Source: Rheinheimera aquimaris (GTDB lineage: Bacteria; Pseudomonadota; Gammaproteobacteria; Enterobacterales; Alteromonadaceae). From it: a stretch of 64,000 nt of DNA. This document shows, one piece after another, positions 1-64,000 of the stretch (the first letter of the stretch is position 1; each line of letters starts with the position of its first letter). The position numbers and the translations under genes are program-made. The DNA is taken from assembly GCF_020531985.1 (NCBI RefSeq), contig NZ_JAJAVQ010000007.1, positions 62,001-126,000 on the forward strand, read 5' to 3'. The notes beneath the pieces were generated by a model, which saw nothing but the letters and a program-made list of their open reading frames with translations, searched no databases and was not told the origin of the DNA.

Positions 1-339
1 CACTTCATCTCCGGCTTGCACCACAGCGCTGATGGCAACAAACAGTGCTTCCGTTGCGCCACTGGTAACGGTGACATCCAGCTCCGCACTGACATCGCGC
101 TGGTAGCAGCGCTGTATCAGCATGGCGATTTGTTCACGCAGCTCAGCAATACCAGGCATAGGCGCGTACTGGTTCAGACCCTGCCGGCTATATTCAGCCA
201 GTTTATCCAGTAGCAGTGCATCTGCCGGAAAATCCGGAAAACCCTGAGATAAGTTAATGGCCTGGTGCCTGGCAGCCAATTGAGATATCTGGCTAAAAAT
301 GGTGGTACCCACCTTTGGCAGTTTGCTGTGCAATGTCAT
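1..339 (-). CDS. mtnE: Methionine/kynurenine-type aminotransferase, N-terminal part (MtnE-like)
   Basis: Class I/II PLP-dependent aminotransferase, read on the minus strand from ATG at 337-339 and cut by the window edge, so only the first 113 codons are present. The N terminus holds the pattern NLSQGFPDFP, then NQYAPMPGIAELR and TVTSGATEAL, typical of the YbdL/MtnE branch that transaminates 4-methylthio-2-oxobutyrate to methionine, the last step of methionine salvage. The catalytic lysine lies outside the window. It diverges from mtnBCD across a 105-bp region with met boxes, which supports the methionine-salvage assignment. YbdL-type and kynurenine aminotransferases are similar here, so the exact substrate is inferred from context. 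Confidence 0.85.
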   Translation of the reverse strand, partial: MTLHSKLPKVGTTIFSQISQLAARHQAINLSQGFPDFPADALLLDKLAEYSRQGLNQYAPMPGIAELREQIAMLIQRCYQRDVSAELDVTVTSGATEALFVAISAVVQAGDEV

Positions 340-400
340 AGCGGCAAGAAAAAGTTGCGAAAACCGGCTTGAATGCTATCATTTAGCCCGTTTTATGTAT

Positions 401-424
401 AGACATCTAAACGCTTAAACGTTT
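401..424. promoter_or_regulatory. MetJ-type operator (three tandem met boxes)
   Basis: Three contiguous 8-bp units, AGACATCT, AAACGCTT and AAACGTTT, match the MetJ consensus AGACGTCT at 7, 5 and 6 of 8 positions. They lie between the divergent starts of mtnE and mtnB, where a bound repressor could control both. MetJ binds tandem met boxes cooperatively with S-adenosylmethionine as corepressor; that this is a working site is inference. Confidence 0.75.
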
Positions 425-444
425 AGCAACCAGGTTCAGATAAC

Positions 445-1077
445 ATGAATAATACAGCCCAGCTGCATCAGCTTAATCCTAACGCTATAGCGCTGTGCGC
501 TTTAGGTCGCTGGATCGCCAGCCGTCATTGGGTACCAGCCACCGGCGGAAACTTTTCTATAAGAAGCTCAGAGCACAGTGCTTTGGTTACCGCATCGGGT
601 AAAGATAAAGGTGAGCTTAGCCCACAGGATTTGCTGCCAGTCAGCTGGCAAGGCGGAGAGCTTAGCTGCCCCGGCAAGCCATCAGCCGAAACAGCGTTAC
701 ATGCGCAGCTTTACCAGTTAGATGGCCAAATTAAGGCCGTATTGCATACCCACTCTGCACAAGCTACGGTATTTTCACGGCTGATAGCCGAAGATAGCTA
801 CCTGTTCAACGGCTATGAAATGCAAAAAGCCATCAGTGGCAACACTAGCCACGATTGCCCCTGCCCTTTGGCTGTGTTTGACAATACGCAACACATTCCT
901 ACTCTGGCAGCTCAGGTTCGCCAGCGCTGGCAGCAACAACCACTGAACTGGGGCTTGCTGGTACGAGGTCATGGCCTCTATGTCTGGGGGCGCAGCCTCG
1001 ACGAGGCAAAAAGGCATTTAGAAGGCTGGGAATTTCTTATAAACTGCGAACTGGAAAGGTTAAAACTAGCAAGGTAA
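445..1077 (+). CDS. mtnB: Methylthioribulose-1-phosphate dehydratase
   Basis: Class II aldolase-fold enzyme that dehydrates 5-methylthioribulose-1-phosphate to 2,3-diketo-5-methylthiopentyl-1-phosphate in methionine salvage; cytosolic and zinc-dependent. At 210 aa it has the usual length. Visible motifs are GGNFSIR (34-40), the metal-binding HTHSAQ (His101 and His103) and RGHGLYVWG with the third His at 176. It is first in an mtnBCD operon, with 3 bp before mtnC, and sits directly downstream of the met boxes. The mtn neighbours separate it from fuculose-phosphate aldolases of the same fold. Confidence 0.95.
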   Translation: MNNTAQLHQLNPNAIALCALGRWIASRHWVPATGGNFSIRSSEHSALVTASGKDKGELSPQDLLPVSWQGGELSCPGKPSAETALHAQLYQLDGQIKAVLHTHSAQATVFSRLIAEDSYLFNGYEMQKAISGNTSHDCPCPLAVFDNTQHIPTLAAQVRQRWQQQPLNWGLLVRGHGLYVWGRSLDEAKRHLEGWEFLINCELERLKLAR

Positions 1078-1080
1078 ACC

Positions 1081-1755
1081 GTGAAGTATTCCGCTATTGT
1101 TACCGATATTGAAGGCACCACCAGCCGTATCAGTTTTGTCACCGAGGTGTTGTTTCCTTATGCAGCACGCGAATTGCCGGCGTTTATCCAGACACAGCAG
1201 CATAATCCGGACGTCGCCGCTCAGCTGCAGGCATGCCGTACGCTGATGCAACAAAGTGATGCCAGTATAGAGCAGATCAGTCACCAATTATTACAATGGA
1301 TAGCCGCTGACGAGAAAGTCACACCACTCAAAGCACTGCAGGGCATGGTATGGCAACATGGCTACCAGACAGGTGCCTTTACCGGCCACGTATACGATGA
1401 TGCCGTCAGGCAGCTGCAGCACTGGCACAGTAAGGGGGTTAAACTCTACGTGTACAGTTCCGGCTCTGTTCAGGCACAACAACTGTTGTTTCAGTACAGT
1501 GATGCCGGTGATTTAACGCCATTATTCAGTGGCTATTTTGACACCCGTATCGGTGCAAAACGCGATATTTCCTCTTACGCGGCCATTTTGCAAAAGTTAC
1601 AGCTGCCGCCAAAGCAAGTGCTGTTTTTATCTGATGTTACCGCCGAGCTTGATGCTGCAGCACAGCTGGGTATTGACACAGTACAGTTGATCCGGGAACG
1701 GCAACCGGCTGCAAAGCATAAAACGGCCGCCGATTTTTACCAGGTTGCGGAGTAA
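1081..1755 (+). CDS. mtnC: Enolase-phosphatase E1
   Basis: HAD-superfamily bifunctional enzyme that enolises diketomethylthiopentyl phosphate and then removes the phosphate, giving the acireductone used by MtnD. HAD motif I appears as TDIEGTT (nucleophile region Asp9, Glu11), motif II as YSSGS and the acidic motif as SDVTAELDAA. Length 224 aa is normal. The start is GTG at 1081, three bases after the mtnB stop, preceded by AGCAAGGTAA as a ribosome-binding site. The next gene begins two bases after its stop, so mtnB, mtnC and mtnD are probably cotranscribed and translationally linked. Confidence 0.95.
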   Translation: MKYSAIVTDIEGTTSRISFVTEVLFPYAARELPAFIQTQQHNPDVAAQLQACRTLMQQSDASIEQISHQLLQWIAADEKVTPLKALQGMVWQHGYQTGAFTGHVYDDAVRQLQHWHSKGVKLYVYSSGSVQAQQLLFQYSDAGDLTPLFSGYFDTRIGAKRDISSYAAILQKLQLPPKQVLFLSDVTAELDAAAQLGIDTVQLIRERQPAAKHKTAADFYQVAE

Positions 1756-1757
1756 AG

Positions 1758-2300
1758 ATGAGTTATTTAACTATATTCAGCGCTGATGAGCCGTCTCAAC
1801 CGCTGTTTGCCAGCAGCGATGTCGCAGCCATTGTGCAACAGTTGCAGCAGGCTGGTATCCGCTTTGAACGCTGGCAGGCAACAGCACCGATTGATGCACA
1901 AAGCAGCCAGGAGCAAATTTTACAGGCGTATGCCAGCGATATCGATAAACTGAAAACCGAGCGCGGCTATGTCACCGTTGATGTGGTATCGCTCAGTAGC
2001 AGCCATCCGGAAAAAGCCGCACTGCGACAGAGATTTCTGGCAGAACATACCCACAGTGAAGATGAAGTGCGGTTTTTTGTCCGTGGCCAGGGCTTATTCT
2101 GCCTGCATATTAACGGTAAGGTGTATCAGGTACTGTGTCAGCAGAACGACCTGATCAGCGTGCCGGCCGGCACCACACACTGGTTCGATATGGGCAGCGA
2201 GCCGGAATTTACCGCTATCCGCCTGTTTAATGATCCGGCAGGTTGGGTAGCTGACTTTACCGGCAGCAGCATCGCCAGCCGTTTTCCGTTGCTGGCCTGA
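1758..2300 (+). CDS. mtnD: Acireductone dioxygenase
   Basis: Cupin dioxygenase that, with Fe2+, converts acireductone plus O2 to formate and 4-methylthio-2-oxobutyrate, the substrate of the aminotransferase encoded divergently upstream. The four metal ligands expected for the family are present: His97, His99 and Glu103 in HTHSEDE, and His141 in TTHWFDM. Length 180 aa matches the family. It is the last gene of mtnBCD and is followed by 267 bp without a gene. Confidence 0.95.
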   Translation: MSYLTIFSADEPSQPLFASSDVAAIVQQLQQAGIRFERWQATAPIDAQSSQEQILQAYASDIDKLKTERGYVTVDVVSLSSSHPEKAALRQRFLAEHTHSEDEVRFFVRGQGLFCLHINGKVYQVLCQQNDLISVPAGTTHWFDMGSEPEFTAIRLFNDPAGWVADFTGSSIASRFPLLA

Positions 2301-2396
2301 AACAATGCCATCCATACCCGCAACATCGCTGTTAACTGGCAAAATCCGCCTTAACTGATACTTTTTAAGGCATGTCTGCGCCAAAATGATGCAATC

Positions 2397-2442
2397 GCTG
2401 ATGATAAGCCTGCTATAAGCCGCAAGCTTATAGCCATATCAG
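2397..2442. repeat. Stem-loop in the mtnD-lysR gap
   Basis: GCTATAAGC (2412-2420) and GCTTATAGC (2426-2434) form a perfect 9-bp stem with a 5-nt loop, and GCTGAT/ATCAGC (2397-2402 and 2437-2442) adds an outer stem. No T-tract follows, so a rho-independent terminator for mtnBCD is not clear. It may be a weak terminator or an mRNA 3'-end structure. Confidence 0.4.
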
Positions 2443-2567
2443 CTTTGGTGCATTTTATGCAGCTGCTTCATTTATAAAGTGTTAAGCATCAATTCAGCGT
2501 TGTTAATGATAATGCAATATTTGTCGACTAAAACCAGCGGCTAATACATGAGACTGAGTGCTATATA

Positions 2568-3476
2568 ATGCCAATGCATACACCCATGCGCGGCCTGCGT
2601 TGTTTTTGCGTCGCAGCGGACTGTTTAAGTTTCAAAGAAACTGCGAAAAGGCTGTACCTGACACCTTCAGCAGTCAGTCACCAGATAAAACAGCTGGAGG
2701 ATAACCTCAACCTGCAGTTATTTGAACGCCAAACCCGCGCTATTGTTCTGACAGAAACCGGTAAAAGGTTTTATCAGGCGATAGAACCCTTGATGCACCA
2801 GCTGGCGATGACTATCGGCGAGTTCAGTCAGGCACAGCGCATGCTGGAAGTCAGTATTTCCATGCCGGAGTTTTTTGCCAGCGAGCTGTTTGTCCCGCGC
2901 TTAATTGGCTGGTCAGAGCAATACCCGAACATTAACCTGAAGCTGGAAACAGTAAAATCGCGGCGTGAAAGTCCAAAATATACTGATTTATCGATTATCT
3001 TATCCGGCAAAACACCGACTGAAATCGTTGCATACGATTTGTTCCCTATCAGCTATGTGCCCGCTTGCAATACGCAGCAGTACCATAAATGGCACAGCAA
3101 AGGCTACCGCGTACTGGAACAGGTGCCGTTGATCCTGCATCAAGCCAGACCTCATGCCTGGCACCAATGGGCAGAGCATGTTGGTTACCATAATTTTCAG
3201 CCGAAGCAAATTATCCAGTTGGACAGTATGTTCAGTGTTGCCCGCGCTGCCCAGCAGGGTCTCGGCGTAGCACTAATCCCGCTGCCGATCAGCAATGGCT
3301 GGTTTACCAACGGTAGCCTGCAACGCCTGTTCGAGCAGGAACTGCTCAGCCGCGACCGTTACTATCTGGTGCGCCACGACAATGACCCGGCCCGGGACGA
3401 GATACAATTGCTGATCGACTGGGTGCTGCAAAGCTTCTTGCTAAAGAGCAGCAACCCCTTAGCGACACTTGCATGA
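2568..3476 (+). CDS. LysR-family transcriptional regulator
   Basis: DNA-binding regulator of 302 aa. The N-terminal winged helix-turn-helix (about residues 8-66) shows the LysR pattern FKETAKRLYLTPSAVSHQIKQ and LFERQTRAIVLTETG. The rest is the substrate-binding effector domain, with the typical late motif AAQQGLGVALIPLP. The N-terminal region resembles the GcvA/AmpR subgroup. Two start codons are possible (2568 and ATG at 2586); neither has a strong ribosome-binding site. The target is not evident: the neighbours are mtnD upstream on the same strand and a secreted TPR protein downstream. A strong terminator follows directly. Confidence 0.85.
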   Translation: MPMHTPMRGLRCFCVAADCLSFKETAKRLYLTPSAVSHQIKQLEDNLNLQLFERQTRAIVLTETGKRFYQAIEPLMHQLAMTIGEFSQAQRMLEVSISMPEFFASELFVPRLIGWSEQYPNINLKLETVKSRRESPKYTDLSIILSGKTPTEIVAYDLFPISYVPACNTQQYHKWHSKGYRVLEQVPLILHQARPHAWHQWAEHVGYHNFQPKQIIQLDSMFSVARAAQQGLGVALIPLPISNGWFTNGSLQRLFEQELLSRDRYYLVRHDNDPARDEIQLLIDWVLQSFLLKSSNPLATLA

Positions 3477-3488
3477 CAAACTGTAGCG

Positions 3489-3528
3489 CCTGACAGGTGA
3501 ATTTTTTTCACTTGTCAGGTTTTTTTTT
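3489..3528 (+). terminator. Rho-independent terminator after lysR
   Basis: A 13-bp stem, CCTGACAGGTGAA (3489-3501) against TTCACTTGTCAGG (3507-3519), with one G-T pair, is followed by a run of nine T. It ends the LysR transcript and shows that the open frame starting at 3497 does not mark the real start of the next gene. Confidence 0.9.
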
Positions 3529-3616
3529 ATCGTTTGTCAGTTCTAGTGCTTTTGCTCAAAATTACTCCTGCAGACCGACAGCGGCTGCTTGGATGGGAAA
3601 TTGGGAGCAACACACT

Positions 3617-4144
3617 ATGAAAGCGAGATCAATTAAGTTAGGCAGTTCTTTGGCGTTGATGCTGATGGCCTCGGGTTCATTTCTCGCATCAGCCAACACC
3701 AATGGCTATAAAATGGTACTAATTGAAGATACACCTGGCGTAGCGGCTTTACAGGCCGGCCAGTTCGACCAGGGTATTACTGAAACCTTAGCCAGCAACA
3801 GTGCAGAAGTAGATAACTTCTCACGCCAGATGAGCCTGTGCGTTGGCTTCACTAAAAGCGGCAAACTGCAACAAGCAGAAACAGCCTGTGACAGTGCCGT
3901 TTCAGCTGCACAGCAGTTTCATTACGTCAGCAGCGGCGAAAAACGTGAAATGCGTGCCTATGCCCTGACTAACCGTGGCGTTCTGCGTTTACTGCAGAAC
4001 AACAACCTTGCTGCCCTGGCCGATTTCAGCCGCGCAGCGGAATTAAACCGCAGCGATGTTAACCTGCACAACCTGCAGCGTTTAGAGTTAGCTCTGAACA
4101 AAGCAAACAGCGGTTTAGATGTAGCTATGGTATCGGCAGAATAA
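3617..4144 (+). CDS. Secreted TPR-repeat protein
   Basis: A 175-aa protein with a Sec signal peptide (residues 1-26: basic start, hydrophobic core, cleavage after FLASA). It carries TPR-like helices in the second half, with ALTNRGVLRLLQ and AALADFSRAAELN giving the TPR spacing. The frame is open from 3497, but that would begin inside the upstream terminator. ATG 3617 is preceded by GGGAG at 3603-3607 with a 9-nt spacer and begins a good signal peptide, so I use it. Related short periplasmic TPR proteins occur in Alteromonadales; the function is unknown. Confidence 0.8.
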   Translation: MKARSIKLGSSLALMLMASGSFLASANTNGYKMVLIEDTPGVAALQAGQFDQGITETLASNSAEVDNFSRQMSLCVGFTKSGKLQQAETACDSAVSAAQQFHYVSSGEKREMRAYALTNRGVLRLLQNNNLAALADFSRAAELNRSDVNLHNLQRLELALNKANSGLDVAMVSAE

Positions 4145-4515
4145 GCACTGCTGATACTGAAATCAGCTTAGTGCAGAGTAAGCGCCTGCACCTTGTCTGA
4201 TAGCAGTACCCGGTAGTAAACAGAGTAAGCGCCTGTTCACTGCTTCGACTATTACACTCCCCCGTGTGTATCACAGAGTTACTACTCCCCGGTGTAACTC
4301 TGTTTTTTTATACACATCTCAATATTACTTTGTAAGCTATTGTCAGATGAAGCTACATCCCTCAACTGGCAGCCATACTAGGACATCTCTCTAAACCGAC
4401 GATAAAGTATGAAAGCCAATACTTATTCTGTTACACCCAACTGAATTTCTATAATTAATCTTCAGTATTAGCAATAAAAACTAAAGCGATAAAAACTCAG
4501 CAAGGAGGATTATTC
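4145..4515. other. Intergenic stretch without a gene
   Basis: An AT-rich stretch of 371 bp. It holds a 15-bp direct repeat, CAGAGTAAGCGCCTG, at 4174-4188 and 4221-4235, and a terminator at 4274-4309. I see no coding signal. Confidence 0.6.
4274..4309 (+). terminator. Rho-independent terminator after the TPR gene
   Basis: A perfect 9-bp stem, CAGAGTTAC (4274-4282) and GTAACTCTG (4294-4302), is followed by seven T. It probably ends the transcript of the TPR gene that stops at 4144. Confidence 0.85.
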
Positions 4516-4779
4516 CTATGGTTTTGAGAAATCTTTTTCATTTTTCTTCCATAACAAGTAACCAAATGTGAAACCAAGCACTGAACATAAAGGAAGTCCA
4601 AGCTTCAAGTCAGAAACCAATTTAGACCAGTCAACCTCATAAAGAACTATATCTACGATGTGCCTGCCCAGAAAAACGCTACAAAATAGGAGTAGTCCCC
4701 ACGACAGCACGCCTTTTTTAATACAGAACCAAACAAGACCTTGTTCTCTTTCTGCACTCCATACCTTTGACTTCAACAT
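4516..4779 (-). CDS. Small two-helix membrane protein, unknown
   Basis: An 87-aa protein starting at ATG 4777-4779, preceded on its strand by AGGT with a 9-nt spacer; a GTG 13 codons upstream is possible but has no ribosome-binding site. Two hydrophobic segments (about residues 22-42 and 55-74) are separated by a charged loop, and the C terminus is basic (KKNEKDFSKP), so both ends are probably cytoplasmic. The region is more AT-rich than its neighbours, which may mean recent acquisition. I do not recognise the family, and it could be a chance frame. Confidence 0.5.
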   Translation of the reverse strand: MLKSKVWSAEREQGLVWFCIKKGVLSWGLLLFCSVFLGRHIVDIVLYEVDWSKLVSDLKLGLPLCSVLGFTFGYLLWKKNEKDFSKP

Positions 4780-4922
4780 CTCAATTCTACCTATGTGTCT
4801 ATGCGGTGCCATGCCCACACTAACAGCCTGTTCAACTCAAAATAAGAAGCGTACATAGCAAGTTGATTGTATGAAGTGAGGCTTTCAAAAATAACTGTCA
4901 GATTTGACAGCACTTGAGGCTG

Positions 4923-4959
4923 AAAAAATCATGTCTGCGGTGTTGATACCATACACCGC
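4923..4959 (-). terminator. Probable terminator after mtnA
   Basis: GCGGTGT (4937-4943) and ACACCGC (4953-4959) form a 7-bp stem just after the mtnA stop. On the minus strand a run of six T follows about eight bases later. A second, weaker hairpin (4895-4910) with a T-rich flank lies further downstream. Confidence 0.45.
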
Positions 4960-4968
4960 TTAAAGCAC

Positions 4969-6000
4969 TTACTTGCGGATAACCCGCTGTAATATCCCCA
5001 TTGCAATATCTGCTTGCGAGTAAACGCCGGTATCCAGCACCCAACCGGTCACTAATTCTGCTGGTGTGACATCAAATGCCGGGTTAAATACACTAGCCTG
5101 CTCCGGCGCCCAGATGGCACTGCCAAAGGCACCGCTGACACCGCGCACTTCATTGGCATCGCGCTGTTCAATCGGGATAGCACTGCCGTCGGCACAGGCT
5201 AAATCAACCGTGGTATGCGGCGCGACCACGTAAAAAGGTACCTGATGATAATGCGCCAACACCGCCAATGAATAAGTGCCCACTTTATTGGCAAAGTCAC
5301 CATTGGCAGCAATGCGGTCAGAGCCAACAAAAATACGGTCGACCTGGCCACGAGCCATCAGCATAGCGGCCATATTGTCGCAAATAAGCTGGTACGGAAT
5401 GCCTAACTGCTGGCATTCCCAGGCAGTTAGCCGCCCTCCCTGCAATAGCGGCCGGGTTTCATCCACCCACAGGCGGATATTTTTGCCCTGCTGATGCGCC
5501 AGATTAATCACACCTAGTGCCGTACCAACCCCGGCTGTTGCCAGGCCGCCGGTATTACAGTGTGTCAGCAGCTGCTCGCCCTGTTGTACCAGCGCCGCGC
5601 CATGTTCAGCCATACGCTGACATAGTGCTACATCTTCAGCGAATAACTGTTCAGCACAGGCGATAGCAGCCGCTTTGTAATCATCCTGCGCCAGCGCAGC
5701 TATCATAGTATCGAGATTGTTCATCAGATTAACGGCGGTTGGCCGCGCAGCACGCAGCACCTCAGCATCCAGCAACAGCTGTTCGCGGCTGTCGCCAACA
5801 CTGGCCCGGTATGCCAGTAACAGGCAAGCACCTATGCCAATGGCGGGGGCACCGCGCAGTTGCAGCGCTTTAATCATCGCCACCATAGCAGGTACGGTTT
5901 GACACAGTAACCACAGCTGGCGCTGCGGTAATAAGGTTTGATCCAGTACAAATAATTCGCCCTGCACGGTTTTCAGGCTGAGAGAGGTTAAGTTTTTCAT
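4969..6000 (-). CDS. mtnA: Methylthioribose-1-phosphate isomerase
   Basis: Cytosolic isomerase converting 5-methylthioribose-1-phosphate to methylthioribulose-1-phosphate, the substrate of MtnB. It belongs to the eIF2B-alpha-like family. The 343-aa protein shows RGAPAIGIG (49-57), HCNTGGLAT with the catalytic Cys148, [15 protein letters not shown], and [18 protein letters not shown] with the catalytic Asp228. These motifs favour MtnA over ribose-1,5-bisphosphate isomerase. It diverges from mtnK, which makes its substrate, across an 88-bp region holding a perfect met box. Confidence 0.95.
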
Positions 6001-6023
6001 AGCTTATTCCTGTTTGGCGTTGC

Positions 6024-6031
6024 AGACGTCT
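6024..6031. promoter_or_regulatory. MetJ-type met box between mtnA and mtnK
   Basis: AGACGTCT is a perfect match to the met box consensus and is itself a palindrome. The in-phase unit at 6032-6039 matches at 4 of 8 positions and the one at 6016-6023 at 2 of 8, so any second box is weak. Its position between the divergent mtnA and mtnK starts suits control of both genes. Confidence 0.6.
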
Positions 6032-6088
6032 ATAAGGTTTGCGATTATGCAGCCCTGCTTTTTTCAACACAAGTATGGAACCGACGCT

Positions 6089-7288
6089 ATGGCCGAATAC
6101 CGCACCTTCACCACTGATGACGCTATGCGCTTTGCCGACGAGCATAGTGGCTTATTTGGCGATCACAGCAAGTTAAGTTGCGAGGAGTTTGGCGACGGTA
6201 ACCTGAATCTGGTCTTCCGGGTCAGTAACGACAAAGGCACCAGTCTGATTGTCAAGCAGGCTCTGCCTTACGCCCGCTGTGTCGGTGAAAGCTGGCCGTT
6301 GACGATAGATCGCGCCCGGATTGAAGCCGAAGTATTGCTAAAACACCGTAAACTGTGCCCGGATCACACCGTAGAAGTGCTGCACTATGACGCTGAGCAG
6401 GCTGCTATTCTGATGGAAGACTTAAAAGATTACCGCATTTTGCGCACCGAGCTGATAAGCGGCAAGCAGTTTGCGCATCTGGCTCCGCAGTTGGCCAGTT
6501 ATCTGGCACAGACACTGTATTTCACCAGTGATTTCGCGCTGACCGGGCCGAATAAAAAGCAGCAGGTTGGCCGCTTTTTAAACCCAGAACTTTGCCTGAT
6601 TACTGAAGATCTGTTTTTTACTGATCCGTACTGCAACCACGAGCGCAATAACATTCACACCGCGATTAACAGCGATGCCCAGCAGCTGTGGCATGACGAA
6701 GCACTGCAGGCAGAAGTCGCGCAATTAAAAGCCGATTTTTTATCTAAACCACAGGCATTACTGCATGGCGATGTGCACAGTGGCAGTATTTTTATCAATG
6801 ACGAAAACTGTAAGCTGATTGACGCTGAGTTTGGTTTTTACGGCCCTATTGGCTTCGACGTTGGCAGCCTGGTGGGCAATTTGTTGCTCAACTACCTAGG
6901 CCACTTTGGCTTAACGGCTGATGACGATACACGCCAGCAACATCAGGACTATCTACAGCAGCAAATCAGCCTGCTGTGGCAACAGTTTTCGCAGCAGTTT
7001 AAACAGCTGATGGAGACTGAATGCCGCGAGCCCAGCCTGCAAAATAGTCGCTATCAGCAACATTTTTTACAACAGATATTTGCCGATGCTTTAGGCTATG
7101 CTGGCTGCGAACTGATCCGCCGCACAGTCGGCCTGGCTCATGTGGCTGACCTTGACAGCATCAGTGACAGCGACCTGCGCGCCAAAAGTGAGCGTAAAGC
7201 GTTACAGCTCGGCCGTGAACTGATTATACAACGCCGTGAGCTAAGCAATATTGACCAGGTACTGACGTTACTGCGCCACCTGAAATAA
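6089..7288 (+). CDS. mtnK: 5-methylthioribose kinase
   Basis: ATP-dependent kinase phosphorylating 5-methylthioribose at O1, feeding MtnA. APH/choline-kinase fold: early FGDGNLNLVFRV as nucleotide-binding loop, LHGDVHSGSIF as the Brenner catalytic motif, and LIDAEFGFYGP as the metal-binding DFG equivalent. The frame is open from TTG 6014, but that would place the met box inside the gene. ATG 6089 has GGAA at 6077-6080 and gives 399 aa, the usual MtnK length, so I use it. A methylthioribose kinase implies that methylthioadenosine is first hydrolysed by a nucleosidase encoded elsewhere. Confidence 0.95.
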   Translation: MAEYRTFTTDDAMRFADEHSGLFGDHSKLSCEEFGDGNLNLVFRVSNDKGTSLIVKQALPYARCVGESWPLTIDRARIEAEVLLKHRKLCPDHTVEVLHYDAEQAAILMEDLKDYRILRTELISGKQFAHLAPQLASYLAQTLYFTSDFALTGPNKKQQVGRFLNPELCLITEDLFFTDPYCNHERNNIHTAINSDAQQLWHDEALQAEVAQLKADFLSKPQALLHGDVHSGSIFINDENCKLIDAEFGFYGPIGFDVGSLVGNLLLNYLGHFGLTADDDTRQQHQDYLQQQISLLWQQFSQQFKQLMETECREPSLQNSRYQQHFLQQIFADALGYAGCELIRRTVGLAHVADLDSISDSDLRAKSERKALQLGRELIIQRRELSNIDQVLTLLRHLK

Positions 7289-7429
7289 AAATTAAAGAAA
7301 CTGCAACAGAGTGTCGCTTTACCCACTGATGGACAATGCGCACAGTTAAAGCGACTGTGAACAGTTGGTTACACTTTCGTGCTGTACCCACGCTGCTGCG
7401 CGCTGTAGGCTGCAAAGGCATGGCTGCCG

Positions 7430-9001
7430 TTGGTTATAGAGGTACATTTGGCGCTCTGGGTTTATCACAAATATTTCGCTGCTGCTGTGGCGGTGCTAAC
7501 TGCCTGTATACTCGCAGCTTTGTTAAGTTTAGCCGTTAGCAGTTCGGTGCATTTTAGTCTGCAACAAAGTGCACAGGAATACTTACGCCGCGTCGACGAC
7601 ATCGCCACAGAAACCCAGCACACCCTGGATCAGCTAAATGCTATGCCAGCACAGCGTTGCAGTGCGGCCGATCTGGCCGCAATGCGGCAATTGCTGCTAG
7701 GGACACGTTATATCCGCGATATTACCTACTACAACGGCAATGATGCTATCTGCTCGGCCAGCGCCGGCAAGCTCAGCCAATACCCGGTAAGTGAAGACCC
7801 AAGCTTTTATTCTGTGCGTAACAGCAGTATCTGGCTGCACCAGCCACTGGGCGATATCAGCCAGCGAATCACCGGCACCGTCGTACGCCAGCACCATTAC
7901 AGCGTCAGCATCGTCAGCGATATCGACACCCTGCCACCGAGACAGGATGTGCGCTGGCAGTTGGTTAATATTGCCGGTATAGCCGTGGCTCATACCAGTG
8001 GCAACCGCGGGATTTATCAGAGCGCCAAACCAGAAACCTTTGCGGCCCTGCAGTGGCCGTATTATTACTACCACCAGTGCTCTGCCTATTCCCGCTTTTG
8101 TCTGGCGCAGCAATTCAGCTTTATTTTGTTACTGCGAAACTATCCGCTGCAAAGCACTGTTGTCATGCTGGCACTGCTGGCCCTGAGTGTTCTGGCCTGG
8201 TTTGGCTGGCGTCAGCTGGCCGTGCGCCGTCATAGCCTGCGCTACCGGGTAAGCAAGGGCTTAAAGCACGGCCATTTTTCAGTGGTATTTCAACCTATTA
8301 TCGATTTAGAGCAAAATCAGGTTACCGGCTGTGAAGTACTGGCCCGCTATCAGGACCCACTTGGTCAACTGAGCCCCCTGCAGTTTATTCCGATGCTGAG
8401 TAAGCTTGGTCTGAGCAGCCAGTTTACCTGCTTTATCGCGCAGCAGGCACTTAGCGGTTTGAGCACAGTACCGGGCTTATCTGAGCAATTTTATTTGTCA
8501 CTGAACGTTTATCCGCAGGATATTGCCAGTGGCAGGATCCTGCAGTTGTTGCAATTGCCTGAAGTGCAGCAGCGTAAGATCAAACTGGTATTGGAAATTA
8601 CCGAGCAGCAAGAACTGAGCTTTAACAGCTCTAAGCTACACCTGGCTTCACTGAAAGCGGCAGGCTTACTGCTGTCGATTGATGACTTTGGCACCGGCTA
8701 TTCCAACCTGGCCGGACTACGTTCATTAAATGCTGACTATCTGAAAATTGATAAAAGCTTTATTCAGGACATGGAAGCCGACAGCATTAAATCCACATTA
8801 ATACCAAAGATCCGTGATATCGCTAGGTTACTGAACTATCGCATCGTTGCAGAAGGCATTGAAAATCTGGCGCAGGCCAGCCTGCTCCGTTCGCTGGGTA
8901 TTGAGCTGGGCCAGGGCTGGCATTTTGCCAGGGCAATGCCGCTGACAGAATTTGCCGATTATTTACGCCAATTTTCCTGCCGGCAGCGCAGGAGCAGCTG
9001 A
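7430..9001 (+). CDS. CSS-domain EAL c-di-GMP phosphodiesterase
   Basis: Inner-membrane phosphodiesterase of about 523 aa. Order: TM helix (about 15-40), periplasmic CSS domain with conserved cysteines Cys77 and Cys108 (in CSA), a second TM helix (about 235-255), then a cytoplasmic EAL domain. In the EAL domain the signature reads EVL instead of EAL but keeps the metal-binding Glu; EITE, DDFGTGYSNL, LKIDKSFI and VAEGIEN are intact, so activity is expected. In the PdeC family the periplasmic disulfide state controls c-di-GMP hydrolysis and proteolysis; the DsbD-like/redoxin pair nearby is suggestive. The start is uncertain: TTG 7430, or TTG 7448 behind GAGGT. Confidence 0.85.
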   Translation: MVIEVHLALWVYHKYFAAAVAVLTACILAALLSLAVSSSVHFSLQQSAQEYLRRVDDIATETQHTLDQLNAMPAQRCSAADLAAMRQLLLGTRYIRDITYYNGNDAICSASAGKLSQYPVSEDPSFYSVRNSSIWLHQPLGDISQRITGTVVRQHHYSVSIVSDIDTLPPRQDVRWQLVNIAGIAVAHTSGNRGIYQSAKPETFAALQWPYYYYHQCSAYSRFCLAQQFSFILLLRNYPLQSTVVMLALLALSVLAWFGWRQLAVRRHSLRYRVSKGLKHGHFSVVFQPIIDLEQNQVTGCEVLARYQDPLGQLSPLQFIPMLSKLGLSSQFTCFIAQQALSGLSTVPGLSEQFYLSLNVYPQDIASGRILQLLQLPEVQQRKIKLVLEITEQQELSFNSSKLHLASLKAAGLLLSIDDFGTGYSNLAGLRSLNADYLKIDKSFIQDMEADSIKSTLIPKIRDIARLLNYRIVAEGIENLAQASLLRSLGIELGQGWHFARAMPLTEFADYLRQFSCRQRRSS

Positions 9002-9057
9002 AATAGCAAGCCGGGCAAGCTATGGTTGTAGTCTGCTCAGGCAAACCGGAGACAATG

Positions 9058-9969
9058 ATGCTGCAATTACAACAAGTAAACCGCATCTGGCAACAAGCCC
9101 CGCATAACGCTTTTACTGATCTGATCGACTTCAAAGGCGCCTTATGGTGTGTCTGTCGCGAGGGCAGCACTCATGTATCCGGCGATGGTGCACTACGTAT
9201 TCTGCGCTCGGCAGATGCCATTAACTGGCACAGTGTGGCCCTGATACAAGACAATGCCGCCGATTTGCGGGATGCAAAATTTAGCCAGACACCAGACAGC
9301 AAGCTGTTATTGCTGGGGGCAGGCGCCCTGCATGACCGCAGCCGTTACAGCCATCAATCTTATATATGGCAGTCAGAAGATGGCGTTAATTGGTCTGCTG
9401 CGACAGCGGTAGGTGAGCACAATATCTGGCTGTGGCGTATGGCATGGCAACACAAAAACCTTTATGCACTGGGCTATAAAATCGGCAAACCTCACTTTGT
9501 CCGGCTGTACCATAGTGCAGACCAATGCAACTTCAGTGCTGTGGCCGATATTTACAGCGGTAGCTATGCCAATGAGAGCGGCCTGTTGTTTAACAGCTCT
9601 GGCACTATGCTGTGTCTGCTGCGGCGCGACCCGGAGCATGGCTTGTTCGGCCAGAGCCAGCCGCCTTATACCGATTGGCATTGGCAGGACATTGGTTGCC
9701 GTATCGGCGGGCCGCAGTGGCTGCAGTTGCCTGATGGCCGGCTACTGTGTTGTGTCAGGTTATACGATAACGAGGTCCGCACCAGCCTGTGCTGGTTAGA
9801 CAGAAAAACCGGCCAGCTAACGCAAGCGCTGGTATTACCGTCCGGCGGTGACTGCAGCTATGCCGGTATGGTGCTGCGGGGTGATACGCTGTATATCAGT
9901 TATTATTCATCGCATGAAGACACAACAGCGATATACCTTGCTGTTGTGTCACTCGCGACTGGTATTTAG
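9058..9969 (+). CDS. Sialidase-fold (Asp-box) protein
   Basis: Protein of about 303 aa with repeated blades of a beta-propeller and Asp-box-like motifs, RSADAINW and QSEDGVNW, typical of the sialidase/neuraminidase superfamily. No signal peptide is visible, so it is probably cytoplasmic. I cannot see the full arginine triad of true sialidases, so the activity is unknown; many such proteins are generic exo-sialidase-like. GGAGA at 9048-9052 favours ATG 9058 over 9055 or 9022. The stop overlaps the stop of the convergent redoxin gene by 4 bp. Confidence 0.6.
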   Translation: MLQLQQVNRIWQQAPHNAFTDLIDFKGALWCVCREGSTHVSGDGALRILRSADAINWHSVALIQDNAADLRDAKFSQTPDSKLLLLGAGALHDRSRYSHQSYIWQSEDGVNWSAATAVGEHNIWLWRMAWQHKNLYALGYKIGKPHFVRLYHSADQCNFSAVADIYSGSYANESGLLFNSSGTMLCLLRRDPEHGLFGQSQPPYTDWHWQDIGCRIGGPQWLQLPDGRLLCCVRLYDNEVRTSLCWLDRKTGQLTQALVLPSGGDCSYAGMVLRGDTLYISYYSSHEDTTAIYLAVVSLATGI

Positions 9970-10565
9970 TACTTCACGCTGCAACCATAGGGTTTGCTGA
10001 TTGCAGGATTAGGCGCCTCGCCAGCAAGCACCGCTTTAGCTGCATTGGCAAACAGGGGCGTAGCGGTAGCAATATCCTCGACCTTCGCCGAGGGTATGCT
10101 GTCGATACCCCCCATATATTGCAGTACGCCGGCTTTATCTATCACATACATATGCGGTGTGGTTTTTGCAGCGTATGCTTGCCCTACCACACCAGACTCA
10201 TCAAACACTACAGCTGTTGGTGCAGCATTGCGGCTGGCTGTCAGATCGTCAGCTTCTGAGGGTGAAACGTGGCCCTGCTTACCGGGCGCAGACGAGATCA
10301 CACTGAGCCAGACCACATCCTGCGCCGTCATCTCTTGTTGCAGCGCCTGCATATTGCCCTGATAGTGCTTTTTCACAAACGGACAATCGTGATTGGTCCA
10401 TTCCAGCACCACCGTTTTACCGGCAAAGTCGCGCAAACTATGGCTACTGCCTTTGGAATCAACCACCGTAAAATCCGGTGCCGGCGCTCCAATCTGCGGC
10501 GCAGCCGTCAAGCCCAGCGACAACACAGCAGCCGAAGCGGCTAGTACCAAATGACGTAATTTCAT
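9966..10565 (-). CDS. Periplasmic thioredoxin-fold redoxin (AhpC/TSA-like)
   Basis: A 199-aa exported redoxin with a Sec signal peptide (cleavage after LGLTAA). The mature part begins PQIGAPAPDFTVVDSKG, the usual redoxin opening, and has NHDCPFVKKHY with a single Cys in the active-site loop in place of CxxC, plus a cis-Pro region TTPHMYVID. This pattern fits the redoxin family with a CPFVK loop, probably a peroxidase or thiol carrier. It lies 39 bp downstream of the DsbD-like gene in the same direction, so that membrane reductase may supply its electrons. Confidence 0.75.
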   Translation of the reverse strand: MKLRHLVLAASAAVLSLGLTAAPQIGAPAPDFTVVDSKGSSHSLRDFAGKTVVLEWTNHDCPFVKKHYQGNMQALQQEMTAQDVVWLSVISSAPGKQGHVSPSEADDLTASRNAAPTAVVFDESGVVGQAYAAKTTPHMYVIDKAGVLQYMGGIDSIPSAKVEDIATATPLFANAAKAVLAGEAPNPAISKPYGCSVKY

Positions 10566-10604
10566 CTTTTTTGTCTCCTGTAAGCTGTCAATTTTTACTA
10601 AGGT

Positions 10605-12671
10605 TCAGGGTTGCCGGCTTAACCGCGCCAGCGTTTGCGGTACCGTATCAGGGGTTAAAATTTGCGGCAGCACTTCAGGCTGCTGCCCTGGCCAATACAG
10701 TACGTACAGCGGTACACCATCGCGCTGATACAAACGCAGATATTCGGTAATAGCTGCATCACGCAACGTCCAGTCGCCTTTCAGATAAGTTACATCGTAA
10801 AGCGCCAGCGCCGCTTTGGTGCTGTCGCTGCTCAGTGCTACCCGCTCATTTACCAGACAGGTGATACACCAGTCGGCCGTCATATTCACCAGTACCGGTT
10901 TACCTTGCTGACGCAGTTCGCTCAGCGTATCAGCAGACCAGCTTTGCCAGGACTGGTCTGCTGTGGCAGTATCAGTCGGGTTGCGCTGCTGATACGGGGC
11001 GAACCCCGGCAGCGCTAAGGCCAACAGCAGCAATACCGCTGCCAGCATGACACTGCCATTACCGGCCAGGGATAACTGGCGCCGCCCCCACAACCAGCAT
11101 GCCGCCGCAATGCATACTACGCCAATCAGCAACATCGCCTGAGCATCAACACCACTTTGACGGCCATATACCCAAAGCAGCCAGACCGCACTTAAATACA
11201 GCGGGTACGCCAGCCATTGCTTCAGCGTATCCATCCAGACACCGGGCTTAGGCAGCACACGGGAAAACCCCGGTACCAATGCCAACAACAGAAACGGTAA
11301 TGCCATACCAAAACCCAGTGCAGCAAATATCAGCAATGCTATAGCCGCTTCCTGGCTGACGGCATAGCCTAGTGCCGTGCCCATAAAAGGCGCTGTACAC
11401 GGGCTTGCCACAACCACTGCCAGTACACCGGTAAAAAATGCGCCTCTGCTACCACCGCTGTCTGCCACAGCACTACCGGTGTTCATCAGACCAAGGCCAA
11501 ACTGCACCACACCCGATAAACTTAGCCCCAGCGCAAACAACAGGTATACCAGCAATGCCACCAGATACGGGTTTTGCAGCTGAAAACCCCAACCCACTGC
11601 GGCACCGGCACTGCGCAGTACAATTAACAGTATTGCCAGCATGACAAAGCTCATCACCACACCCAGGCTGTACCATAACGCCTGCAGCTGTTGTTGCCGG
11701 CGTACCTGACCATGACCCGCAATACTGAGCGCCTTTAACGACAACACCGGGAACACGCAAGGCATTAAGTTTAGTAAAACGCCGCCGGCGCCAGCCAGCA
11801 GAAGTATTAGCCACAAGGCTGTCGGGTCTTGCTGCCCCTGGGTGATCAGAATTTCTGTACCAGCACTGCGTGTCTGCTGCAGTTGCACGCTATAGGCCTT
11901 GTTAGCGGTAGTTATCAGTACGATGTCCAGTTGCTGTGGCGCGACAGAAAAATAGGTATTTAGCGGCTGCTGCAGCAGTAACTGCTCGCCGTTCAGCGTA
12001 ACCTGCTGTGGTGCGGCATGGTCTACCAATTCGGTCGCGGCGACGAAAAAAGCACTAATGGGCTGTATTGTTGGTATATCCAGCACCGCTGAAAAGGCGC
12101 CGCCAGATACGTCAAACTGCCCTGACACATTAATCGGATACGGCAATTGCTGCTGCGCCTGCTGAAACAAACTGACAGCGTCTTCAGCCAACACAGCCTT
12201 GGCAGCTACCGGCAATACCAGGCTAAACTCTGCTTCAGCCGGAATACATACCTCTTCGCATACCAGCCAATCCACTTTTAAGCTTATCGGCAACGTGTCG
12301 GCCTGATAGTCGGAAGCAACAGTCAGATCTGACAGTAAAATGGTCTGGCCTTCGAAACCGTAATTCACCAAAGGCGGTACTGCAATCGCCTGTGGAGTGG
12401 GCCACTTAATTGCACCGGCGCTAACCCCTTCCGGTAATGTCCAGCTTAACTGTGTCGGTAAACCAGAATCACCGGGGTTTTGCCAGTAGGTGTGCCAGTG
12501 CTCGTCGGGCACAAAGTGCAGCGCCAGCTGCAGCGTTTGTCCGGGCTGTACCTGTTGGTATTCACTGACCAATTCAGCCTGCAAATGTTTCGCCGTCTGC
12601 CAGCCGGTTGTCGCAGCCCAAAGCGGCGCAAAGCAACTGAAACAGAACAGCAGTAACATCACACTACGCAT
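10605..12671 (-). CDS. DsbD/ScsB-like thiol:disulfide interchange protein
   Basis: A 688-aa inner-membrane protein that probably moves reducing equivalents from cytoplasmic thioredoxin to periplasmic partners. Order: signal peptide (1-19), periplasmic DsbD-N-like domain with Cys pair VCEEVCIP, a hydrophobic core of about eight helices (about 280-570) with Cys in LMPCVFP and SPCTAP, then a C-terminal thioredoxin domain with NMTADWCITCLVNE. The cysteine pairs of all three modules are present. The long N-terminal part resembles the ScsB/DsbD2 branch more than classic DsbD. It is cotranscribed with the redoxin. Confidence 0.85.
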   Translation of the reverse strand: MRSVMLLLFCFSCFAPLWAATTGWQTAKHLQAELVSEYQQVQPGQTLQLALHFVPDEHWHTYWQNPGDSGLPTQLSWTLPEGVSAGAIKWPTPQAIAVPPLVNYGFEGQTILLSDLTVASDYQADTLPISLKVDWLVCEEVCIPAEAEFSLVLPVAAKAVLAEDAVSLFQQAQQQLPYPINVSGQFDVSGGAFSAVLDIPTIQPISAFFVAATELVDHAAPQQVTLNGEQLLLQQPLNTYFSVAPQQLDIVLITTANKAYSVQLQQTRSAGTEILITQGQQDPTALWLILLLAGAGGVLLNLMPCVFPVLSLKALSIAGHGQVRRQQQLQALWYSLGVVMSFVMLAILLIVLRSAGAAVGWGFQLQNPYLVALLVYLLFALGLSLSGVVQFGLGLMNTGSAVADSGGSRGAFFTGVLAVVVASPCTAPFMGTALGYAVSQEAAIALLIFAALGFGMALPFLLLALVPGFSRVLPKPGVWMDTLKQWLAYPLYLSAVWLLWVYGRQSGVDAQAMLLIGVVCIAAACWLWGRRQLSLAGNGSVMLAAVLLLLALALPGFAPYQQRNPTDTATADQSWQSWSADTLSELRQQGKPVLVNMTADWCITCLVNERVALSSDSTKAALALYDVTYLKGDWTLRDAAITEYLRLYQRDGVPLYVLYWPGQQPEVLPQILTPDTVPQTLARLSRQP

Positions 12672-12805
12672 AGGGCTCCCGTTATTTTAAATTTGTGCAT
12701 ACGAGCCTACACTGCTTTGGCTCACCCTGCTGACAAACTAACCGCAAAACTACGCTAAGTTGAGCATTTTTCGCGACGAACTGCTATATTAGCCAACGTT
12801 AATCC

Positions 12806-12846
12806 GTAACGGTTTGCTGTGGTCACTCCAGCAAACTAACCGTTAC
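12806..12846 (+). promoter_or_regulatory. Long stem-loop in the leader of the TonB receptor gene
   Basis: GTAACGGTTTGCTG (12806-12819) pairs with CAGCAAAC and CCGTTAC (12829-12846), with four extra bases in the right arm. It lies 46 bp before the ATG and has no T-tract, so it may be an operator or a leader structure. Confidence 0.4.
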
Positions 12847-12891
12847 ATAACACATACACCCTCGTAAATTATCAATGAAAGGTTCACCTTA

Positions 12892-15135
12892 ATGAAACCA
12901 TTTACCAAGTCAGCGTTGTCAGTGGCTGTTCAGGCCAGCCTGTTTAGTGCGGCTATTGGTCTTTCTCCGGTGCTGCTAGCGCAGGAAAGTGACAAAGATC
13001 AGAATGCAAAGCAGCAGGAACTGGAAACCATTACCGTTACCGCGCAAAAGCGCAGCCAGAGTATTCAGGAAGTCCCTATTTCTATTGCCACCTTATCCGG
13101 CGAGAAATTTGATGCGATTTTTTCTTCCGGTGACGACATTACAGCACTGGCGATAAAGGTGCCGGGTTTATACGCGGAAACCTCTAACGGCCGCGCCGCA
13201 CCGCGGTTTTATATCCGAGGCCTGGGCAACACCGACTTTGACTTAGCGGCATCACAGCCAGTGTCCATCGTGATGGATGACGTGGTAATGGAAAACGTGA
13301 TTCTAAAAAGCACGCCGTTATTTGACGTGCAACAGGTTGAAGTGATCCGCGGCCCACAAGGCACACTGTTCGGCCGTAACACGACTGCGGGTATTATCAA
13401 GTTTGACAGTGTAAAACCACGTCAGGATTTTGATGCCTATATAAAATCTACCGCCGGCACCCTGGGTATGCTGAACTTTGAAGGCGCTGTTGGGGGTGGT
13501 TTAACCGATGAGTTGTCGGCACGGGTATCATTACTGTCACAGCACAGAAGCGACTGGGTAGATAACAGCTTTACCGGCGAAAGCGATGTGATGGGTGGCT
13601 ACAACGAACGTGCTGGCCGCTTGCAATTTTTATACGAGACCACCGACGTTGATGTATTACTGAATGTGCATTCACGTAACTATGACGGCACTTCCAGTTT
13701 GTTCCGTAAGAATATCTTAACGCCGGGTAGCGACAACCTGAACGACAACTACGACCGCGATACGGTGGCCTATGATGCACCAGGCCGTAACAAGCAAAGC
13801 TATGACTCCTGGGGTGCGTCACTGAAGTTTGACTTTGCTCTGGATGGCATGACGCTGACCAGTATTTCAGCTATTGAGCGGGCAGACGGTGGCGGTATCG
13901 GTGATATCGATGGGGGTAACCCGGCAGAAGCGGGCCCGGCAAACCCGGATAACGCCGTAACAGAAGACCAACTGCGCGATCTGGAGCAACTGACACAGGA
14001 AATCCGTTTAGCCAGTGATACCAGCGGCCCGTTAAGCTGGCAGGTAGGTGGTTTTTACTTTGATTCCGCCTTCGGTGTAAACAGTATTGATGGTTTCTTC
14101 GGTGCCACTGAAGTATTCCACGGTAATACCAGTTGGGCGCTGTTTGGCCAAACATCTTATAAGCTGAGTGATAAGCTGGATGTTACCGCCGGTATCCGTT
14201 ATACCGACGATGAAAAAACCTTCTCTGTGGGTCAGCAGAACGTAGACGGTTTTGCGCTGGTGATTGGCGTTGCCCAGATCCAGAACTATGAGCCGATCAA
14301 AGTCACAGATGACAACATCAGCTGGGAGTTAAGCGCGAACTACCGCCTGACAGACAAAACCAGCCTGTTTGCCCGGGTAGCTGACGGTTTCCGCGCCCAG
14401 TCTATCCAGGGCCGCGATGTCGCGTTTGAAGCGCCACCGTCCGTAGCTGACTCAGAAACTATCATGTCGTATGAAATTGGTGCTAAGTCTGACCTGCTGG
14501 ATAATACGCTACGGTTAAATGGCGCTGTATTCTACTACGTTATTGACGATATTCAGTTATCAGCAATCGGTGGTGAAACGCAGGGCAACCAGCTGATCAA
14601 TGCTGACAAAGGCGTGGGTTACGGTTTCGAGTTCGACTTTGATTACCGTGTACTGGCGAACCTGAGTGTCGGTGGTGGTTTCAGTTACAACAAAACCGAA
14701 TTGCAGGATGATAACCTGACGGTTGCACCTTGTGGTTCTGGCTTGTGTACTGTTCTGGACCCACGCAACGCACAAAACTTAGCGTTGATTGACGGTAACC
14801 CGTTCCCACAGGCACCAGAAACTATTCTGACACTGAACGCCCGTTACGATTTCCCTATCGACAGTGGTGAAATCTATGTTTACGGTGACTATCAGTTGCA
14901 GGGTAAAACAAACCTGTTCCTGTACGAATCGGCTGAATTTAAGTCAAACAACAATTACGAAGCCGGCTTGCGTGTAGCTTATATCAATTATGAGAATAAC
15001 TACGAGGTGGGTGTGTTTGGCCGTAACATCACGGATGAAGACAACCTGAAAGGCGCTATCGATTTCAGTAACCTGACCGGTTTTGTTAACGAACCCCGTA
15101 CCTTCGGTGTTGATTTCAAAATCAGTTTTTATTAA
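12892..15135 (+). CDS. TonB-dependent outer-membrane receptor
   Basis: A 747-aa outer-membrane transporter. The signal peptide ends near LLAQ; a TonB box ETITVTA lies at about 45-51. The plug domain runs from about 55 to 165 with RFYIRGLGN and the VEVIRGPQGTLFGRNTTAG signature, followed by a 22-strand barrel ending in aromatic FKISFY. The plug is of the type common among Alteromonadales receptors for complex organic substrates. No Fur box is obvious upstream and the substrate cannot be told; the SGNH hydrolase and acyltransferase downstream are separated by a terminator. Confidence 0.9.
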   Translation: MKPFTKSALSVAVQASLFSAAIGLSPVLLAQESDKDQNAKQQELETITVTAQKRSQSIQEVPISIATLSGEKFDAIFSSGDDITALAIKVPGLYAETSNGRAAPRFYIRGLGNTDFDLAASQPVSIVMDDVVMENVILKSTPLFDVQQVEVIRGPQGTLFGRNTTAGIIKFDSVKPRQDFDAYIKSTAGTLGMLNFEGAVGGGLTDELSARVSLLSQHRSDWVDNSFTGESDVMGGYNERAGRLQFLYETTDVDVLLNVHSRNYDGTSSLFRKNILTPGSDNLNDNYDRDTVAYDAPGRNKQSYDSWGASLKFDFALDGMTLTSISAIERADGGGIGDIDGGNPAEAGPANPDNAVTEDQLRDLEQLTQEIRLASDTSGPLSWQVGGFYFDSAFGVNSIDGFFGATEVFHGNTSWALFGQTSYKLSDKLDVTAGIRYTDDEKTFSVGQQNVDGFALVIGVAQIQNYEPIKVTDDNISWELSANYRLTDKTSLFARVADGFRAQSIQGRDVAFEAPPSVADSETIMSYEIGAKSDLLDNTLRLNGAVFYYVIDDIQLSAIGGETQGNQLINADKGVGYGFEFDFDYRVLANLSVGGGFSYNKTELQDDNLTVAPCGSGLCTVLDPRNAQNLALIDGNPFPQAPETILTLNARYDFPIDSGEIYVYGDYQLQGKTNLFLYESAEFKSNNNYEAGLRVAYINYENNYEVGVFGRNITDEDNLKGAIDFSNLTGFVNEPRTFGVDFKISFY

Positions 15136-15157
15136 TCAGACCTACTGAAGTCATCAT

Positions 15158-15188
15158 AAGGGCAGGTTACACTGCCCTTTTGTTTTTT
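15158..15188 (+). terminator. Rho-independent terminator after the TonB receptor gene
   Basis: AAGGGCAG (15158-15165) and CTGCCCTT (15172-15179) form a perfect 8-bp stem with a 6-nt loop, followed by TTGTTTTTT. It lies only 10 bp before the next start codon. Confidence 0.9.
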
Positions 15189-15198
15189 ATGTGTTGCT

Positions 15199-15846
15199 AT
15201 GAGAAAACCGTTACTACGCACTTTAGCTGGCACCGTCTTGCTGCTGGTGGCAACCTTTATCACTTGGCATAGCCTGAACCGCCCCACCCGGCTTGTACTG
15301 CTGCATATCGCCGATGATATGCAAATTGCCGGCGCAACCTCTGCCAATCTGCTACTGGGCAGCTCAACACTGGCGCGGCTGGATACCACCACATTTAACC
15401 ACTGTGGCAACTGGCTTAACCGCGCTATCGGTAACAGTCAGTTGGCCGATATCGTGCGCTACCTTAGCTGGACGCCGGTACAGCATAATCCACAGCATAT
15501 TTTGCTTTATGCCGGCGAAAACGACTTAGCGCAATCTAAGGAAGCACAGCAGGTTTCGGCTGAGTATATGGCACTGCTTAAGCAATTAATGCTGCAGTAC
15601 CCTGCTGCGCACATTCATATCCTGGCGATAAAACACAGCCCGGCGCGGCAACAGTACTGGCTTGCATTTGACGAAGTTAATGCAAAATTACAGGCTTATG
15701 CTACATTGCAGCCACAGCTGCACTATTACGCTGATAACCTGCAGCGGGTGGATTTCAGCGCAGACGGTATACATCTGACCGGCGAAGGGTACCGGCGTTT
15801 TCTTCATGGAGTGATTTTACAATGCAAGGCAGCAACAAACGGATAG
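15199..15846 (+). CDS. SGNH/GDSL-like hydrolase, membrane-anchored
   Basis: A 215-aa protein with an N-terminal hydrophobic helix (about 8-25), probably a membrane anchor or uncleaved signal. The SGNH blocks are visible: block I as LLLGSSTLARL (nucleophile Ser55), block III as LLYAGENDLA with the Asn, and block V as DGIHLTGEGY with the Asp/His pair. The family covers esterases and O-acetyl transferases acting on glycans and lipids. Its 3' end overlaps the next gene, an acyltransferase, by 25 bp, so the two probably add and remove an acyl group on one surface glycan. The substrate is unknown. Confidence 0.75.
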   Translation: MRKPLLRTLAGTVLLLVATFITWHSLNRPTRLVLLHIADDMQIAGATSANLLLGSSTLARLDTTTFNHCGNWLNRAIGNSQLADIVRYLSWTPVQHNPQHILLYAGENDLAQSKEAQQVSAEYMALLKQLMLQYPAAHIHILAIKHSPARQQYWLAFDEVNAKLQAYATLQPQLHYYADNLQRVDFSADGIHLTGEGYRRFLHGVILQCKAATNG

Positions 15847-16916
15847 ATTATCTCGATGTGATGCGTTCAGTACTGATGATGTTGGGCATAGTGCTTCACA
15901 CCGCACATTTGTACAACCCCAGCCAGGTATGGCTGGTATATGCACCGGAACATCACCCGTTTTTTAATTATCTAATCAAGGCAATTTCCACTTTCCGCAT
16001 GCCGGCATTTTTGGTGGTATCCGGTTTTTTCTGTGCCATGTTCGTTATCCGCTACGGCAATGCGTATTTTCTGCGCTCACGTGTTAAGCGGATACTGCTG
16101 CCACTGCTGGTCTGCGCGCTCAGCCTCAACGTGTTGCAAGCAATATTGCTGCACCATTTTGGCTGGATCACTGAAGATGTAACAAGCTACCTGCTAAGCG
16201 GCGGCTGGGTGCAGCATCTTTGGTTTTTACTCGATTTATTTATTTTTGTTGTTTTGCTAAGCCTCGCGTACAGCATTGCGCCTGTGCGACAACTGGGCCG
16301 ATACCTGAATAACGCTGCCGTAAAGTGGTTGCCTTTACCGCTATTTATTGCGTTGCTGCCGCTGTACGGTCTGGTACTGGTAACACTTAACAGGCTTGGC
16401 CTGCCGATGTATCACAGCTGGCTGGGGATCACCGATTTGTATGAGGTGCTGTATAACTTGCCATTCTTTGTGTTTGGCCTGATGTTATACAGCAACGCGG
16501 GCTGGCTCAGGCAGTTTAGCAACCTGAACCTGATTTATGACACTGCAGTACTGATTTTGCTGTGCATTGCCAATTATATGACCCGGCAAGGCACCGGAAG
16601 TATCTGGCAGGTTCTGACACTTTACAGCGATTTATTGATCCGCTGGATATGTGTAGCTTTATGTTTCAGCCTGTTTAATCTTGCTGTAACACGCAGCCAT
16701 CAATACTGGCGTTTCCTGTCAGAAGCGTCTTACAGTGTTTATCTGTTTCATCATGTAATTGTTATTGGCTTAGGGCTGCTGCTGATCAATGCTGGCTTGC
16801 CCCCTTTAGTTGGATTTTGTCTGATTGTCGGCCTAACACTGGCTCTGACACTGGCGATACACAAATATTTGATTGCACCTAATAAAATTCTCAGACTGTT
16901 ATTTAATGGCAAGTAA
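15822..16916 (+). CDS. Acyltransferase 3 family membrane protein, OpgC-like
   Basis: A 364-aa integral membrane acyltransferase with about ten helices. The N terminus RIDYLDVMRSVLMMLGIVLH followed by FRMPAFLVVSGFF resembles OpgC/MdoC, which succinylates periplasmic glucans, and includes the conserved His of the first helix. The C-terminal SEASYSVYLFHH is also typical of acyltransferase-3 proteins. The start overlaps the SGNH gene by 25 bp. No opgGH is visible in the window, so the acceptor may be another glycan. Confidence 0.8.
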   Translation: MQGSNKRIDYLDVMRSVLMMLGIVLHTAHLYNPSQVWLVYAPEHHPFFNYLIKAISTFRMPAFLVVSGFFCAMFVIRYGNAYFLRSRVKRILLPLLVCALSLNVLQAILLHHFGWITEDVTSYLLSGGWVQHLWFLLDLFIFVVLLSLAYSIAPVRQLGRYLNNAAVKWLPLPLFIALLPLYGLVLVTLNRLGLPMYHSWLGITDLYEVLYNLPFFVFGLMLYSNAGWLRQFSNLNLIYDTAVLILLCIANYMTRQGTGSIWQVLTLYSDLLIRWICVALCFSLFNLAVTRSHQYWRFLSEASYSVYLFHHVIVIGLGLLLINAGLPPLVGFCLIVGLTLALTLAIHKYLIAPNKILRLLFNGK

Positions 16917-16944
16917 CAGCCTGTTTTGATGTTAAGGATTTTTT

Positions 16945-18027
16945 ATGGCCGATTTTCGTAGCGATACTGTCACCCAGCCCTCGCTGGCAATGAAAGAGCG
17001 AATGTTTAATGCGCCTTTGGGAGACGACGTCTTTAATGACGACCCGACCACACTGCAACTGCAGCGTTATGCCGCGAACTTACTCGGTTTTGAAGCGGCT
17101 TTGTTTGCACCAAGCGGCACCCAGACCAACCTGATTGCGATGATGAGCCACTGCCAGCGTGGTGATGAAGCGATAGTCGGCCAGCAATGGCATACCTATA
17201 AATGGGAAGCGGGCGGCATGGCCGTGCTAGGGTCTATCCAGCCGCAACCGCTGGAGCCGCAAAGCGACGGCACTTTGCTGCTAAGTGATATTGCAGCTGC
17301 CATTAAACCGGATGACCCACACTTTGCCCACACCCGTCTTATCGTTATTGAAAACACTGTTGGCGGTAAAGTGCTGCCGCTTGAATATATGCGCTCAGTG
17401 TCTGAACTGGCAAAAAAACAAGGCCTGGCCTGCCATATTGATGGCGCCAGGCTGATGAATGCCGCTGTTGCACTGGCACCACGGCACAATACCACGCCAC
17501 AGCAAATGGCACGCGAGCTGTGTCAGGGCTATGACTCGGTATCCCTGTGTTTATCCAAAGGCCTTGGCTGCCCGGTTGGCTCTTTGTTGCTGGGCTCAGA
17601 TGCGTTTATTGCCCGGGCCCGGCGGGTACGCAAAATGTTAGGTGGCGGCATGCGCCAGACCGGCATTCTGGCAGCCGCAGGCTTATATGCACTGGAAAAC
17701 AATATCGACCGGCTGGCACAGGATCATGCCAATTGCCAGCGCCTGGCTGACGGTTTAACGGTATTGGCAGCGCAGTTACCCGCACTACAGGGTAAACTGA
17801 CACCGCTGCCGGTGCAGACTAATATTCTGTTCACCGATATTGAAATTGAACTGGCCGCTCAGTTACTGCCATATCTGGCCGAGCGCGGTATTTCGCTCAC
17901 TGCCAGCAACTACCAAAATGCCAACGGTGCGATTAAGCGGGTGCGCTGGGTATGTCACTTAGATATCAGCAGTGCTGACATTGATAAAACGCTGCAGCAT
18001 GTTAGTGAATTTGCCCACCAGCAATGA
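16945..18027 (+). CDS. ltaE: Low-specificity L-threonine aldolase
   Basis: PLP enzyme cleaving L-threonine/L-allo-threonine to glycine and acetaldehyde. It opens with FRSDTVTQPS, then GDDVFNDDPT, and has FAPSGTQTNL for cofactor binding, HIDGARLMNAAVAL, and the Schiff-base lysine in LSKGLGCPVGSLL. Length 360 aa is slightly above the E. coli enzyme. The start ATG follows AAGGA. It stands 28 bp after the acyltransferase and may be cotranscribed with it, with no evident functional link. Confidence 0.9.
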   Translation: MADFRSDTVTQPSLAMKERMFNAPLGDDVFNDDPTTLQLQRYAANLLGFEAALFAPSGTQTNLIAMMSHCQRGDEAIVGQQWHTYKWEAGGMAVLGSIQPQPLEPQSDGTLLLSDIAAAIKPDDPHFAHTRLIVIENTVGGKVLPLEYMRSVSELAKKQGLACHIDGARLMNAAVALAPRHNTTPQQMARELCQGYDSVSLCLSKGLGCPVGSLLLGSDAFIARARRVRKMLGGGMRQTGILAAAGLYALENNIDRLAQDHANCQRLADGLTVLAAQLPALQGKLTPLPVQTNILFTDIEIELAAQLLPYLAERGISLTASNYQNANGAIKRVRWVCHLDISSADIDKTLQHVSEFAHQQ

Positions 18028-18120
18028 TCCTTAGAACATAAGGCAGCATCGCTGAAAGCAAAATGGCCTTTTGCCTGTCTGATAAGAGTATACCCATACC
18101 ACAGACAACCGGAGGCCGTT

Positions 18121-19392
18121 ATGACAAGATCCTGGTTAAAAACATTTTACTTATCGCTGTTACTTGCCGGCAGCACTTTATCCCTGCAGGCAGAAACCAT
18201 GCCTGCTACCTCACATCTTGACAGCATAGTGGTAGGCGCAGGCTGCTTCTGGGGTGTCGAAAAACGCTTCGAAGCCATGCCGGGTGTGATAGATGCCGTT
18301 TCAGGTTATGCCGACGGTAATGGTGTGGAGCCAACTTACCGCGCCATTACGCAGTATCGCAACAAACATAACCCGGATAACCATGCCGAAGTGGTTAAAA
18401 TCAGTTTTAACCCGGCCGTAATCAGCCTTGATATGCTGCTGAAACGCTACTTTGAAATGCACGACCCGACTCAGCTTAACCGCCAGGGCAATGATATCGG
18501 CACCCAGTACCGATCAACTATCCTGACGAATAGTCAGGCGCAGTATGACACCGCACAGCAGGTACTGGCAGCTTATCAGCCGCTACTGACTAAGGCGGGT
18601 TTTGGTAAAATTACCACAGTGATAAAACCTTTGCGCCAGTTCTTCCCGGCTGAGAACTACCATCAGGACTATATTGCGAAAAACCCTAACGGCTATTGCC
18701 CAGACCATTCCACCGGTGTACGCTTTGCCAGTGACAGCGCCACGAAAACCGCCGCTACCGACAACAGTGTCCTGCTTAACGGCCAGCACATTTTAGTGAT
18801 TGATTCGGAAAACTATTGTCCCTACTGCGAAAAATTCAAAGCCGATGTTGCCAGTAAATACAGCGGCGATATACCGCTGCATTTTCGTTATGCCAGTAAT
18901 CTTGATGGCCTGACAGTGAAAACCCCAACCTGGGCCACACCAACTATTATTCTGCTGCAGGACGGCAAAGAAGTGTATGGCCGTCAGGGCTATTTAAGCC
19001 CGGACGAATTTTATCTGCTGCTGGGTAAGTTTAAGCTGGGCAACAGCGAAGCCTTTAATGTCGCCTTTGATGAAGGCACCGACGGCCGTTTTTGCAAGCA
19101 GTACGAAATATTTAAAAACACACCTGATGGTACCTTTGTCGATAAACTCAGTGGCGCCGCACTGTTTGACACGCGCGACCGTTTTGACTCGGGCACGGGC
19201 TGGCTGTCGTTTACCAAGCCGGTTGACGGCGCCGTGATTGAAAAACCCGACAACCGCTACGGCATGCGCCGCACTGAAATCCGCGCTAAAGTATCCGGTA
19301 TTCATTTAGGCCATGTGTTTAACGACGGCCCAAACGGTAAACCACGTTACTGCATCAATGCCACTGTGCTGGACTTTGTGCCACGCAGCTAG
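18121..19392 (+). CDS. msrAB: Exported MsrA-thioredoxin-MsrB methionine sulfoxide reductase
   Basis: A 423-aa protein repairing oxidised methionine (S and R forms) in the periplasm. A signal peptide (1-24) precedes an MsrA domain with GCFWG (catalytic Cys42) and GYCPDHS (Cys193). A thioredoxin/glutaredoxin-like module has CPYC (Cys233, Cys236) and cis-Pro in WATPT. The C-terminal MsrB domain has SGTGWLSFTKP, GIHLGHVFNDGP and catalytic Cys411 in RYCINATV. MsrB lacks the zinc-binding CxxC pairs, as in some other MsrB proteins. The order MsrA-Trx-MsrB differs from Neisseria PilB (Trx-MsrA-MsrB); the central module may recycle both ends. GGAGG lies just before the start. Confidence 0.9.
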   Translation: MTRSWLKTFYLSLLLAGSTLSLQAETMPATSHLDSIVVGAGCFWGVEKRFEAMPGVIDAVSGYADGNGVEPTYRAITQYRNKHNPDNHAEVVKISFNPAVISLDMLLKRYFEMHDPTQLNRQGNDIGTQYRSTILTNSQAQYDTAQQVLAAYQPLLTKAGFGKITTVIKPLRQFFPAENYHQDYIAKNPNGYCPDHSTGVRFASDSATKTAATDNSVLLNGQHILVIDSENYCPYCEKFKADVASKYSGDIPLHFRYASNLDGLTVKTPTWATPTIILLQDGKEVYGRQGYLSPDEFYLLLGKFKLGNSEAFNVAFDEGTDGRFCKQYEIFKNTPDGTFVDKLSGAALFDTRDRFDSGTGWLSFTKPVDGAVIEKPDNRYGMRRTEIRAKVSGIHLGHVFNDGPNGKPRYCINATVLDFVPRS

Positions 19393-19398
19393 TCGTAT

Positions 19399-19433
19399 AA
19401 AACAAAGCCGCCGATAGAAGGCGGCTTTGTTTT
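19399..19433. terminator. Bidirectional-type terminator after msrAB
   Basis: A perfect 14-bp stem, AAAACAAAGCCGCC (19399-19412) with GGCGGCTTTGTTTT (19420-19433), and a 7-nt loop. The A/T ends let it work in both directions; the upstream gene on the plus strand is the evident user. Confidence 0.9.
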
Positions 19434-19552
19434 ATGGCAATATTTCAACTCATTAATGACGTCAGGTGGTAATGCAGACAACTGATGTGTAGTGATAATT
19501 GCATGGCTGCTATAGTTAACTGGCCGTTAATTGATGTGACGCCGGAGATTGA

Positions 19553-20875
19553 ATGAAGCTGCTGTTAATTGTTGCCCTGCTGATATGCCTGCCTGCTTAT
19601 GGCCAACTGGTTCCCGCACAAGATAATGTGCCAGAAGATACGCCGATAAAAGTCGAAGGCACCACAGGCGACAAAGCCATAACTGCCAGGCTGCTGGCCA
19701 TCACGTCTGCTATTTCCGGTATGGAACAAATCACTGCAAGCACTGAGGCGGGAGTATTAACGCTGCGTGGTGAAGTTGCCAATGCCCAACTTAAAGACGA
19801 AGCGCTCGCTATCGCCCGCCGGTTAGACGGCGTGGTGTATGTGCAGGACATGCTGCAGGAACAACTGGCAGTGCGCTCCAGATTAGCACCTGCGGCAGAG
19901 AAGTTTGAGCAGATGCTGACCAAGGCCGTGCAAATGCTACCGCTTTTGGTGTTGGCACTGCTGGCAGTACTGTGTTTTTCCTGGCTTGGCGGCTGGTTGG
20001 CGCGTCATAGTACCTGGCTGCGGCGGTTCGGCCTTACCGAGCTGGCCTCAAATCTTGGTGTGCGTTTTATCCGGGTACTGGTTACGGGTATAGGTGTATT
20101 GATTGCTCTGGAGCTATTGGATGCAACTGCTTTGGTTAGCGCGGCACTGGGCGTTGCTGGTGTGATCGGTATTGCACTGGGGTTTGCGTTTCGTAATATT
20201 GTCGAAAACTACCTGGCTGGCGTGCTGCTCAGCACGCGCAACCCTTTTGCCATTGGCGATCAAATTCAGGTGGGTGAGTTCACCGGCAGCGTTGTACGCT
20301 TAACCTCGCGTGATACAGTGTTGATGACGTACGACGGCAATCACCTGCGCATTCCTAACAGCGATATTATTACGCTGGCAATGACCAACTTTTCCCGTAA
20401 TCCGTTGCGGCGGTTTCAGTTTGATGTCGGGGTATCAGTTACATTGGACTTAGTACAGGTACGTCAACTGGGTATTGCCACGCTGACCAACATGCCCGGT
20501 ATTCTGGCCGACCCTCCACCACGTTGCCTGATTAACGAGTTAGGCGACAGTGCGGTAGCGTTGAAGTTTTTTGGCTGGATAGATCAGCGCAATACCGATT
20601 TTTTAAAAGCCCGCAGCGAAGCCATCCGCCTGGTTAAATCGGCATTTGACGACGCCGGTATTGAAATGCCAGAACCTATCTACCGTATTCATATGGCAGA
20701 TATGAACAATGCCGAACCACCTGCGCCCACTGAGGCTACAACGTCTTCTCAGCAGGCGGCACGGCAAGACGTGGACGTCACCACCGACGACACTATGCAA
20801 CAGCAATTGCAGACTGAGCTGCGAACCTCAGATGAGGAGAATTTACTAACCAAGCACAGCAATAGTAAGAGCTAA
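19553..20875 (+). CDS. BON-domain MscS-family mechanosensitive channel
   Basis: A 440-aa inner-membrane channel. A signal peptide (about 1-18) leads to a periplasmic BON-like domain (about 35-105, with GVLTLRGEVAN and ARRLDGVVYVQD). Three hydrophobic segments follow (about 122-145, 165-185 and 190-215). The last is the pore helix, reading into the MscS beta domain with GFAFRNIVENYLAGVLL, PFAIGDQIQVGEFTGSV and RIPNSDI. The C-terminal tail is acidic and Gln-rich. BON-MscS proteins probably open on hypo-osmotic shock; the BON domain may bind lipid or envelope surfaces. GGAGA precedes the start. Confidence 0.9.
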   Translation: MKLLLIVALLICLPAYGQLVPAQDNVPEDTPIKVEGTTGDKAITARLLAITSAISGMEQITASTEAGVLTLRGEVANAQLKDEALAIARRLDGVVYVQDMLQEQLAVRSRLAPAAEKFEQMLTKAVQMLPLLVLALLAVLCFSWLGGWLARHSTWLRRFGLTELASNLGVRFIRVLVTGIGVLIALELLDATALVSAALGVAGVIGIALGFAFRNIVENYLAGVLLSTRNPFAIGDQIQVGEFTGSVVRLTSRDTVLMTYDGNHLRIPNSDIITLAMTNFSRNPLRRFQFDVGVSVTLDLVQVRQLGIATLTNMPGILADPPPRCLINELGDSAVALKFFGWIDQRNTDFLKARSEAIRLVKSAFDDAGIEMPEPIYRIHMADMNNAEPPAPTEATTSSQQAARQDVDVTTDDTMQQQLQTELRTSDEENLLTKHSNSKS

Positions 20876-21789
20876 ATATCGGGATCTGCTGTTTTGATTA
20901 GCGGCTGTGTTTTTCCCTCAAGCAGCTGCTGCACGGCTCTGGCCGGTTTATGCCGTGCCGCCAGCGCCAGGCCGGTGAGCATAATCAGTACCACGCCGGC
21001 CAGCTGCAATAACGTTAGCGCTTCGTGAAATAACCACCAACCGGCAATAATTACCGTTACCGGCTCCATATAGGCCAACGTAGCATATACCCGTGTTGGC
21101 AGATGCTGCAGTGCCACTATGGCGCAGTAAATAGCCATAAAGCCGGGGAAGAGCCCCGCCAGCGCTACCCAGATAAGCGTCTGCTGGTCCGGCACCGGTA
21201 TGGCTCCCAGAACAGGCAGCATGCAGCAGGCACCGATCACCAACTGATAAAAGGTGCGCTGCAATTGTGAGTGTGCCGGCAACGAGCGCCTGTTCAGCAG
21301 TAAAAAGCCGCTGTAAGCCAGTAAGGACATCAGGCCAAACACTAAACCCGGAAATTGGTCGGCATGTAGCACCAGATCGAATTTAAATTGCTGTAGCATC
21401 GCAAAGCCGAAAAATGACAACGCAATCAGGCTGCTGTCAGGTAAGTCCAGCCGTTCATCCAACAGCCAGTGTGCAACAAAGGCAGACAATGGCGGCGCCA
21501 GATAAACCAGCATGATGGCATTCGCCAGGCTGATATATTCAATGGCGCTCAAGAACGTCAGCATAAAGCCAACCAGCAGCACACCGTTTACCGCCATACG
21601 CCAATCGGGTTTACCTTTCAACGTTTTGATACGGCCGGTACAGGCAACAAACACCAGCAGACATAAAGCGCCGACCGCCAGCCGATAGAAGGTCAGCTCG
21701 GCAGCCGACAACCCGCTAAAGCGGGCAATAATGCCACTGCTGGCCATCGCCACTGCCGATACCAGCGCCAGTAATACATAAGTGAGCAT
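20872..21789 (-). CDS. EamA/DMT-family exporter
   Basis: A 305-aa integral membrane protein with two repeated EamA halves of about five helices each, the fold of drug/metabolite transporters such as RhaT and YdcZ relatives. The first half opens with SGIIARFSGLSAAELTFYRLAVGAL, and the second ends with YATLAYMEPVTVIIAGWWLFHEALTLLQ, both characteristic. The C-terminal tail is polar. It is convergent with the mechanosensitive channel, with a 4-bp stop overlap. The substrate is unknown. Confidence 0.85.
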   Translation of the reverse strand: MLTYVLLALVSAVAMASSGIIARFSGLSAAELTFYRLAVGALCLLVFVACTGRIKTLKGKPDWRMAVNGVLLVGFMLTFLSAIEYISLANAIMLVYLAPPLSAFVAHWLLDERLDLPDSSLIALSFFGFAMLQQFKFDLVLHADQFPGLVFGLMSLLAYSGFLLLNRRSLPAHSQLQRTFYQLVIGACCMLPVLGAIPVPDQQTLIWVALAGLFPGFMAIYCAIVALQHLPTRVYATLAYMEPVTVIIAGWWLFHEALTLLQLAGVVLIMLTGLALAARHKPARAVQQLLEGKTQPLIKTADPDI

Positions 21790-21814
21790 AATATCCGCTT
21801 ATCCTGCGTCATCA

Positions 21815-21911
21815 GGATTGGGGTACTCACACCGACACGCCGTAAATACATCCCTGTAGGCTCGATTCCGGCATCCATGCCGTCAACGGTCGGCTTAGAG
21901 TAACCCAATCC
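21815..21911 (-). repeat. Structured palindromic repeat, copy 1
   Basis: A 97-bp element between ppc and the EamA gene, read in the direction of ppc. The outer arms (21815-21828 and 21898-21911) are complementary over 14 bp with one mismatch. Inside are a second stem (GCCGAC/GTCGGT), a hairpin CGGCA-TGGA-TGCCG and a hairpin TACA-GGGA-TGTA. The core from CCGTTGA to GGCGTGT matches copy 2 at 62141-62198 in 45 of 55 aligned positions (hand alignment, one gap), while the arms differ in sequence. Confidence 0.75.
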
Positions 21912-21967
21912 CTCGCCTGAATTCCGGCTTACATTATGCTGGTTATGCCGTTAATAAACGAGATGAC

Positions 21968-24598
21968 CTAACCGGAATTTCGCATACCGGCGGCAATACC
22001 GGCAATGGTCACCATCAGTGCCCGGCTAATCATCGGGTTGACCCGCTCCGGCTGATGCCGCACGCGGTGCAGCAACTCGGCTTGCAGAATATGCAAGGGG
22101 TCAACATAAGTGTTACGCAGCATAATGGATTCACGGATCCAGCTCTCTTTTGCCATTAATGTGTCGCTGTGAATAAGCTCTAACAGCAAGTCACGGTCAG
22201 CAGCCAGCTGGTTGCGCAGGCTCTCGCCCAGATGTTTCAGCTCGTCCGGCACCAGCACCTTATCGTAATAGGCGGCAATATCGCTGTCTGCTTTGAGAAA
22301 CACCATTTCCAGCATCGACATGCGGGTTGCGAAGAACGGCCATTGTTGCTGCATTTCTTCGAGCAGCTTAGCGTTATCGGCTTTCGCAGCTTTAGCCAGT
22401 GCTGAACCGGCGCCAAGCCAGGCTGGCAGCATTAAGCGGTTTTGCGACCAGGCGAAGATCCATGGAATAGCGCGCAGGCTTTCTACCCCCCCACTGGGGT
22501 TGCGTTTCGCTGGCCGGCTGCCTAATGGTAACTGCCCCAGTTCCTGTTCCGGTGTAGCAGCGCGGAAGTAAGGCACGAAGTCTTTATTGTGCCGGACAAT
22601 CGCCCGGTAAGCCTCGCAGGAGTCGTCTGCCAGCTGCTGCATCAGGTTACGCCAGCTTTGTTTTGGCACCGGTGGCGGCAGCAACATGCCCTCAAGTACT
22701 GCGCTGGCGTACAGTGCCAGGCTGCGCTCAGCTAGTTTCGGTAAACCAAACTTAAAGCGGATCATCTCGCCTTGCTCAGTTACGCGCAGGCCGCCGGCCA
22801 GTGAGCCTGGTGGCTGGGATAAGATAGCCGCATGAGCCGGGCCACCGCCACGGCCAATAGTGCCGCCGCGGCCATGAAACAGTGTCAGTTGTACTTTAGC
22901 CTGCTGACAAATCGCCACCAACGCTTCCTGCGCACTGTATTGCGCCCAGGCAGCAGCGAACACACCAGCATCTTTGGCCGAGTCAGAGTAACCAATCATC
23001 ACCTCCTGTTTGCCATTAATATAGCCGCGATACCAGTCAATGCTAAGCAGCCGGCGCATGCAGTCAGGTGCGTTTTGTAAATCACTCAAGGTTTCAAACA
23101 GCGGCGCAACCGGCATCGGGAAGCTGATGCCCGCTTCTTTTAACAGCAGCTGTACCGCCAGCACATCAGACGGTTTACCCGCCATAGAGATCACATAGGT
23201 ACTCAGCGCTTCGTTACCATGGCGGGCAACGATGTCACAGGTATCCAGAACCTCCTGTACATCGGCTGATGGTTGCCAGCTTTTGGGAAATAACGGCCGG
23301 CGGTTTGCCAACTCGGCTAGCAGAAATGCCTGACGGGCGCTTTCATCCCAAGCACCATAGTCTCCAAGGCCAAGATGCTGTGTCAGCTCGCTGAATACCT
23401 GCGCATGCCGGCCGGCATCCTGACGAATATCCAGTTTTAGTAGAGTTAAACCAAAAGCATAGGCCCGGCGTAACGTATCAAGCAGCTTACCATTGGCAAT
23501 AACCGCCATACCACAATCGAGCAGCGACTGATAGCACAGCAGCAAAGGTTCCAGTAACTGGGCGTTATGCCAAATCAGGTCCTGTGGCCGCTGCAACCGG
23601 TCATGCTTTAATGCTTCAGTCAGCCAGTCGCGGGTGCGCAACAAGCCGCTGCGCAACGTGTTCAGTACCTGCCGGTACGGCTCACTGCTGTCGCCTGCAA
23701 TGTCACGTAATGCCAGGCTGGCCTGAAACATTGATAATTCGCTGCTGAGTAAATCCAAATCCTGCGAAAACAGATCAGCCGCTTTCCAGCGACTCAGCAA
23801 CAATACCTGGCGGGTCACTTTCGATGTAACAAAAGGGTTACCATCGCGATCTCCCCCCATCCAGGACGCAAACTTCACCGGTGCAGCATCCAGCGCCAGG
23901 CCTTTACCAGTCGCATTTAGCAGTTTGGCGTCCAGTTCACGCAGGAAGTCTGGCACCGCCTGCCACAACGAGCTTTCAATTACTGCAAAACCTGACTTCG
24001 CCTCATCTACCGGCGTCGGCCGCTGCTCACGAATTTCATTCGTGTACCAGGCCTGGGCAATCAGTTCACTTAAGCGCAGCTCAACTGCCTCTTGTCGGGC
24101 GGGGCTAAGTTCATATTCCAGTTCAGTTAAGCAGGCTGCGATTTCGGTCAGTTTATGGATCAAAGTACGGCGGGACACTTCTGTCGGGTGTGCCGTCAGC
24201 ACCAACTCAATGGATAAACTTGCCACGGCCTGATCCACTTTGGCATTGTCGAGTTTTTTGTCTTCAAGCAAACTGAACAGCTCTTGTAGCGGCTCGGGCT
24301 TTTCAATGCTGGCATGGCCAATACGGCTGATAGTGTGGTGCTGCTCGGCCAGGTTAGCCAAATTAAGAAACTGGGCAAAAGCCCGCGCTACCGGTAACAG
24401 TTCATCGTCACTAAGACTATGCAGTACCTGCTTTAGTTTGTCAGCCTGCAACTCTTCACCCTGACGTGCTGCTTTGGACAACAGCCGGATTTGCTCTACC
24501 CGCTCCAGCACTGCATCCCCTAACTGACTGCGGATAGTGTCGCCCAACTTAGTACCCAATAAGCCAACATTCGACTTTAATGCTGCGTAATGATCCAT
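21968..24598 (-). CDS. ppc: Phosphoenolpyruvate carboxylase
   Basis: Carboxylates PEP to oxaloacetate with bicarbonate, refilling the TCA cycle; a cytosolic tetramer. At 876 aa it is close to the E. coli enzyme. Visible motifs are [14 protein letters not shown] with the catalytic His, [39 protein letters not shown] with the essential Arg, and the C-terminal MRNSG, where the usual ending is QNTG. The frame is open to 24631, but ATG at 24596-24598 has GAGG eight bases upstream and fits the family start, so I use it. Confidence 0.95.
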
Positions 24599-24728
24599 TT
24601 CCGTTGCCTCGTTTACTGGATTTTGCACCACCCTAGCGCGTTATCTGTTAGTACTCAACATTGATTGATTACAAAACGGGCAACGAAATTGGTAAAACCA
24701 AATTACCAGAAAAAATTTCATCTTGCCG

Positions 24729-24755
24729 GGAATAAAGCGATCTGCTGCGCCGTTA
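24729..24755 (+). promoter_or_regulatory. ECF-type promoter for the exported-protein/barrel operon
   Basis: GGAATAAA (24729-24736), 13 bp, then CCGTTA (24750-24755), preceded by an A-tract with ATTTC. The same two boxes with the same spacing stand before the sigma factor gene (27830-27856). GGAA at -35 and CGTT near -10 are typical of ECF sigma promoters. The sites were found by comparison of these two regions only. Confidence 0.65.
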
Positions 24756-24791
24756 GCTGTATGTCAATGATGACAATACGAGGAAATCAGC

Positions 24792-25442
24792 ATGAAAACC
24801 ATTATTACCCCTGCAATCATTATGTTAGGTAGCTTCATTCCACACTATGCTCAGGCGGCAGATGTTAATGCCTCCGCAGAGAATAGTAGTGCTTATGCTG
24901 TAACGCTAAAGCCGGGTACAGCGCAAACTGAAGCCAGCGCCAGCAGCCAGAGCTCAGCCTCAGCGGCAGTAACGCTGCAAGCACCACAATCAGCCTCTGG
25001 CTCTGATACGGCAACAGATGCCGGAACGACCACAGCAGCAAGCAATGACAGCGAAGCTATGGCCGGCGCTGACACCGCAACTGCCAGCGCAACCTCTGCA
25101 ACCACCACTGTAACGGGCACGGCGTCACCTGCCAATGCCATGCTATCGGGTGCAGTGACTTCAGCCAGCGAAGTGGCCGGTAGTACAACCGTCTCGCTGC
25201 AACAGCTTGGCAATGCGTCACTGACTACAGCGCTGCAAACCAGTCGGGCTGCCAGCAACGAGTTATCCGCTTCTTTGAACGCCGTATCAGGCCAGCTGGT
25301 GCAGCAGCAGCTTAATGCCGCCGCCAGTCAGACCGTACAGCAGACGGTGTCAGCACAGCTGAGCCAGACGGTGAATGACACGGTCAGTGCCAGCGTAAGT
25401 GACACAGTGCGGCAAACACTGGTGCTGTCAGGCGGTTTGTGA
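24792..25442 (+). CDS. Exported Ala/Ser/Thr-rich low-complexity protein
   Basis: A 216-aa protein with a Sec signal peptide ending in HYAQA. The mature part is built almost only from Ala, Ser, Thr, Gln and Val and has no cysteine. Residues 24-125 are disordered-looking. From about 165 onward a periodic pattern appears (QTVQQTVSAQLSQTV, NDTVSASVSDTV), as in an amphipathic helix or coiled coil. I do not recognise the family. It precedes an outer-membrane barrel gene and follows an ECF-type promoter. A role as a surface, secreted or matrix component, or as substrate of the neighbouring subtilase, is inference. Confidence 0.7.
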   Translation: MKTIITPAIIMLGSFIPHYAQAADVNASAENSSAYAVTLKPGTAQTEASASSQSSASAAVTLQAPQSASGSDTATDAGTTTAASNDSEAMAGADTATASATSATTTVTGTASPANAMLSGAVTSASEVAGSTTVSLQQLGNASLTTALQTSRAASNELSASLNAVSGQLVQQQLNAAASQTVQQTVSAQLSQTVNDTVSASVSDTVRQTLVLSGGL

Positions 25443-25449
25443 TTGAAGT

Positions 25450-25472
25450 GCGCGCCGGAGATTCCGGCGCGC
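25450..25472 (+). promoter_or_regulatory. GC-rich hairpin between the AST-rich and barrel genes
   Basis: GCGCGCCGGA (25450-25459) and TCCGGCGCGC (25463-25472) form a perfect 10-bp stem with a 3-nt loop, with no T-tract after it. It may stabilise the upstream message or reduce read-through, setting unequal expression of the two genes. Confidence 0.55.
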
Positions 25473-25492
25473 GGTTTAACAGGAGTTCTGCG

Positions 25493-26428
25493 ATGTGTAA
25501 ATTTATTCGCCAACAGTTTTATCCGACAGCAATAGCGATGTTATTGCTTACCCCAGCCACAGATGCTGCCAACAACAGCACACCGGAGTTGTCCGGTGCT
25601 GTGCGCGCCGGAGCGGCCTATCACAGTAATGTCAACAATACTCAGCTTGAGCAGGCCAGCGGCCGTGGTGACAGTGCCCGCGTGCTGGAAGCAGAAGTCA
25701 AAACACGCTGGGCCGCCACCAGCCAATGGCAGCTTGAGGGCGGTTATTCTTTTAGTGATACTGCCTATCGTCAGGCCGATAGCTACAGCAGCCAGCTACA
25801 TTTGTTATATGCCGACAGCAGTTACCGCTTTGGTGCTCATACCGCGGGTGTAAACCTTTACTATGCCAATGCCCGTTTAGACGATGCCGATTTCTTATCT
25901 TTGCGCCAGGCCAGCCTGTACAGTATGCATACGCTGCAAAGCCAGCTGGTGCTGCGACCTGCATTGACCATTGGCGAAAAGCGCTTTACACAATTCAGCG
26001 CCCGCAACAGCACCTCGCTGAACGCTGCCGTAGACAGTTTCTGGTTTTATGATGGCAGCGGGCGCTTTATTTCAGCGGGGCTATTGGCCGAGCAAGAGCG
26101 CAGTGATGATGTACAGTACCGCTATAAGGCAGCCGGGATCCGCTTAAAATGGTCAGGACAATACCAATTCTGGCATGACAAACAACAGTTTCAGCTGGCG
26201 TTACGCTACAACCGCCGCGACTACGAACACAGCAGCAGCGCGCTGCCGGTTAACACTGACACTGAGCGTCAGGACAATCAGCTGCAACTGGAAGCCGTCT
26301 GGCAGTGGCATTTTAACGACCATTTTGCGTTGCACACCAAGCTGGAGCATGGCGACTTTGACTCCACACTGCAGACAGCAGACTACCGAGACTCCCGTGC
26401 TTCAGTGCTATTGGCGCTGAGCTTTTAA
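25493..26428 (+). CDS. Outer-membrane beta-barrel protein, unknown
   Basis: A 311-aa protein with a signal peptide (after ATDA) and a mature part of alternating amphipathic strands rich in Tyr, Trp and Gln, ending in LLALSF with the C-terminal Phe of outer-membrane barrels. About a dozen or more strands could be formed. It resembles surface-exposed porin-like or SLAM-type barrels only in general pattern. The frame is open from 25439, but ATG 25493 has AGGAG at 25481-25485 with a 7-nt spacer and starts the signal peptide. Its 3' end overlaps the convergent subtilase by 21 bp. Confidence 0.7.
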   Translation: MCKFIRQQFYPTAIAMLLLTPATDAANNSTPELSGAVRAGAAYHSNVNNTQLEQASGRGDSARVLEAEVKTRWAATSQWQLEGGYSFSDTAYRQADSYSSQLHLLYADSSYRFGAHTAGVNLYYANARLDDADFLSLRQASLYSMHTLQSQLVLRPALTIGEKRFTQFSARNSTSLNAAVDSFWFYDGSGRFISAGLLAEQERSDDVQYRYKAAGIRLKWSGQYQFWHDKQQFQLALRYNRRDYEHSSSALPVNTDTERQDNQLQLEAVWQWHFNDHFALHTKLEHGDFDSTLQTADYRDSRASVLLALSF

Positions 26429-27757
26429 CGGCGGCCACAGTACCCCGATGCCAAACTGCAGATCCCGCCCCGGTTGTCCGGCGTCGCGGGCCTGCTGGCT
26501 TAAAAGTGCGATGATCTGATCTTTGCTGAGGCCTGGCTGACGGGCTCTGAGGCAGGCTACTGCCGCACTCACCACAGGTGTAGCCAGTGAAGTGCCACTT
26601 TGTGTTACCAGGGTACCATCGGGATGCAAGGTCGCCACATTTACGCCCAACGCGGCAAAATCAACATATTCAGCCTGATTGGCCCAGCGGTAAAGCTGCG
26701 AGTCGCTGTCCACGGCCGTTGCCGCTATCACCTGCGGATAAGCCGCCGGATACCGCGCAGCGCCCGCCGGCCCTTCATTTCCTGCTGCCGCAACCAGCAG
26801 GTGCTGCTGTTCAGTCAAACGGGCAATTACCGCAGCCAGCACCGGGTTATCCGGCCCGGTCAGGCTCATATTAATCACATCGACCTTTTGAAGCGCCAGC
26901 CAGTTCAGTGCCTGTATAATATGCGCCAGCGTGGCAGACTGCAGGTACGGGCTACTGGGATAAAAGGCGGCCGCATTATACAACGTCAGCTCAGGTAATA
27001 ACGGTTGCAGGCCGTCCTGCCGGGCAGCAAGTACCCCCGCCACCGCCGTGCCGTGTACCACACTAAGGCCGATCCCCTCCGGCAAAAATCGCTGTTGCGT
27101 GATCTGTAACCGGCCAGCAGCAGATGTAATAAACGCCGGGTGCTGCTCAGCAATGGCGGTATCCACCATGCCCAAACGAACAGGCTCTTCACACATCGCC
27201 GGCAGAGGCAATGATACCGTGGTCGCAGCGGTAGTGCTTTTGGCGGCTTGTGGCTGATACAGGTGGTTACGCCCGGCCGAACTGGCAAGCGTAGCATCAA
27301 ACAGCGTGCTAAGTTCAGCCACGGAATCGGCTTGCGGGGGGACGCGCAAACGGTACATTGTCAGACCGATAGCATCCAGCGTTTCGGTCGACATAAGCCA
27401 CAGCGTTAACTGGGGCCAGCGCTGCTGCCAGCTTTGCCACTGTGCCGGCTCAAGCAACAACAGCCATTCGCGTTCAATAGCGCGGTAGCCTTGTTCTACT
27501 TCCACTTCACGCCAGAGCAGCTGCCCGTCGGCAGTAGTAATAGCAAGTAGCGGCGGTAAGGCATTACTCAGCTCTGCCAGTTGGCCGGTAGTTTGCTGCA
27601 CGACTGCCGGTAATGGTTCAGTAAGTTTGGGCAATGGCCGAAGCTCAGGCAAGGTTTGCACCGCGGGTGGCAGGATCGGTTTTACCGGTTCAGGAATAAC
27701 CTGGGCCGATAACTTGCCAAAAACCAATGTCAGACATAAAAAGGTTAGTGCTCTCAT
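26408..27757 (-). CDS. Secreted subtilisin-like serine protease (S8)
   Basis: A 449-aa exported protease. Signal peptide 1-18; then a Pro-rich stretch (21-50) and a region to about 185 that may be the pro-part; then the S8 domain. Catalytic residues are Asp199 in GMVDTAI, His235 in VHGTAVAGVL, oxyanion Asn327 in AAGNEGPAG and Ser390 in SGTSLATPVVSA. There is no autotransporter or sortase-type tail. It diverges from the ECF sigma gene across 127 bp and converges on the barrel gene. A promoter-like motif pointing its way suggests co-regulation. Its substrate may be the AST-rich protein, an inference. Confidence 0.85.
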   Translation of the reverse strand: MRALTFLCLTLVFGKLSAQVIPEPVKPILPPAVQTLPELRPLPKLTEPLPAVVQQTTGQLAELSNALPPLLAITTADGQLLWREVEVEQGYRAIEREWLLLLEPAQWQSWQQRWPQLTLWLMSTETLDAIGLTMYRLRVPPQADSVAELSTLFDATLASSAGRNHLYQPQAAKSTTAATTVSLPLPAMCEEPVRLGMVDTAIAEQHPAFITSAAGRLQITQQRFLPEGIGLSVVHGTAVAGVLAARQDGLQPLLPELTLYNAAAFYPSSPYLQSATLAHIIQALNWLALQKVDVINMSLTGPDNPVLAAVIARLTEQQHLLVAAAGNEGPAGAARYPAAYPQVIAATAVDSDSQLYRWANQAEYVDFAALGVNVATLHPDGTLVTQSGTSLATPVVSAAVACLRARQPGLSKDQIIALLSQQARDAGQPGRDLQFGIGVLWPPLKAQRQ

Positions 27758-27795
27758 CTACCTACCTGCGAAATCGTCAGTTACTGTTATGCAGT

Positions 27796-27822
27796 ACAAC
27801 GACCATGCGAAAAAAAAATTCC
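27796..27822 (-). promoter_or_regulatory. Possible ECF-type promoter for the subtilase
   Basis: On the minus strand GGAATTTT (27815-27822) is followed 13 bp on by CGTT, one base closer than in the two plus-strand motifs. It stands back-to-back with the sigma-gene promoter. The two -35 boxes form the palindrome TTCCA-TCAGC-TGGAA. It is less certain than the other two. Confidence 0.4.
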
Positions 27823-27829
27823 ATCAGCT

Positions 27830-27856
27830 GGAATAAATTTCGCGGCTCAGCCGTTA
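27830..27856 (+). promoter_or_regulatory. ECF-type promoter for the sigma factor operon
   Basis: GGAATAAA (27830-27837), 13 bp, CCGTTA (27851-27856), with an A-tract upstream. It matches the motif at 24729-24755 in both boxes and in spacing. It implies positive autoregulation by the encoded sigma factor. Confidence 0.65.
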
Positions 27857-27884
27857 TCAGGTTAAACAGGAGTATAACTGAACC

Positions 27885-28367
27885 ATGACGACAGAACTGA
27901 CATTACTTTTACCGGCATTGCGCCGCTTTGCCTATTCGCTGACCGGCAATATGGCAGATGCCGATGATTTGCTGCAGAGCACGGTAGTAAAATTGCTCGA
28001 CTCGCCGCCGGCAGCTGATGTACCGCTACTGCAATGGTCATTCCGGGTGTGCCGTAATCTGTGGATAGACGATTACCGCGCCAAAAAAGTGCGGCAACAT
28101 ACTGCGCTGGACGAAGCCGCTGAATTATCCGGTGAAGACGGTGAGCAGGTGGCAATTAATGAGATCACGCTGACAGAAGTAAACCAGGCGATGAATAACC
28201 TGCCTGGCGAGCAGCGCGAGGTGCTATCGCTGGTTGCCGTGCAGGGTATGAGTTACAGTGAGGCCGCCGGCGTCTTGGCAATACCCCAGGGCACTATCAT
28301 GAGCCGGTTGGCCCGGGCGCGGGTGGCAATGGTTGACGCTTTGAAATATTCAGGAGTACTGGCATGA
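27885..28367 (+). CDS. ECF-family RNA polymerase sigma factor
   Basis: A 160-aa sigma factor made of regions 2 and 4 only. Region 2 (about 10-70) shows NMADADDLLQSTVVKLL and RVCRNLWIDDYRAKK. Region 4 (about 100-150) shows NNLPGEQREVLSLVAVQGMSYSEAAGVL and PQGTIMSRLARAR. It recruits RNA polymerase to promoters such as those proposed here. Its stop overlaps the start of the next gene (ATGA), the anti-sigma candidate. The group within the ECF classification is not determined. Confidence 0.9.
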   Translation: MTTELTLLLPALRRFAYSLTGNMADADDLLQSTVVKLLDSPPAADVPLLQWSFRVCRNLWIDDYRAKKVRQHTALDEAAELSGEDGEQVAINEITLTEVNQAMNNLPGEQREVLSLVAVQGMSYSEAAGVLAIPQGTIMSRLARARVAMVDALKYSGVLA

Positions 28368-29101
28368 GTGCACAGCAACACTTAACGTTTAGCGACATCC
28401 AGTTATCGGCGTTTCTCGATGCCGCACTGCCAGAGCCTGATATGGAGCTGATTCGTCAGGCGCTGACAGAAGATGACACCCTGGTTAACCGGCTGGCCGA
28501 GCTGGCGATGGTTGATACGTTGGTTGAACAGTGCTACCGGCAAATTGATAACCAGCCGCTGCCGGCAGAACTGCAGGCACTGGCTCAGCAACATAGCAGC
28601 ACCGATAACGTGGTGCCATTTCGCCGGATAAAACAGGCCGCCCGTCAGTGGCAATTGCAGGCCGCGGCTGTGGCTCTGATGTCGCTGATCACCGTATTCA
28701 GCCTGACCAACCGCCAGGCGACAGACAGCTTGCAGGCGGGCACCGATGCCTGGCAACGAGTCAGCGACGTATTACAGCGACAACCCAGCGGTAAAGACTA
28801 TGTCGTCGCCGATGCCACCGTAACACCGCGCTTGAGCTTTATCAGTAAAAATGGTCAGTTTTGCCGCCAGTATGGCCTGCAGCAAAATGGTGCCGGCAGT
28901 GAGCATATTGCCTGTCGCAGCCAGAACCAGTGGCAGCTTGAGGCCAGTGCTGATACGGGCCCAACCGTTACCGATAGCAGCGGCTATCAGACAGCCAGTG
29001 GCGGCCGGGTACTGGATGACAAACTGGACCAGCTAATGACATCAGCGCCGCTGTCACCGACAGCTGAACAGCAATACCTTACACCAAGTTCGCAACAATA
29101 A
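28364..29101 (+). CDS. Probable membrane anti-sigma factor
   Basis: A 245-aa single-pass protein. The cytoplasmic part (1-95) begins with a helical region SDIQLSAFLDAALPEPDMELI, as in anti-sigma domains of the RseA/FecR type, but without the zinc-binding HxxxCxxC. A TM helix at about 98-115 is followed by a periplasmic domain (about 116-245) with two cysteines that could form a disulfide. Translational coupling with the sigma factor (4-bp overlap) is the main evidence for the role. The periplasmic part may sense or be cut by an envelope signal. Confidence 0.7.
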   Translation: MSAQQHLTFSDIQLSAFLDAALPEPDMELIRQALTEDDTLVNRLAELAMVDTLVEQCYRQIDNQPLPAELQALAQQHSSTDNVVPFRRIKQAARQWQLQAAAVALMSLITVFSLTNRQATDSLQAGTDAWQRVSDVLQRQPSGKDYVVADATVTPRLSFISKNGQFCRQYGLQQNGAGSEHIACRSQNQWQLEASADTGPTVTDSSGYQTASGGRVLDDKLDQLMTSAPLSPTAEQQYLTPSSQQ

Positions 29102-29113
29102 GCGGAGGTTACC

Positions 29114-29593
29114 TTGCGACACCTTAGCACCTTATTACTTTTGACAACGCTGCTGTTATTGGGCGCCTGCGTCAGCCAGGATCCATACCAGGCCGCCAGT
29201 GGCAGTGGTTTTGGTTATCAGGAGCAGCAGTTAAACGATACCCGGTACAAAGTCAGCTTCGCTGCCAGAGGCAATGATAGCGAGGCTGCCCGGGATTTTG
29301 CGATGCGCCGCGCGGCGGAGCTAACTGCCGAGCGCGGTTATGACTGGTTCGTGGTAACAGACACAGAAACTCTCACTGAGCGGGAAACCCCATCGACAAC
29401 CATTGCAGGCAGTTACAGCCAGACCCAGGTGACGGATTGTGGTTTACTGAGCTGTCGCAGCCGCACGGTAATGCAACCAGAAAGCCATGCTGGCACGACT
29501 ATGTCTTCATCACGGGTTGAAGTGGTGTTGCAGATCCGCCTGGGTAAAGGCATCCGGCCGGAAGGGGTAGCCAGCTACCCGGCACAGCGCTAA
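29114..29593 (+). CDS. CC0125/CC1285-type lipoprotein
   Basis: A 159-aa lipoprotein with signal sequence and lipobox LLGAC. The mature domain has YKVSFAARGNDSEAARDFAMRRAAELTAERGYDWFVV, typical of a small family of outer-membrane or periplasmic lipoproteins seen next to sigma factors and envelope genes. Two cysteines in DCGLLSCRS may pair. The start is TTG 29114 behind GGAGG with a 5-nt spacer. It follows the anti-sigma gene by 12 bp and is its operon partner, so it may take part in signal sensing. Its stop overlaps the convergent cyclase gene. Confidence 0.75.
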   Translation: MRHLSTLLLLTTLLLLGACVSQDPYQAASGSGFGYQEQQLNDTRYKVSFAARGNDSEAARDFAMRRAAELTAERGYDWFVVTDTETLTERETPSTTIAGSYSQTQVTDCGLLSCRSRTVMQPESHAGTTMSSSRVEVVLQIRLGKGIRPEGVASYPAQR

Positions 29594-31035
29594 CCCGCTT
29601 TACCGTCAACCTGAGCAGAAACAGCAACAACGGCATTTTTGCCGTTGTGCTTTACCTGATACAAGGCTTTATCGGCACACTTTAGCAACTGCTCCAGCGC
29701 CAGTTCCTGCTCAGCCTCAGCAATACATACACCGATGCTGACGGTAAATTGCAGGCAGATCAGCGCCTCCCCGTTTAATGTCATCGGCTCTTGTAGCATA
29801 GTCGCCAGTTTTTGCTGAAAACGCTGCAGCGTATGCTCTACATCCCGGGCCTTATCAAATAACATGGTCAGGCCAAACTCTTCACCGCCGATCCGGCCGA
29901 TAATATCCTCGGCCCGGAAAAAGCCCTTCATACAACTGGCCAGCACATTTAAGGCCTGATCACCCACCGCATGGCCGTGCTGATCATTTATCTGTTTAAA
30001 GTCATCAACATCCAGCATCGCTACCGCCAGACACTTGCCGTTGCGGCGCACCATACTCAGTAAAGAGTGACTCATTTCCATAAAGTAACGCCGGTTGGGA
30101 ATATCGGTCAGGGCGTCGAAGTATGCCAGCCGCTGTAATTTGGTATTAGCCGTTTTGAGCTCCAGCGTACGCTGGCGCACCACATCCTGCAGGTTTTCTT
30201 TCAGTTGCTTTAAATCCCGGTTGCGTTTTTCCAGCTGCTCGGCATAAAAGGTTTGCTCGGTAACATCGCGTTCGATGGCGGCAAAATGTGTTACAACACC
30301 ATCACGGTTTTTCAGCGGAATAATATTCATATCAAGAAAATAGGGTTTACCGGCTTTTGAATAGTTCAACAGAATTTCCCGCACCGGTTGCTGTTGCATC
30401 AATGCCGCCTTGATCCGCTCTTTGGTTGCCTGATCAGTAAATTTTCCCTGCAGAATACGCGGCGTCTCACCCATGACTTCCTGTGCGCTGTAGCCGGTAA
30501 GGCGCTCAAAGGCTTTATTCACGTACACAATTTTCGGGCCGTAAGGTTCGCTCAGCTGATCCGCCTCGGTCACAATGACAATATCTTCAGCGTTTTTGAC
30601 AATTTGCTCAAAAGAGAACAGAGCAACTGCATCCTCCAGCTTAAACAGTGTTACAACGATAAATGCCAGCTCAGAATCATCGGCTTTTTCAATAACAGCA
30701 TTCACTTTAAACCAGTGCGTCTCTTCATGATCAAAGTCGATAGCACCCACAATATAGCCATACAAAGACTCACCACTTTGTTTAACTTTGTTGACCGGAA
30801 ATTCTGAAATATGCAGTTTGCGGTGATGCTCATCTAATAAGTGCCAACGCGGGTCCATCGCAGTAGAACCAATCAGTTGGTCATAGGTCAGGTTCAGCAT
30901 TTGCAGTGCGGTAGGGTTGGCATACACTACTGCGGTATCCCAGTTATGCACAATAACGCCTATGCCGGCAGAATCGATTAACCGGGCGAAGTCAATATTA
31001 CTCAGCTCAGACGCTGCAGAATCTCCCCGCTTCAC
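29590..31035 (-). CDS. PAS-PAS-GGDEF diguanylate cyclase
   Basis: A 481-aa cytosolic protein that probably makes c-di-GMP. Order: PAS domain (about 12-135), second PAS/PAC (about 140-262, with NKAFERLTGYSAQEVMGE and the PAC segment AAIERDVTE), a coiled-coil linker (about 265-300), and a GGDEF domain (about 300-475). The active-site motif is GGEEF (383-387), and the product-inhibition I-site RAED (374-377) stands five residues upstream. No membrane segments are seen. The start is GTG. The PAS ligand is unknown; the second PAS may sense redox or oxygen. Confidence 0.9.
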   Translation of the reverse strand: MKRGDSAASELSNIDFARLIDSAGIGVIVHNWDTAVVYANPTALQMLNLTYDQLIGSTAMDPRWHLLDEHHRKLHISEFPVNKVKQSGESLYGYIVGAIDFDHEETHWFKVNAVIEKADDSELAFIVVTLFKLEDAVALFSFEQIVKNAEDIVIVTEADQLSEPYGPKIVYVNKAFERLTGYSAQEVMGETPRILQGKFTDQATKERIKAALMQQQPVREILLNYSKAGKPYFLDMNIIPLKNRDGVVTHFAAIERDVTEQTFYAEQLEKRNRDLKQLKENLQDVVRQRTLELKTANTKLQRLAYFDALTDIPNRRYFMEMSHSLLSMVRRNGKCLAVAMLDVDDFKQINDQHGHAVGDQALNVLASCMKGFFRAEDIIGRIGGEEFGLTMLFDKARDVEHTLQRFQQKLATMLQEPMTLNGEALICLQFTVSIGVCIAEAEQELALEQLLKCADKALYQVKHNGKNAVVAVSAQVDGKAG

Positions 31036-31116
31036 TGGTGCTACATCCGTGTTTAACTACTGGTATCTATTAGGTGTAGTACACCGCAGGCATTTTGTCA
31101 GGCTGACAGGGGCGGC

Positions 31117-31144
31117 AAAAAAACCCGCCATCAAGGCGGGTTTT
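31117..31144 (-). terminator. Terminator after the second TonB receptor gene
   Basis: AAAACCCGCC (31120-31129) and GGCGGGTTTT (31135-31144) form a 10-bp stem with a 5-nt loop. On the minus strand a seven-T run follows. It ends the receptor transcript. Confidence 0.85.
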
Positions 31145-31164
31145 GTCAACGTTCGACAAACAGA

Positions 31165-33675
31165 TTAGAACTTGTAGCTGATACCACCGAAGAACTGGCG
31201 ACCGATAGTGTCAAACACTTCCGGTACAGTGCCGCCATCGCTGCCGTTCGCAACGCGTGATGGCTCTTCGTCTGTCAGGTTTTTCACGCCCAGCGATACG
31301 CTTAAACCGTCGGTAATGAAGTAGCTGGCAGAGATGTTGTGATACAGCACTGAGTCAATTTTAGAACCGTCAGCCAGGTATTCACTTTCGCCGATGTAAC
31401 GGTTGAAATAGGTTACATTCCAGTCGTCCATACCCGCCTGAATACTGAAGTTATTACGCAGTTCAGCATAGCCGCCAAAGTTACCATCGATAGTGTTGGT
31501 GTACTCGATACCGTCCTGTTTGAACTTCAGTAACCAGGTGATATCGTTGTTGATTTTCCAGGTTAAACCCAGGCCGTCAAAGCGGTAGCTGATGTTACCG
31601 TCGATACCACTGGTATCCTGATTACCCACGTTAGTCAGCGGGTTAGTGAAGTTTGACAAGTCACCGTCTAATGTAATGCTGAAGGTTTCACAAGATGTAA
31701 CATCACCGGCGAAACAGTTATTTAAACCAGCCTGCGCATCTAAACGTGTAATAGCGTTAGATACTTTGAAACGCCAGTAATCAACCGTCATCGACAGACC
31801 TTCGATCTGTGATGGAGACAATACAAAACCAGCAGTGAAAGACTCTGACTCTTCCGGTTGAATATTTGAATCTGACGTGTAATTCACCAGAATTTGCGGG
31901 TCTTGCTCGTTGCCCCATGGGTCGTCCAGGTAATCGTAAGAACCTGTGTTACCACCGTATAATTCACTAACGTTTGGCGCACGGAAACCCGTTGCGGCTA
32001 CAGCCCGTAACATCAGCTCGTCAGTTGCTTCGTAGGTTAAACCAATTTTCCAGGTGCTGGCTTTACCGAAGGTTGAGTAGTCATCAAAACGCAGGGCAAA
32101 TTCACCGGTCAGTTTTTCACTGAACGGTACACTGACTTCCTGATAGAACGACACAACATCATAGCTACCATTGGTTGGATCTTGCTGCGCTGCAGTGCCT
32201 TCGCCGGCAACAATTACCGGATCCGGGTTATAGTAACCACTGTCACGGCGGTATTCTGCACCAATAGCAAAGCCAACTGCACCGGCTTCTAAATCAAACA
32301 GGTCGCCACTTAATACACCGGCAACGATATGCTGCTTGTTACCGCCAGTGGCTTGTTCAAAGTAGCCAACATCGTCAATGATCGCTTGTGTCAGTGGCGC
32401 ACCGCTGAACCAGGCTGCCTGATTAGCATAAACAGAATTTTCCATCTTCACGGCATTGATAGAGTTTGCCACTGAAGTATCGGCTTCATTCTTACCGAAA
32501 GTGTAAGACAGATCCCAGCTCATGCCGGTGTGTACGTCCAACGTGCCGGCTAAACCAGCAGATAAACGCAACGTATCAGTATCTTGTGCATAAATACGCG
32601 GGCCGACATCGGTAGTACGGCGGCGGTAGTTCACACGACCGGTGTCATCAGCTTCAATGCCACCTGCAATCATACCTGGTGTTAAGGTAATACAGTTCAC
32701 CAGATCAGCACCCGGCGCGCCGCAAACGTCCAGCATAATGTCGCCAGGCTGTGCAGCCAGCTGCTGGTCTGATTTACGCTTGGTATAAAGTACATCGGCG
32801 GTGAAAATCAGCTCGTCAGCAAATTCCTGAGTAGCATTAGCGAACAGGCTGTAACGCTTACTTGGCGTTTGATACCAGCTGTCTTTGGTGAAATCGTAAC
32901 CGGTAGAACGGTCAACCCATTCACCTTGAGCATTTTGTACTTTGCCACCTAAAGAGCCGGTAGGGATAAACGAGCTGCTGCCTGGCTCTGTCCAGTCACG
33001 GTCAGCCTGAATTACACCTTCACGCTTAGAAAATGATGCACCAAACGTGTAGTTGCCGCGGTCAGTGCTAAAACCATACAGCGCACTTAATTCACCGGTT
33101 TCACCGTCACCTTTATCAGTGCTGCTGCCATTTAAGTCCAGTTGCACACCTTCGAAGTCTTTCTTGGTGATGATGTTCACTACACCGGCAATAGCGTCTG
33201 AACCGTATACCGCAGATGCGCCGTCTTTCAGAATTTCTACCCGGGCAATCATCGCTACAGGGATAGCATTTAAGTCTACCGCGCTGTCAGCACCTGAACC
33301 TGAGTTCACCATACGACGACCATTTAATAACACCAGAGTGCGCTGAGCGCCCATACCACGCAAATCAACCTGCGCCACACCGTCAGCGCCGTTGTTTGTC
33401 GTTGAACCTACCGCTGCGCCAGCCATAGAAGTTTGCGCTTGCAGCAGCTGGTCAACTGACGTGAAGCCTTCAACACGGATGGCAGCAGCATCGATCACCG
33501 TGACCGGAGAAGCCGTTTCCATATCCTGGCGTTGAATGCGTGAGCCAGTTACTTCAATGCGCTCCACTTTAGCGGCTTCTTCCTGCGCCATTGCTACAGA
33601 ACTGAAACCAGCGACAGAAACAGGTGCCGCCAGCAGTGCAAAGCGTACCGCTTTGCTTACGAAAGAGTTTTGCAT
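31165..33675 (-). CDS. TonB-dependent outer-membrane receptor
   Basis: An 836-aa receptor with a signal peptide ending AMAQ, TonB-box region KVERIEVTGSRI (about 37-48), plug domain with QVDLRGMGAQRTLVLLNGRRM and VEILKDGASAVYGSDAIAGVVNI, and a large barrel ending GGISYKF. The plug belongs to the subfamily common in Alteromonadales and Xanthomonadales for peptides or glycans. No fecR or sigma gene adjoins. It diverges from a LytTR regulator across about 300 bp, so regulation by it is possible but not shown. Confidence 0.9.
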   Translation of the reverse strand: MQNSFVSKAVRFALLAAPVSVAGFSSVAMAQEEAAKVERIEVTGSRIQRQDMETASPVTVIDAAAIRVEGFTSVDQLLQAQTSMAGAAVGSTTNNGADGVAQVDLRGMGAQRTLVLLNGRRMVNSGSGADSAVDLNAIPVAMIARVEILKDGASAVYGSDAIAGVVNIITKKDFEGVQLDLNGSSTDKGDGETGELSALYGFSTDRGNYTFGASFSKREGVIQADRDWTEPGSSSFIPTGSLGGKVQNAQGEWVDRSTGYDFTKDSWYQTPSKRYSLFANATQEFADELIFTADVLYTKRKSDQQLAAQPGDIMLDVCGAPGADLVNCITLTPGMIAGGIEADDTGRVNYRRRTTDVGPRIYAQDTDTLRLSAGLAGTLDVHTGMSWDLSYTFGKNEADTSVANSINAVKMENSVYANQAAWFSGAPLTQAIIDDVGYFEQATGGNKQHIVAGVLSGDLFDLEAGAVGFAIGAEYRRDSGYYNPDPVIVAGEGTAAQQDPTNGSYDVVSFYQEVSVPFSEKLTGEFALRFDDYSTFGKASTWKIGLTYEATDELMLRAVAATGFRAPNVSELYGGNTGSYDYLDDPWGNEQDPQILVNYTSDSNIQPEESESFTAGFVLSPSQIEGLSMTVDYWRFKVSNAITRLDAQAGLNNCFAGDVTSCETFSITLDGDLSNFTNPLTNVGNQDTSGIDGNISYRFDGLGLTWKINNDITWLLKFKQDGIEYTNTIDGNFGGYAELRNNFSIQAGMDDWNVTYFNRYIGESEYLADGSKIDSVLYHNISASYFITDGLSVSLGVKNLTDEEPSRVANGSDGGTVPEVFDTIGRQFFGGISYKF

Positions 33676-33983
33676 GTTATTCCCCCTGGAAGCCTTTGTT
33701 TACGGCCGCCGTTGTTATAGTGGTGGTTTTTCCGGCGCTGACGCTACTGCTGTTCTGTTGCCAAATCCAGTCCAAATACGCCAGATAGACCTTTACTGTG
33801 ACAAAGCGGGGGATTTGCGCTATTAGCGCTTAAACTGTACTAATTTGTTATCTGTCGGCAAAACGCTAACGGCTTTCGTCCGACTTTGTTAGAATGCGCG
33901 CCCCGAAACGGCTTTGGCTGCCGCGGGAACCTTAATGCATCCTATGAAGTCAGAGTTGCTCTGCATTGTTTTTAGAGTCGGAT
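33676..33983. other. Intergenic region between TonB receptor and LytTR regulator
   Basis: A 308-bp divergent region. It must hold the promoters of both genes, but I see no clear operator or structured element in it. Confidence 0.5.
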
Positions 33984-34727
33984 ATGAAACTAAGTTGTTT
34001 AATAGTGGACGACGAACCGTTAGCCAGGGCTGGCATCAGACATTTACTTAATCAGCAAAATCAGTTTGAAATTGCAGCTGAAGCCGATAACGGCACCGAT
34101 GCGCTGCGCCTGGCAGAGCTGCATCAGCCAGACATTATTTTTCTCGACATTCAGATGCCGGGTTTAGATGGCTTAAATGTGTTTAAGCAGCTGGCGAATA
34201 AGCCGGCTGTGATTTTCTGTAGTGCTTATGCGGAACATGCTGTTGCAGCCTTTGAGCTTAGCGCGGTGGATTACCTGTTAAAGCCTTTTAGTGCAGAGCG
34301 GTTTCAGCAGGCGTTATTTAAAGCCTGCGGCAAAATTATCGACAAACTTAACCGCGGTTCAAGCAAACCGGCAGAAACCCCTAGCTATATTGACCGGCTG
34401 ACCATTCGCGATCCGGGCCGGCTGCGTATTGTTGAAGTTAATGACATCAGTTGGATTGAAAGCGCGGGTAACTATATTGATATCCATGTTTATTCACAGC
34501 GTAAAAGTTATTTGCTGCGCGATACTATGGCGGCAATTGAGAAAAAACTGGATCCGGCACTGTTTGCCCGTATCCACCGCTCAAGCATAGTGCGTAAAAG
34601 CGATATTGTAGAGCTCAGGCCCGGAGACAAAGGCGATGCCGAAGTGATTCTCAAATGTGGTACTGTGCTGACGATGTCGCGGCGCAACCGTAATGCGCTA
34701 GCCGACTTGTTTGGTCATCTCGCCTGA
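33984..34727 (+). CDS. LytTR-family response regulator
   Basis: A 247-aa transcription factor. The receiver domain (1-120) has LIVDDEPLARAG with the acidic pair, phospho-acceptor Asp in IIFLDIQMPG, the signature Ser in FCSAY, and the signature Lys in DYLLKPF. The LytTR DNA-binding domain (about 145-245) shows DISWIESAGNYIDIHV and FARIHRSSIVRKSDI. The frame is open from TTG 33966, but ATG 33984 matches the family start. No histidine kinase is adjacent, so its partner is encoded elsewhere. It is probably activated by a LytS-type kinase. Confidence 0.9.
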   Translation: MKLSCLIVDDEPLARAGIRHLLNQQNQFEIAAEADNGTDALRLAELHQPDIIFLDIQMPGLDGLNVFKQLANKPAVIFCSAYAEHAVAAFELSAVDYLLKPFSAERFQQALFKACGKIIDKLNRGSSKPAETPSYIDRLTIRDPGRLRIVEVNDISWIESAGNYIDIHVYSQRKSYLLRDTMAAIEKKLDPALFARIHRSSIVRKSDIVELRPGDKGDAEVILKCGTVLTMSRRNRNALADLFGHLA

Positions 34728-34791
34728 CAGTGCAGCGCAATAGCCAATATGTTTGATATACTGCCAGCATCGATGCAGAGGTAGAAACAGT

Positions 34792-35502
34792 ATGACACAG
34801 CAGCAGGCAAGCACAGCAGCCAAACCCAAAAAATCAGGCTTTATCAGCAACCTGCTGTTAAATGTTATTATTCCTGCTGTTATTCTAAGCCGCTTCAGCG
34901 GCCCCGACGCACTGGGGCCGGTATGGGCGGTAGTGGTCGCGCTGGCGTTCCCGCTGTTGTTTGGGCTGTGGGAGCTGCTGCAATCAGGCAAGGTAAACTT
35001 TTTCTCAATATTGGGTATTGTCAGTGTACTGCTGACCGGCGGCATCAGCCTGTTGCAGCTGGATCCGGCCTATATCGCCATCAAAGAGGCGTTAATTCCC
35101 GGCCTGATAGGTATCATAGTACTGGTAAGCCAGTACACGCCCTTTCCGTTTGTAAAAAAGCTGCTGATAAACCCCGAATTACTGGATACCGATAAACTGT
35201 ACCAGGTGTTGGCAGACAGGAATAACAGCACGGCCTTTGAGCAACGAATGGCCCGCGCCGGCTACATTGTTGCAGCGTCATTTTTCCTGTCATCTGCGCT
35301 GAACTATATACTGGCCAAAGCCATTGTGGTCAGCCCACCGGGTACTACAGCTTATGCCGAAGAACTGGGCAGAATGACCTGGTTAAGTTACCCGGTCATA
35401 GTGCTGCCCAGTATGGTGATGCTGTTTGGCGCTATTATCTATATGTTCCGTCAGATAGGTAAGCTGACCGGTCAGTCGCTGGAAGACTTCATGTTGCAGT
35501 AA
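34792..35502 (+). CDS. VC0807-type membrane protein
   Basis: A 236-aa integral membrane protein with about six helices, a conserved RMARAGYIVAASFFLSSALNYILA segment and WELLQSGKVNFFSILGIVSVLLTGGI. The pattern is that of the VC0807 family, related to intracellular septation protein A. The function is unknown. The frame is open from 34753, but ATG 34792 has AGAGGT at 34777-34782 with a 9-nt spacer, so I use it. Confidence 0.75.
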   Translation: MTQQQASTAAKPKKSGFISNLLLNVIIPAVILSRFSGPDALGPVWAVVVALAFPLLFGLWELLQSGKVNFFSILGIVSVLLTGGISLLQLDPAYIAIKEALIPGLIGIIVLVSQYTPFPFVKKLLINPELLDTDKLYQVLADRNNSTAFEQRMARAGYIVAASFFLSSALNYILAKAIVVSPPGTTAYAEELGRMTWLSYPVIVLPSMVMLFGAIIYMFRQIGKLTGQSLEDFMLQ

Positions 35503-35503
35503 G

Positions 35504-35541
35504 TTAATCAGACAAATTGCAGATTTGCCTGATTAAAGTTT
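35504..35541 (+). terminator. Stem-loop overlapping the DUF1501 gene end
   Basis: TTAATCAG (35504-35511) and CTGATTAA (35529-35536), with inner AAAT/ATTT pairing, then AGTTTTT. It could terminate the VC0807-type gene while covering the stop region of the convergent gene. Confidence 0.5.
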
Positions 35542-36857
35542 TTCAGGTTAGGGAATAACTGCAGGCATTGCGCTGCTGATAAACCAAACCACTGCGCCAA
35601 CGTAGCGAAATATTGCTCGTTGGCAAATTCCGGAATAATCCGACCGGCACCGACATCACGTTCACCGCCCAGTTTTTGCTGCGGTACAGCACCGAAAATA
35701 TCACCGCCTTTGACTGCCCCGCCCATCACCAGTTGATGCCCGGCCCAACCGTGATCGGTACCATCGCCATTGGTGCTCAAGGTACGGCCAAAATCCGACA
35801 TGGTAAAACTGGTCACATTGTTGCTGTTGCCACTGTCATCCATCGCCTGCTGAAACGCGGCCATAGCCTCAGCCACCCGGCCGAGTAAAATCGGGTGTAA
35901 GCGCTGCTGGTCACCATGGGTATCAAAACCACCCATACGGACAAAAAACACTTGCCGGCCAACATTCAGACTATCCCGGGCGCTGATAATTTGCGCCACT
36001 TTCCTCAGCTGCGCCGCGAGTGTATTGCCTGATGGGAATACATCACTGAAATCCGGCGCCAGCTTCAGCGCCTGACGCATAATGGCACTGCGTTCAATAG
36101 CATTATTGTTCAGCTGCGCATAGTGCGAGCCTAAAGGGTGTGTCTGTCCTGTCAGCAATGCCTGAGTGGCCTGACGTAATACGTTTGACCTGACATCACT
36201 GCGCCGCGTAGCCTGCAGCTCAGGCACGCCGCCATGCGTCAGGCCAAACGGGCTAATCAGCTCGCCGCTTTGCCACAGATTGCTGCCCGCCAGGCTGATA
36301 CAACTGGCGAAGTCAGGTTGCTGATACAGCAGCTCCAGCATTTGCGCACCCCAGCCACGGCTGATGATCTGCGGTTCACGGCCCCGCATCCAGGTATCCT
36401 GCTGGTCATTGTGCGAAAACAAATGCTGCGGCTTGATAATACTGCCCGACAAATACTCAGCCTTAGTGGTAGGCTGCACCAGTGATCCCACAGCAGACAC
36501 AACAGCAAGCTTGCGCTGCTCAAAGAGAGGCAGCAGCGCAGACATTGACGGGTGCAAGCCAATGCCATCTTCCACCTCGCGTAAGGGTCTAAGTGGCAAC
36601 GCATCTGCGACAGCTAAATCCTGCCGGGCCTGCTGATAAAACTGCAGACTGTCTCCGCCCATTGGGATCAGCATGTTCAGCGAGTCATTGCCGCCAACCA
36701 GAAACACGCATACCAGCGCTTTGTAGTCGGCAAAGGGCTGCTGCTCAGCTGCCAGCACAGACTGCATAAACCGCATCTGTAGCGCCGATAACGATGCGGC
36801 ACCAAGGCAACCGCGTAAACACAGGGAGAGAAACTGACGTCTGGTCTTTAAAGTCAT
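35508..36857 (-). CDS. DUF1501 Tat-exported protein
   Basis: A 449-aa protein with a twin-arginine signal (TRRQFLSLCLRGCLGAASLSAL). The body has VCVFLVGGNDSLNMLIP and a HNDQQDTWMRG segment, and VFFVRMGGFDTHGDQQ near the middle, diagnostic of DUF1501, a family with a sulfatase/phosphatase-like fold. These proteins occur next to DUF1800 proteins, as here: 12 bp separate the two genes. The activity is unknown; folded export suggests a bound cofactor or metal. Confidence 0.85.
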   Translation of the reverse strand: MTLKTRRQFLSLCLRGCLGAASLSALQMRFMQSVLAAEQQPFADYKALVCVFLVGGNDSLNMLIPMGGDSLQFYQQARQDLAVADALPLRPLREVEDGIGLHPSMSALLPLFEQRKLAVVSAVGSLVQPTTKAEYLSGSIIKPQHLFSHNDQQDTWMRGREPQIISRGWGAQMLELLYQQPDFASCISLAGSNLWQSGELISPFGLTHGGVPELQATRRSDVRSNVLRQATQALLTGQTHPLGSHYAQLNNNAIERSAIMRQALKLAPDFSDVFPSGNTLAAQLRKVAQIISARDSLNVGRQVFFVRMGGFDTHGDQQRLHPILLGRVAEAMAAFQQAMDDSGNSNNVTSFTMSDFGRTLSTNGDGTDHGWAGHQLVMGGAVKGGDIFGAVPQQKLGGERDVGAGRIIPEFANEQYFATLAQWFGLSAAQCLQLFPNLKNFNQANLQFV

Positions 36858-36869
36858 ACTACTTCTCCT

Positions 36870-38597
36870 CTATAACTGTACTGCGTAGTCTGGTGAAATA
36901 AATACCAGGTATAATAAGGCTGCCGCACGCTGCACAGCGCTAAGCTGCTGCAATTGCGCTTCTGACTCCCGCAGCAAGTCCCGCAACTGCATTGGCATGT
37001 CACCGGCGAAAAATAACAGACTGTAGCGATCCAACAATGCCTCTGTCCCCTCTGCTGTAAGCAGCTGCGCCAGGTCGCTAAAAGCCAGCAACATATGTCT
37101 TTCATCCGGCTCCGTTACCTGTTCTTTGATACTGAGGTTAATTGCAGAATGAAACAGGTTTTGTGTTTCCAGCAGCAAATCATCCGTCAGTAACTGCGCT
37201 TCAGGCGCGCTAAGCCCTCGTTGCTGCAAGTCACCGCTTGGTGAGTAGTCGGGCCGGAAAAAGTTAAATACTGATGGCGCTTGCTGCGGTGCCTGACCAT
37301 GCGTATCTTCAACTGTTACTGTACGGATGCGGCCGCTGCTTGAATCTGCGCCCAGTGCACGCCACAAGTGCGTCGTTTTCAGCAGTGGCTCACGTAATTT
37401 ACCAAAATTAGCCTGCTGATAAGGCCGGCTGTAACGGGCTTCATCATCCAGCAAAATCGCGCTCACCACGGCGGCCAGATCGCCTTTTACACCCTGGCCG
37501 TTATCATTAAACACCCGGCTGACCCGCGCGACATATTCAGTTGACGGGTTTGACGTCACCAACCGCTGAATTAACTGTTTGCTGATAAACGGCGCTACAT
37601 TCTGATGCTGGAAGATGTTATCCAGCGCTGCAGTCAGGTCTTGCTGTGCAGTCTGGTTAGCGGGTAACACCACATTATTAAGTAATTTTTTCGGTGCTGT
37701 GTCGTGATACTCTTCAAACGCCTGCATAGGATTGAGCAGGTCCTTTTTTTTGCGGTTCCAGTATTCACCCGGACTGCTCCAGCCGGTAAATACGCGGGCA
37801 AAGGCTTCAATAGTATTCTGGTCATAACTGGGAATGGTGTTACCCTGTTTGTCCAGTATTTCTGTACCATCTTCATTTAGCTGCACCAGGCCAATAGTGA
37901 ATAATTGCAACACTTCACGGGCAAAATTCTCATCAGAACGGATATTGCGTGCCGGGTCAGGTTTTTCATTGCTCATATGGCTAAGGTAAACCCCCATCAC
38001 CGGCGATTTTGCCACTTCTTCAAGCATGTCACGGTAATTGCCAAAAGCATTACGCACCAGGATATCGTAGTAATTGGCCAGCTCCAGCGGCTCTGTATCG
38101 AGGTTTGGATGATGCATAGAAGTCACCAGAATTTCACTGAGCGCAAAGGCGACGCGCTGACGCAGCTGATCCGGTTTGGTCAGTGCAATTTGCAGCCAGG
38201 CTTCGACCCGCGTGTAATGCGACGGGTGGCTCTTTTCTATCACGTCAGGCACATTCGGCATATGCAGTGTTGCTGGCAGCGCCAATTGTTTATCTAACCA
38301 CTGCCGCACCGTCAGACCTGTTGCGTAATTGATATCTGCCATTGTCGGGCCAAAAGTGGCCTGTTGCAGCAGCCGCGCGGCTTGCTGAGCTGACATACTG
38401 CCTTCAGGCAACGGTGGCTGCGGCGCGGGCGGCGGTGTTTCAGGTGGCGGTTGGACAGGGTCTACCGGCTCCGTAGGCGCCGGCTCAACAGGAGCGGGAG
38501 ACGCCGGAGGTGGTGTCACACTGGTAGGTGCGGCAGTGTCGGAACCACCGCAAGCTGTTAACAAAAGTACTGCAGTCAGCAGCAAGCCTCTTATCAC
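36870..38597 (-). CDS. DUF1800 lipoprotein
   Basis: A 575-aa exported protein with a lipobox LLLTAC, a Pro-rich linker (about 25-75), then the DUF1800 domain with ARLLQQATFGPTMADI, RQRVAFALSEILV, EKPDPARNIRSDENFAREVLQLFTIGL and PSVFNFFRPDYSPSG. The frame is open to 38720. The best start is GTG at 38595-38597, behind GGAGG with an 8-nt spacer; ATG 38610-38612 is also possible, and the GGAGG lies inside its frame. It probably precedes DUF1501 in the operon. The function is unknown. Confidence 0.85.
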   Translation of the reverse strand: MIRGLLLTAVLLLTACGGSDTAAPTSVTPPPASPAPVEPAPTEPVDPVQPPPETPPPAPQPPLPEGSMSAQQAARLLQQATFGPTMADINYATGLTVRQWLDKQLALPATLHMPNVPDVIEKSHPSHYTRVEAWLQIALTKPDQLRQRVAFALSEILVTSMHHPNLDTEPLELANYYDILVRNAFGNYRDMLEEVAKSPVMGVYLSHMSNEKPDPARNIRSDENFAREVLQLFTIGLVQLNEDGTEILDKQGNTIPSYDQNTIEAFARVFTGWSSPGEYWNRKKKDLLNPMQAFEEYHDTAPKKLLNNVVLPANQTAQQDLTAALDNIFQHQNVAPFISKQLIQRLVTSNPSTEYVARVSRVFNDNGQGVKGDLAAVVSAILLDDEARYSRPYQQANFGKLREPLLKTTHLWRALGADSSSGRIRTVTVEDTHGQAPQQAPSVFNFFRPDYSPSGDLQQRGLSAPEAQLLTDDLLLETQNLFHSAINLSIKEQVTEPDERHMLLAFSDLAQLLTAEGTEALLDRYSLLFFAGDMPMQLRDLLRESEAQLQQLSAVQRAAALLYLVFISPDYAVQL

Positions 38598-38804
38598 AGG
38601 ATCTGCCTCCATCTTTAATGAAAAACGACATCCCGAACCAGCTCGGACTGCAGGGCCGGTTCGGGGTGGGCGGCAAGTATACTGAATAAATTTTAGACAA
38701 AAAGAGCAAAAATAGACCACAACAGTGTGGATAAAAATAATTGAACAAAAACAACCGCGTATTCACCTATTTTTTTTATAATTTTTTGGAATATAAATAT
38801 AGTG

Positions 38805-39638
38805 TTAATTACTTCTGTCACGCAGCTGCTGCTGCACCTCTGACAGTTGCTGTTTAAGTTGTTGCATTTGCTGCAAAAGCTGCAGCTGTGTGGCTTTTTC
38901 GGCATCCTGCTCAGTTTTATGCTCGGCGTCATGCATGCTCTGTACGGCATTCACAATAACTGCAATAAATAAATTCAGCATGGTGAAAGTAGCGATCAGA
39001 ATAAAAGGTACGAAAAACAGCCAGGCGTAGGGGAACTGCTCCATGACCGGGCGGGCTATGCCCATTGACCAACTTTCCAGCGTCATGATCTGGAATAATG
39101 TATACAGCGACGCCCCCAAACTGCCAAACCATTCAGGGAAAGCCGCGCCAAACAACTTAGTCACCATGACGGCTGCCACGTAATACACCAGACCCAGCAC
39201 CATGGCTATCGATAGCATGCCGTTTAGCGATTGCATCAGTGCACCGACAATTTTCTTCATCGAAGGAACAAAAGTAAGCACCCGCAGCACACGCAGTACC
39301 CTGAGTGCCCGCAATACCGAGAATGGTCCACTGGCTGGCAGCAAAGCTATACCCACCACCACAAAATCAAATACGCTCCAGGCATCTTTGAAAAAAGCCA
39401 GCCGGTGCACATAAAGCCGTACCAGTATTTCCAGCACAAAAATGGCCAGAATGGCTTTGTCCAGCAGATGAATAGCTGTTCCGGCCAGCGACATTACTGC
39501 GTTTGATGTTTCCAGGCCCAACGTAAACGCATTAAGCAGGATTAACGCCAGCAGCATACGCTGCACCGTGCCGTGTTCAATAAACTGCTGTAAACGTTGC
39601 CGCACAGGCACTGCTGTTACAATGGTGTCACTATTCAT
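38805..39638 (-). CDS. NaChBac-like voltage-gated sodium channel
   Basis: A 277-aa six-helix channel subunit. S1-S4 form the voltage sensor; S4 carries arginines at 110, 113, 116 and 119 (FSVLRALRVLRVLRV). The pore loop has TLESWS (186-191), the selectivity filter of bacterial sodium channels such as NaChBac. S6 contains FTMLNLFIAVIVNAV. The tail is a long Gln-rich coiled coil (about 240-277), typical of tetramer assembly. In marine bacteria such channels take part in pH homeostasis and motility. No partner gene is nearby. Confidence 0.9.
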   Translation of the reverse strand: MNSDTIVTAVPVRQRLQQFIEHGTVQRMLLALILLNAFTLGLETSNAVMSLAGTAIHLLDKAILAIFVLEILVRLYVHRLAFFKDAWSVFDFVVVGIALLPASGPFSVLRALRVLRVLRVLTFVPSMKKIVGALMQSLNGMLSIAMVLGLVYYVAAVMVTKLFGAAFPEWFGSLGASLYTLFQIMTLESWSMGIARPVMEQFPYAWLFFVPFILIATFTMLNLFIAVIVNAVQSMHDAEHKTEQDAEKATQLQLLQQMQQLKQQLSEVQQQLRDRSN

Positions 39639-39943
39639 ACTGGCCTCAGAACTGTCGCCCTACTACGATATGCGGCCGCTATTGTAAGCCAGCCAGATAA
39701 CAGATCAATGCTCTGCGCCGCGATTTCGTCACACAAAGACAGCTGATAAATTTATTACATATCATTTATCCGTATGAATTTAAGCATTACTTTCAATACG
39801 ATAGAAACGTCAACTCAGAAAAACCTGATATCCGCTGTCACTTCCAGATATGGAATAGCCTGTCGCCTGACGATGTAGCAGCCTTACCCTTGCCCGCAAT
39901 GAGCGGGCCAGTACAACAAATAAATCAACAGAGGATAAGGCAA
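39639..39943. other. Intergenic region before the pectate lyase gene
   Basis: A 305-bp region with an AT-rich stretch about 39740-39820 and a short hairpin CCCGC-AATGA-GCGGG at 39893-39907. No gene or clear KdgR-type box is seen. Confidence 0.45.
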
Positions 39944-41401
39944 ATGCAATATCGCAATACTTTATGTTACTCAGTGCTCGCTGCCGCAATAGCGTTTAGC
40001 ATTCAGGCACAGGCTGATAATCTGGCTATTACCGGGCCCGGCGCCGGCGCTGATGGTTCAGGCAAAGCCAGCGGCACAAGCTATGGCAATGTTAGAGATG
40101 CCGACATGCAAAGTTACTGGCAGGCGCCAGCCAATAATGGCCAACGTGTGTCAGTAAAATGGAGCAGCCCGGTAAATGCCAGCCGGGTGGTGGTTAGGGA
40201 ACTGGGAAATGCCGTGAACAGCTGGCAGCTGGTTAATAATGACAATGGTGCAGTACTGGCCAGCGGCAATGCCCTGGGCAGCGTTAAAACCATCGATTTT
40301 GCCACAGTAAACACCAGCAAACTTAATCTGAATATCGTCAGCGCCAGCAGCGCCGCCAGAATTGCTGAATTTGAAGTTTACCAGGACGGAGGCAATACTC
40401 CTCCGGATCCAACCGACCCGGTCGACCCCGTTGAACCGGGGCCCGTAACGTCATGTGCCGCATCACCACAAGGTTACGCTTCATTAAACGGCGGTACCAC
40501 AGGCGGTGCTGGCAACAATGCCGTTACCGTCACAGTAACGACGGGCGCCCAGCTGGTGTCAGCATTGCAGAACCGCGATTTAAACCGGCCGTTGACCATC
40601 CGGGTAAACGGTACTATTACACCAGCTAACTCAGGTGGAGTCAGTAAGTTTGATATCAAAGACATGGATAACGTCAGCATTATTGGTGTCGGCGGTAATG
40701 CTTTGTTTGACGGTATCGGTATTAAAATTTTCCGCGCTAACAATGTGATCATCCGTAATCTGACATTGCGCTATGTTAATACCGGTGACAAAGACGCCAT
40801 TACCATTGAAGGCCCTGCCAGCAATATCTGGATTGATCATAATGAGGTCTATAACAGCCTCAATGTTGGCAAAGATTACTACGACGAACTGATAAGCGGT
40901 AAGAAGGATATTGATAACGTCACGGTCTCTTATAACTATCTGCACGACAGTTGGAAAACATCACTGTGGGGTAACAGCGATTCTGACAACTATGATCGCC
41001 GTATTACCTTTCACCATAACCACTGGTACAGGGTAAATTCGCGCTTGCCGCTGTTCCGGTTCGGTCAGGGGCATATTTACAACAATTACTACAACGAGAT
41101 TCAGGATACCGGCATCAACAGCCGTATGGGTGCTGTTATCCGCATTGAAAATAACGTGTTTGAAAATGCAAAAAATCCAATAGTGTCGTTTTACTCCAGC
41201 GCTATTGGCTACTGGGATACCCGTGGCAATAGCTTCAGCAACATCACCTGGCAGGACTACCCCAGCGATGGTGTTATCGCCGGGCCGAATGTACAGCCAA
41301 CGGCGGTGTTAAATTTACCTTACAGTTTCAGCCTGCTACCAACCGCAGAGGTAAAAGCCCATGTACTGGCAAATGCCGGTGCGAATAAGTGTAGTTTCTG
41401 A
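39944..41401 (+). CDS. Secreted pectate lyase, PL1 family
   Basis: A 485-aa exported enzyme cleaving polygalacturonate by beta-elimination. The signal peptide ends QAQA. Then comes a discoidin/carbohydrate-binding-like module (about 25-145, with FEVYQDGG at its end), a Pro-rich linker ([16 protein letters not shown]), and a right-handed beta-helix PL1 domain (about 170-470). PL1 motifs are [37 protein letters not shown] and [22 protein letters not shown], with the catalytic Arg. The frame is open from 39890; ATG 39944 has GAGGA upstream with an 8-nt spacer and starts the signal peptide. No other pectin genes are nearby. Confidence 0.9.
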
Positions 41402-41421
41402 TCTGTATAGCAAGCACAAAA

Positions 41422-41455
41422 CTGCAGGCTAACGGCATGATCCGCTAGTCTGCAG
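41422..41455 (-). terminator. Probable terminator at the end of metC
   Basis: CTGCAGGCTAACGG (41422-41435) pairs with CCGCTAGTCTGCAG (41442-41455), a 14-bp stem with two wobble pairs and a 6-nt loop. On the minus strand TTTTGTG follows. It overlaps the metC stop codon. Confidence 0.5.
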
Positions 41456-42620
41456 CATTAGCAAAACGAACAAAAGCTGCATCCAAATCGTCAATTAAGT
41501 CCTCTACATCTTCCAGACCAATATGCAGCCGTATCAGCGGCCCGCTGTAGGGCCAGGCTGTGGCACTACGCAGGTTTTGCAGCTTCATGGTAGCGGTAAT
41601 TAAGCTCTCGTAGCCACCCCAGGAAAAGCCCATTTTAAAATGCGTCATCCCTTCAATAAGGGCCTCAACCTGCCGCTGGCTGCCCTGCTTTAATACAAAC
41701 GAAAACAAACCGTTGCTACCGGAAAAATCGCGCTTAAAAATATCGTGTCCCGGGTGTTGTGGTAAGGCCGGGTGCAGCACAGTTTCAACCTCGGGCCGCT
41801 TAGCCAGCCAGTGTGCGACCGTCAGTGCACTCTGCTCGTGCTGCTTCAACCTCACAGCCAAGGTTCGCAGGCCTCGCAGCGCCGCGTAGGCATCATCCGC
41901 CGAGGTGCAGTACCCCATTAAATAACTGTGTTCACGAAGCGCGGGCCAGTGCTTTTCATTAGCCGTTGCCGTACCCAGCATCACATCGGAATGGCCGACA
42001 ATGTACTTCGTCGCCGCCTGAATGGACACATCCACCCCCAAAGCAAACGGCTGGCATAAAATGGGTGACGCCCAGGTATTATCTAAAATAGTAACAATAT
42101 TATGTTGCTGGGCCACTGAGGTAATGGCGGGGATATCCTGCATTTCAAAGCTTAGAGAGCCGGGGGATTCAAGAAAAATGACTTTGGTGTTCGGCCTAAT
42201 TAACCCTGCAATAGCGGCTCCGATTTGCGGATCATAATAGGTCGTTTCTATACCGTAACCCGCCAGCACTTTATCGCACAGCGCCCGGGTAGGTTCATAC
42301 ACACTGTCAACCATCAACAGGTGATCACCTTGTTTTAAAAATGTCAGTAAAGCACCACTCACCGCGGCCGCCCCGCAAGGGTACAACGCGCAACCAGCGC
42401 CCCCTTCCAGCTCACACATTGCTTCCTGCAACGCAAAGTGCGTATCGGTGCCACGCCGGCCATAAAACGGCACCCGGTTACCGCGGTTCAGGGTGGCATG
42501 TTTTAGCTCGGCAAAGGTATCAAACACTATGGTTGATGCGCGTACCAGCGGAGGATTAACAGCTGTACCAGTATATTTTTTTGCGCGACCAGCGTGGATA
42601 AGCCGGGTATCTTTTTTCAT
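41445..42620 (-). CDS. metC: Cystathionine beta-lyase
   Basis: PLP enzyme cleaving cystathionine to homocysteine, pyruvate and ammonia in methionine synthesis. Fold-type I: start KKDTRLIHAGR, NRVPFYGRRGTDTHFALQ, LYPCGAAAV, LDNTWASP, and the PLP lysine in ATKYIVGHSD. The late SLITATMKL and GPLIRLHIGLED fit MetC better than MetB. Length 391 aa matches E. coli MetC. Met boxes lie 22-61 bp upstream, agreeing with MetJ control. It is a monocistronic unit with a terminator. Confidence 0.9.
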   Translation of the reverse strand: MKKDTRLIHAGRAKKYTGTAVNPPLVRASTIVFDTFAELKHATLNRGNRVPFYGRRGTDTHFALQEAMCELEGGAGCALYPCGAAAVSGALLTFLKQGDHLLMVDSVYEPTRALCDKVLAGYGIETTYYDPQIGAAIAGLIRPNTKVIFLESPGSLSFEMQDIPAITSVAQQHNIVTILDNTWASPILCQPFALGVDVSIQAATKYIVGHSDVMLGTATANEKHWPALREHSYLMGYCTSADDAYAALRGLRTLAVRLKQHEQSALTVAHWLAKRPEVETVLHPALPQHPGHDIFKRDFSGSNGLFSFVLKQGSQRQVEALIEGMTHFKMGFSWGGYESLITATMKLQNLRSATAWPYSGPLIRLHIGLEDVEDLIDDLDAAFVRFANAAD

Positions 42621-42641
42621 CTGGTTTCCACATTAACAAGA

Positions 42642-42681
42642 ATACGTCATGGACAATAGACATCTGGACATCCATACTACA
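42642..42681. promoter_or_regulatory. MetJ-type operator of metC
   Basis: Five in-phase 8-bp units. ATACGTCA (42642-42649), AGACATCT (42658-42665) and GGACATCC (42666-42673) match AGACGTCT at 6, 7 and 5 of 8 positions; ATACTACA (42674-42681) matches at 4, and the unit at 42650-42657 is poor. The spacing in multiples of eight is the expected MetJ geometry. Confidence 0.65.
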
Positions 42682-42734
42682 TCAAGCTTGTGCTGTGTTA
42701 CCAGCACTAATATTCACGCTGGCGTTGATGCAGT

Positions 42735-43505
42735 TTATTGCAGGCCACTAAGTTCGGCTGTCTGGGCCAATGTTTCCAATTGAGGTTTTGCAAAATAGTA
42801 GCCCTGCAGATAGCGAATACCTACTGATGTAAGATAATCGAGCTCTGCACGCGTTTCGATGCCCTCTGCCAGCACTTTGGTACCCTGCAATTCGCACTGA
42901 GCCACGGTTTGCTCAACAATAAACTGTTTTGCCGGGTGCTGATCAATATCACGGATAAGCTGCATATCAAGCTTGAGAATGTCTGGTTTTAATTCAATCA
43001 GCCAGTCCAGAGTAGCAAAGCCAGACCCATAATCATCGATCGCGGTTTGAAAACCCCGTTTAGAGTAACTTTGGAAAATGCGGTTTAAATGCGCTTTATC
43101 TGGGATCTGCTCGCCTTCGGTTACTTCAAAAATCAGCTTGGTCAAATCAAAACCATACAGATCGGCAGCTTCAATCGTGGCTTTGATGCAGGTTTCGGGG
43201 TTATACACTGCGTTGGGTAAGAAATTTATACTTAAAAAGCTATTGCAGCCGAGCCGCGCAGCTGTTTGTATCGCTTTTACCCGGCAAGCCTGATCAAAGT
43301 AGTACTTATTACCTTCATTAATATGCTGAAATACCCAGCCGGCGCCCTCGCCTTGCGGCCCGCGCACCAAGGCTTCGTAGGCGTAAATACTTTTGTCCAG
43401 CCAGTCGATGATTGGCTGAAACGCCATACGGATCTGAAAACCCAAGGACTGTCCGCTTAAACAATCACTACAAGTTTGCTGTTTTATCGTCTCAGGGAAA
43501 TGCAT
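42735..43505 (-). CDS. Stand-alone EAL-domain phosphodiesterase
   Basis: A 256-aa cytosolic protein with a single EAL domain. Catalytic features are YEALVRG (EAL), SINFLP with the Asn ligand, FEVTEGE, IDDYGSGFATLDWL with the Asp pair, LKLDMQLI with the Lys, and LAEGIET, so c-di-GMP hydrolysis is expected. The first 20 residues hold a CSDC pair that could bind a metal or sense redox. No sensor domain is fused. The neighbours metC and a class II aldolase show no clear link. Confidence 0.85.
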   Translation of the reverse strand: MHFPETIKQQTCSDCLSGQSLGFQIRMAFQPIIDWLDKSIYAYEALVRGPQGEGAGWVFQHINEGNKYYFDQACRVKAIQTAARLGCNSFLSINFLPNAVYNPETCIKATIEAADLYGFDLTKLIFEVTEGEQIPDKAHLNRIFQSYSKRGFQTAIDDYGSGFATLDWLIELKPDILKLDMQLIRDIDQHPAKQFIVEQTVAQCELQGTKVLAEGIETRAELDYLTSVGIRYLQGYYFAKPQLETLAQTAELSGLQ

Positions 43506-43593
43506 CTGGGCCTGTCACTTTAAACCAAACATGTGACTGACTTTAGCGATGATATTCAATAGATACCAGCTTTTTGCCGCTCAATTAACGCTT

Positions 43594-44220
43594 TTATCTG
43601 CTAAGCGCTCTGGCATAACAGTTAATCACCCGTCCCGCAGCTTCTGACGCACTTGCACCGAAAGCCACCACACCATCTTCATGGCCTGCCATAGTGAATA
43701 CGCCCTGTTGTAATACGTCGGTTTCCCGAAATAAGCGCGCTACCTCCCCGGCCATAGCGACAGTACCATAAGGTACTTCAGCGCTGGTCTGAGGCAGCAG
43801 TAAGCTGCTGGCCTGTTGCCATATTTGCGGACAATGGGCATGGATGACGAAGTTAATACTTCTGTCGATCTGATACAGCTGACCATGTGTCATCGCCTCT
43901 GACGACGGTTTGGTTTCGCCGACTGCAGCAATATAGTTACGGGTAGGTTCACAGCTGGTTACCAAAGCATAGTCCGATGCTGTCATCGCCTGAATGCCAC
44001 CGGTCTGGGTACCGCTGATAATAAACTGATTGCCGCTGCCACAGCGCTGACTGATATTACCAAAGCCGTAATTGTCGTAACGCAGGGGCGTCTGACCAAG
44101 CATACCAAGTTGCAACATCACGGTGCGCCAGCTGCTAATTTCTACTGTGTCAGACGGTTGCAGTACCGATTGCCGGGTGAAATCCAGCTGAAATTTTATG
44201 ACCCCTTCCTGCTCTGTCAT
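43594..44220 (-). CDS. Class II aldolase/adducin-domain protein
   Basis: A 208-aa protein of the class II aldolase/adducin fold. It has a GNISQRCG loop, HAHC as the His-x-His metal site and AGHEDGVVAFG with the third His. The reaction is not known: the family includes sugar-phosphate aldolases and dehydratases such as MtnB, and the sequence is distant from mtnB of this window. The frame is open to 44346, but ATG at 44218-44220 with AGGT upstream fits the domain start. It diverges from ubiD with about 130 bp between. Confidence 0.7.
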   Translation of the reverse strand: MTEQEGVIKFQLDFTRQSVLQPSDTVEISSWRTVMLQLGMLGQTPLRYDNYGFGNISQRCGSGNQFIISGTQTGGIQAMTASDYALVTSCEPTRNYIAAVGETKPSSEAMTHGQLYQIDRSINFVIHAHCPQIWQQASSLLLPQTSAEVPYGTVAMAGEVARLFRETDVLQQGVFTMAGHEDGVVAFGASASEAAGRVINCYARALSR

Positions 44221-44352
44221 CGTATAACCTGCTGTAAGTAAAACTCCAATAGTATAAAACGCTATGACACCGCACCCCAGCCGCTTAGCAGGCCAAAACT
44301 GGTAAGGGCGGCACAGAGCTGTATAATAGCCGGCATTAACTGACAAGGCCTG

Positions 44353-45852
44353 ATGGCAAGCATGAAATATAACGATTTACGCGATTTTATTGCCCAGTTA
44401 GAGCAGCGTGGTGATCTGGTCCGGGTGAAAGCTGAAGTGGACCCGGTGCTGGAGATCACCGAAATTGCTGATCGCACCTTACGTGCCGGTGGCCCGGCGT
44501 TGCTGTTTGAAAACGTCAAAGGCCACACTATGCCAATACTGGCCAACCTGTTTGGCACACCGCAGCGCGTCGCGTTGGGTATGGGGCAGGAAGATGTATC
44601 GGCACTGCGCGAAGTAGGTAAGCTACTGGCTTTTTTAAAAGAACCAGAACCGCCAAAAGGCTTAAAAGACGCCTTTAGCAAACTGCCTATTTTCAAGCAG
44701 GTACTGAATATGTCACCCAAACAGGTGAAAAAAGCGCCTTGTCAGGAGATTGTATTAAGCGGCGATGACGTCGATTTAACCACACTGCCCATTATGACCT
44801 GCTGGCCTGGCGATGCCGCCCCCCTGATAACCTGGGGTTTAACGGTCACCCGGGGGCCACATAAAGAACGGCAAAATTTAGGTATTTACCGCCAGCAGTT
44901 GCTGGGCAAAAACAAACTGATTATGCGCTGGCTGTCACATCGCGGCGGTGCGCTGGATTTTCTTGAGTTTCAAAAAGCTAATCCGGGACAAAATTATCCT
45001 GTCTCAGTAGCGCTGGGCGCTGATCCGGCAACCATTTTGGGCGCTGTGACACCGGTGCCGGATACCTTATCTGAGTATGCGTTTGCCGGTTTGCTACGCG
45101 GTGATAATACCGAAGTAGTCAAATGTATCAGTAACGATCTGCAAGTACCGGCAAGTGCCGAAATTGTGCTGGAAGGTTATATCGCGCCCGGTGAGATGGC
45201 ACCCGAAGGCCCCTACGGTGACCATACAGGTTATTACAACGAAGTGGATAACTTTCCGGTCTTTACGGTGACCCACATTACGATGCGCAAAGCACCGATT
45301 TATCACAGTACCTACACCGGCCGGCCGCCAGATGAGCCAGCGATTCTGGGTGTAGCATTGAATGAGGTCTTTGTGCCGATCCTGCAAAAGCAGTTTCCGG
45401 AAATTATCGACTTTTATCTGCCGCCGGAAGGTTGCTCGTATCGTCTGGCTGTCGTGACCATGAAAAAGCAGTACCCTGGCCATGCCAAACGGGTAATGAT
45501 GGGGGTATGGTCGTTTCTACGCCAGTTTATGTACACCAAGTTCGTGATTGTGTGCGATGACGACGTCAATGCCCGTGACTGGAAAGATGTGATCTGGGCC
45601 ATTACCACACGTATGGACCCGGCACGTGATACCACACTGATCGAAAACACACCGATCGATTATCTGGACTTTGCCTCTCCGGTGTCCGGCCTTGGCTCAA
45701 AAATGGGCATGGACGCTACCAACAAATGGCCGGGTGAAACCAGCCGCGAATGGGGCGAACCGATAGTAATGGAGCCCGCAGTAAAAGCCCGTGTAGACAA
45801 TATTTGGGATAGCCTTGGTATTACACTGCCATTGAAGGAACAGCAGCCGTGA
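44353..45852 (+). CDS. ubiD: 4-hydroxy-3-polyprenylbenzoate decarboxylase
   Basis: Prenylated-FMN-dependent decarboxylase of ubiquinone biosynthesis. The start [18 protein letters not shown] mirrors the E. coli start ([12 protein letters not shown]), which supports ATG 44353. Visible motifs include [21 protein letters not shown] and [14 protein letters not shown], with Glu and Asp residues of the active site. Length 499 aa is normal. The prenyl-FMN synthase UbiX is not in the window. The stop overlaps the start of the ferredoxin gene (GTGA), so the two are translationally coupled. Confidence 0.95.
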
Positions 45853-46127
45853 GCCATTTAGTGACCATAGCGCCGGCACAGCTTAGCTTCGCTGTACACG
45901 AGGGCGAAACTATTCTGCAGGCCGCGCTGCGTTGTGGCATTGACTTCCCCAACCGCTGCCGGCAGGGCGTTTGTACCAGTTGTGTCTGCAAACTGAAAAG
46001 TGGTGAAGTCCGTTATGATGATCCACAACCGTTAACTGAACTGGACAAGCAACAGCAGTTTACTTACTGTTGTCTTGCCTATCCTTGTACTGATCTGGTG
46101 TTACACCATCCTTTTATCCGTGGCTAA
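45849..46127 (+). CDS. [2Fe-2S] ferredoxin
   Basis: A 92-aa plant-type ferredoxin domain. The cluster ligands read [11 protein letters not shown] with CxxxxCxxC spacing and a later Cys in TYCCLAYPC. The start is GTG 45849. It stands between ubiD and fre, with 27 bp to fre. Together they form a split version of the ferredoxin-plus-flavin-reductase arrangement found fused in AscD-like and LuxG-like enzymes. It may carry electrons from Fre to an acceptor, possibly linked to ubiquinone synthesis. Confidence 0.9.
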
Positions 46128-46154
46128 CCCGAAACAGCCATCGCTGAGAGCATT

Positions 46155-46862
46155 ATGACAATAACTTCCTGTACCGTTGATTTAATTGAAGCCTTAACCC
46201 CTACAGTAAACCGGATACTGCTGACGCCGCAGCAGCCGGTTAGCTATGCCAGCGGTCAGTACTTGCAGCTTTGCCTGAGCGACAGCGACAAAAGACCATT
46301 TTCGATAGCCAGTATGCCGGGCGATAAACAAATCGAACTGCATATCGGCGGCGCTGTTGCCGATCAATATGCCAGCCAGGCTATTGCGCACCTGATGCAG
46401 CAATACCAGTTAAAACAACCAGTGAAAGCAGAGGTAGGCTTAGGCAATGCCCATTTCAGGGCAGACAGTACCAAACCGGTTATTCTGCTGGCAGGTGGTA
46501 CCGGCTTTTCATACATCTACAGCATTGCACAAAGTATTGCTGCTGCCGCACTTGACCGCCCGGTATTTGTTTACTGGGGTGTACGTGAGCAAAATGCGTT
46601 ATATCACGCCAGCGTAATGCAGCAATGGGCAGCGCAAAATGCCAAATACCGCTTTATCCCGGTAGTACAACATCCGGATGATAACTGGCATGGCCGCAGC
46701 GGTATGGTGCATCAGGCAGTACTGGACGATTTTGTTTCGCTTGAAGCTTACGACATCTATGTCGCAGGACCTTTTGCTATGGCCGGCGTAGTGCGGGATG
46801 CGTTTATTGAACAAGGCGCGCACCGCGAACAGCTGTTCGGTGATGCATTTGCCTACATCTGA
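46155..46862 (+). CDS. fre: NAD(P)H-flavin reductase
   Basis: A 235-aa flavin reductase of the ferredoxin-NADP reductase fold. FAD/flavin contact DKRPFSIASMPG (about 36-47) and the nucleotide-binding VILLAGGTGFSYIYSIAQ (about 110-127) are clear, as are YWGVRE and IYVAGPFAMAG. E. coli fre is next to ubiD as well, which supports the name. It reduces free flavins (FMN, riboflavin) with NAD(P)H, and may supply FMNH2 for UbiX/UbiD or electrons to the ferredoxin encoded just upstream. Confidence 0.9.
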   Translation: MTITSCTVDLIEALTPTVNRILLTPQQPVSYASGQYLQLCLSDSDKRPFSIASMPGDKQIELHIGGAVADQYASQAIAHLMQQYQLKQPVKAEVGLGNAHFRADSTKPVILLAGGTGFSYIYSIAQSIAAAALDRPVFVYWGVREQNALYHASVMQQWAAQNAKYRFIPVVQHPDDNWHGRSGMVHQAVLDDFVSLEAYDIYVAGPFAMAGVVRDAFIEQGAHREQLFGDAFAYI

Positions 46863-46869
46863 AAATGAC

Positions 46870-46888
46870 AGCGCCCGTTAAGGGCGCT
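46870..46888 (-). terminator. Hairpin at the end of the TonB-C/Sel1 gene
   Basis: AGCGCCC (46870-46876) and GGGCGCT (46882-46888) form a 7-bp stem with a 5-nt loop that covers the stop codon. On the minus strand TCATTTTC follows, a weak T-tract. It may serve both convergent genes. Confidence 0.5.
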
Positions 46889-48230
46889 CGTCTGGTGTCT
46901 TCCGGGTTTTATGCCAGTTGAATTGCTTTTTCAGCATTTCGGCTGGCTCGTAGTGTTTGGCAATAGCCTGTTCCAAAAACTGCATACCTTGTTCATGTTG
47001 ACCTTCCAGCATCATGCGGGTGCCGGTCCAGGCCATTACCTCAGCATCTTGTTGAGTTAGCAGGTAACTCTCCCATTGCGGGTCATAGGCCGCCATTACA
47101 CGCTGCGCATCCAGGTTGCCATTTTTCGCTGCCTGCTCCCACCAGAACATACCAGACATTGAACGCGATGTTTGAATGGATGGCGTAGCAAACACTTTGG
47201 ACACTCCGTTAACAGATATTCGCTCTATACGGTACACATCTGCTTCAACTTTGCCTTTTAACGTAAGTCCGGTCAGGTCAGCTATCTCGCTTTTTTGCTC
47301 AACTTGAGCATTGATTTGCTCGGTTATGGTGCCGTCCTTAGCTACCCGGACAACGGCACTGCCCCAAAATCCATTAAAATTCGCTCTCAAACGGGCCCGA
47401 TCTTTATAAATGCTGAAATCAGGCTGTGCAGCCAAGGGCAACTCAGGGTCGTACCAAAAGCTGTTAGCGCTTTGTACATCAATCAAAGATAGTAGAGTAC
47501 CTAACACAAACTGATACTGAGGCGCCCCTGCTACCGCATACTCCCAAAGTTTGTGCTTTTCCATAACGTTTTCAACAGCAGAAAGCTTAACGCCGCCATT
47601 CATGGAATAATCCAGCCGCACATGCTGCAAATGCTTCTTGTCGCTGGGCTCATAGCGCCAACGCTTGACTGCCCGAATCGTTGCTTGCTCGAAGATATGT
47701 TCAGGGTAGGCATCAAGCGTATCGACAGCTGTCACCTCACCTTGCTCGTTTACAAGAAAACGAACTTTAACATAACCGAAAACACCGTTAGCTAACGCAT
47801 TTTTGGGATATTCCGGAGCCACCCGCTTAACCGGTTCAGGCATTTCGGTATCATTATCTGTGCCCGCAGCAAGCTCTTTAATCACCAGCAGCTGCTGTAG
47901 CTGCTCATAATGATGTGTCGCCTGCTCCAGCTGCGACTCGTTTGCTTTAGCAGCTAGTGTTGCCAGCAAGTCTTTCGCCTGAGGATGCTGTAACTCAGCA
48001 GCAAGCATAAAATGCGCTATTGCTTTAACCAGATCTTTGTCCTGGCCCTCGCCCTGATATGCCATAGCACCTAAGTTAAATGCAGCCAGCTCGTTGCCAA
48101 GCGGTAGTAAAACCTCAAACTGCTGCCTGGCTTCGGTGTAATTTTGCTGTTCATAGGCTTTTAGTGCATCAAGCATATCTGCCTGCACCGTTGCACAGCC
48201 AAATAATGCTAACAACATCCAGTTTCTCAT
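46878..48230 (-). CDS. Periplasmic Sel1/TonB-C domain protein
   Basis: A 450-aa exported protein. Signal peptide (1-17, cleavage near VQA). Sel1/TPR-like repeats (about 20-115, with KAYEQQNYTEARQQFEVLLPLGNELAAFNLGAMAYQGEG). A TonB C-terminal-like domain follows (about 130-210: RVAPEYPKNALANGVFGYVKVRFLVNE, ATIRAVKRWRYEP). A C-terminal part ends in two more Sel1-like segments. It has no transmembrane anchor or Pro-rich linker, so it is not an ordinary TonB protein. It is the second of two tandem paralogues. Role unknown. Confidence 0.75.
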   Translation of the reverse strand: MRNWMLLALFGCATVQADMLDALKAYEQQNYTEARQQFEVLLPLGNELAAFNLGAMAYQGEGQDKDLVKAIAHFMLAAELQHPQAKDLLATLAAKANESQLEQATHHYEQLQQLLVIKELAAGTDNDTEMPEPVKRVAPEYPKNALANGVFGYVKVRFLVNEQGEVTAVDTLDAYPEHIFEQATIRAVKRWRYEPSDKKHLQHVRLDYSMNGGVKLSAVENVMEKHKLWEYAVAGAPQYQFVLGTLLSLIDVQSANSFWYDPELPLAAQPDFSIYKDRARLRANFNGFWGSAVVRVAKDGTITEQINAQVEQKSEIADLTGLTLKGKVEADVYRIERISVNGVSKVFATPSIQTSRSMSGMFWWEQAAKNGNLDAQRVMAAYDPQWESYLLTQQDAEVMAWTGTRMMLEGQHEQGMQFLEQAIAKHYEPAEMLKKQFNWHKTRKTPDERP

Positions 48231-48336
48231 GCTTTGTCCTTGCTCAGTAACCTGTTACTAGATTTACCCAAAACAATATATTAAAAATATGTATAAATAA
48301 AGAAACCTGATTGTTTTAACATTTAAAGGTGATGAT

Positions 48337-49668
48337 TCAGGGCTGGAAAAATGCTTTCAGCTCCTGAGCAGAACGGTATCCAGTTTCTGCAGCTTTATTC
48401 AGCAGCCTATTGCCCTCTTTGATATTACCGTCGATGATGTAACTTGCACCTTGCCAAGTCATCGACGAAACGTCACCTTTTGAAACCATATACTCTCGCC
48501 ATTTATCATCAAAAGCTGCTAAGAATCTTTGTGCTTTTTCATCTCCAGACCTCGCAGCAAGATTCCACCAATAACTAGCTGTGTAGTTCTGAGGTATTTT
48601 GGCGACTGGCGTTACGACGATTTTTTCGTAATCGGGAGCATCAGGCAAACGGCCAATAAAAAACAAACCAGCCCTATCGACTTTCTCTATTTGCATTTTC
48701 AGCAGTTCATTGGCTTTCGGTGATATAAGTTCACTGCCCTGAACAATCTCATGTATTACTCCCTGATCGTCAGTTCGCACTATAGCTATGCCTCTCAGTG
48801 CTTTTAATCTAAACTGGGGCGTCATACGTGGTTCAATATATGAAAAATCAGGGCGCTGCAGAGCCAAGTCACCACCTCTTTCTATCAGAAACTTGTAATC
48901 ACTCTGATTGTGCATTATGTACAACAAGCTTCCCATCGCCTGCTGATGGTCGGCAGATCCCAGCATAGCGTAATCCCAAATTTTGCCTTCATCCATAAGC
49001 CTTATAGCCTTATTAAATGAAGCGCCGTCATCCAAAATATAAATAAACTGCATATGCATTATTCTTGTTTCACCTGTCGCCTCGTATCGCCATTTTCTGA
49101 GCGCTTTTACACTGGCATAGTCAAACCGCTCTTTTGGATAGCTATGCAAAACATCAACAACCTGGACTTTACCTTCGCCGTCGACTAAATAACGCAATAT
49201 ATTAAAACCAGATAAGCCAGCTTCTTTTGCTTGAAATGGATACTCTGCAGCCCTTGCCCTGACTGGTATTGGATTTATAAATGAAAAATCTGCAGGGACT
49301 TCTATCGGTTCGACAGCAATTTGTAGCTGTTCCTGTAAAAGCTTAAATTTAGTTTCAACTTGTGTTTTCTGTTCATCAGATAATTTCAAGCTGAGCTTTT
49401 CCGCCAACTTGCCGGCGTTAGGGTGCCCAAGAAAAGCAGCGAACTTAAAAAGTGCAATTGCTTCTGTTTCTGTACTTGCAGTGTCTTGTCCCAGGTGCGC
49501 CATAGCAGCTAAGTTATAAGCTGCAATATCATTTCCCAACGGTAGTAAATCGGCGAACTCCGCTTTCGCTTTGACGAAGTCTTTTTCCTCATATGCCCGC
49601 AAAGCTTCGATCATATCGGCTTTCGACGTGACAGAAAAAAGCAATGCCAAAATCAACAAGTAGCGCAT
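48337..49668 (-). CDS. Periplasmic Sel1/TonB-C domain protein, paralogue
   Basis: A 443-aa paralogue of the protein encoded 106 bp downstream. It has the same order: signal peptide (1-17), RAYEEKDFVKAKAEFADLLPLGNDIAAYNLAAMAHLGQ repeats, TonB-C-like domain (PVRARAAEYPFQAKEAGLSGFNILRYLVDGEGKV, ASVKALRKWRYEA) and C-terminal Sel1-like part. Sequence identity between the two is moderate, with a more AT-rich codon use here, so the duplication is not recent. Tandem position and conserved layout suggest related but different jobs. Confidence 0.75.
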   Translation of the reverse strand: MRYLLILALLFSVTSKADMIEALRAYEEKDFVKAKAEFADLLPLGNDIAAYNLAAMAHLGQDTASTETEAIALFKFAAFLGHPNAGKLAEKLSLKLSDEQKTQVETKFKLLQEQLQIAVEPIEVPADFSFINPIPVRARAAEYPFQAKEAGLSGFNILRYLVDGEGKVQVVDVLHSYPKERFDYASVKALRKWRYEATGETRIMHMQFIYILDDGASFNKAIRLMDEGKIWDYAMLGSADHQQAMGSLLYIMHNQSDYKFLIERGGDLALQRPDFSYIEPRMTPQFRLKALRGIAIVRTDDQGVIHEIVQGSELISPKANELLKMQIEKVDRAGLFFIGRLPDAPDYEKIVVTPVAKIPQNYTASYWWNLAARSGDEKAQRFLAAFDDKWREYMVSKGDVSSMTWQGASYIIDGNIKEGNRLLNKAAETGYRSAQELKAFFQP

Positions 49669-49831
49669 CGTAAAATCCTTTTATCTTTATTGGTTGCAAA
49701 ATTAACCCACAAAACCATTTACAAAACAATACCATAACAAAAATGCTTCAAACATGGTATTTGCAACTACTGGTTTGGCCAGTTGTTATGTGCCAGAATT
49801 GCCGCACCAGAGTAAATACAGAATGATTAAC

Positions 49832-50242
49832 ATGACACATAAAACCCTGATTAAAGTCCGCGGATACCATTTAGATATTTATCAACACGTTAATAACGCC
49901 CGTTATCTGGAGTTTTTAGAAGAAGCACGCTGGGGCTATCTGGAAGATAGCGGTGACATTGAGTGGTTTGCCAAACATGGCTTGGCCTGGGTGATTGTTA
50001 ATATCAATATTAACTACCGTGTAGCCGCCACTATGGGCGATACATTGGAGGTATATACCCGCTTTAGTAAAGTAGGTGGTAAAAGCGCTGTAGTTAGTCA
50101 GGAAGTACGCATTGCCGGTAAAGATGCGCTGGCCGCTGACGCGCAGGTTACCTTTGTCTGCCTGGATCAGAAAACGGGTAAAGCGGTATCAATAGAAGGC
50201 GAGTTGAAAGCGCGGTTAGAGCAACATATTTCAGAAAACTAA
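49832..50242 (+). CDS. fadM: Long-chain acyl-CoA thioesterase FadM
   Basis: A 136-aa hotdog-fold thioesterase. The opening IKVRGYHLDIYQHVNNARYLEFLEEARW agrees almost residue by residue with E. coli FadM (YbaW), and NININYR follows. It releases fatty acids from long-chain acyl-CoA, such as intermediates of oleate oxidation. The frame is open from 49754, but the family length of about 132 aa fits ATG 49832 (ATG 49823 is also possible). It ends one base before the convergent gene. Confidence 0.9.
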   Translation: MTHKTLIKVRGYHLDIYQHVNNARYLEFLEEARWGYLEDSGDIEWFAKHGLAWVIVNININYRVAATMGDTLEVYTRFSKVGGKSAVVSQEVRIAGKDALAADAQVTFVCLDQKTGKAVSIEGELKARLEQHISEN

Positions 50243-50953
50243 TCAGCGTTTGCTGTGCTTTTCCAGCGCTTGCTTTAATAACTCGGCGCTGCTTGCTTTA
50301 TCGCCACAAGGTACTGTTCTTGTGGCCATTAACCCGTCAAAGCCATCTTTTGTCGGATCAGCGATTTTGCATCCATCTCTAGTGCGGATAATCTGCCTGC
50401 CATCATCAAGCTGTGCCAGTACCTGCCCAGCCGGGTCAGTACTTTGCTGGTAGCGGCCTTCTACTGTGATTTTGCCTTGTTGCTGCGCCTGCAAAAACTG
50501 CTGGTAACTGGCTTGGGCAGAGCGTTCGATAGCTGACGGATCTGCCATAGCTGCACGGCCCAGCGCCCTGCTGGCAATGCCGGGCTCAACATCCAGAACC
50601 GCTGTTGAAGTCCCCGCCTCCATTGTCGGCTTCGGCGCCGGCATATTCTTAGAATCAGCTGACTTTACAGCGGCCTGTGTTGGTCGCGCAGCTGTGGCCT
50701 GTAACTGGCCGGCAGAGGGTTCGGAGCGCTGAAGCTTTGCAGGCACGGCTAACTCAGGCTCAGCCGGTTCTGGCGTAACAGACCGGTATAGATAGGAGGA
50801 TATTGGCTCAGACACAACCTGCACTCGCTTTTGCTTAAACGGCACCTGGGTCAGCGCCAGCAATACCAAAGCGTGCAGCAGCGAAGCGAATAGCAGCGCA
50901 CGGCCATATAAGCGGAAAAAGAGTCGACATCTGCCAATCACACCGGCCAACAC
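50243..50953 (-). CDS. Single-pass periplasmic protein, unknown
   Basis: A protein of about 236 aa with one TM helix near the start (GRALLFASLLHALVLLALTQVPF), an Ala/Pro-rich linker, and a periplasmic domain ending with a disulfide-like Cys pair (RDGCKIAD, TVPCGDKA). The layout resembles TonB-type anchors, but no TonB C-terminal motif is seen. The longer frame to 51037 would run through a terminator hairpin, so a start at GTG 50951-50953 (or TTG 50948-50950) behind AGGGA is more likely. I do not recognise the family. Confidence 0.6.
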   Translation of the reverse strand: MLAGVIGRCRLFFRLYGRALLFASLLHALVLLALTQVPFKQKRVQVVSEPISSYLYRSVTPEPAEPELAVPAKLQRSEPSAGQLQATAARPTQAAVKSADSKNMPAPKPTMEAGTSTAVLDVEPGIASRALGRAAMADPSAIERSAQASYQQFLQAQQQGKITVEGRYQQSTDPAGQVLAQLDDGRQIIRTRDGCKIADPTKDGFDGLMATRTVPCGDKASSAELLKQALEKHSKR

Positions 50954-51004
50954 GCTGTCCCTGCATCTGCGGAGCTGAAGTTCGTATCTGACCCACAGGC
51001 CGAC

Positions 51005-51042
51005 AAAAAATTCCCCGGTGCTGCTATTTGGCAACACCGGGG
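51005..51042 (-). terminator. Terminator after the cyanophycinase-like gene
   Basis: CCCCGGTG (51013-51020) and CACCGGGG (51035-51042) make a perfect 8-bp stem with a 14-nt loop. On the minus strand AATTTTTTG follows. It sits between the stop at 51049 and the next gene. Confidence 0.85.
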
Positions 51043-51048
51043 TATCAC

Positions 51049-52443
51049 TTAATAAGGGCTGGTCGGTGTGTAGAAACTGCCACTACGCCCATCAATGCTT
51101 AAGCGGACCGGGCTTAGTGCTGTGCTGTTGTTCAGCAGATTGTAGCTTTGTCCCGGTAATAGCTTGTAGCGCAGCAGGTTATTAATAATCACCGGCTGAC
51201 CACAGCTGATTTGCTGGTACTGGGTCTGGCTGTCAGCTCGCAGTACGTAAACCTCATGGCTGCCATCGACCACAGCATTACCATCTGCTGTAATAAACAA
51301 TGATGTTGCCTCTGACACTGCTACAACCCGGCCAGTGCTGCCCAGCTTGGCCTGGAACACCGCTGAGCGGCCCATACGATCACGCTGCTTAAAGTGTGTA
51401 TCGGTAATAATGCCACTCAGTAGCGGTATATTGAGGAAGTTCGTGCTGATATTTACCGTTTCATGGCAGAAATCGGTTACAGCCTCAGAACTGATTGCGC
51501 CCAGTACGCCATCGGGGTCATAAATAAACTGACCCAGCACATGGTTACCCGCCGAGGTTCCGCCCACTGCACCACCTTTGTTGTACACATGCATCAGCGC
51601 ATCCTGCACTTTAGTTCCTTGCCACTGGTTCAGGTAATCGGACTGATCACCACCAGCAATAAACACAAACTCGGCACTGCGGATAGCCCAATCTACATAG
51701 TCACTGTTAGCTTTAGTGCGGGTGTTTACAATCAGGGTTTCTACTGAAGCGGCGTTGGTCAGGCCCTGTAAATAGCTGTTGTAAGCATCGGTGCCTGAGG
51801 TGCGCAACACCACTACATTACCACCTTTGATATGCGGTTTAATACGGTTAGCAAAAGCCGCGTCAACGTCTGTACCACCGCCCATCAGCAATACGGCAGG
51901 ATTGCTCAGGCTGACACAAACATCACTGTTGTTGCCTACCAGCGTTGCAGACAAACCGCCGGGCTTTGATGGTCTCGGGCCATAATTACAGTTTTCGGGT
52001 TCCGGATCAGGATCGGTGCCACCCCCGCCACTGTCCGAGCCGGCAAAATTAACCGCTAACTGATAATTACCGGTGCCACTGTAGCGGGTTACCTTAATAA
52101 AGTGAGGCCCGGCCGGTGAAGCAACATAGCTGCCGGTTTCCGGATTACTGCTACTCTGGCCAGAGGCAATATAGCTGCCACTGGCTCGGTATAAAAACCA
52201 GTCAAAGTCCGCATTGCTGCCATGACTTAAACTGATACTGATATTACCGGTGGCACCGGTATCGAAGTAATACCAGTCCTGATCGGTTCGATTGCCAATA
52301 GCCGCCTGCACCGCTACGCCACTACATAGCGGGCCATCGGCACTGCTCTCGCTATTGTTGCTTTCACTTTCTTGTTGCAAACAGGCCTGCGCATTGCCGC
52401 ATAGCAATAACGCAACTACGCCTAATAGACTTAGTGCTTTCAT
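51049..52443 (-). CDS. Secreted cyanophycinase-like S51 peptidase
   Basis: A 464-aa exported protein. The signal peptide ends NAQA. A pre-peptidase (PPC) domain (about 22-130, with DQDWYYFDTG and GNYQLAVNF) and a Gly/Asp/Pro linker precede a cyanophycinase domain (about 165-420). The latter has LLMGGGTDVD, FIAGGDQSDYL, the nucleophile in GGTSAGNHVLG and DTHFKQRDRMGR. Cyanophycinases cut the beta-Asp-Arg dipeptides of cyanophycin; an extracellular form suggests use of released polymer, although the real substrate may differ. Confidence 0.85.
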   Translation of the reverse strand: MKALSLLGVVALLLCGNAQACLQQESESNNSESSADGPLCSGVAVQAAIGNRTDQDWYYFDTGATGNISISLSHGSNADFDWFLYRASGSYIASGQSSSNPETGSYVASPAGPHFIKVTRYSGTGNYQLAVNFAGSDSGGGGTDPDPEPENCNYGPRPSKPGGLSATLVGNNSDVCVSLSNPAVLLMGGGTDVDAAFANRIKPHIKGGNVVVLRTSGTDAYNSYLQGLTNAASVETLIVNTRTKANSDYVDWAIRSAEFVFIAGGDQSDYLNQWQGTKVQDALMHVYNKGGAVGGTSAGNHVLGQFIYDPDGVLGAISSEAVTDFCHETVNISTNFLNIPLLSGIITDTHFKQRDRMGRSAVFQAKLGSTGRVVAVSEATSLFITADGNAVVDGSHEVYVLRADSQTQYQQISCGQPVIINNLLRYKLLPGQSYNLLNNSTALSPVRLSIDGRSGSFYTPTSPY

Positions 52444-52783
52444 TTTTACTTCCTGCTTTTGTATTGTTATAGGAAATGGCCTAACGGCCGTGGTTTCTCG
52501 GACAGCAAAATGCCGGACGAAAAATTCGGATGTTAACTACCGCGGGGAGTTTTTCTACTCGTCAAACCACTCAGACAAGTGGTAATCGGTGGCACAGGCA
52601 TGCAGATTCGCAGGTCGGGCGACCCACAGCTGAGCATATTCAGCACTGCATAAACATGTTGCCATAGCATCATCATGTGACAGGTTAATGAATAATCAAT
52701 ATTGGTGGCAACGGCAATTCTGTCAAGTAAATTAATGGTTTTCTGTCATCAGTGCCGCAAGCGAACACTGAGTGTGTACTGCA
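52444..52783. other. Intergenic region without a gene
   Basis: A 340-bp stretch between the cyanophycinase-like gene start and the glycosylase stop. It holds short inverted repeats (GGCC-TAAC-GGCC and GGTCG-GG-CGACC) but nothing I can name. I looked for a c-di-GMP riboswitch and did not find its core motifs. Confidence 0.4.
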
Positions 52784-53308
52784 CTAATCAGACAAGAAAG
52801 GCCTAAGCTGCTGCCACTGTGCCAGTTTGGCGTCAAAGCTCATTGCTGCATGCGCCGGGCTGGTTGAAGGCAAGGTAATAAGATGAACAGGCTGCGGTAC
52901 GATCTGCAGCGGCAATACATAGCGTTTAAAGCTCTGCCAGGCTTTGGCGCCATTAAAACCAATGGCCGCCAGCTGCGGATGACCACAAAAAAAGCCCGCA
53001 AAATCATTCACCTGCTCATCGCGAATGGCACTATCGAGGCTGCCGCTACGTTGACAGCTGCCAATCACATCCCACAAAGCGACACCGCTGTTAATCAGCG
53101 CCTGTGTTTTTTCCGGGTAAGGCAAATCGGGATTAACGCCAGCTAATGTTGCCATAATCGGCCAGAATAAATTGCGCGGATGGGCATAATATTGCTGCTG
53201 GCTTAGCGAAACCGCCCCAGGCATGCTACCCAGTATCAACACCCGGGCTCTGCAATGACTAAGCGGCGGCAGCCCGGTAATAATGGTATCAGCCAAAATG
53301 CGGTTCAT
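52784..53308 (-). CDS. DNA-deoxyinosine glycosylase (UDG superfamily)
   Basis: A 174-aa base-excision repair enzyme of the uracil-DNA glycosylase fold, removing hypoxanthine or mismatched uracil. It shows RVLILGSMPGAVSLSQQQYYAHPRNLFWPIM, VALWDVIGSCQRSGSLDSAI, IGFNGAKAW and LPSTSPAHA, the motifs of family 6 (HDG). The frame is open to 53413, but ATG at 53306-53308 fits the family start. It overlaps the hemY 3' end by 20 bp, so it is probably the last gene of the heme operon; no functional link is known. Confidence 0.85.
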   Translation of the reverse strand: MNRILADTIITGLPPLSHCRARVLILGSMPGAVSLSQQQYYAHPRNLFWPIMATLAGVNPDLPYPEKTQALINSGVALWDVIGSCQRSGSLDSAIRDEQVNDFAGFFCGHPQLAAIGFNGAKAWQSFKRYVLPLQIVPQPVHLITLPSTSPAHAAMSFDAKLAQWQQLRPFLSD

Positions 53309-54368
53309 ACTGGCGGGCTTTACTCCATGCCAGTTCTGCCTGTTGTAATTCGCCTTCCTGCTCAGCCAGATAAGCCAACAGCGCATATAGATATCCATTG
53401 CTGCTATGTTCACGCAACCAGTGCTGAGCTTGTTTACGCAATTTAAGCACTGATTTGCCGAGCGGGATTTGCCGGATATAGGGCAGCAACATTGGCAGTT
53501 CAGCCAATTGCAAATGGCTCAATAGCAGCTTTTCAGCAGCATCGTTCTGGCCATTTTGTGCCATGGCCCAGGCCCGGCCGATATTGGCAGCAGTAGATTT
53601 ACGTTCTTTTGACGGCAGGTTTTGCCAATAGTCAGCCGTTTCATCAAATTTTTGCTGCTGGCTCAGCTGACTGATTGCCGCCGGGTATATATTAAAGCGT
53701 TGCTGCTGCCATTTTTCTTTATCAAACCACTGCTGTTTTAAGGCTGCGGGCACCATTTGCAGCAACTGTTGCCACTGCCCGGCTTGCTGCAGTGCATATA
53801 AATACAGCTGGCCCAGCCCTTTATCTTGTGTGTCGGCATTAACCCGTTCAGCTAATAACACACAAGCCTGCCCGGCCTTGCCTTGTTGCAACAAAATATC
53901 TGCCTGGACAAAGGCGGTGCTGTCATGCCCTTCGGGTAGCGTAGCCACATAGCTGTTTGCCCTTGCGGCATTGCCCGCATAAAAGGCAGCATAGGCAGCT
54001 AACAGGCGTTTTTCGTCCTGCATAAAGTCGTCGTGTAACGCTTTGGCTAAATATTGATCGGCCAGTTGCCATTGCTGTTTGGCATAAGCCTGCAGGCCGA
54101 GCTCGTACGCCTGCTGGGCCTTACGCTGACGGCGCCAGCGCAGGAAATTAAACGAAACATGCTGCAGACGCAGTAACTTACGCAGCACGACGCTGAGCAA
54201 CCACAGCACAACCGCTGCCAACAGTAGCATTATGATCAGGCCCAACGCGGTCATTTCAAACACTTTGCCGGCGACAATCACTTTGATATAACCCGGATTG
54301 TTTACCAGGGACGGGCCAAACAACATTGCGGCCGCTAAAGCCAGGATCAGAAGCAGCCAACGTATCAT
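53289..54368 (-). CDS. hemY: Heme biosynthesis protein HemY
   Basis: A 359-aa inner-membrane protein with two N-terminal helices (about 2-17 and 40-62) and a cytoplasmic TPR-like part. It includes RQRKAQQAYELGLQAYAKQQWQLADQYLAKAL and ENRIGRAW-like NIGRAWAMAQ. In enterobacteria it lies at the end of hemCDXY. The exact role is not known; it may help gather the heme enzymes. Its start overlaps hemX by 4 bp. Confidence 0.9.
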   Translation of the reverse strand: MIRWLLLILALAAAMLFGPSLVNNPGYIKVIVAGKVFEMTALGLIIMLLLAAVVLWLLSVVLRKLLRLQHVSFNFLRWRRQRKAQQAYELGLQAYAKQQWQLADQYLAKALHDDFMQDEKRLLAAYAAFYAGNAARANSYVATLPEGHDSTAFVQADILLQQGKAGQACVLLAERVNADTQDKGLGQLYLYALQQAGQWQQLLQMVPAALKQQWFDKEKWQQQRFNIYPAAISQLSQQQKFDETADYWQNLPSKERKSTAANIGRAWAMAQNGQNDAAEKLLLSHLQLAELPMLLPYIRQIPLGKSVLKLRKQAQHWLREHSSNGYLYALLAYLAEQEGELQQAELAWSKARQYEPHFG

Positions 54369-55483
54369 AAGCTGCTCTCCGTCAGTTGCTGCTGGTACTG
54401 CTGCAGTTGTGCCAGACTGGTTAACGGTGAGGCTTGCACCAGGGCAACATCAACTGCAGCCAGGCTGGCCAGTTCTGAGCCGAGTTGTTGTACCTCTGCA
54501 TTGTCGGCATCAAAATAACGTTGTAGCTGATCGCTGGCTTGCTGCAATGCTGCAGCAAATACCTGGCTCTGATGCTGCATCGCTGCCAGCTGAGCCAGCA
54601 ACAGCTGCTGCTGTAAGCTGGTTCGCAGCATTAATTGTTGCTCGGCACTCAGGCTGAAGTAGTCTTCCGGCACGGCACTGCGCACCCGGATAAGCTGGCT
54701 CCAGCTTTGCTGCCAGTAATAACTCAGCGTTTCACGCCACTGGCTTAGCTGATGCCCAGGCGCTGCAACTGTCTGCTCAGCCTGCTGTTGCTGCTTCAGT
54801 GGCAAGGTGCTGCTAAGTTTACGCATCTGCTGCAGCTGAATATACAGCTGGCTCATGTCCGGCACATTGATCTGTTTTAACTGTTTGCTGTCGGCTGCAA
54901 TCGCCTGGCGCACAGGTAACAACGACGGGTCATCGAGTTTCGACAACTTTTCGTCGGCACTGCCAAGCAAGGCTATAGCAGTAGCATAATCCTGCTGCAG
55001 CCACACTTTCTGTGACGCCAGCTGCAACAGGTATTCGACTTCTGCCAACAGCCAATGCCGTGGCGGCGCACTGTCACGCTCCTGCACCAGTTGGCGCAGT
55101 GCCTGCATTTGCGCCTGATTTTGCGTCAGAACCTGCTGTTGTTGCTGTTGCAGCCGCTGTTCCAGCTGCGTCAATCGCTGCTGCTGTTCTGTTTGTATTT
55201 GCTGCTGCAGCTGCGACGCTGCATCTAGCTGCTGTTGTTGCTGTTCGGTTAAACGCTGCAGGTTTTGCTGAGTAACTGCAGTATCGTGCTGCAGCTGCTG
55301 AAATTCAGGCCATAGCCAGTAACCACCCGCGCCCAAAGCGCATGCCAGCAACAAAACCAGCAATAAACTTAAACCACCTATAGCGCTGCCGCCGCTACGT
55401 GGCGCCGGCTCTGCATCAATTTTTTGTTTCAGTTGCTGCAGTGGTGCATCCATTTCTGATGCACGCTCTAAGCTGTCACTCAT
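54365..55483 (-). CDS. hemX: HemX-like membrane protein
   Basis: A 372-aa protein with a single TM helix (about 34-55), then a very Gln-rich coiled coil (about 70-135), and a C-terminal region with QWRETLSYYWQQSWSQLIRVR and DYFSLSAEQQLMLRTSLQQQLLLAQLA, typical of HemX. It was once named uroporphyrinogen-III methyltransferase, but it lacks the SUMT domain. It lies between hemD and hemY with overlapping ends, so it is translated with them. Confidence 0.9.
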   Translation of the reverse strand: MSDSLERASEMDAPLQQLKQKIDAEPAPRSGGSAIGGLSLLLVLLLACALGAGGYWLWPEFQQLQHDTAVTQQNLQRLTEQQQQQLDAASQLQQQIQTEQQQRLTQLEQRLQQQQQQVLTQNQAQMQALRQLVQERDSAPPRHWLLAEVEYLLQLASQKVWLQQDYATAIALLGSADEKLSKLDDPSLLPVRQAIAADSKQLKQINVPDMSQLYIQLQQMRKLSSTLPLKQQQQAEQTVAAPGHQLSQWRETLSYYWQQSWSQLIRVRSAVPEDYFSLSAEQQLMLRTSLQQQLLLAQLAAMQHQSQVFAAALQQASDQLQRYFDADNAEVQQLGSELASLAAVDVALVQASPLTSLAQLQQYQQQLTESSL

Positions 55484-56238
55484 TAATATTCCCTCTTAAG
55501 CTGGCTGATAGCAGCCAGTAATGCGCTGTCATTGGCATTCACGGCAAGTGTAATATTCTCAGGCGCTATTCCAAGCGCCAGCGCGCTGTCCTGCATTCGC
55601 GGGCTGACCAGGATCCAGTCACATTGCTGTAACCAATACTGATTGGCCGCTGGTACCAGACTGAACAGCTGCTGCAAAATTTCGTTACTGGTTGCCACAA
55701 TACAACGAATACCTGCAAGCTGCCACTGCTGACACAGCAAGGCACCGTCCAGCGGCAGTGGCAAGCGTTTATAGCTCTGAATGTAGCGCACTGTTGCTCC
55801 GCGCGATACCAAACCCTGTTTAATCAGCTCGCGCCCGGCGGTGCCCCGCACTACCGCCACCGTTTTACCTGCAACCTGCTGTAACTGTGGTAACTGCAAT
55901 AAGCCCTCGCTGCGCTGATCTTCGGGAACAATAACTTCCCGCGCCAGCCAGCGCTGCAACGCCATAGCGGTCGTTTGCCCGACAGCGAAAAGTGGCGCAG
56001 TCAGCACTGCTGCATCAACCTGGCTTTGTAAACAACTTACCGCACTGACACTGACAAAGATCACGGAGTCAGCCTGCTGCAAAAGCTGAATGTCCTGCGT
56101 TTTCAGCCCCACCTGCGCAGTGGTAATCAGCGGCTGATACAAATAGGCAATACCATCGTCATCCAACGATGCCAGCAGGTTATCTGCTTTACCGGCTGGG
56201 CGCGTGATCAGAAATGGTATTGCACTGGTGCTGGTCAT
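55483..56238 (-). CDS. hemD: Uroporphyrinogen-III synthase
   Basis: A 251-aa cytosolic enzyme that closes and inverts ring D of hydroxymethylbilane. Although sequence conservation in HemD is low, [12 protein letters not shown] at the start, [30 protein letters not shown] and [11 protein letters not shown] match the family pattern. The start overlaps the hemC stop by 4 bp and the end overlaps hemX by one base, the classic hemCDX arrangement. Confidence 0.9.
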
Positions 56239-57164
56239 GGCGCAGCCTGATACACGTCCTGTAAAATTCGATCTGCCCCCTGGCTTAACAAATGCTCTGC
56301 CAGAGCGACGCCCAATTGCTCTGCCTCTGCTACAGGTCCCCGTAACTGATGACGGATAATTTCACTGCCATCAAGCGCACCAACCAACCCGCGCAGCCAC
56401 AAGGTATCGTTCTCAATTACCGCGTAAGCGCCTATAGGTACCTGGCAGCCGCCTTGCAATTTACGGTTCATTGCGCGCTCGGCCAGTACACAAATGCGGG
56501 TTTCACGATGCTCCAGTGCAGACAACAGCTGCTGCACCTCTTTATCATCGCTACGGCACTCAATACCAACAGCGCCCTGACCGTTGGCAGGCAAACTGGT
56601 ATCAACCGGCATCAGCGCTGCGATACGCTGCTCAAACCCCAGCCGGATAAGCCCGGCCGCCGCCAGGATAATGGCGGCGTATTCGCCGTTATCAAGTTTT
56701 GCTAAACGGGTATTCACATTACCACGCAAGTCGCGCACCGTTAAATCCGGTCGCAGCGCTTTAAGCTGGCACTGCCGGCGCAGGCTGGAAGTACCGACAA
56801 CGGCACCAGGGGGCAACTCGTCTATTGATTTAAACTGGTTCGATACAAAGGCGTCCTGCGGGTTTTCCCGTGGACAAATGGTATGCAGCATCAGGCCATC
56901 CGGAAACTCTACCGGCACATCTTTCATACTGTGCACGGCAATGTCTGCCCGGCCTTCCAGCATGGCTTGTTCGAGCTCCTTAACAAACAAGCCTTTACCA
57001 CCAATTTTGGCCAGTGGCGTATCCAGAATTTTGTCGCCCTGAGTCGACATCGGTACCAGCTCAACCGTCAGGCCCGGGTGATGGCGCAGCAATTCGGCTT
57101 TCACGTATTCTGCCTGCCACAGCGCCAGCGCACTTTTGCGCGTTGCAATTCGGATTGTCTTCAT
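56235..57164 (-). CDS. hemC: Porphobilinogen deaminase
   Basis: A 309-aa enzyme joining four porphobilinogens to hydroxymethylbilane with a dipyrromethane cofactor. Visible motifs are [31 protein letters not shown], the Arg-rich [29 protein letters not shown] and cofactor Cys in [10 protein letters not shown]. The frame is open to 57284, but ATG at 57162-57164 matches the E. coli start and length. It lies one base downstream of the esterase stop. In E. coli cyaA is divergent from hemC; here it is not. Confidence 0.95.
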
Positions 57165-57165
57165 A

Positions 57166-57846
57166 TTAATTCTCTGCCTGAGCCAGTAAACGCCGCTGTA
57201 TAAAGCTGCTGATATCTGCCACTTCCTGTGCACAAACACTGTGTGGCATGCGGTACTCATGCCAGCTAACATTAAAGCCGGCACTTTTCAGGCTATGGTA
57301 CGCCTGTTGCCCGGCGAACATAGGTACCACCGGGTCCTGATTGCCGTGCGCAACCAACACTGGCGTGGTTTTATTCAGATTATTGCTCTCGTCTTTTAAT
57401 TTATCGGGTGCGCACATATAGGTTGACAGTGCCATTACGCCAGCCAGTTTGTATGGCAACCTTGGCAGCAAATGCAGGGCAATAACACCACCCTGACTGA
57501 AACCGGCCAGAATAATGCGCTCACTACTGATGCCTTCACTAATCAGCTTATCCAGCAGTTGCTGCACCGCAGCTGCTGACTCACGCACACCTGCTTCATC
57601 AGCACGGTTAGTCAGGTCCATCGTTTTAATGTCGTACCAGGCGCGCATACGCATGCCGCCATTTACCGTTACCGGCCGCTCTGGTGCGTGCGGAAACAGA
57701 AAACGGATGCCAGCGTCAGCGGGCAAACGTAACTCCGGAACTATTGGCGAAAAACCGTGGCCGGAATCACCCAGCCCGTGCAACCAAACCACTGCAGCGC
57801 GGGTATTGCCCTGCGCTTTTACATCAACAAAAGGAAGCAAAGCCAT
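57166..57846 (-). CDS. Alpha/beta-hydrolase carboxylesterase
   Basis: A 226-aa cytosolic hydrolase of the phospholipase/carboxylesterase family. [11 protein letters not shown] holds the oxyanion loop, GFSQGGV the nucleophile Ser, GNQDPVVP the Asp and MPHSVC the His. It resembles Pseudomonas carboxylesterase II and acyl-protein thioesterases. It lies one base before hemC in the same direction, so it probably shares the operon; a link with heme synthesis is not known. Confidence 0.85.
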
Positions 57847-57870
57847 TACCTCATTCCAGTCAGTATACGC

Positions 57871-58188
57871 TTATGGCGCCAGGTTAATCGCAACACCAGC
57901 CTGCTTTGAAGCTGCGTCGTTTAATAATTGCCAGAACTCTGCGCCAGTACGGTTATCAATCCACTGACCGTCTTGCCATTCAAAATGATGACCATTAAAT
58001 TTGGTCGCCACCCACAACTGGTGCAGCGGAGGTTGCTTATTAATAATAATCTTGCTGCCATCAGCAAAGCTGATACTCAACAGGCCACCGTGGGACTCAT
58101 AATCCAGATCTGCATCTGCGTCTTCCACTGCCTGCTCCACAGCCAGCAATACGCTGTCGGTCAAATCATCATATTCTAGGTCATTCAT
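57871..58188 (-). CDS. cyaY: Frataxin-like protein CyaY
   Basis: A 105-aa protein with frataxin fold, binding iron and modulating iron-sulfur cluster assembly on IscS. An acidic first helix (LEYDDLTDSVLLAVEQAVEDADAD) and then LSISFADGSKIIINKQPPLHQLWVAT with HFEWQDGQWIDNRTG are diagnostic. ATG at 58186-58188 is preceded by AGGTGA, and the length equals E. coli CyaY, so the longer frame to 58245 is rejected. It diverges from lptM, as in E. coli. Confidence 0.95.
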   Translation of the reverse strand: MNDLEYDDLTDSVLLAVEQAVEDADADLDYESHGGLLSISFADGSKIIINKQPPLHQLWVATKFNGHHFEWQDGQWIDNRTGAEFWQLLNDAASKQAGVAINLAP

Positions 58189-58259
58189 CTGCTTCACCTG
58201 TTTGCTTTTATCGCTAAGGATGCGATTATAGAGCGCAACCACCATAAAAAAATAACATC

Positions 58260-58448
58260 ATGCACGCTTTTACAACCAAAGGTCCGCTGTTAACTGTTGC
58301 TGTCGTCATTTTGCTAAGTAGCTTGCTGAGTGCTTGTGGCCAAAAAGGCCCGCTTACCTTACCACAACCGGCACCCGAAGTGGCAGAACCGCAGCAAAAC
58401 AACACTCCTGCTAATCAACCAACGGATGAACAACGTGGACCACTTTAA
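58260..58448 (+). CDS. lptM: LPS-assembly lipoprotein LptM (YifL)
   Basis: A 62-aa lipoprotein with lipobox LLSAC followed directly by GQKGPLTLP, the hallmark of LptM. It helps oxidative maturation of the LptD-LptE complex in the outer membrane. The tail is short and Pro/Gln/Asn-rich. It is the first gene of lptM-lysA-dapF-DUF484-xerC and overlaps lysA. Confidence 0.9.
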   Translation: MHAFTTKGPLLTVAVVILLSSLLSACGQKGPLTLPQPAPEVAEPQQNNTPANQPTDEQRGPL

Positions 58449-59691
58449 TTACCAGAATAGCCGCCTGTTTGCGGAACAACATGCTGTTAGTGATATCGCT
58501 GCCGAATTCGGCACGCCTTGCTATGTCTATTCCCGCGCAACGATCGAGCGTCATTATCAGGCTTTTGCCAGCGCAGCGTCTGCACACCCACAAAGCCTGG
58601 TGTGCTATGCGGTAAAAGCAAACAGTAACCTGGCGATACTGAACGTACTGGCAAAGCTTGGCAGTGGCTTTGACATTGTATCCGGTGGCGAGCTGCGCCG
58701 GGTCATCGCCGCCGGCGGTGATGCCAAAAAGGTGGTGTTCTCCGGTGTTGCCAAAACTGAAGACGAAATGCGTTTTGCGCTACAACTTGGCATTAAGTGC
58801 TTTAATGTTGAGTCCATTGCTGAGCTGGACAGGTTGCAGCAGGTTGCCAGCAGCCTGAATATTAAAGCGCCGGTGTCTATCCGGGTAAACCCGGATATTG
58901 ATGCAAAAACACATCCCTATATTTCTACCGGGCTAAAAGCCAACAAGTTTGGTATCGATATCTTGCTGGCACGCGACATTTACCGCAAAGCCGCCAGTTA
59001 TAGTCACCTGAATGTGGTTGGCGTAGATTGTCATATCGGCTCTCAGCTTACTGAAACCCAGCCTTTTTTAGACGCACTGGAAAAACTGTTAACCTTAATC
59101 GACCAGCTGGCCTCAGATGGTATAGTGCTGCACCATATCGATATTGGCGGTGGTTTAGGCGTCACTTATGACAGCGAAACCCCACCATCACCAGGCGACT
59201 ACATCAGCAAAGTTGTTGAACGGCTGAAAGCTTACCCGCAGCTGGAACTTATTATGGAGCCTGGCCGCGCTATTATGGCCAATGCTGGCATTTTGCTGAC
59301 CAAAGTAGAATTTTTAAAACCGGGGCAGGAAAAGAATTTCGCCATCGTCGATGCCGCGATGAATGATTTGATCCGTCCGGCACTATACAGCGCCTGGCAG
59401 GCAATAGTACCGGCACAGCAAGACAGCAACAAAGCCAGCGCACTGTACGATATCGTTGGCCCGGTTTGTGAGACAGGTGATTTTCTTGGTAAAGACCGCG
59501 AACTGGCGATTAGCCAGGGCGATCTGCTGGCAGTGCGCTCGGCCGGTGCTTACGGCTTTACTATGAGTTCGAACTACAATAGCCGCCCCCGCGCAGCAGA
59601 AGTGCTGGTAGACGGCAATAAAGTGCATTTAATCCGCGCCCGTGAGCAGTGGCAGGATTTATGGCGTGGCGAGCAGGTCGTTTCCGATTAA
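58435..59691 (+). CDS. lysA: Diaminopimelate decarboxylase
   Basis: PLP enzyme decarboxylating meso-diaminopimelate to lysine, the last step of lysine synthesis. PLP lysine in CYAVKANSNLAIL, HCHIGSQ-like DCHIGSQLT, HIDIGGGLGV, EPGRAIMANAG and CETGDFLGKDR are clear. The frame is open from 58330; GTG 58435 behind ACGGA (8-nt spacer) gives 418 aa, close to the family, while ATG 58426 is an alternative. It overlaps the lptM end in another frame by 14 bp. Confidence 0.9.
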   Translation: MDHFNYQNSRLFAEQHAVSDIAAEFGTPCYVYSRATIERHYQAFASAASAHPQSLVCYAVKANSNLAILNVLAKLGSGFDIVSGGELRRVIAAGGDAKKVVFSGVAKTEDEMRFALQLGIKCFNVESIAELDRLQQVASSLNIKAPVSIRVNPDIDAKTHPYISTGLKANKFGIDILLARDIYRKAASYSHLNVVGVDCHIGSQLTETQPFLDALEKLLTLIDQLASDGIVLHHIDIGGGLGVTYDSETPPSPGDYISKVVERLKAYPQLELIMEPGRAIMANAGILLTKVEFLKPGQEKNFAIVDAAMNDLIRPALYSAWQAIVPAQQDSNKASALYDIVGPVCETGDFLGKDRELAISQGDLLAVRSAGAYGFTMSSNYNSRPRAAEVLVDGNKVHLIRAREQWQDLWRGEQVVSD

Positions 59692-59703
59692 TTAAGGGCG
59701 CTG

Positions 59704-60534
59704 ATGTTGTTACATTTTTCTAAAATGCACGGCCTGGGTAACGACTTTATGATGGTCGATGCCGTCAGCCAGAATGTATTTCTGACCAGAGAGCAGATTA
59801 AAGCGCTGGCTGACCGTCATACCGGCATTGGTTTCGACCAGCTGTTGATGGTCGAGCCGCCTTATGATCCGGAGCTGGATTTCCACTATCGTATTTTTAA
59901 CGCCGATGGCTCGGAAGTAGAACAATGTGGCAACGGCGCTCGCTGTTTTGCCAAGTTTGTTCGCGCCCGCGGTTTAACCAACAAACATAAAATCGGCGTC
60001 AGCACTAAATCTGGCAAAATTGTGCTGTACGTCGAAGCCGACGGCCAGGTTACCGTAAATATGGGTGTACCACAGCTGGACCCGGCACGGGTGCCTTTTA
60101 AAGCACAGAAGCAGGAAATTACCTACATTCTCCGTGCCGAAGAACACACTATACTGTGTGGTGTGGTATCGATGGGTAACCCGCATGCTGTGGTCGAAGT
60201 GGATGATCTGCTAACAGCGCCCGTCACCGTACAGGGACCTTTGTTTGAACTGCATGAACGCTTTCCGGAGCGCGCCAACATCGGCTTTATGCAGGTGCTG
60301 AACCCGGGCCATATCAAGCTGCGGGTGTGGGAGCGCGGCGCCGGTGAAACTCAGGCCTGTGGCACCGGCGCTTGCGCTGCAGTAGTCGTAGGCCAGTTAC
60401 AAAAAAAACTGCAACAACAGGTGCGGGTAGATTTACCCGGCGGCAGCCTGCTTATTCGCTGGAACGGGCCAGGCCAACCGCTTAAAATGACGGGGCCGGC
60501 AGAACATGTATATGACGGACAAATATCGCTATGA
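59704..60534 (+). CDS. dapF: Diaminopimelate epimerase
   Basis: A 276-aa cofactor-independent epimerase converting LL- to meso-diaminopimelate for peptidoglycan and lysine. The start [16 protein letters not shown] is diagnostic. The two catalytic cysteines are in [13 protein letters not shown] and [12 protein letters not shown]. It lies 12 bp after lysA, and its end overlaps DUF484 by 4 bp. It supplies meso-diaminopimelate both to LysA and to wall synthesis. Confidence 0.95.
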
Positions 60535-61184
60535 CAGATAGCCTGATCAAGGAAAAAGACCTGCTCGCCGCTCACGTGGTGTATGACTACCTGCAGGATC
60601 ACCCGGAGTTTTTTCAGCAGTACCCGCAGCTGCTGGCCAGCCTGCGCTTACCGCATCAGCAGCGCGGCAGCGTGTCACTGGTTGAGCGTCAGCTGGAAAT
60701 GCAACGCGAAAAAATTGTCGCGCTCGAAGATGACATCACCCGGCTGATGTCGGTTGCCAGACAAAATGAACAACTGTTTCTGGCGTTTAACCAGTTACAG
60801 GCGCAGCTGTATCAGGCCGAAAACCTGCAACAGGCCGAGCACAGCCTGCAGCAATTTACTGCCGCTATGCCGCAGGTTCAGCAATGCAGGTTGCTTTGCT
60901 TTAACGAACACCACAGTGCCAGCGAGTTTCAGCTGTTGTTGTCACGACGGCTAAACGAGCAAGGCATTTACCTTGGCCGGCTGAACAAAGAAGAGCAACA
61001 AGGCTTGTTCCCACCACAAATACATTCAGTCGCGCTGATCCTGATCAGTAACGAGGAGCAACCGCTGGCACTGCTGGCATTTGGCAGCGAGCAGGACGAC
61101 CACTTCCAGCCATCAATGGACAAGTTATTTATCAGCCATCTGGCGACTATTCTGGCGCAGTTGTTACCGGGTTATGCAGCCTGA
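60531..61184 (+). CDS. DUF484 protein
   Basis: A 217-aa protein with N-terminal helices ([46 protein letters not shown]) and a GAF-like second half. This is the DUF484 pattern, found between dapF and xerC in many gammaproteobacteria. The function is not known; the position suggests a link with XerC or chromosome processing. Its start overlaps dapF by 4 bp and its end overlaps xerC by 11 bp. Confidence 0.9.
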
Positions 61185-62109
61185 CATCACGCTATCTCTG
61201 CAATGGCAACAGCCATTGCAGGCATTTCTCAGCTACCTGCAGTTTGAACGTGGTTACAGCCCGAAAACACTGGACAGCTACCAGCGGCAGTTACAACAAC
61301 TGGCACTGAGCATTGACGATAGCGACACACACTGGCTGAACCTCAGCGAAACGCAGTTAAAACAGTATATTATCGGTTTGCGCCGCAGCGGGTCTAAGCC
61401 ACGCACTATTGCATTGAAAGTCGCGGCACTGCGCAGTTTCTACCGTTACTTACAGGCACAGGGCCTGCGCAGTGATAACCCGGCGCAGTATCTGGCTGTT
61501 CCCAAGGCTGGTCGCAGCCTGCCGAAAAACCTCAATGTCGATCAGCTTAATCATCTGCTGAGCTTTGACAGCCAGGACGATATTCTGGCCTGCCGCGATA
61601 AGGCTATACTGGAACTGTTTTACTCCTCCGGCCTGCGTCTGGAAGAGCTGGTGAATGCCAATATCAGCGATATCGACTGGCAGCAGCAACTGCTGCGGGT
61701 AACGGGTAAAGGCAGCAAGCAACGTATAGTGCCGGTGGGGAAAATTGCACTGGCAGCTGTTCAAGCCTGGCTGGCAAAACGGCCGGCCTTTACCGCTAAT
61801 CTGAGTGAAGCTGATCAACAGGCGCTGTTTCTCAGCAAGCAACACAAGCGTATCAGTACCCGCCATGTGCGCGAGCGGGTGCAGCTGTGGGCCAAACAGC
61901 AAGGCCTGAACCAGCACGTACACCCGCATATGCTGCGCCACTCATTCGCCAGCCATATGCTCGAATCCAGCCAGGATTTACGTGCTGTGCAAGAGCTGTT
62001 AGGCCACGCCAACCTGAGCACCACTCAGGTTTACACCCATCTGGATTTTGCCCATTTAGCCAAGGTTTATGATAACGCCCACCCAAGGGCGAAGAAGAAA
62101 TCAGGTTAG
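61174..62109 (+). CDS. xerC: Tyrosine recombinase XerC
   Basis: A 311-aa site-specific recombinase resolving chromosome dimers at dif with XerD. The N-terminal SAM-like domain is followed by the catalytic domain with Arg in SSGLRLEELV, Lys in TGKGSKQR, HxxR in HMLRHSFASHML, His/Trp region LGHANLSTTQVYTH and the Tyr nucleophile in the last of these. The frame is open from 61081, but ATG 61174 fits the family start. The lysA-dapF-DUF484 context fixes it as XerC rather than an integron integrase. Confidence 0.95.
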   Translation: MQPDITLSLQWQQPLQAFLSYLQFERGYSPKTLDSYQRQLQQLALSIDDSDTHWLNLSETQLKQYIIGLRRSGSKPRTIALKVAALRSFYRYLQAQGLRSDNPAQYLAVPKAGRSLPKNLNVDQLNHLLSFDSQDDILACRDKAILELFYSSGLRLEELVNANISDIDWQQQLLRVTGKGSKQRIVPVGKIALAAVQAWLAKRPAFTANLSEADQQALFLSKQHKRISTRHVRERVQLWAKQQGLNQHVHPHMLRHSFASHMLESSQDLRAVQELLGHANLSTTQVYTHLDFAHLAKVYDNAHPRAKKKSG

Positions 62110-62120
62110 TCGCATATACA

Positions 62121-62218
62121 GAACAGCTATAACCTAAAGCAACCGTTGAAGCCCTGGATGGGCGGAAACGAGCCCCCAGGGATGGGTTCACGGCGTGTTG
62201 CTGTGGTTATAGCTGTTC
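62121..62218 (+). repeat. Structured palindromic repeat, copy 2
   Basis: A 98-bp element 11 bp after xerC. Perfect 14-bp outer arms: GAACAGCTATAACC (62121-62134) and GGTTATAGCTGTTC (62205-62218). Inside are AGCAAC/GTTGCT (62138-62143, 62197-62202), a hairpin GCCC-TGGAT-GGGC and a hairpin CCCA-GGGA-TGGG. The core is shared with copy 1 (21815-21911), while the arms differ. No T-tract follows, so it is not a plain terminator. Confidence 0.8.
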
Positions 62219-62280
62219 GGGCTATCTCTTGCTAAAACCCAAACACCCGGCAAGCCGTGCGTTTTCTTCACTCATTCACT

Positions 62281-62727
62281 TTAGTTAAAACGCTTTGCCA
62301 GCAAGCTGTCTATTGACGCTTTACCTGCACCGCTAAACAGCAGTGACACACTGGCAGCCAGCAGAGCCAAGCCAAACTCACAGCCGTTATTAGCCATAAA
62401 CAAACCGTTTTGGATATGCACTGAGAAAATAGCCACTACCATTGCAATTGCCAGGCTCAGCGCCGCCGGGCGGGTTAACAGGCCAAGGATCAGCGCGATA
62501 CCGCCAAAAAACTCAGCCGCACCGGCTAAAAACGCCATCATGATACCTGGTGACAAACCAATGCTGTCCATCCAGCCGCCGGTGCCTTCCAGGCCGTAAC
62601 CGCCAAACCAGCCAAACAATTTTTGTGCACCGTGTGCAGCAAAGATAATGCCCACTGGTACCCGCAGAGCCAATGCTGCAACACCAGCATTAGAAGTTAA
62701 AATTTTCTGTACGATTGAAGCTGTCAT
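62281..62727 (-). CDS. DoxX-family membrane protein
   Basis: A 148-aa four-helix membrane protein of the DoxX/YphA type. ALRVPVGIIFAAHGAQKLFGWFGG, AFLAGAAEFFGGIALILGLLTRPAAL and the late SLLFSGAGKASID are typical. The role is not fixed; relatives take part in redox or thiol stress responses. The start ATG at 62725-62727 has AGGT with a 7-nt spacer. It diverges from a LysR gene with a shared 161-bp region containing a 15-bp palindrome. Confidence 0.85.
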   Translation of the reverse strand: MTASIVQKILTSNAGVAALALRVPVGIIFAAHGAQKLFGWFGGYGLEGTGGWMDSIGLSPGIMMAFLAGAAEFFGGIALILGLLTRPAALSLAIAMVVAIFSVHIQNGLFMANNGCEFGLALLAASVSLLFSGAGKASIDSLLAKRFN

Positions 62728-62850
62728 AATAATCACCTATCAAATTGTTTAAAGTTAAGTTCACTGCCCCTCGACAGCAAATCTTGCGTCGATGGTGTAA
62801 CTATAGCCGGATATTTTTTGCAGTAAAAACGCAATGTTTTGACTACACTA

Positions 62851-62865
62851 TTCAAAATTTTTGAA
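62851..62865. promoter_or_regulatory. Palindromic LysR-type operator
   Basis: TTCAAAA-T-TTTTGAA is a perfect 15-bp palindrome in the region between the divergent doxX and lysR genes. It includes a T-N11-A LysR core and lies 23 bp before the lysR start, as expected for autoregulation and control of doxX. Confidence 0.6.
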
Positions 62866-62888
62866 ATTAATAGAACAGTAGGTACTTT

Positions 62889-63803
62889 ATGCACAATGCA
62901 TTGAGTTTGGATGCCTTAAGAGCACTGGATGCCATTGACCGCAAAGGCAGCTTTGCTGCCGCTGCTGAAGCTTTGTATAAAGTGCCTTCTGCACTGAGTT
63001 ACACCATAGCTAAACTGGAAGCCGATCTGGACGTGGCATTGTTTGACCGCAGTAAACAAAAAGCCCAGCTGACCCCGGCCGGGCAATTATTGCTGGATCA
63101 GGGCCGGGCGCTGCTGCACGCCGCCAACCAGTTACAAAATGCTGTGAAGCAGCTGGATACCGGCTGGGAAACCCAATTCGTCATCGCTAAGGACAGCATA
63201 GTGCCCAATACCCCTGTGCTGAATGTCATCACACAATTTTTGCAGCTGGGTAAAATTACTCAGGTGCGGATGACTGAAGAAGTTATGGCGGGCGGCTGGG
63301 AGGCGCTGCAAACCGGCCGGGCTGATATTGCAGTCGGGCTGTCCGGCGACTTCGCTAAAGGCCAGTTCACGGTATTGCCGATGGGCGAGGTAGAGTTTGT
63401 GTTCGCTGTGGCGCCGCATCATCAGCTGGCAGCGCTGGACAGAATAGTGTCGCAGGAAGATGTGCAGCAGCACACCGCAGTTATTGTTGCCGACTCAGCC
63501 ATAGATGCGCCCAAGCGCTCGTCAGGTTTATTCGATACCCGCCAGCGTGTTATTGTCGATAATATGCAGGCCAAAATTGCAGCACAAAAACAGGGGCTGG
63601 GTATTGGCTTTCTGCCGCGCCACCTTATCAGTAATGAGCTGGCGCGCGGTGAACTGATTGCTAAAGCCAGCAGTATTCCGCGTGATAAACTGCCGCTTTA
63701 TCTGGCCTGGCATAAACAAAGTCAGGGCCAGGCGCTAAATTGGTTCAGCGAGCATTTAATGGCAGTCAACTGGCCCCAGGTATTTCAACCATCAACATGG
63801 TAA
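62889..63803 (+). CDS. LysR-family transcriptional regulator
   Basis: A 304-aa regulator with winged helix-turn-helix (about 4-64: DALRALDAIDRKGSFAAAAEALYKVPSALSYTIAKLE, FDRSKQKAQLTPAG) and a substrate-binding domain with QKQGLGIGFLPRHL. It resembles the YhaJ/DhcR-type branch that controls adjacent DoxX-like genes. AGGT precedes the start. It is divergent from doxX and followed by 6 bp and then yigB. Confidence 0.9.
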   Translation: MHNALSLDALRALDAIDRKGSFAAAAEALYKVPSALSYTIAKLEADLDVALFDRSKQKAQLTPAGQLLLDQGRALLHAANQLQNAVKQLDTGWETQFVIAKDSIVPNTPVLNVITQFLQLGKITQVRMTEEVMAGGWEALQTGRADIAVGLSGDFAKGQFTVLPMGEVEFVFAVAPHHQLAALDRIVSQEDVQQHTAVIVADSAIDAPKRSSGLFDTRQRVIVDNMQAKIAAQKQGLGIGFLPRHLISNELARGELIAKASSIPRDKLPLYLAWHKQSQGQALNWFSEHLMAVNWPQVFQPSTW

Positions 63804-63809
63804 AAGTTT

Positions 63810-64000
63810 ATGCAGGTATATAAAGCGTTGCAGCCGTTTAGTGTGTTGTCGTTTGATCTGGACGACACACTGTACGATAACAAACCCGTTATCGAAGCAG
63901 CAGAGCAGGCAATGCTAAAGGCGCTGGCAGATCTTACGCCGGCAAGCCAGACTACCGATAGCCAGTTCTGGTGGCAACAGCGGGTAAAGCTGGCCCGGAT
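63810..64000 (+). CDS. yigB: HAD-family hydrolase YigB, N-terminal part
   Basis: The first 63 codons of a HAD phosphatase, cut by the window edge. HAD motif I is LSFDLDDTLYDN with the nucleophile Asp. The start reads MQVYKALQPFSVLSFDLDD. In E. coli yigB follows xerC and encodes FMN/PLP phosphatase; here doxX and lysR lie between. The name rests on this position and the N terminus only. Confidence 0.75.
   Translation, partial: MQVYKALQPFSVLSFDLDDTLYDNKPVIEAAEQAMLKALADLTPASQTTDSQFWWQQRVKLAR

Follow-up and report, generated by a model that had tools for sequence, protein, structure and literature searches.

A dispersed YPAL/RU-2-type repeat of Rheinheimera aquimaris and other Gammaproteobacteria with paired GGA hairpins predicted to bind CsrA

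ERIC, REP/BIME and MITE-like repeats are small, palindromic, intergenic and noncoding, and the YPAL repeats were reportedly described in 2006. As set out in the accessible portions of one account, YPAL is an element of about 168 bp, described for Yersinia and Erwinia, which moves with target duplications varying from 3 to 26 bp, has targets that span or adjoin dyad symmetry, and is read along with the genes upstream of it, a property there termed 'co-translated' (PMC2229807); the YPAL/RU-2 sequence itself is given in Table 1b of a second paper, likewise accessible in part (PMC2759123). For CsrA, a partly accessible source gives ruACArGGAugu as the SELEX consensus, the GGA lying in the loop of a hairpin, gives AuGGAug as the E. 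coli CLIP motif, and reports that CsrA CLIP peaks in E. coli 3' UTRs showed no association with post-transcriptional regulation (PMC5694010). The available part of a further source presents CsrB/CsrC and RsmX/Y/Z as small numbers of dedicated sRNA genes, each bearing many sites (PMC11882849).

The element considered here was encountered in the window, i.e. the whole 64,000-nucleotide stretch of R. aquimaris DNA analysed, where the initial annotation had placed two copies, both of which were found at the positions it gave (Table 1). As that annotation had also claimed, the core from CCGTTGA to GGCGTGT proved to be shared, being identical at 45 of the 56 aligned columns, with a single gap. Scanning the window with covariance model R1, built from 33 copies of the same genome, returned both copies plus one chance-level match (E 0.21). 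Our preferred reading, to which we assign a probability of about 0.7, is that this is a YPAL/RU-2-type repeat, dispersed and non-autonomous, the RNA of which is a predicted CsrA-binding platform.

Table 1. Positions of the two window copies, their parts and neighbouring ORFs, with the loci bearing paired elements. Gene names (xerC-, DoxX-, ppc-/PEP-carboxylase- and EamA-like) were assigned by reading the ORF proteins.
Feature	Position	Strand	Remarks
Element copy 1	62121-62218	+	Short (two-hairpin) form; R1 119.6 bits, copy included in model R1
Copy 1, placement	First base 12 nt past stop codon of xerC-like gene	Sense strand	
Copy 1, left outer arm GAACAGCTATAACC	62121-62134	+	Pairs with 62205-62218, 14/14 complementary
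Copy 1, right outer arm GGTTATAGCTGTTC	62205-62218	+	
Copy 1, conserved UAA of internal loop	62135-62137	+	Opposite GU 62203-62204; columns invariant or nearly so (alignment A1)
Copy 1, P1b stem AGCAAC	62138-62143	+	Pairs with GTTGCT 62197-62202
Copy 1, hairpin P2 GCCC(UGGAU)GGGC	62151-62163	+	GGA 62156-62158, predicted CsrA site 1
Copy 1, conserved GAGCC, hairpin P3 CCC(AGGGAU)GGG, UUCAC, GGC	62170-62194	+	
Copy 1, P3 loop GGA	62180-62182	+	Predicted CsrA site 2
xerC-like tyrosine recombinase ORF	61081-62109	+	Upstream neighbour of copy 1 only, outside element
DoxX-like ORF	Beyond copy 1		Convergent
Element copy 2	21815-21911	-	R1 106 bits, copy included in model R1
ppc-like ORF	21968-24631	-	Neighbour of copy 2; strand common to both ORFs and copy
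EamA-like ORF	20872-21789	-	Neighbour of copy 2; strand as above
Loci with head-to-head pairs			L072, L076, L077, L078, L080, L082, L086, L090, L094, L095, L102, L110, L122, L130

That the two copies represent more than a chance pair was clear from the R. aquimaris genome itself, in which blast with either copy as the query gave 30 matches and model R1 gave 45 at E ≤ 0.1, 44 of them strong (E < 1e-7). The search of related genomes that had been proposed, conducted with a covariance model, yielded matches in all 31 genomes of the genus searched, at 11-65 copies each (E ≤ 0.001). A second model, R2, built from 110 matches in the R. aquimaris genome and the named loci, detected one or more matches in at least 74 of 369 genomes (67 of 272 genera) in a sample of the class, and in 29 of 398 genomes in a sample of the phylum, all 29 being from the same class as R. 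aquimaris; copy numbers per genome in both samples are lower bounds, no more than about 10 candidates having been scored in each. At least 119 stretches of named genome contigs matched an exact core pattern, and the 80 analysed as named loci (81 elements) span gammaproteobacteria including Stenotrophomonas, Luteimonas, Methylotuvimicrobium, Marinobacter, Halopseudomonas, Cellvibrio, Pantoea and Rheinheimera, one metagenome locus (L125) being titled Proteobacteria only. Complete genomes of E. coli gave no match to the copy of locus L055, copy 1 matched plasmids only twice, briefly and in part, and IMG/VR viral contigs contained no exact core match, so that at that stringency there was no sign of phage carriage.

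Clustering of elements was also recorded. One genome carried six in a tandem array with a period near 227 bp (G574:C1:94420-95657), and in other genera elements often stood in close head-to-head pairs (5' ends facing) with differing arms. All 14 model pairs within 500 bp (E ≤ 1e-4) were head-to-head, several of these loci coming from related genomes, and a stricter pattern gave 11 close pairs that were head-to-head, two tandem and none tail-to-tail. By reading, the spacers of Stenotrophomonas pairs (L122, L106, L110) hold another palindrome, and those of Halopseudomonas/Pseudomonas pairs (L130, L076, L081, L086) a short similar hairpin.

In the consensus structure, the sense RNA would form a long closing stem, consisting of a variable outer arm, a UAA/GU internal loop and a 6-bp stem (P1b), within which two side-by-side hairpins, P2 and P3, would each present N-GGA in the loop, the two lying at a distance of 24 nt in copy 1; two further GGA hairpins are added in a longer form. 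The arms were complementary within each window copy, as had been claimed, over all 14 positions in copy 1 and 13 of 14 in copy 2; the respective RNA folding z-scores were -6.78 and -4.05. Across the 33 aligned copies from the R. aquimaris genome, 94% of cells were standard pairs and 25 of 30 pairs had changed on both sides, the outer arm pairs covarying and P1b showing 99% paired cells with double changes in five of its six pairs. Double-changed cells numbered 170, as against a mean of 38.6 in shuffled alignments (none of 500 shuffles was as high), and paired cells fell to 31-42% when the registers were slid. RNAalifold, unaided, recovered 28 pairs, 21 of them doubly changed, in a layout agreeing with the consensus. 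Two features of the fold were less clear-cut: the CGU:GCG helix competes with a GCC:GGC helix, neither being decisively favoured by pair counts, and the minimum-energy fold of copy 1 paired P2 with P3 instead of forming two separate hairpins, a low-energy alternative that differs from the family consensus.

The description of the arms as unrelated between copies held for the window pair, which agree at 6 of 14 positions, but not for the family, since arms near GAATCGGTTTGCCC recur in many of the 33 aligned copies, and the copies that diverge from such arms do so with compensation. Similarly, the ends do vary around a fixed core, as had been thought unusual, but the simpler answer is that they form a stem which drifts with compensation, and the fixed part of the element is a set of GGA loops plus a few junction bases. 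The supposed GGGA tetraloop is better described as A-N-GGA-Y.

The residual mismatches in the arms were informative as to strand and level. Because G-T on one DNA strand is A-C on the other, the two should be equally frequent in a DNA hairpin; in 66 de-duplicated arms scored symmetrically, mismatches comprised 54 G-U, 16 A-C and 47 others (p = 6e-6), after exclusion of elements whose flanks were short or whose arms were weak (67 of 81 kept from the named loci, and 28 kept from 40 distant regions). The de-duplicated subsets gave 40 versus 12 for the named loci and 17 versus 4 for the R. aquimaris and genus copies combined (p = 0.007), the effect being weak in the small subsets of R. aquimaris copies (11 versus 3; p = 0.06) and distant copies (5 versus 1; p = 0.22). 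This excess points to selection on a folded sense-strand RNA and, together with the covariation, supports the structured RNA of the initial annotation. Transcription-linked C-to-T mutation could add to the G-U excess, a process that would itself require transcription in the sense direction.

Conservation of the hairpin loops was assessed with regard to how the loci had been found: the A2/R2 loci were recovered by means of an exact P3 pattern, so P3 is conserved there by construction, and as P2 lies outside that pattern, only P2, the arms and the R. aquimaris copies count as tests. Of the 81 elements in the named loci, 71 had a P2 hairpin with a stem of 4 bp or more; its loop contained GGA in 67 of the 71, the exceptions being CTCGAGC, TCCA, CCAAG and AGGCT. 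The GGA usually lay within CANGGAUG, the surrounding positions being C in 62, A in 58, U in 51 and G in 61 of the 67. P2 stems, by way of contrast, were variable: after removal of 14 that were too short and 21 duplicates, the 32 distinct hairpins showed pairwise identities of 0.26-0.46 over seven outer stem positions. In the R. aquimaris copies, GGA was present in the P2 region in 33/33 (31 in register) and in P3 in 33/33 (32 in register), with A preceding the N of P3 in all 33. A GGA count of 104/110 obtained elsewhere is generous, as it includes long-insert and partial matches. The two hairpins added in the long form both carried GGA in 13 of 14 sequences, the fourteenth (L280) being of different build with one added GGA hairpin, and a P2 stem of at least 5 bp was present in only 4 of the 14 long forms. 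At the xerC site, by reading, long and short forms interchange between relatives with similar flanks (L208/L209; L210-L212/L214).

As judged by sequence, therefore, the element would present the paired A(N)GGA hairpin loops typical of a CsrA-binding RNA, and both P2 and P3 fit the SELEX consensus and the CLIP motif. Over residues 1-54, the CsrA of R. aquimaris differs at a single position from the solved CsrA chains 1y00 and 2bti, which we take to be those of E. coli and Yersinia. Among the 74 element-bearing genomes, 69 yielded a CsrA, as did 60 of the 61 of good quality; the five in which the search gave no match include G226 (98% complete). To our knowledge CsrA is nearly universal in Gammaproteobacteria, so this co-occurrence says little. 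Most of the 74 genomes had one or two CsrA-family matches, and two (G328 and G372) had eight and seven. A CsrB-like RNA was detected in the R. aquimaris genome (G000:C9:560251-560586) with a score of 50 bits against RF00018, short of that family's cut-off (71); the RF00018 model gave weak below-cut-off matches in four control genomes too. Conservation of GAGCC and UUUACGGCGU exceeds what CsrA requires, which makes another binder or a mobility signal likely as well.

Comparison with described families placed the repeat, on sequence grounds, as a member or close cousin of the YPAL kind. Alignment of its core with the published YPAL/RU-2 segment gave 66/75 identities for a Pantoea copy, 40/47 for window copy 2 and 34/45 for copy 1, with scores of 103, 57 and 31 as against shuffle maxima of 24, 26 and 23, and each of six copies tried outscored all of 200 shuffles. 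The predicted fold of that segment has a matching closing stem, the same two GGA hairpins and the three-way layout; YPAL/RU-2 is, according to the accessible parts of the relevant papers, likewise intergenic, dispersed and mobile (PMC2229807, PMC2759123, PMC2847712), and the present element too is found present or absent at one intergenic site among relatives (xerC, ppc). The differences from YPAL as it is there described are a core of 98-111 bp, other arms, an extra long form and occurrence in many genera; some R. aquimaris copies share flanks beyond the arms, which may bear on the outer segments of the ~168-bp YPAL unit. ERIC, REP/BIME and MITE-like repeats are comparable in being small, palindromic and intergenic without coding capacity (PMC3733652, in the part available), and differ in that here conserved loops are carried on variable stems in a genome without a Y1 transposase. 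Rfam gave no gathering-level match for L001-L004 and, for six further loci, five matches at E up to 10, none to a Csr/Rsm family. The Yersinia sRNA Ysr224 (RF02770) aligned weakly with the L026 core (19.3 bits, cut-off 70, E 1.9), but models the opposite strand and lacks the GGA loops. The likeness to CsrB/CsrC and RsmX/Y/Z lies in the repeated A(N)GGA hairpins, which by analogy would sequester CsrA; the difference is that here few hairpins are present per copy in dozens of scattered copies.

The genomic context of the copies bears on two further readings. Among 77 copies from R. aquimaris and its genus, with ORFs called by two scripts of like design, 28 lay tandem in sense, 15 tandem in antisense, 27 between convergent and 2 between divergent genes, with 5 unclassified; the R. 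aquimaris counts cover 37 elements pattern-matched in 41 regions rather than all 44 strong copies, and the 40 genus regions were the top-scoring matches. The scarcity of divergent sites was strong (p = 1.6e-6) and the lean towards sense weak (p = 0.07). Forty copies in six distant genomes were distributed as 11 sense, 13 antisense, 9 convergent, 4 divergent and 3 unclassified, and the 81 elements of the named loci as 10, 14, 16 and 10, with 31 overlapping ORFs or neighbourless; many of these last contigs are GC-rich, so the crude gene calls, from which the genus pattern is absent, were not built upon. Only within the genus is a 3'-end location thus clear, and copies do not consistently lie in sense.

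The 27 convergent as against 2 divergent gaps would suit a generic 3'-end RNA stabiliser or attenuator in which the long stem alone matters and GGA is inherited without selection, and REP-like repeats do protect 3' ends. P2 stems have nonetheless been largely replaced while GGA persists in 67 of 71 loops, mostly inside CANGGAUG, and inheritance alone would not spare loops whose stems had turned over; we regard this as the least probable of the readings weighed. Terminator-like hairpins near few copies (11/77 downstream, 5/77 upstream) led to rejection of a terminator role. The same scarcity counts against each copy being an independent CsrB-like sRNA gene equipped with a promoter and terminator, as does a consensus scan of 61950-62500, around copy 1, that gave no promoter- or terminator-like match, a weak result given that shuffles produce only 0.4 and 0.9. 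Such genes would account for the GGA hairpins, and the head-to-head pairs of other genera could be divergent sRNA genes, yet we consider this very improbable.

Comparison of empty and filled sites in relatives, as had been suggested, found both kinds at the xerC and ppc sites and, with the high copy number, upheld the annotation's alternative of a mobile element. At the xerC site, the 16 of 30 loci that could be read to the next gene comprised 7 sense copies, 2 antisense copies, 2 empty sites, in which the xerC stop is followed directly by a terminator-like hairpin, and 5 with other sequence; eight of the remaining 14 had no copy in the first 300 bases. All 30 ppc loci were classified, giving 6 sense copies, 3 antisense copies, 2 deletion derivatives and 19 without a copy, several of which have another downstream gene. 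By reading, the deletion derivatives (L388, L389) keep paired arms and have lost P2 and P3. Pairing was also retained among orthologs: the xerC-site copy of L219 departs from that of R. aquimaris in an A-U to C-G double change and in G-U pairs within its arm, and several arm variants at the ppc site still pair (both by reading). Neither site displayed a clean target duplication on reading, and both adjoin a terminator-like hairpin.

Where the core is antisense at an orthologous site, the GGA motifs would be absent from the mRNA of the upstream gene. Out of 15 arm positions, the three antisense ppc copies have 11-13 in common with four sense orthologs and 8-9 with another sense ortholog (L382), as against at most 10 with 32 other R. 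aquimaris loci, and inversion of the core in place would be the simpler, though not a proven, reading. Such site-specific arms around copies in both orientations are also what would be expected if arm covariation arose from template-switch repair of quasi-palindromes or inter-arm inversion rather than from selection on pairing, and some of the G-U excess could be imitated by C-to-T change linked to transcription. That account leaves the excess over A-C itself unexplained, sits poorly with the 8-9 positions shared by L382, and does not address why the short P2, Ha and Hb stems turn over while their loops are kept in one polarity; we judge it improbable.

The final reading to be weighed is a mobile palindrome acting at the DNA level only, its hairpins, GGA included, being single-stranded DNA signals read by a REP/RAYT or IS200-like transposase. 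Scattered copies, filled and empty sites and both orientations at one site would all be expected of it, as would the placing of YPAL among mobile repeats in the accessible part of its description (PMC2229807); it could also accommodate GAGCC and UUUACGGCGU, which CsrA leaves unexplained. The Y1 (IS200/REP-type) transposase family, the only one covered, was found in 27 of the 31 genus genomes. It gave no match in R. aquimaris, despite 44 strong copies, and three further Y1-less genomes (G012, G024 and G026) carry 19, 49 and 27 copies, so that a REP-type transposase was rejected as a necessary driver in R. aquimaris. A DNA hairpin would moreover not be expected to show 54 G-U against 16 A-C, nor the added hairpins of the long form to repeat GGA on unrelated stems. 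We consider this reading unlikely, albeit somewhat less so than the template-switch account, and the single-strand DNA recombination element proposed initially is unsupported, since the genome with those 44 copies gave no Y1 match and the mismatch pattern looks RNA-level.

On the preferred reading, namely a dispersed repeat with an RNA that binds CsrA, a CsrA dimer would bind a transcribed copy, most simply within the 3' end of the mRNA of its host gene. Each copy would thereby tether CsrA to that mRNA, with a possible mRNA-protecting effect, and would enlarge the pool of CsrA-sequestering sites beside CsrB. Counting against this reading are the weak or absent lean towards sense, the antisense cores at orthologous sites, the pairing of P2 with P3 in the minimum-energy fold of copy 1, the small number of long forms with a P2 stem of at least 5 bp, and the reported behaviour of 3' UTR CLIP peaks in E. 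coli. A bolder joint proposal is that mobile modular RNAs have spread pairs of high-affinity CsrA sites to gene 3' ends throughout the class, as a sponge at least equal to CsrB in site number, and that the core flips between its inverted arms, switching the CsrA site of a locus on or off in the upstream mRNA; taken as a whole this is tentative and more probably wrong than right. What appears from the sequences to be new is the interpretation of this family as one of paired CsrA sites, together with its wide range, modular build and apparent inversion in place. Literature on CsrA with repeats, MITEs, transposable elements or sponges yielded no link to such repeats, the CsrA-YPAL pairing not having been queried directly, and the openly accessible YPAL literature yielded no mention of CsrA.

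Within Gammaproteobacteria the Csr system has a central regulatory role, and only a small number of sRNA genes are generally counted as its antagonists. Should CsrA also be bound by dozens of repeats in each genome, regulon predictions, CLIP backgrounds and CsrA titration would need rethinking in many genera and, if the reading is true, YPAL-type repeats would gain a specific molecular function.
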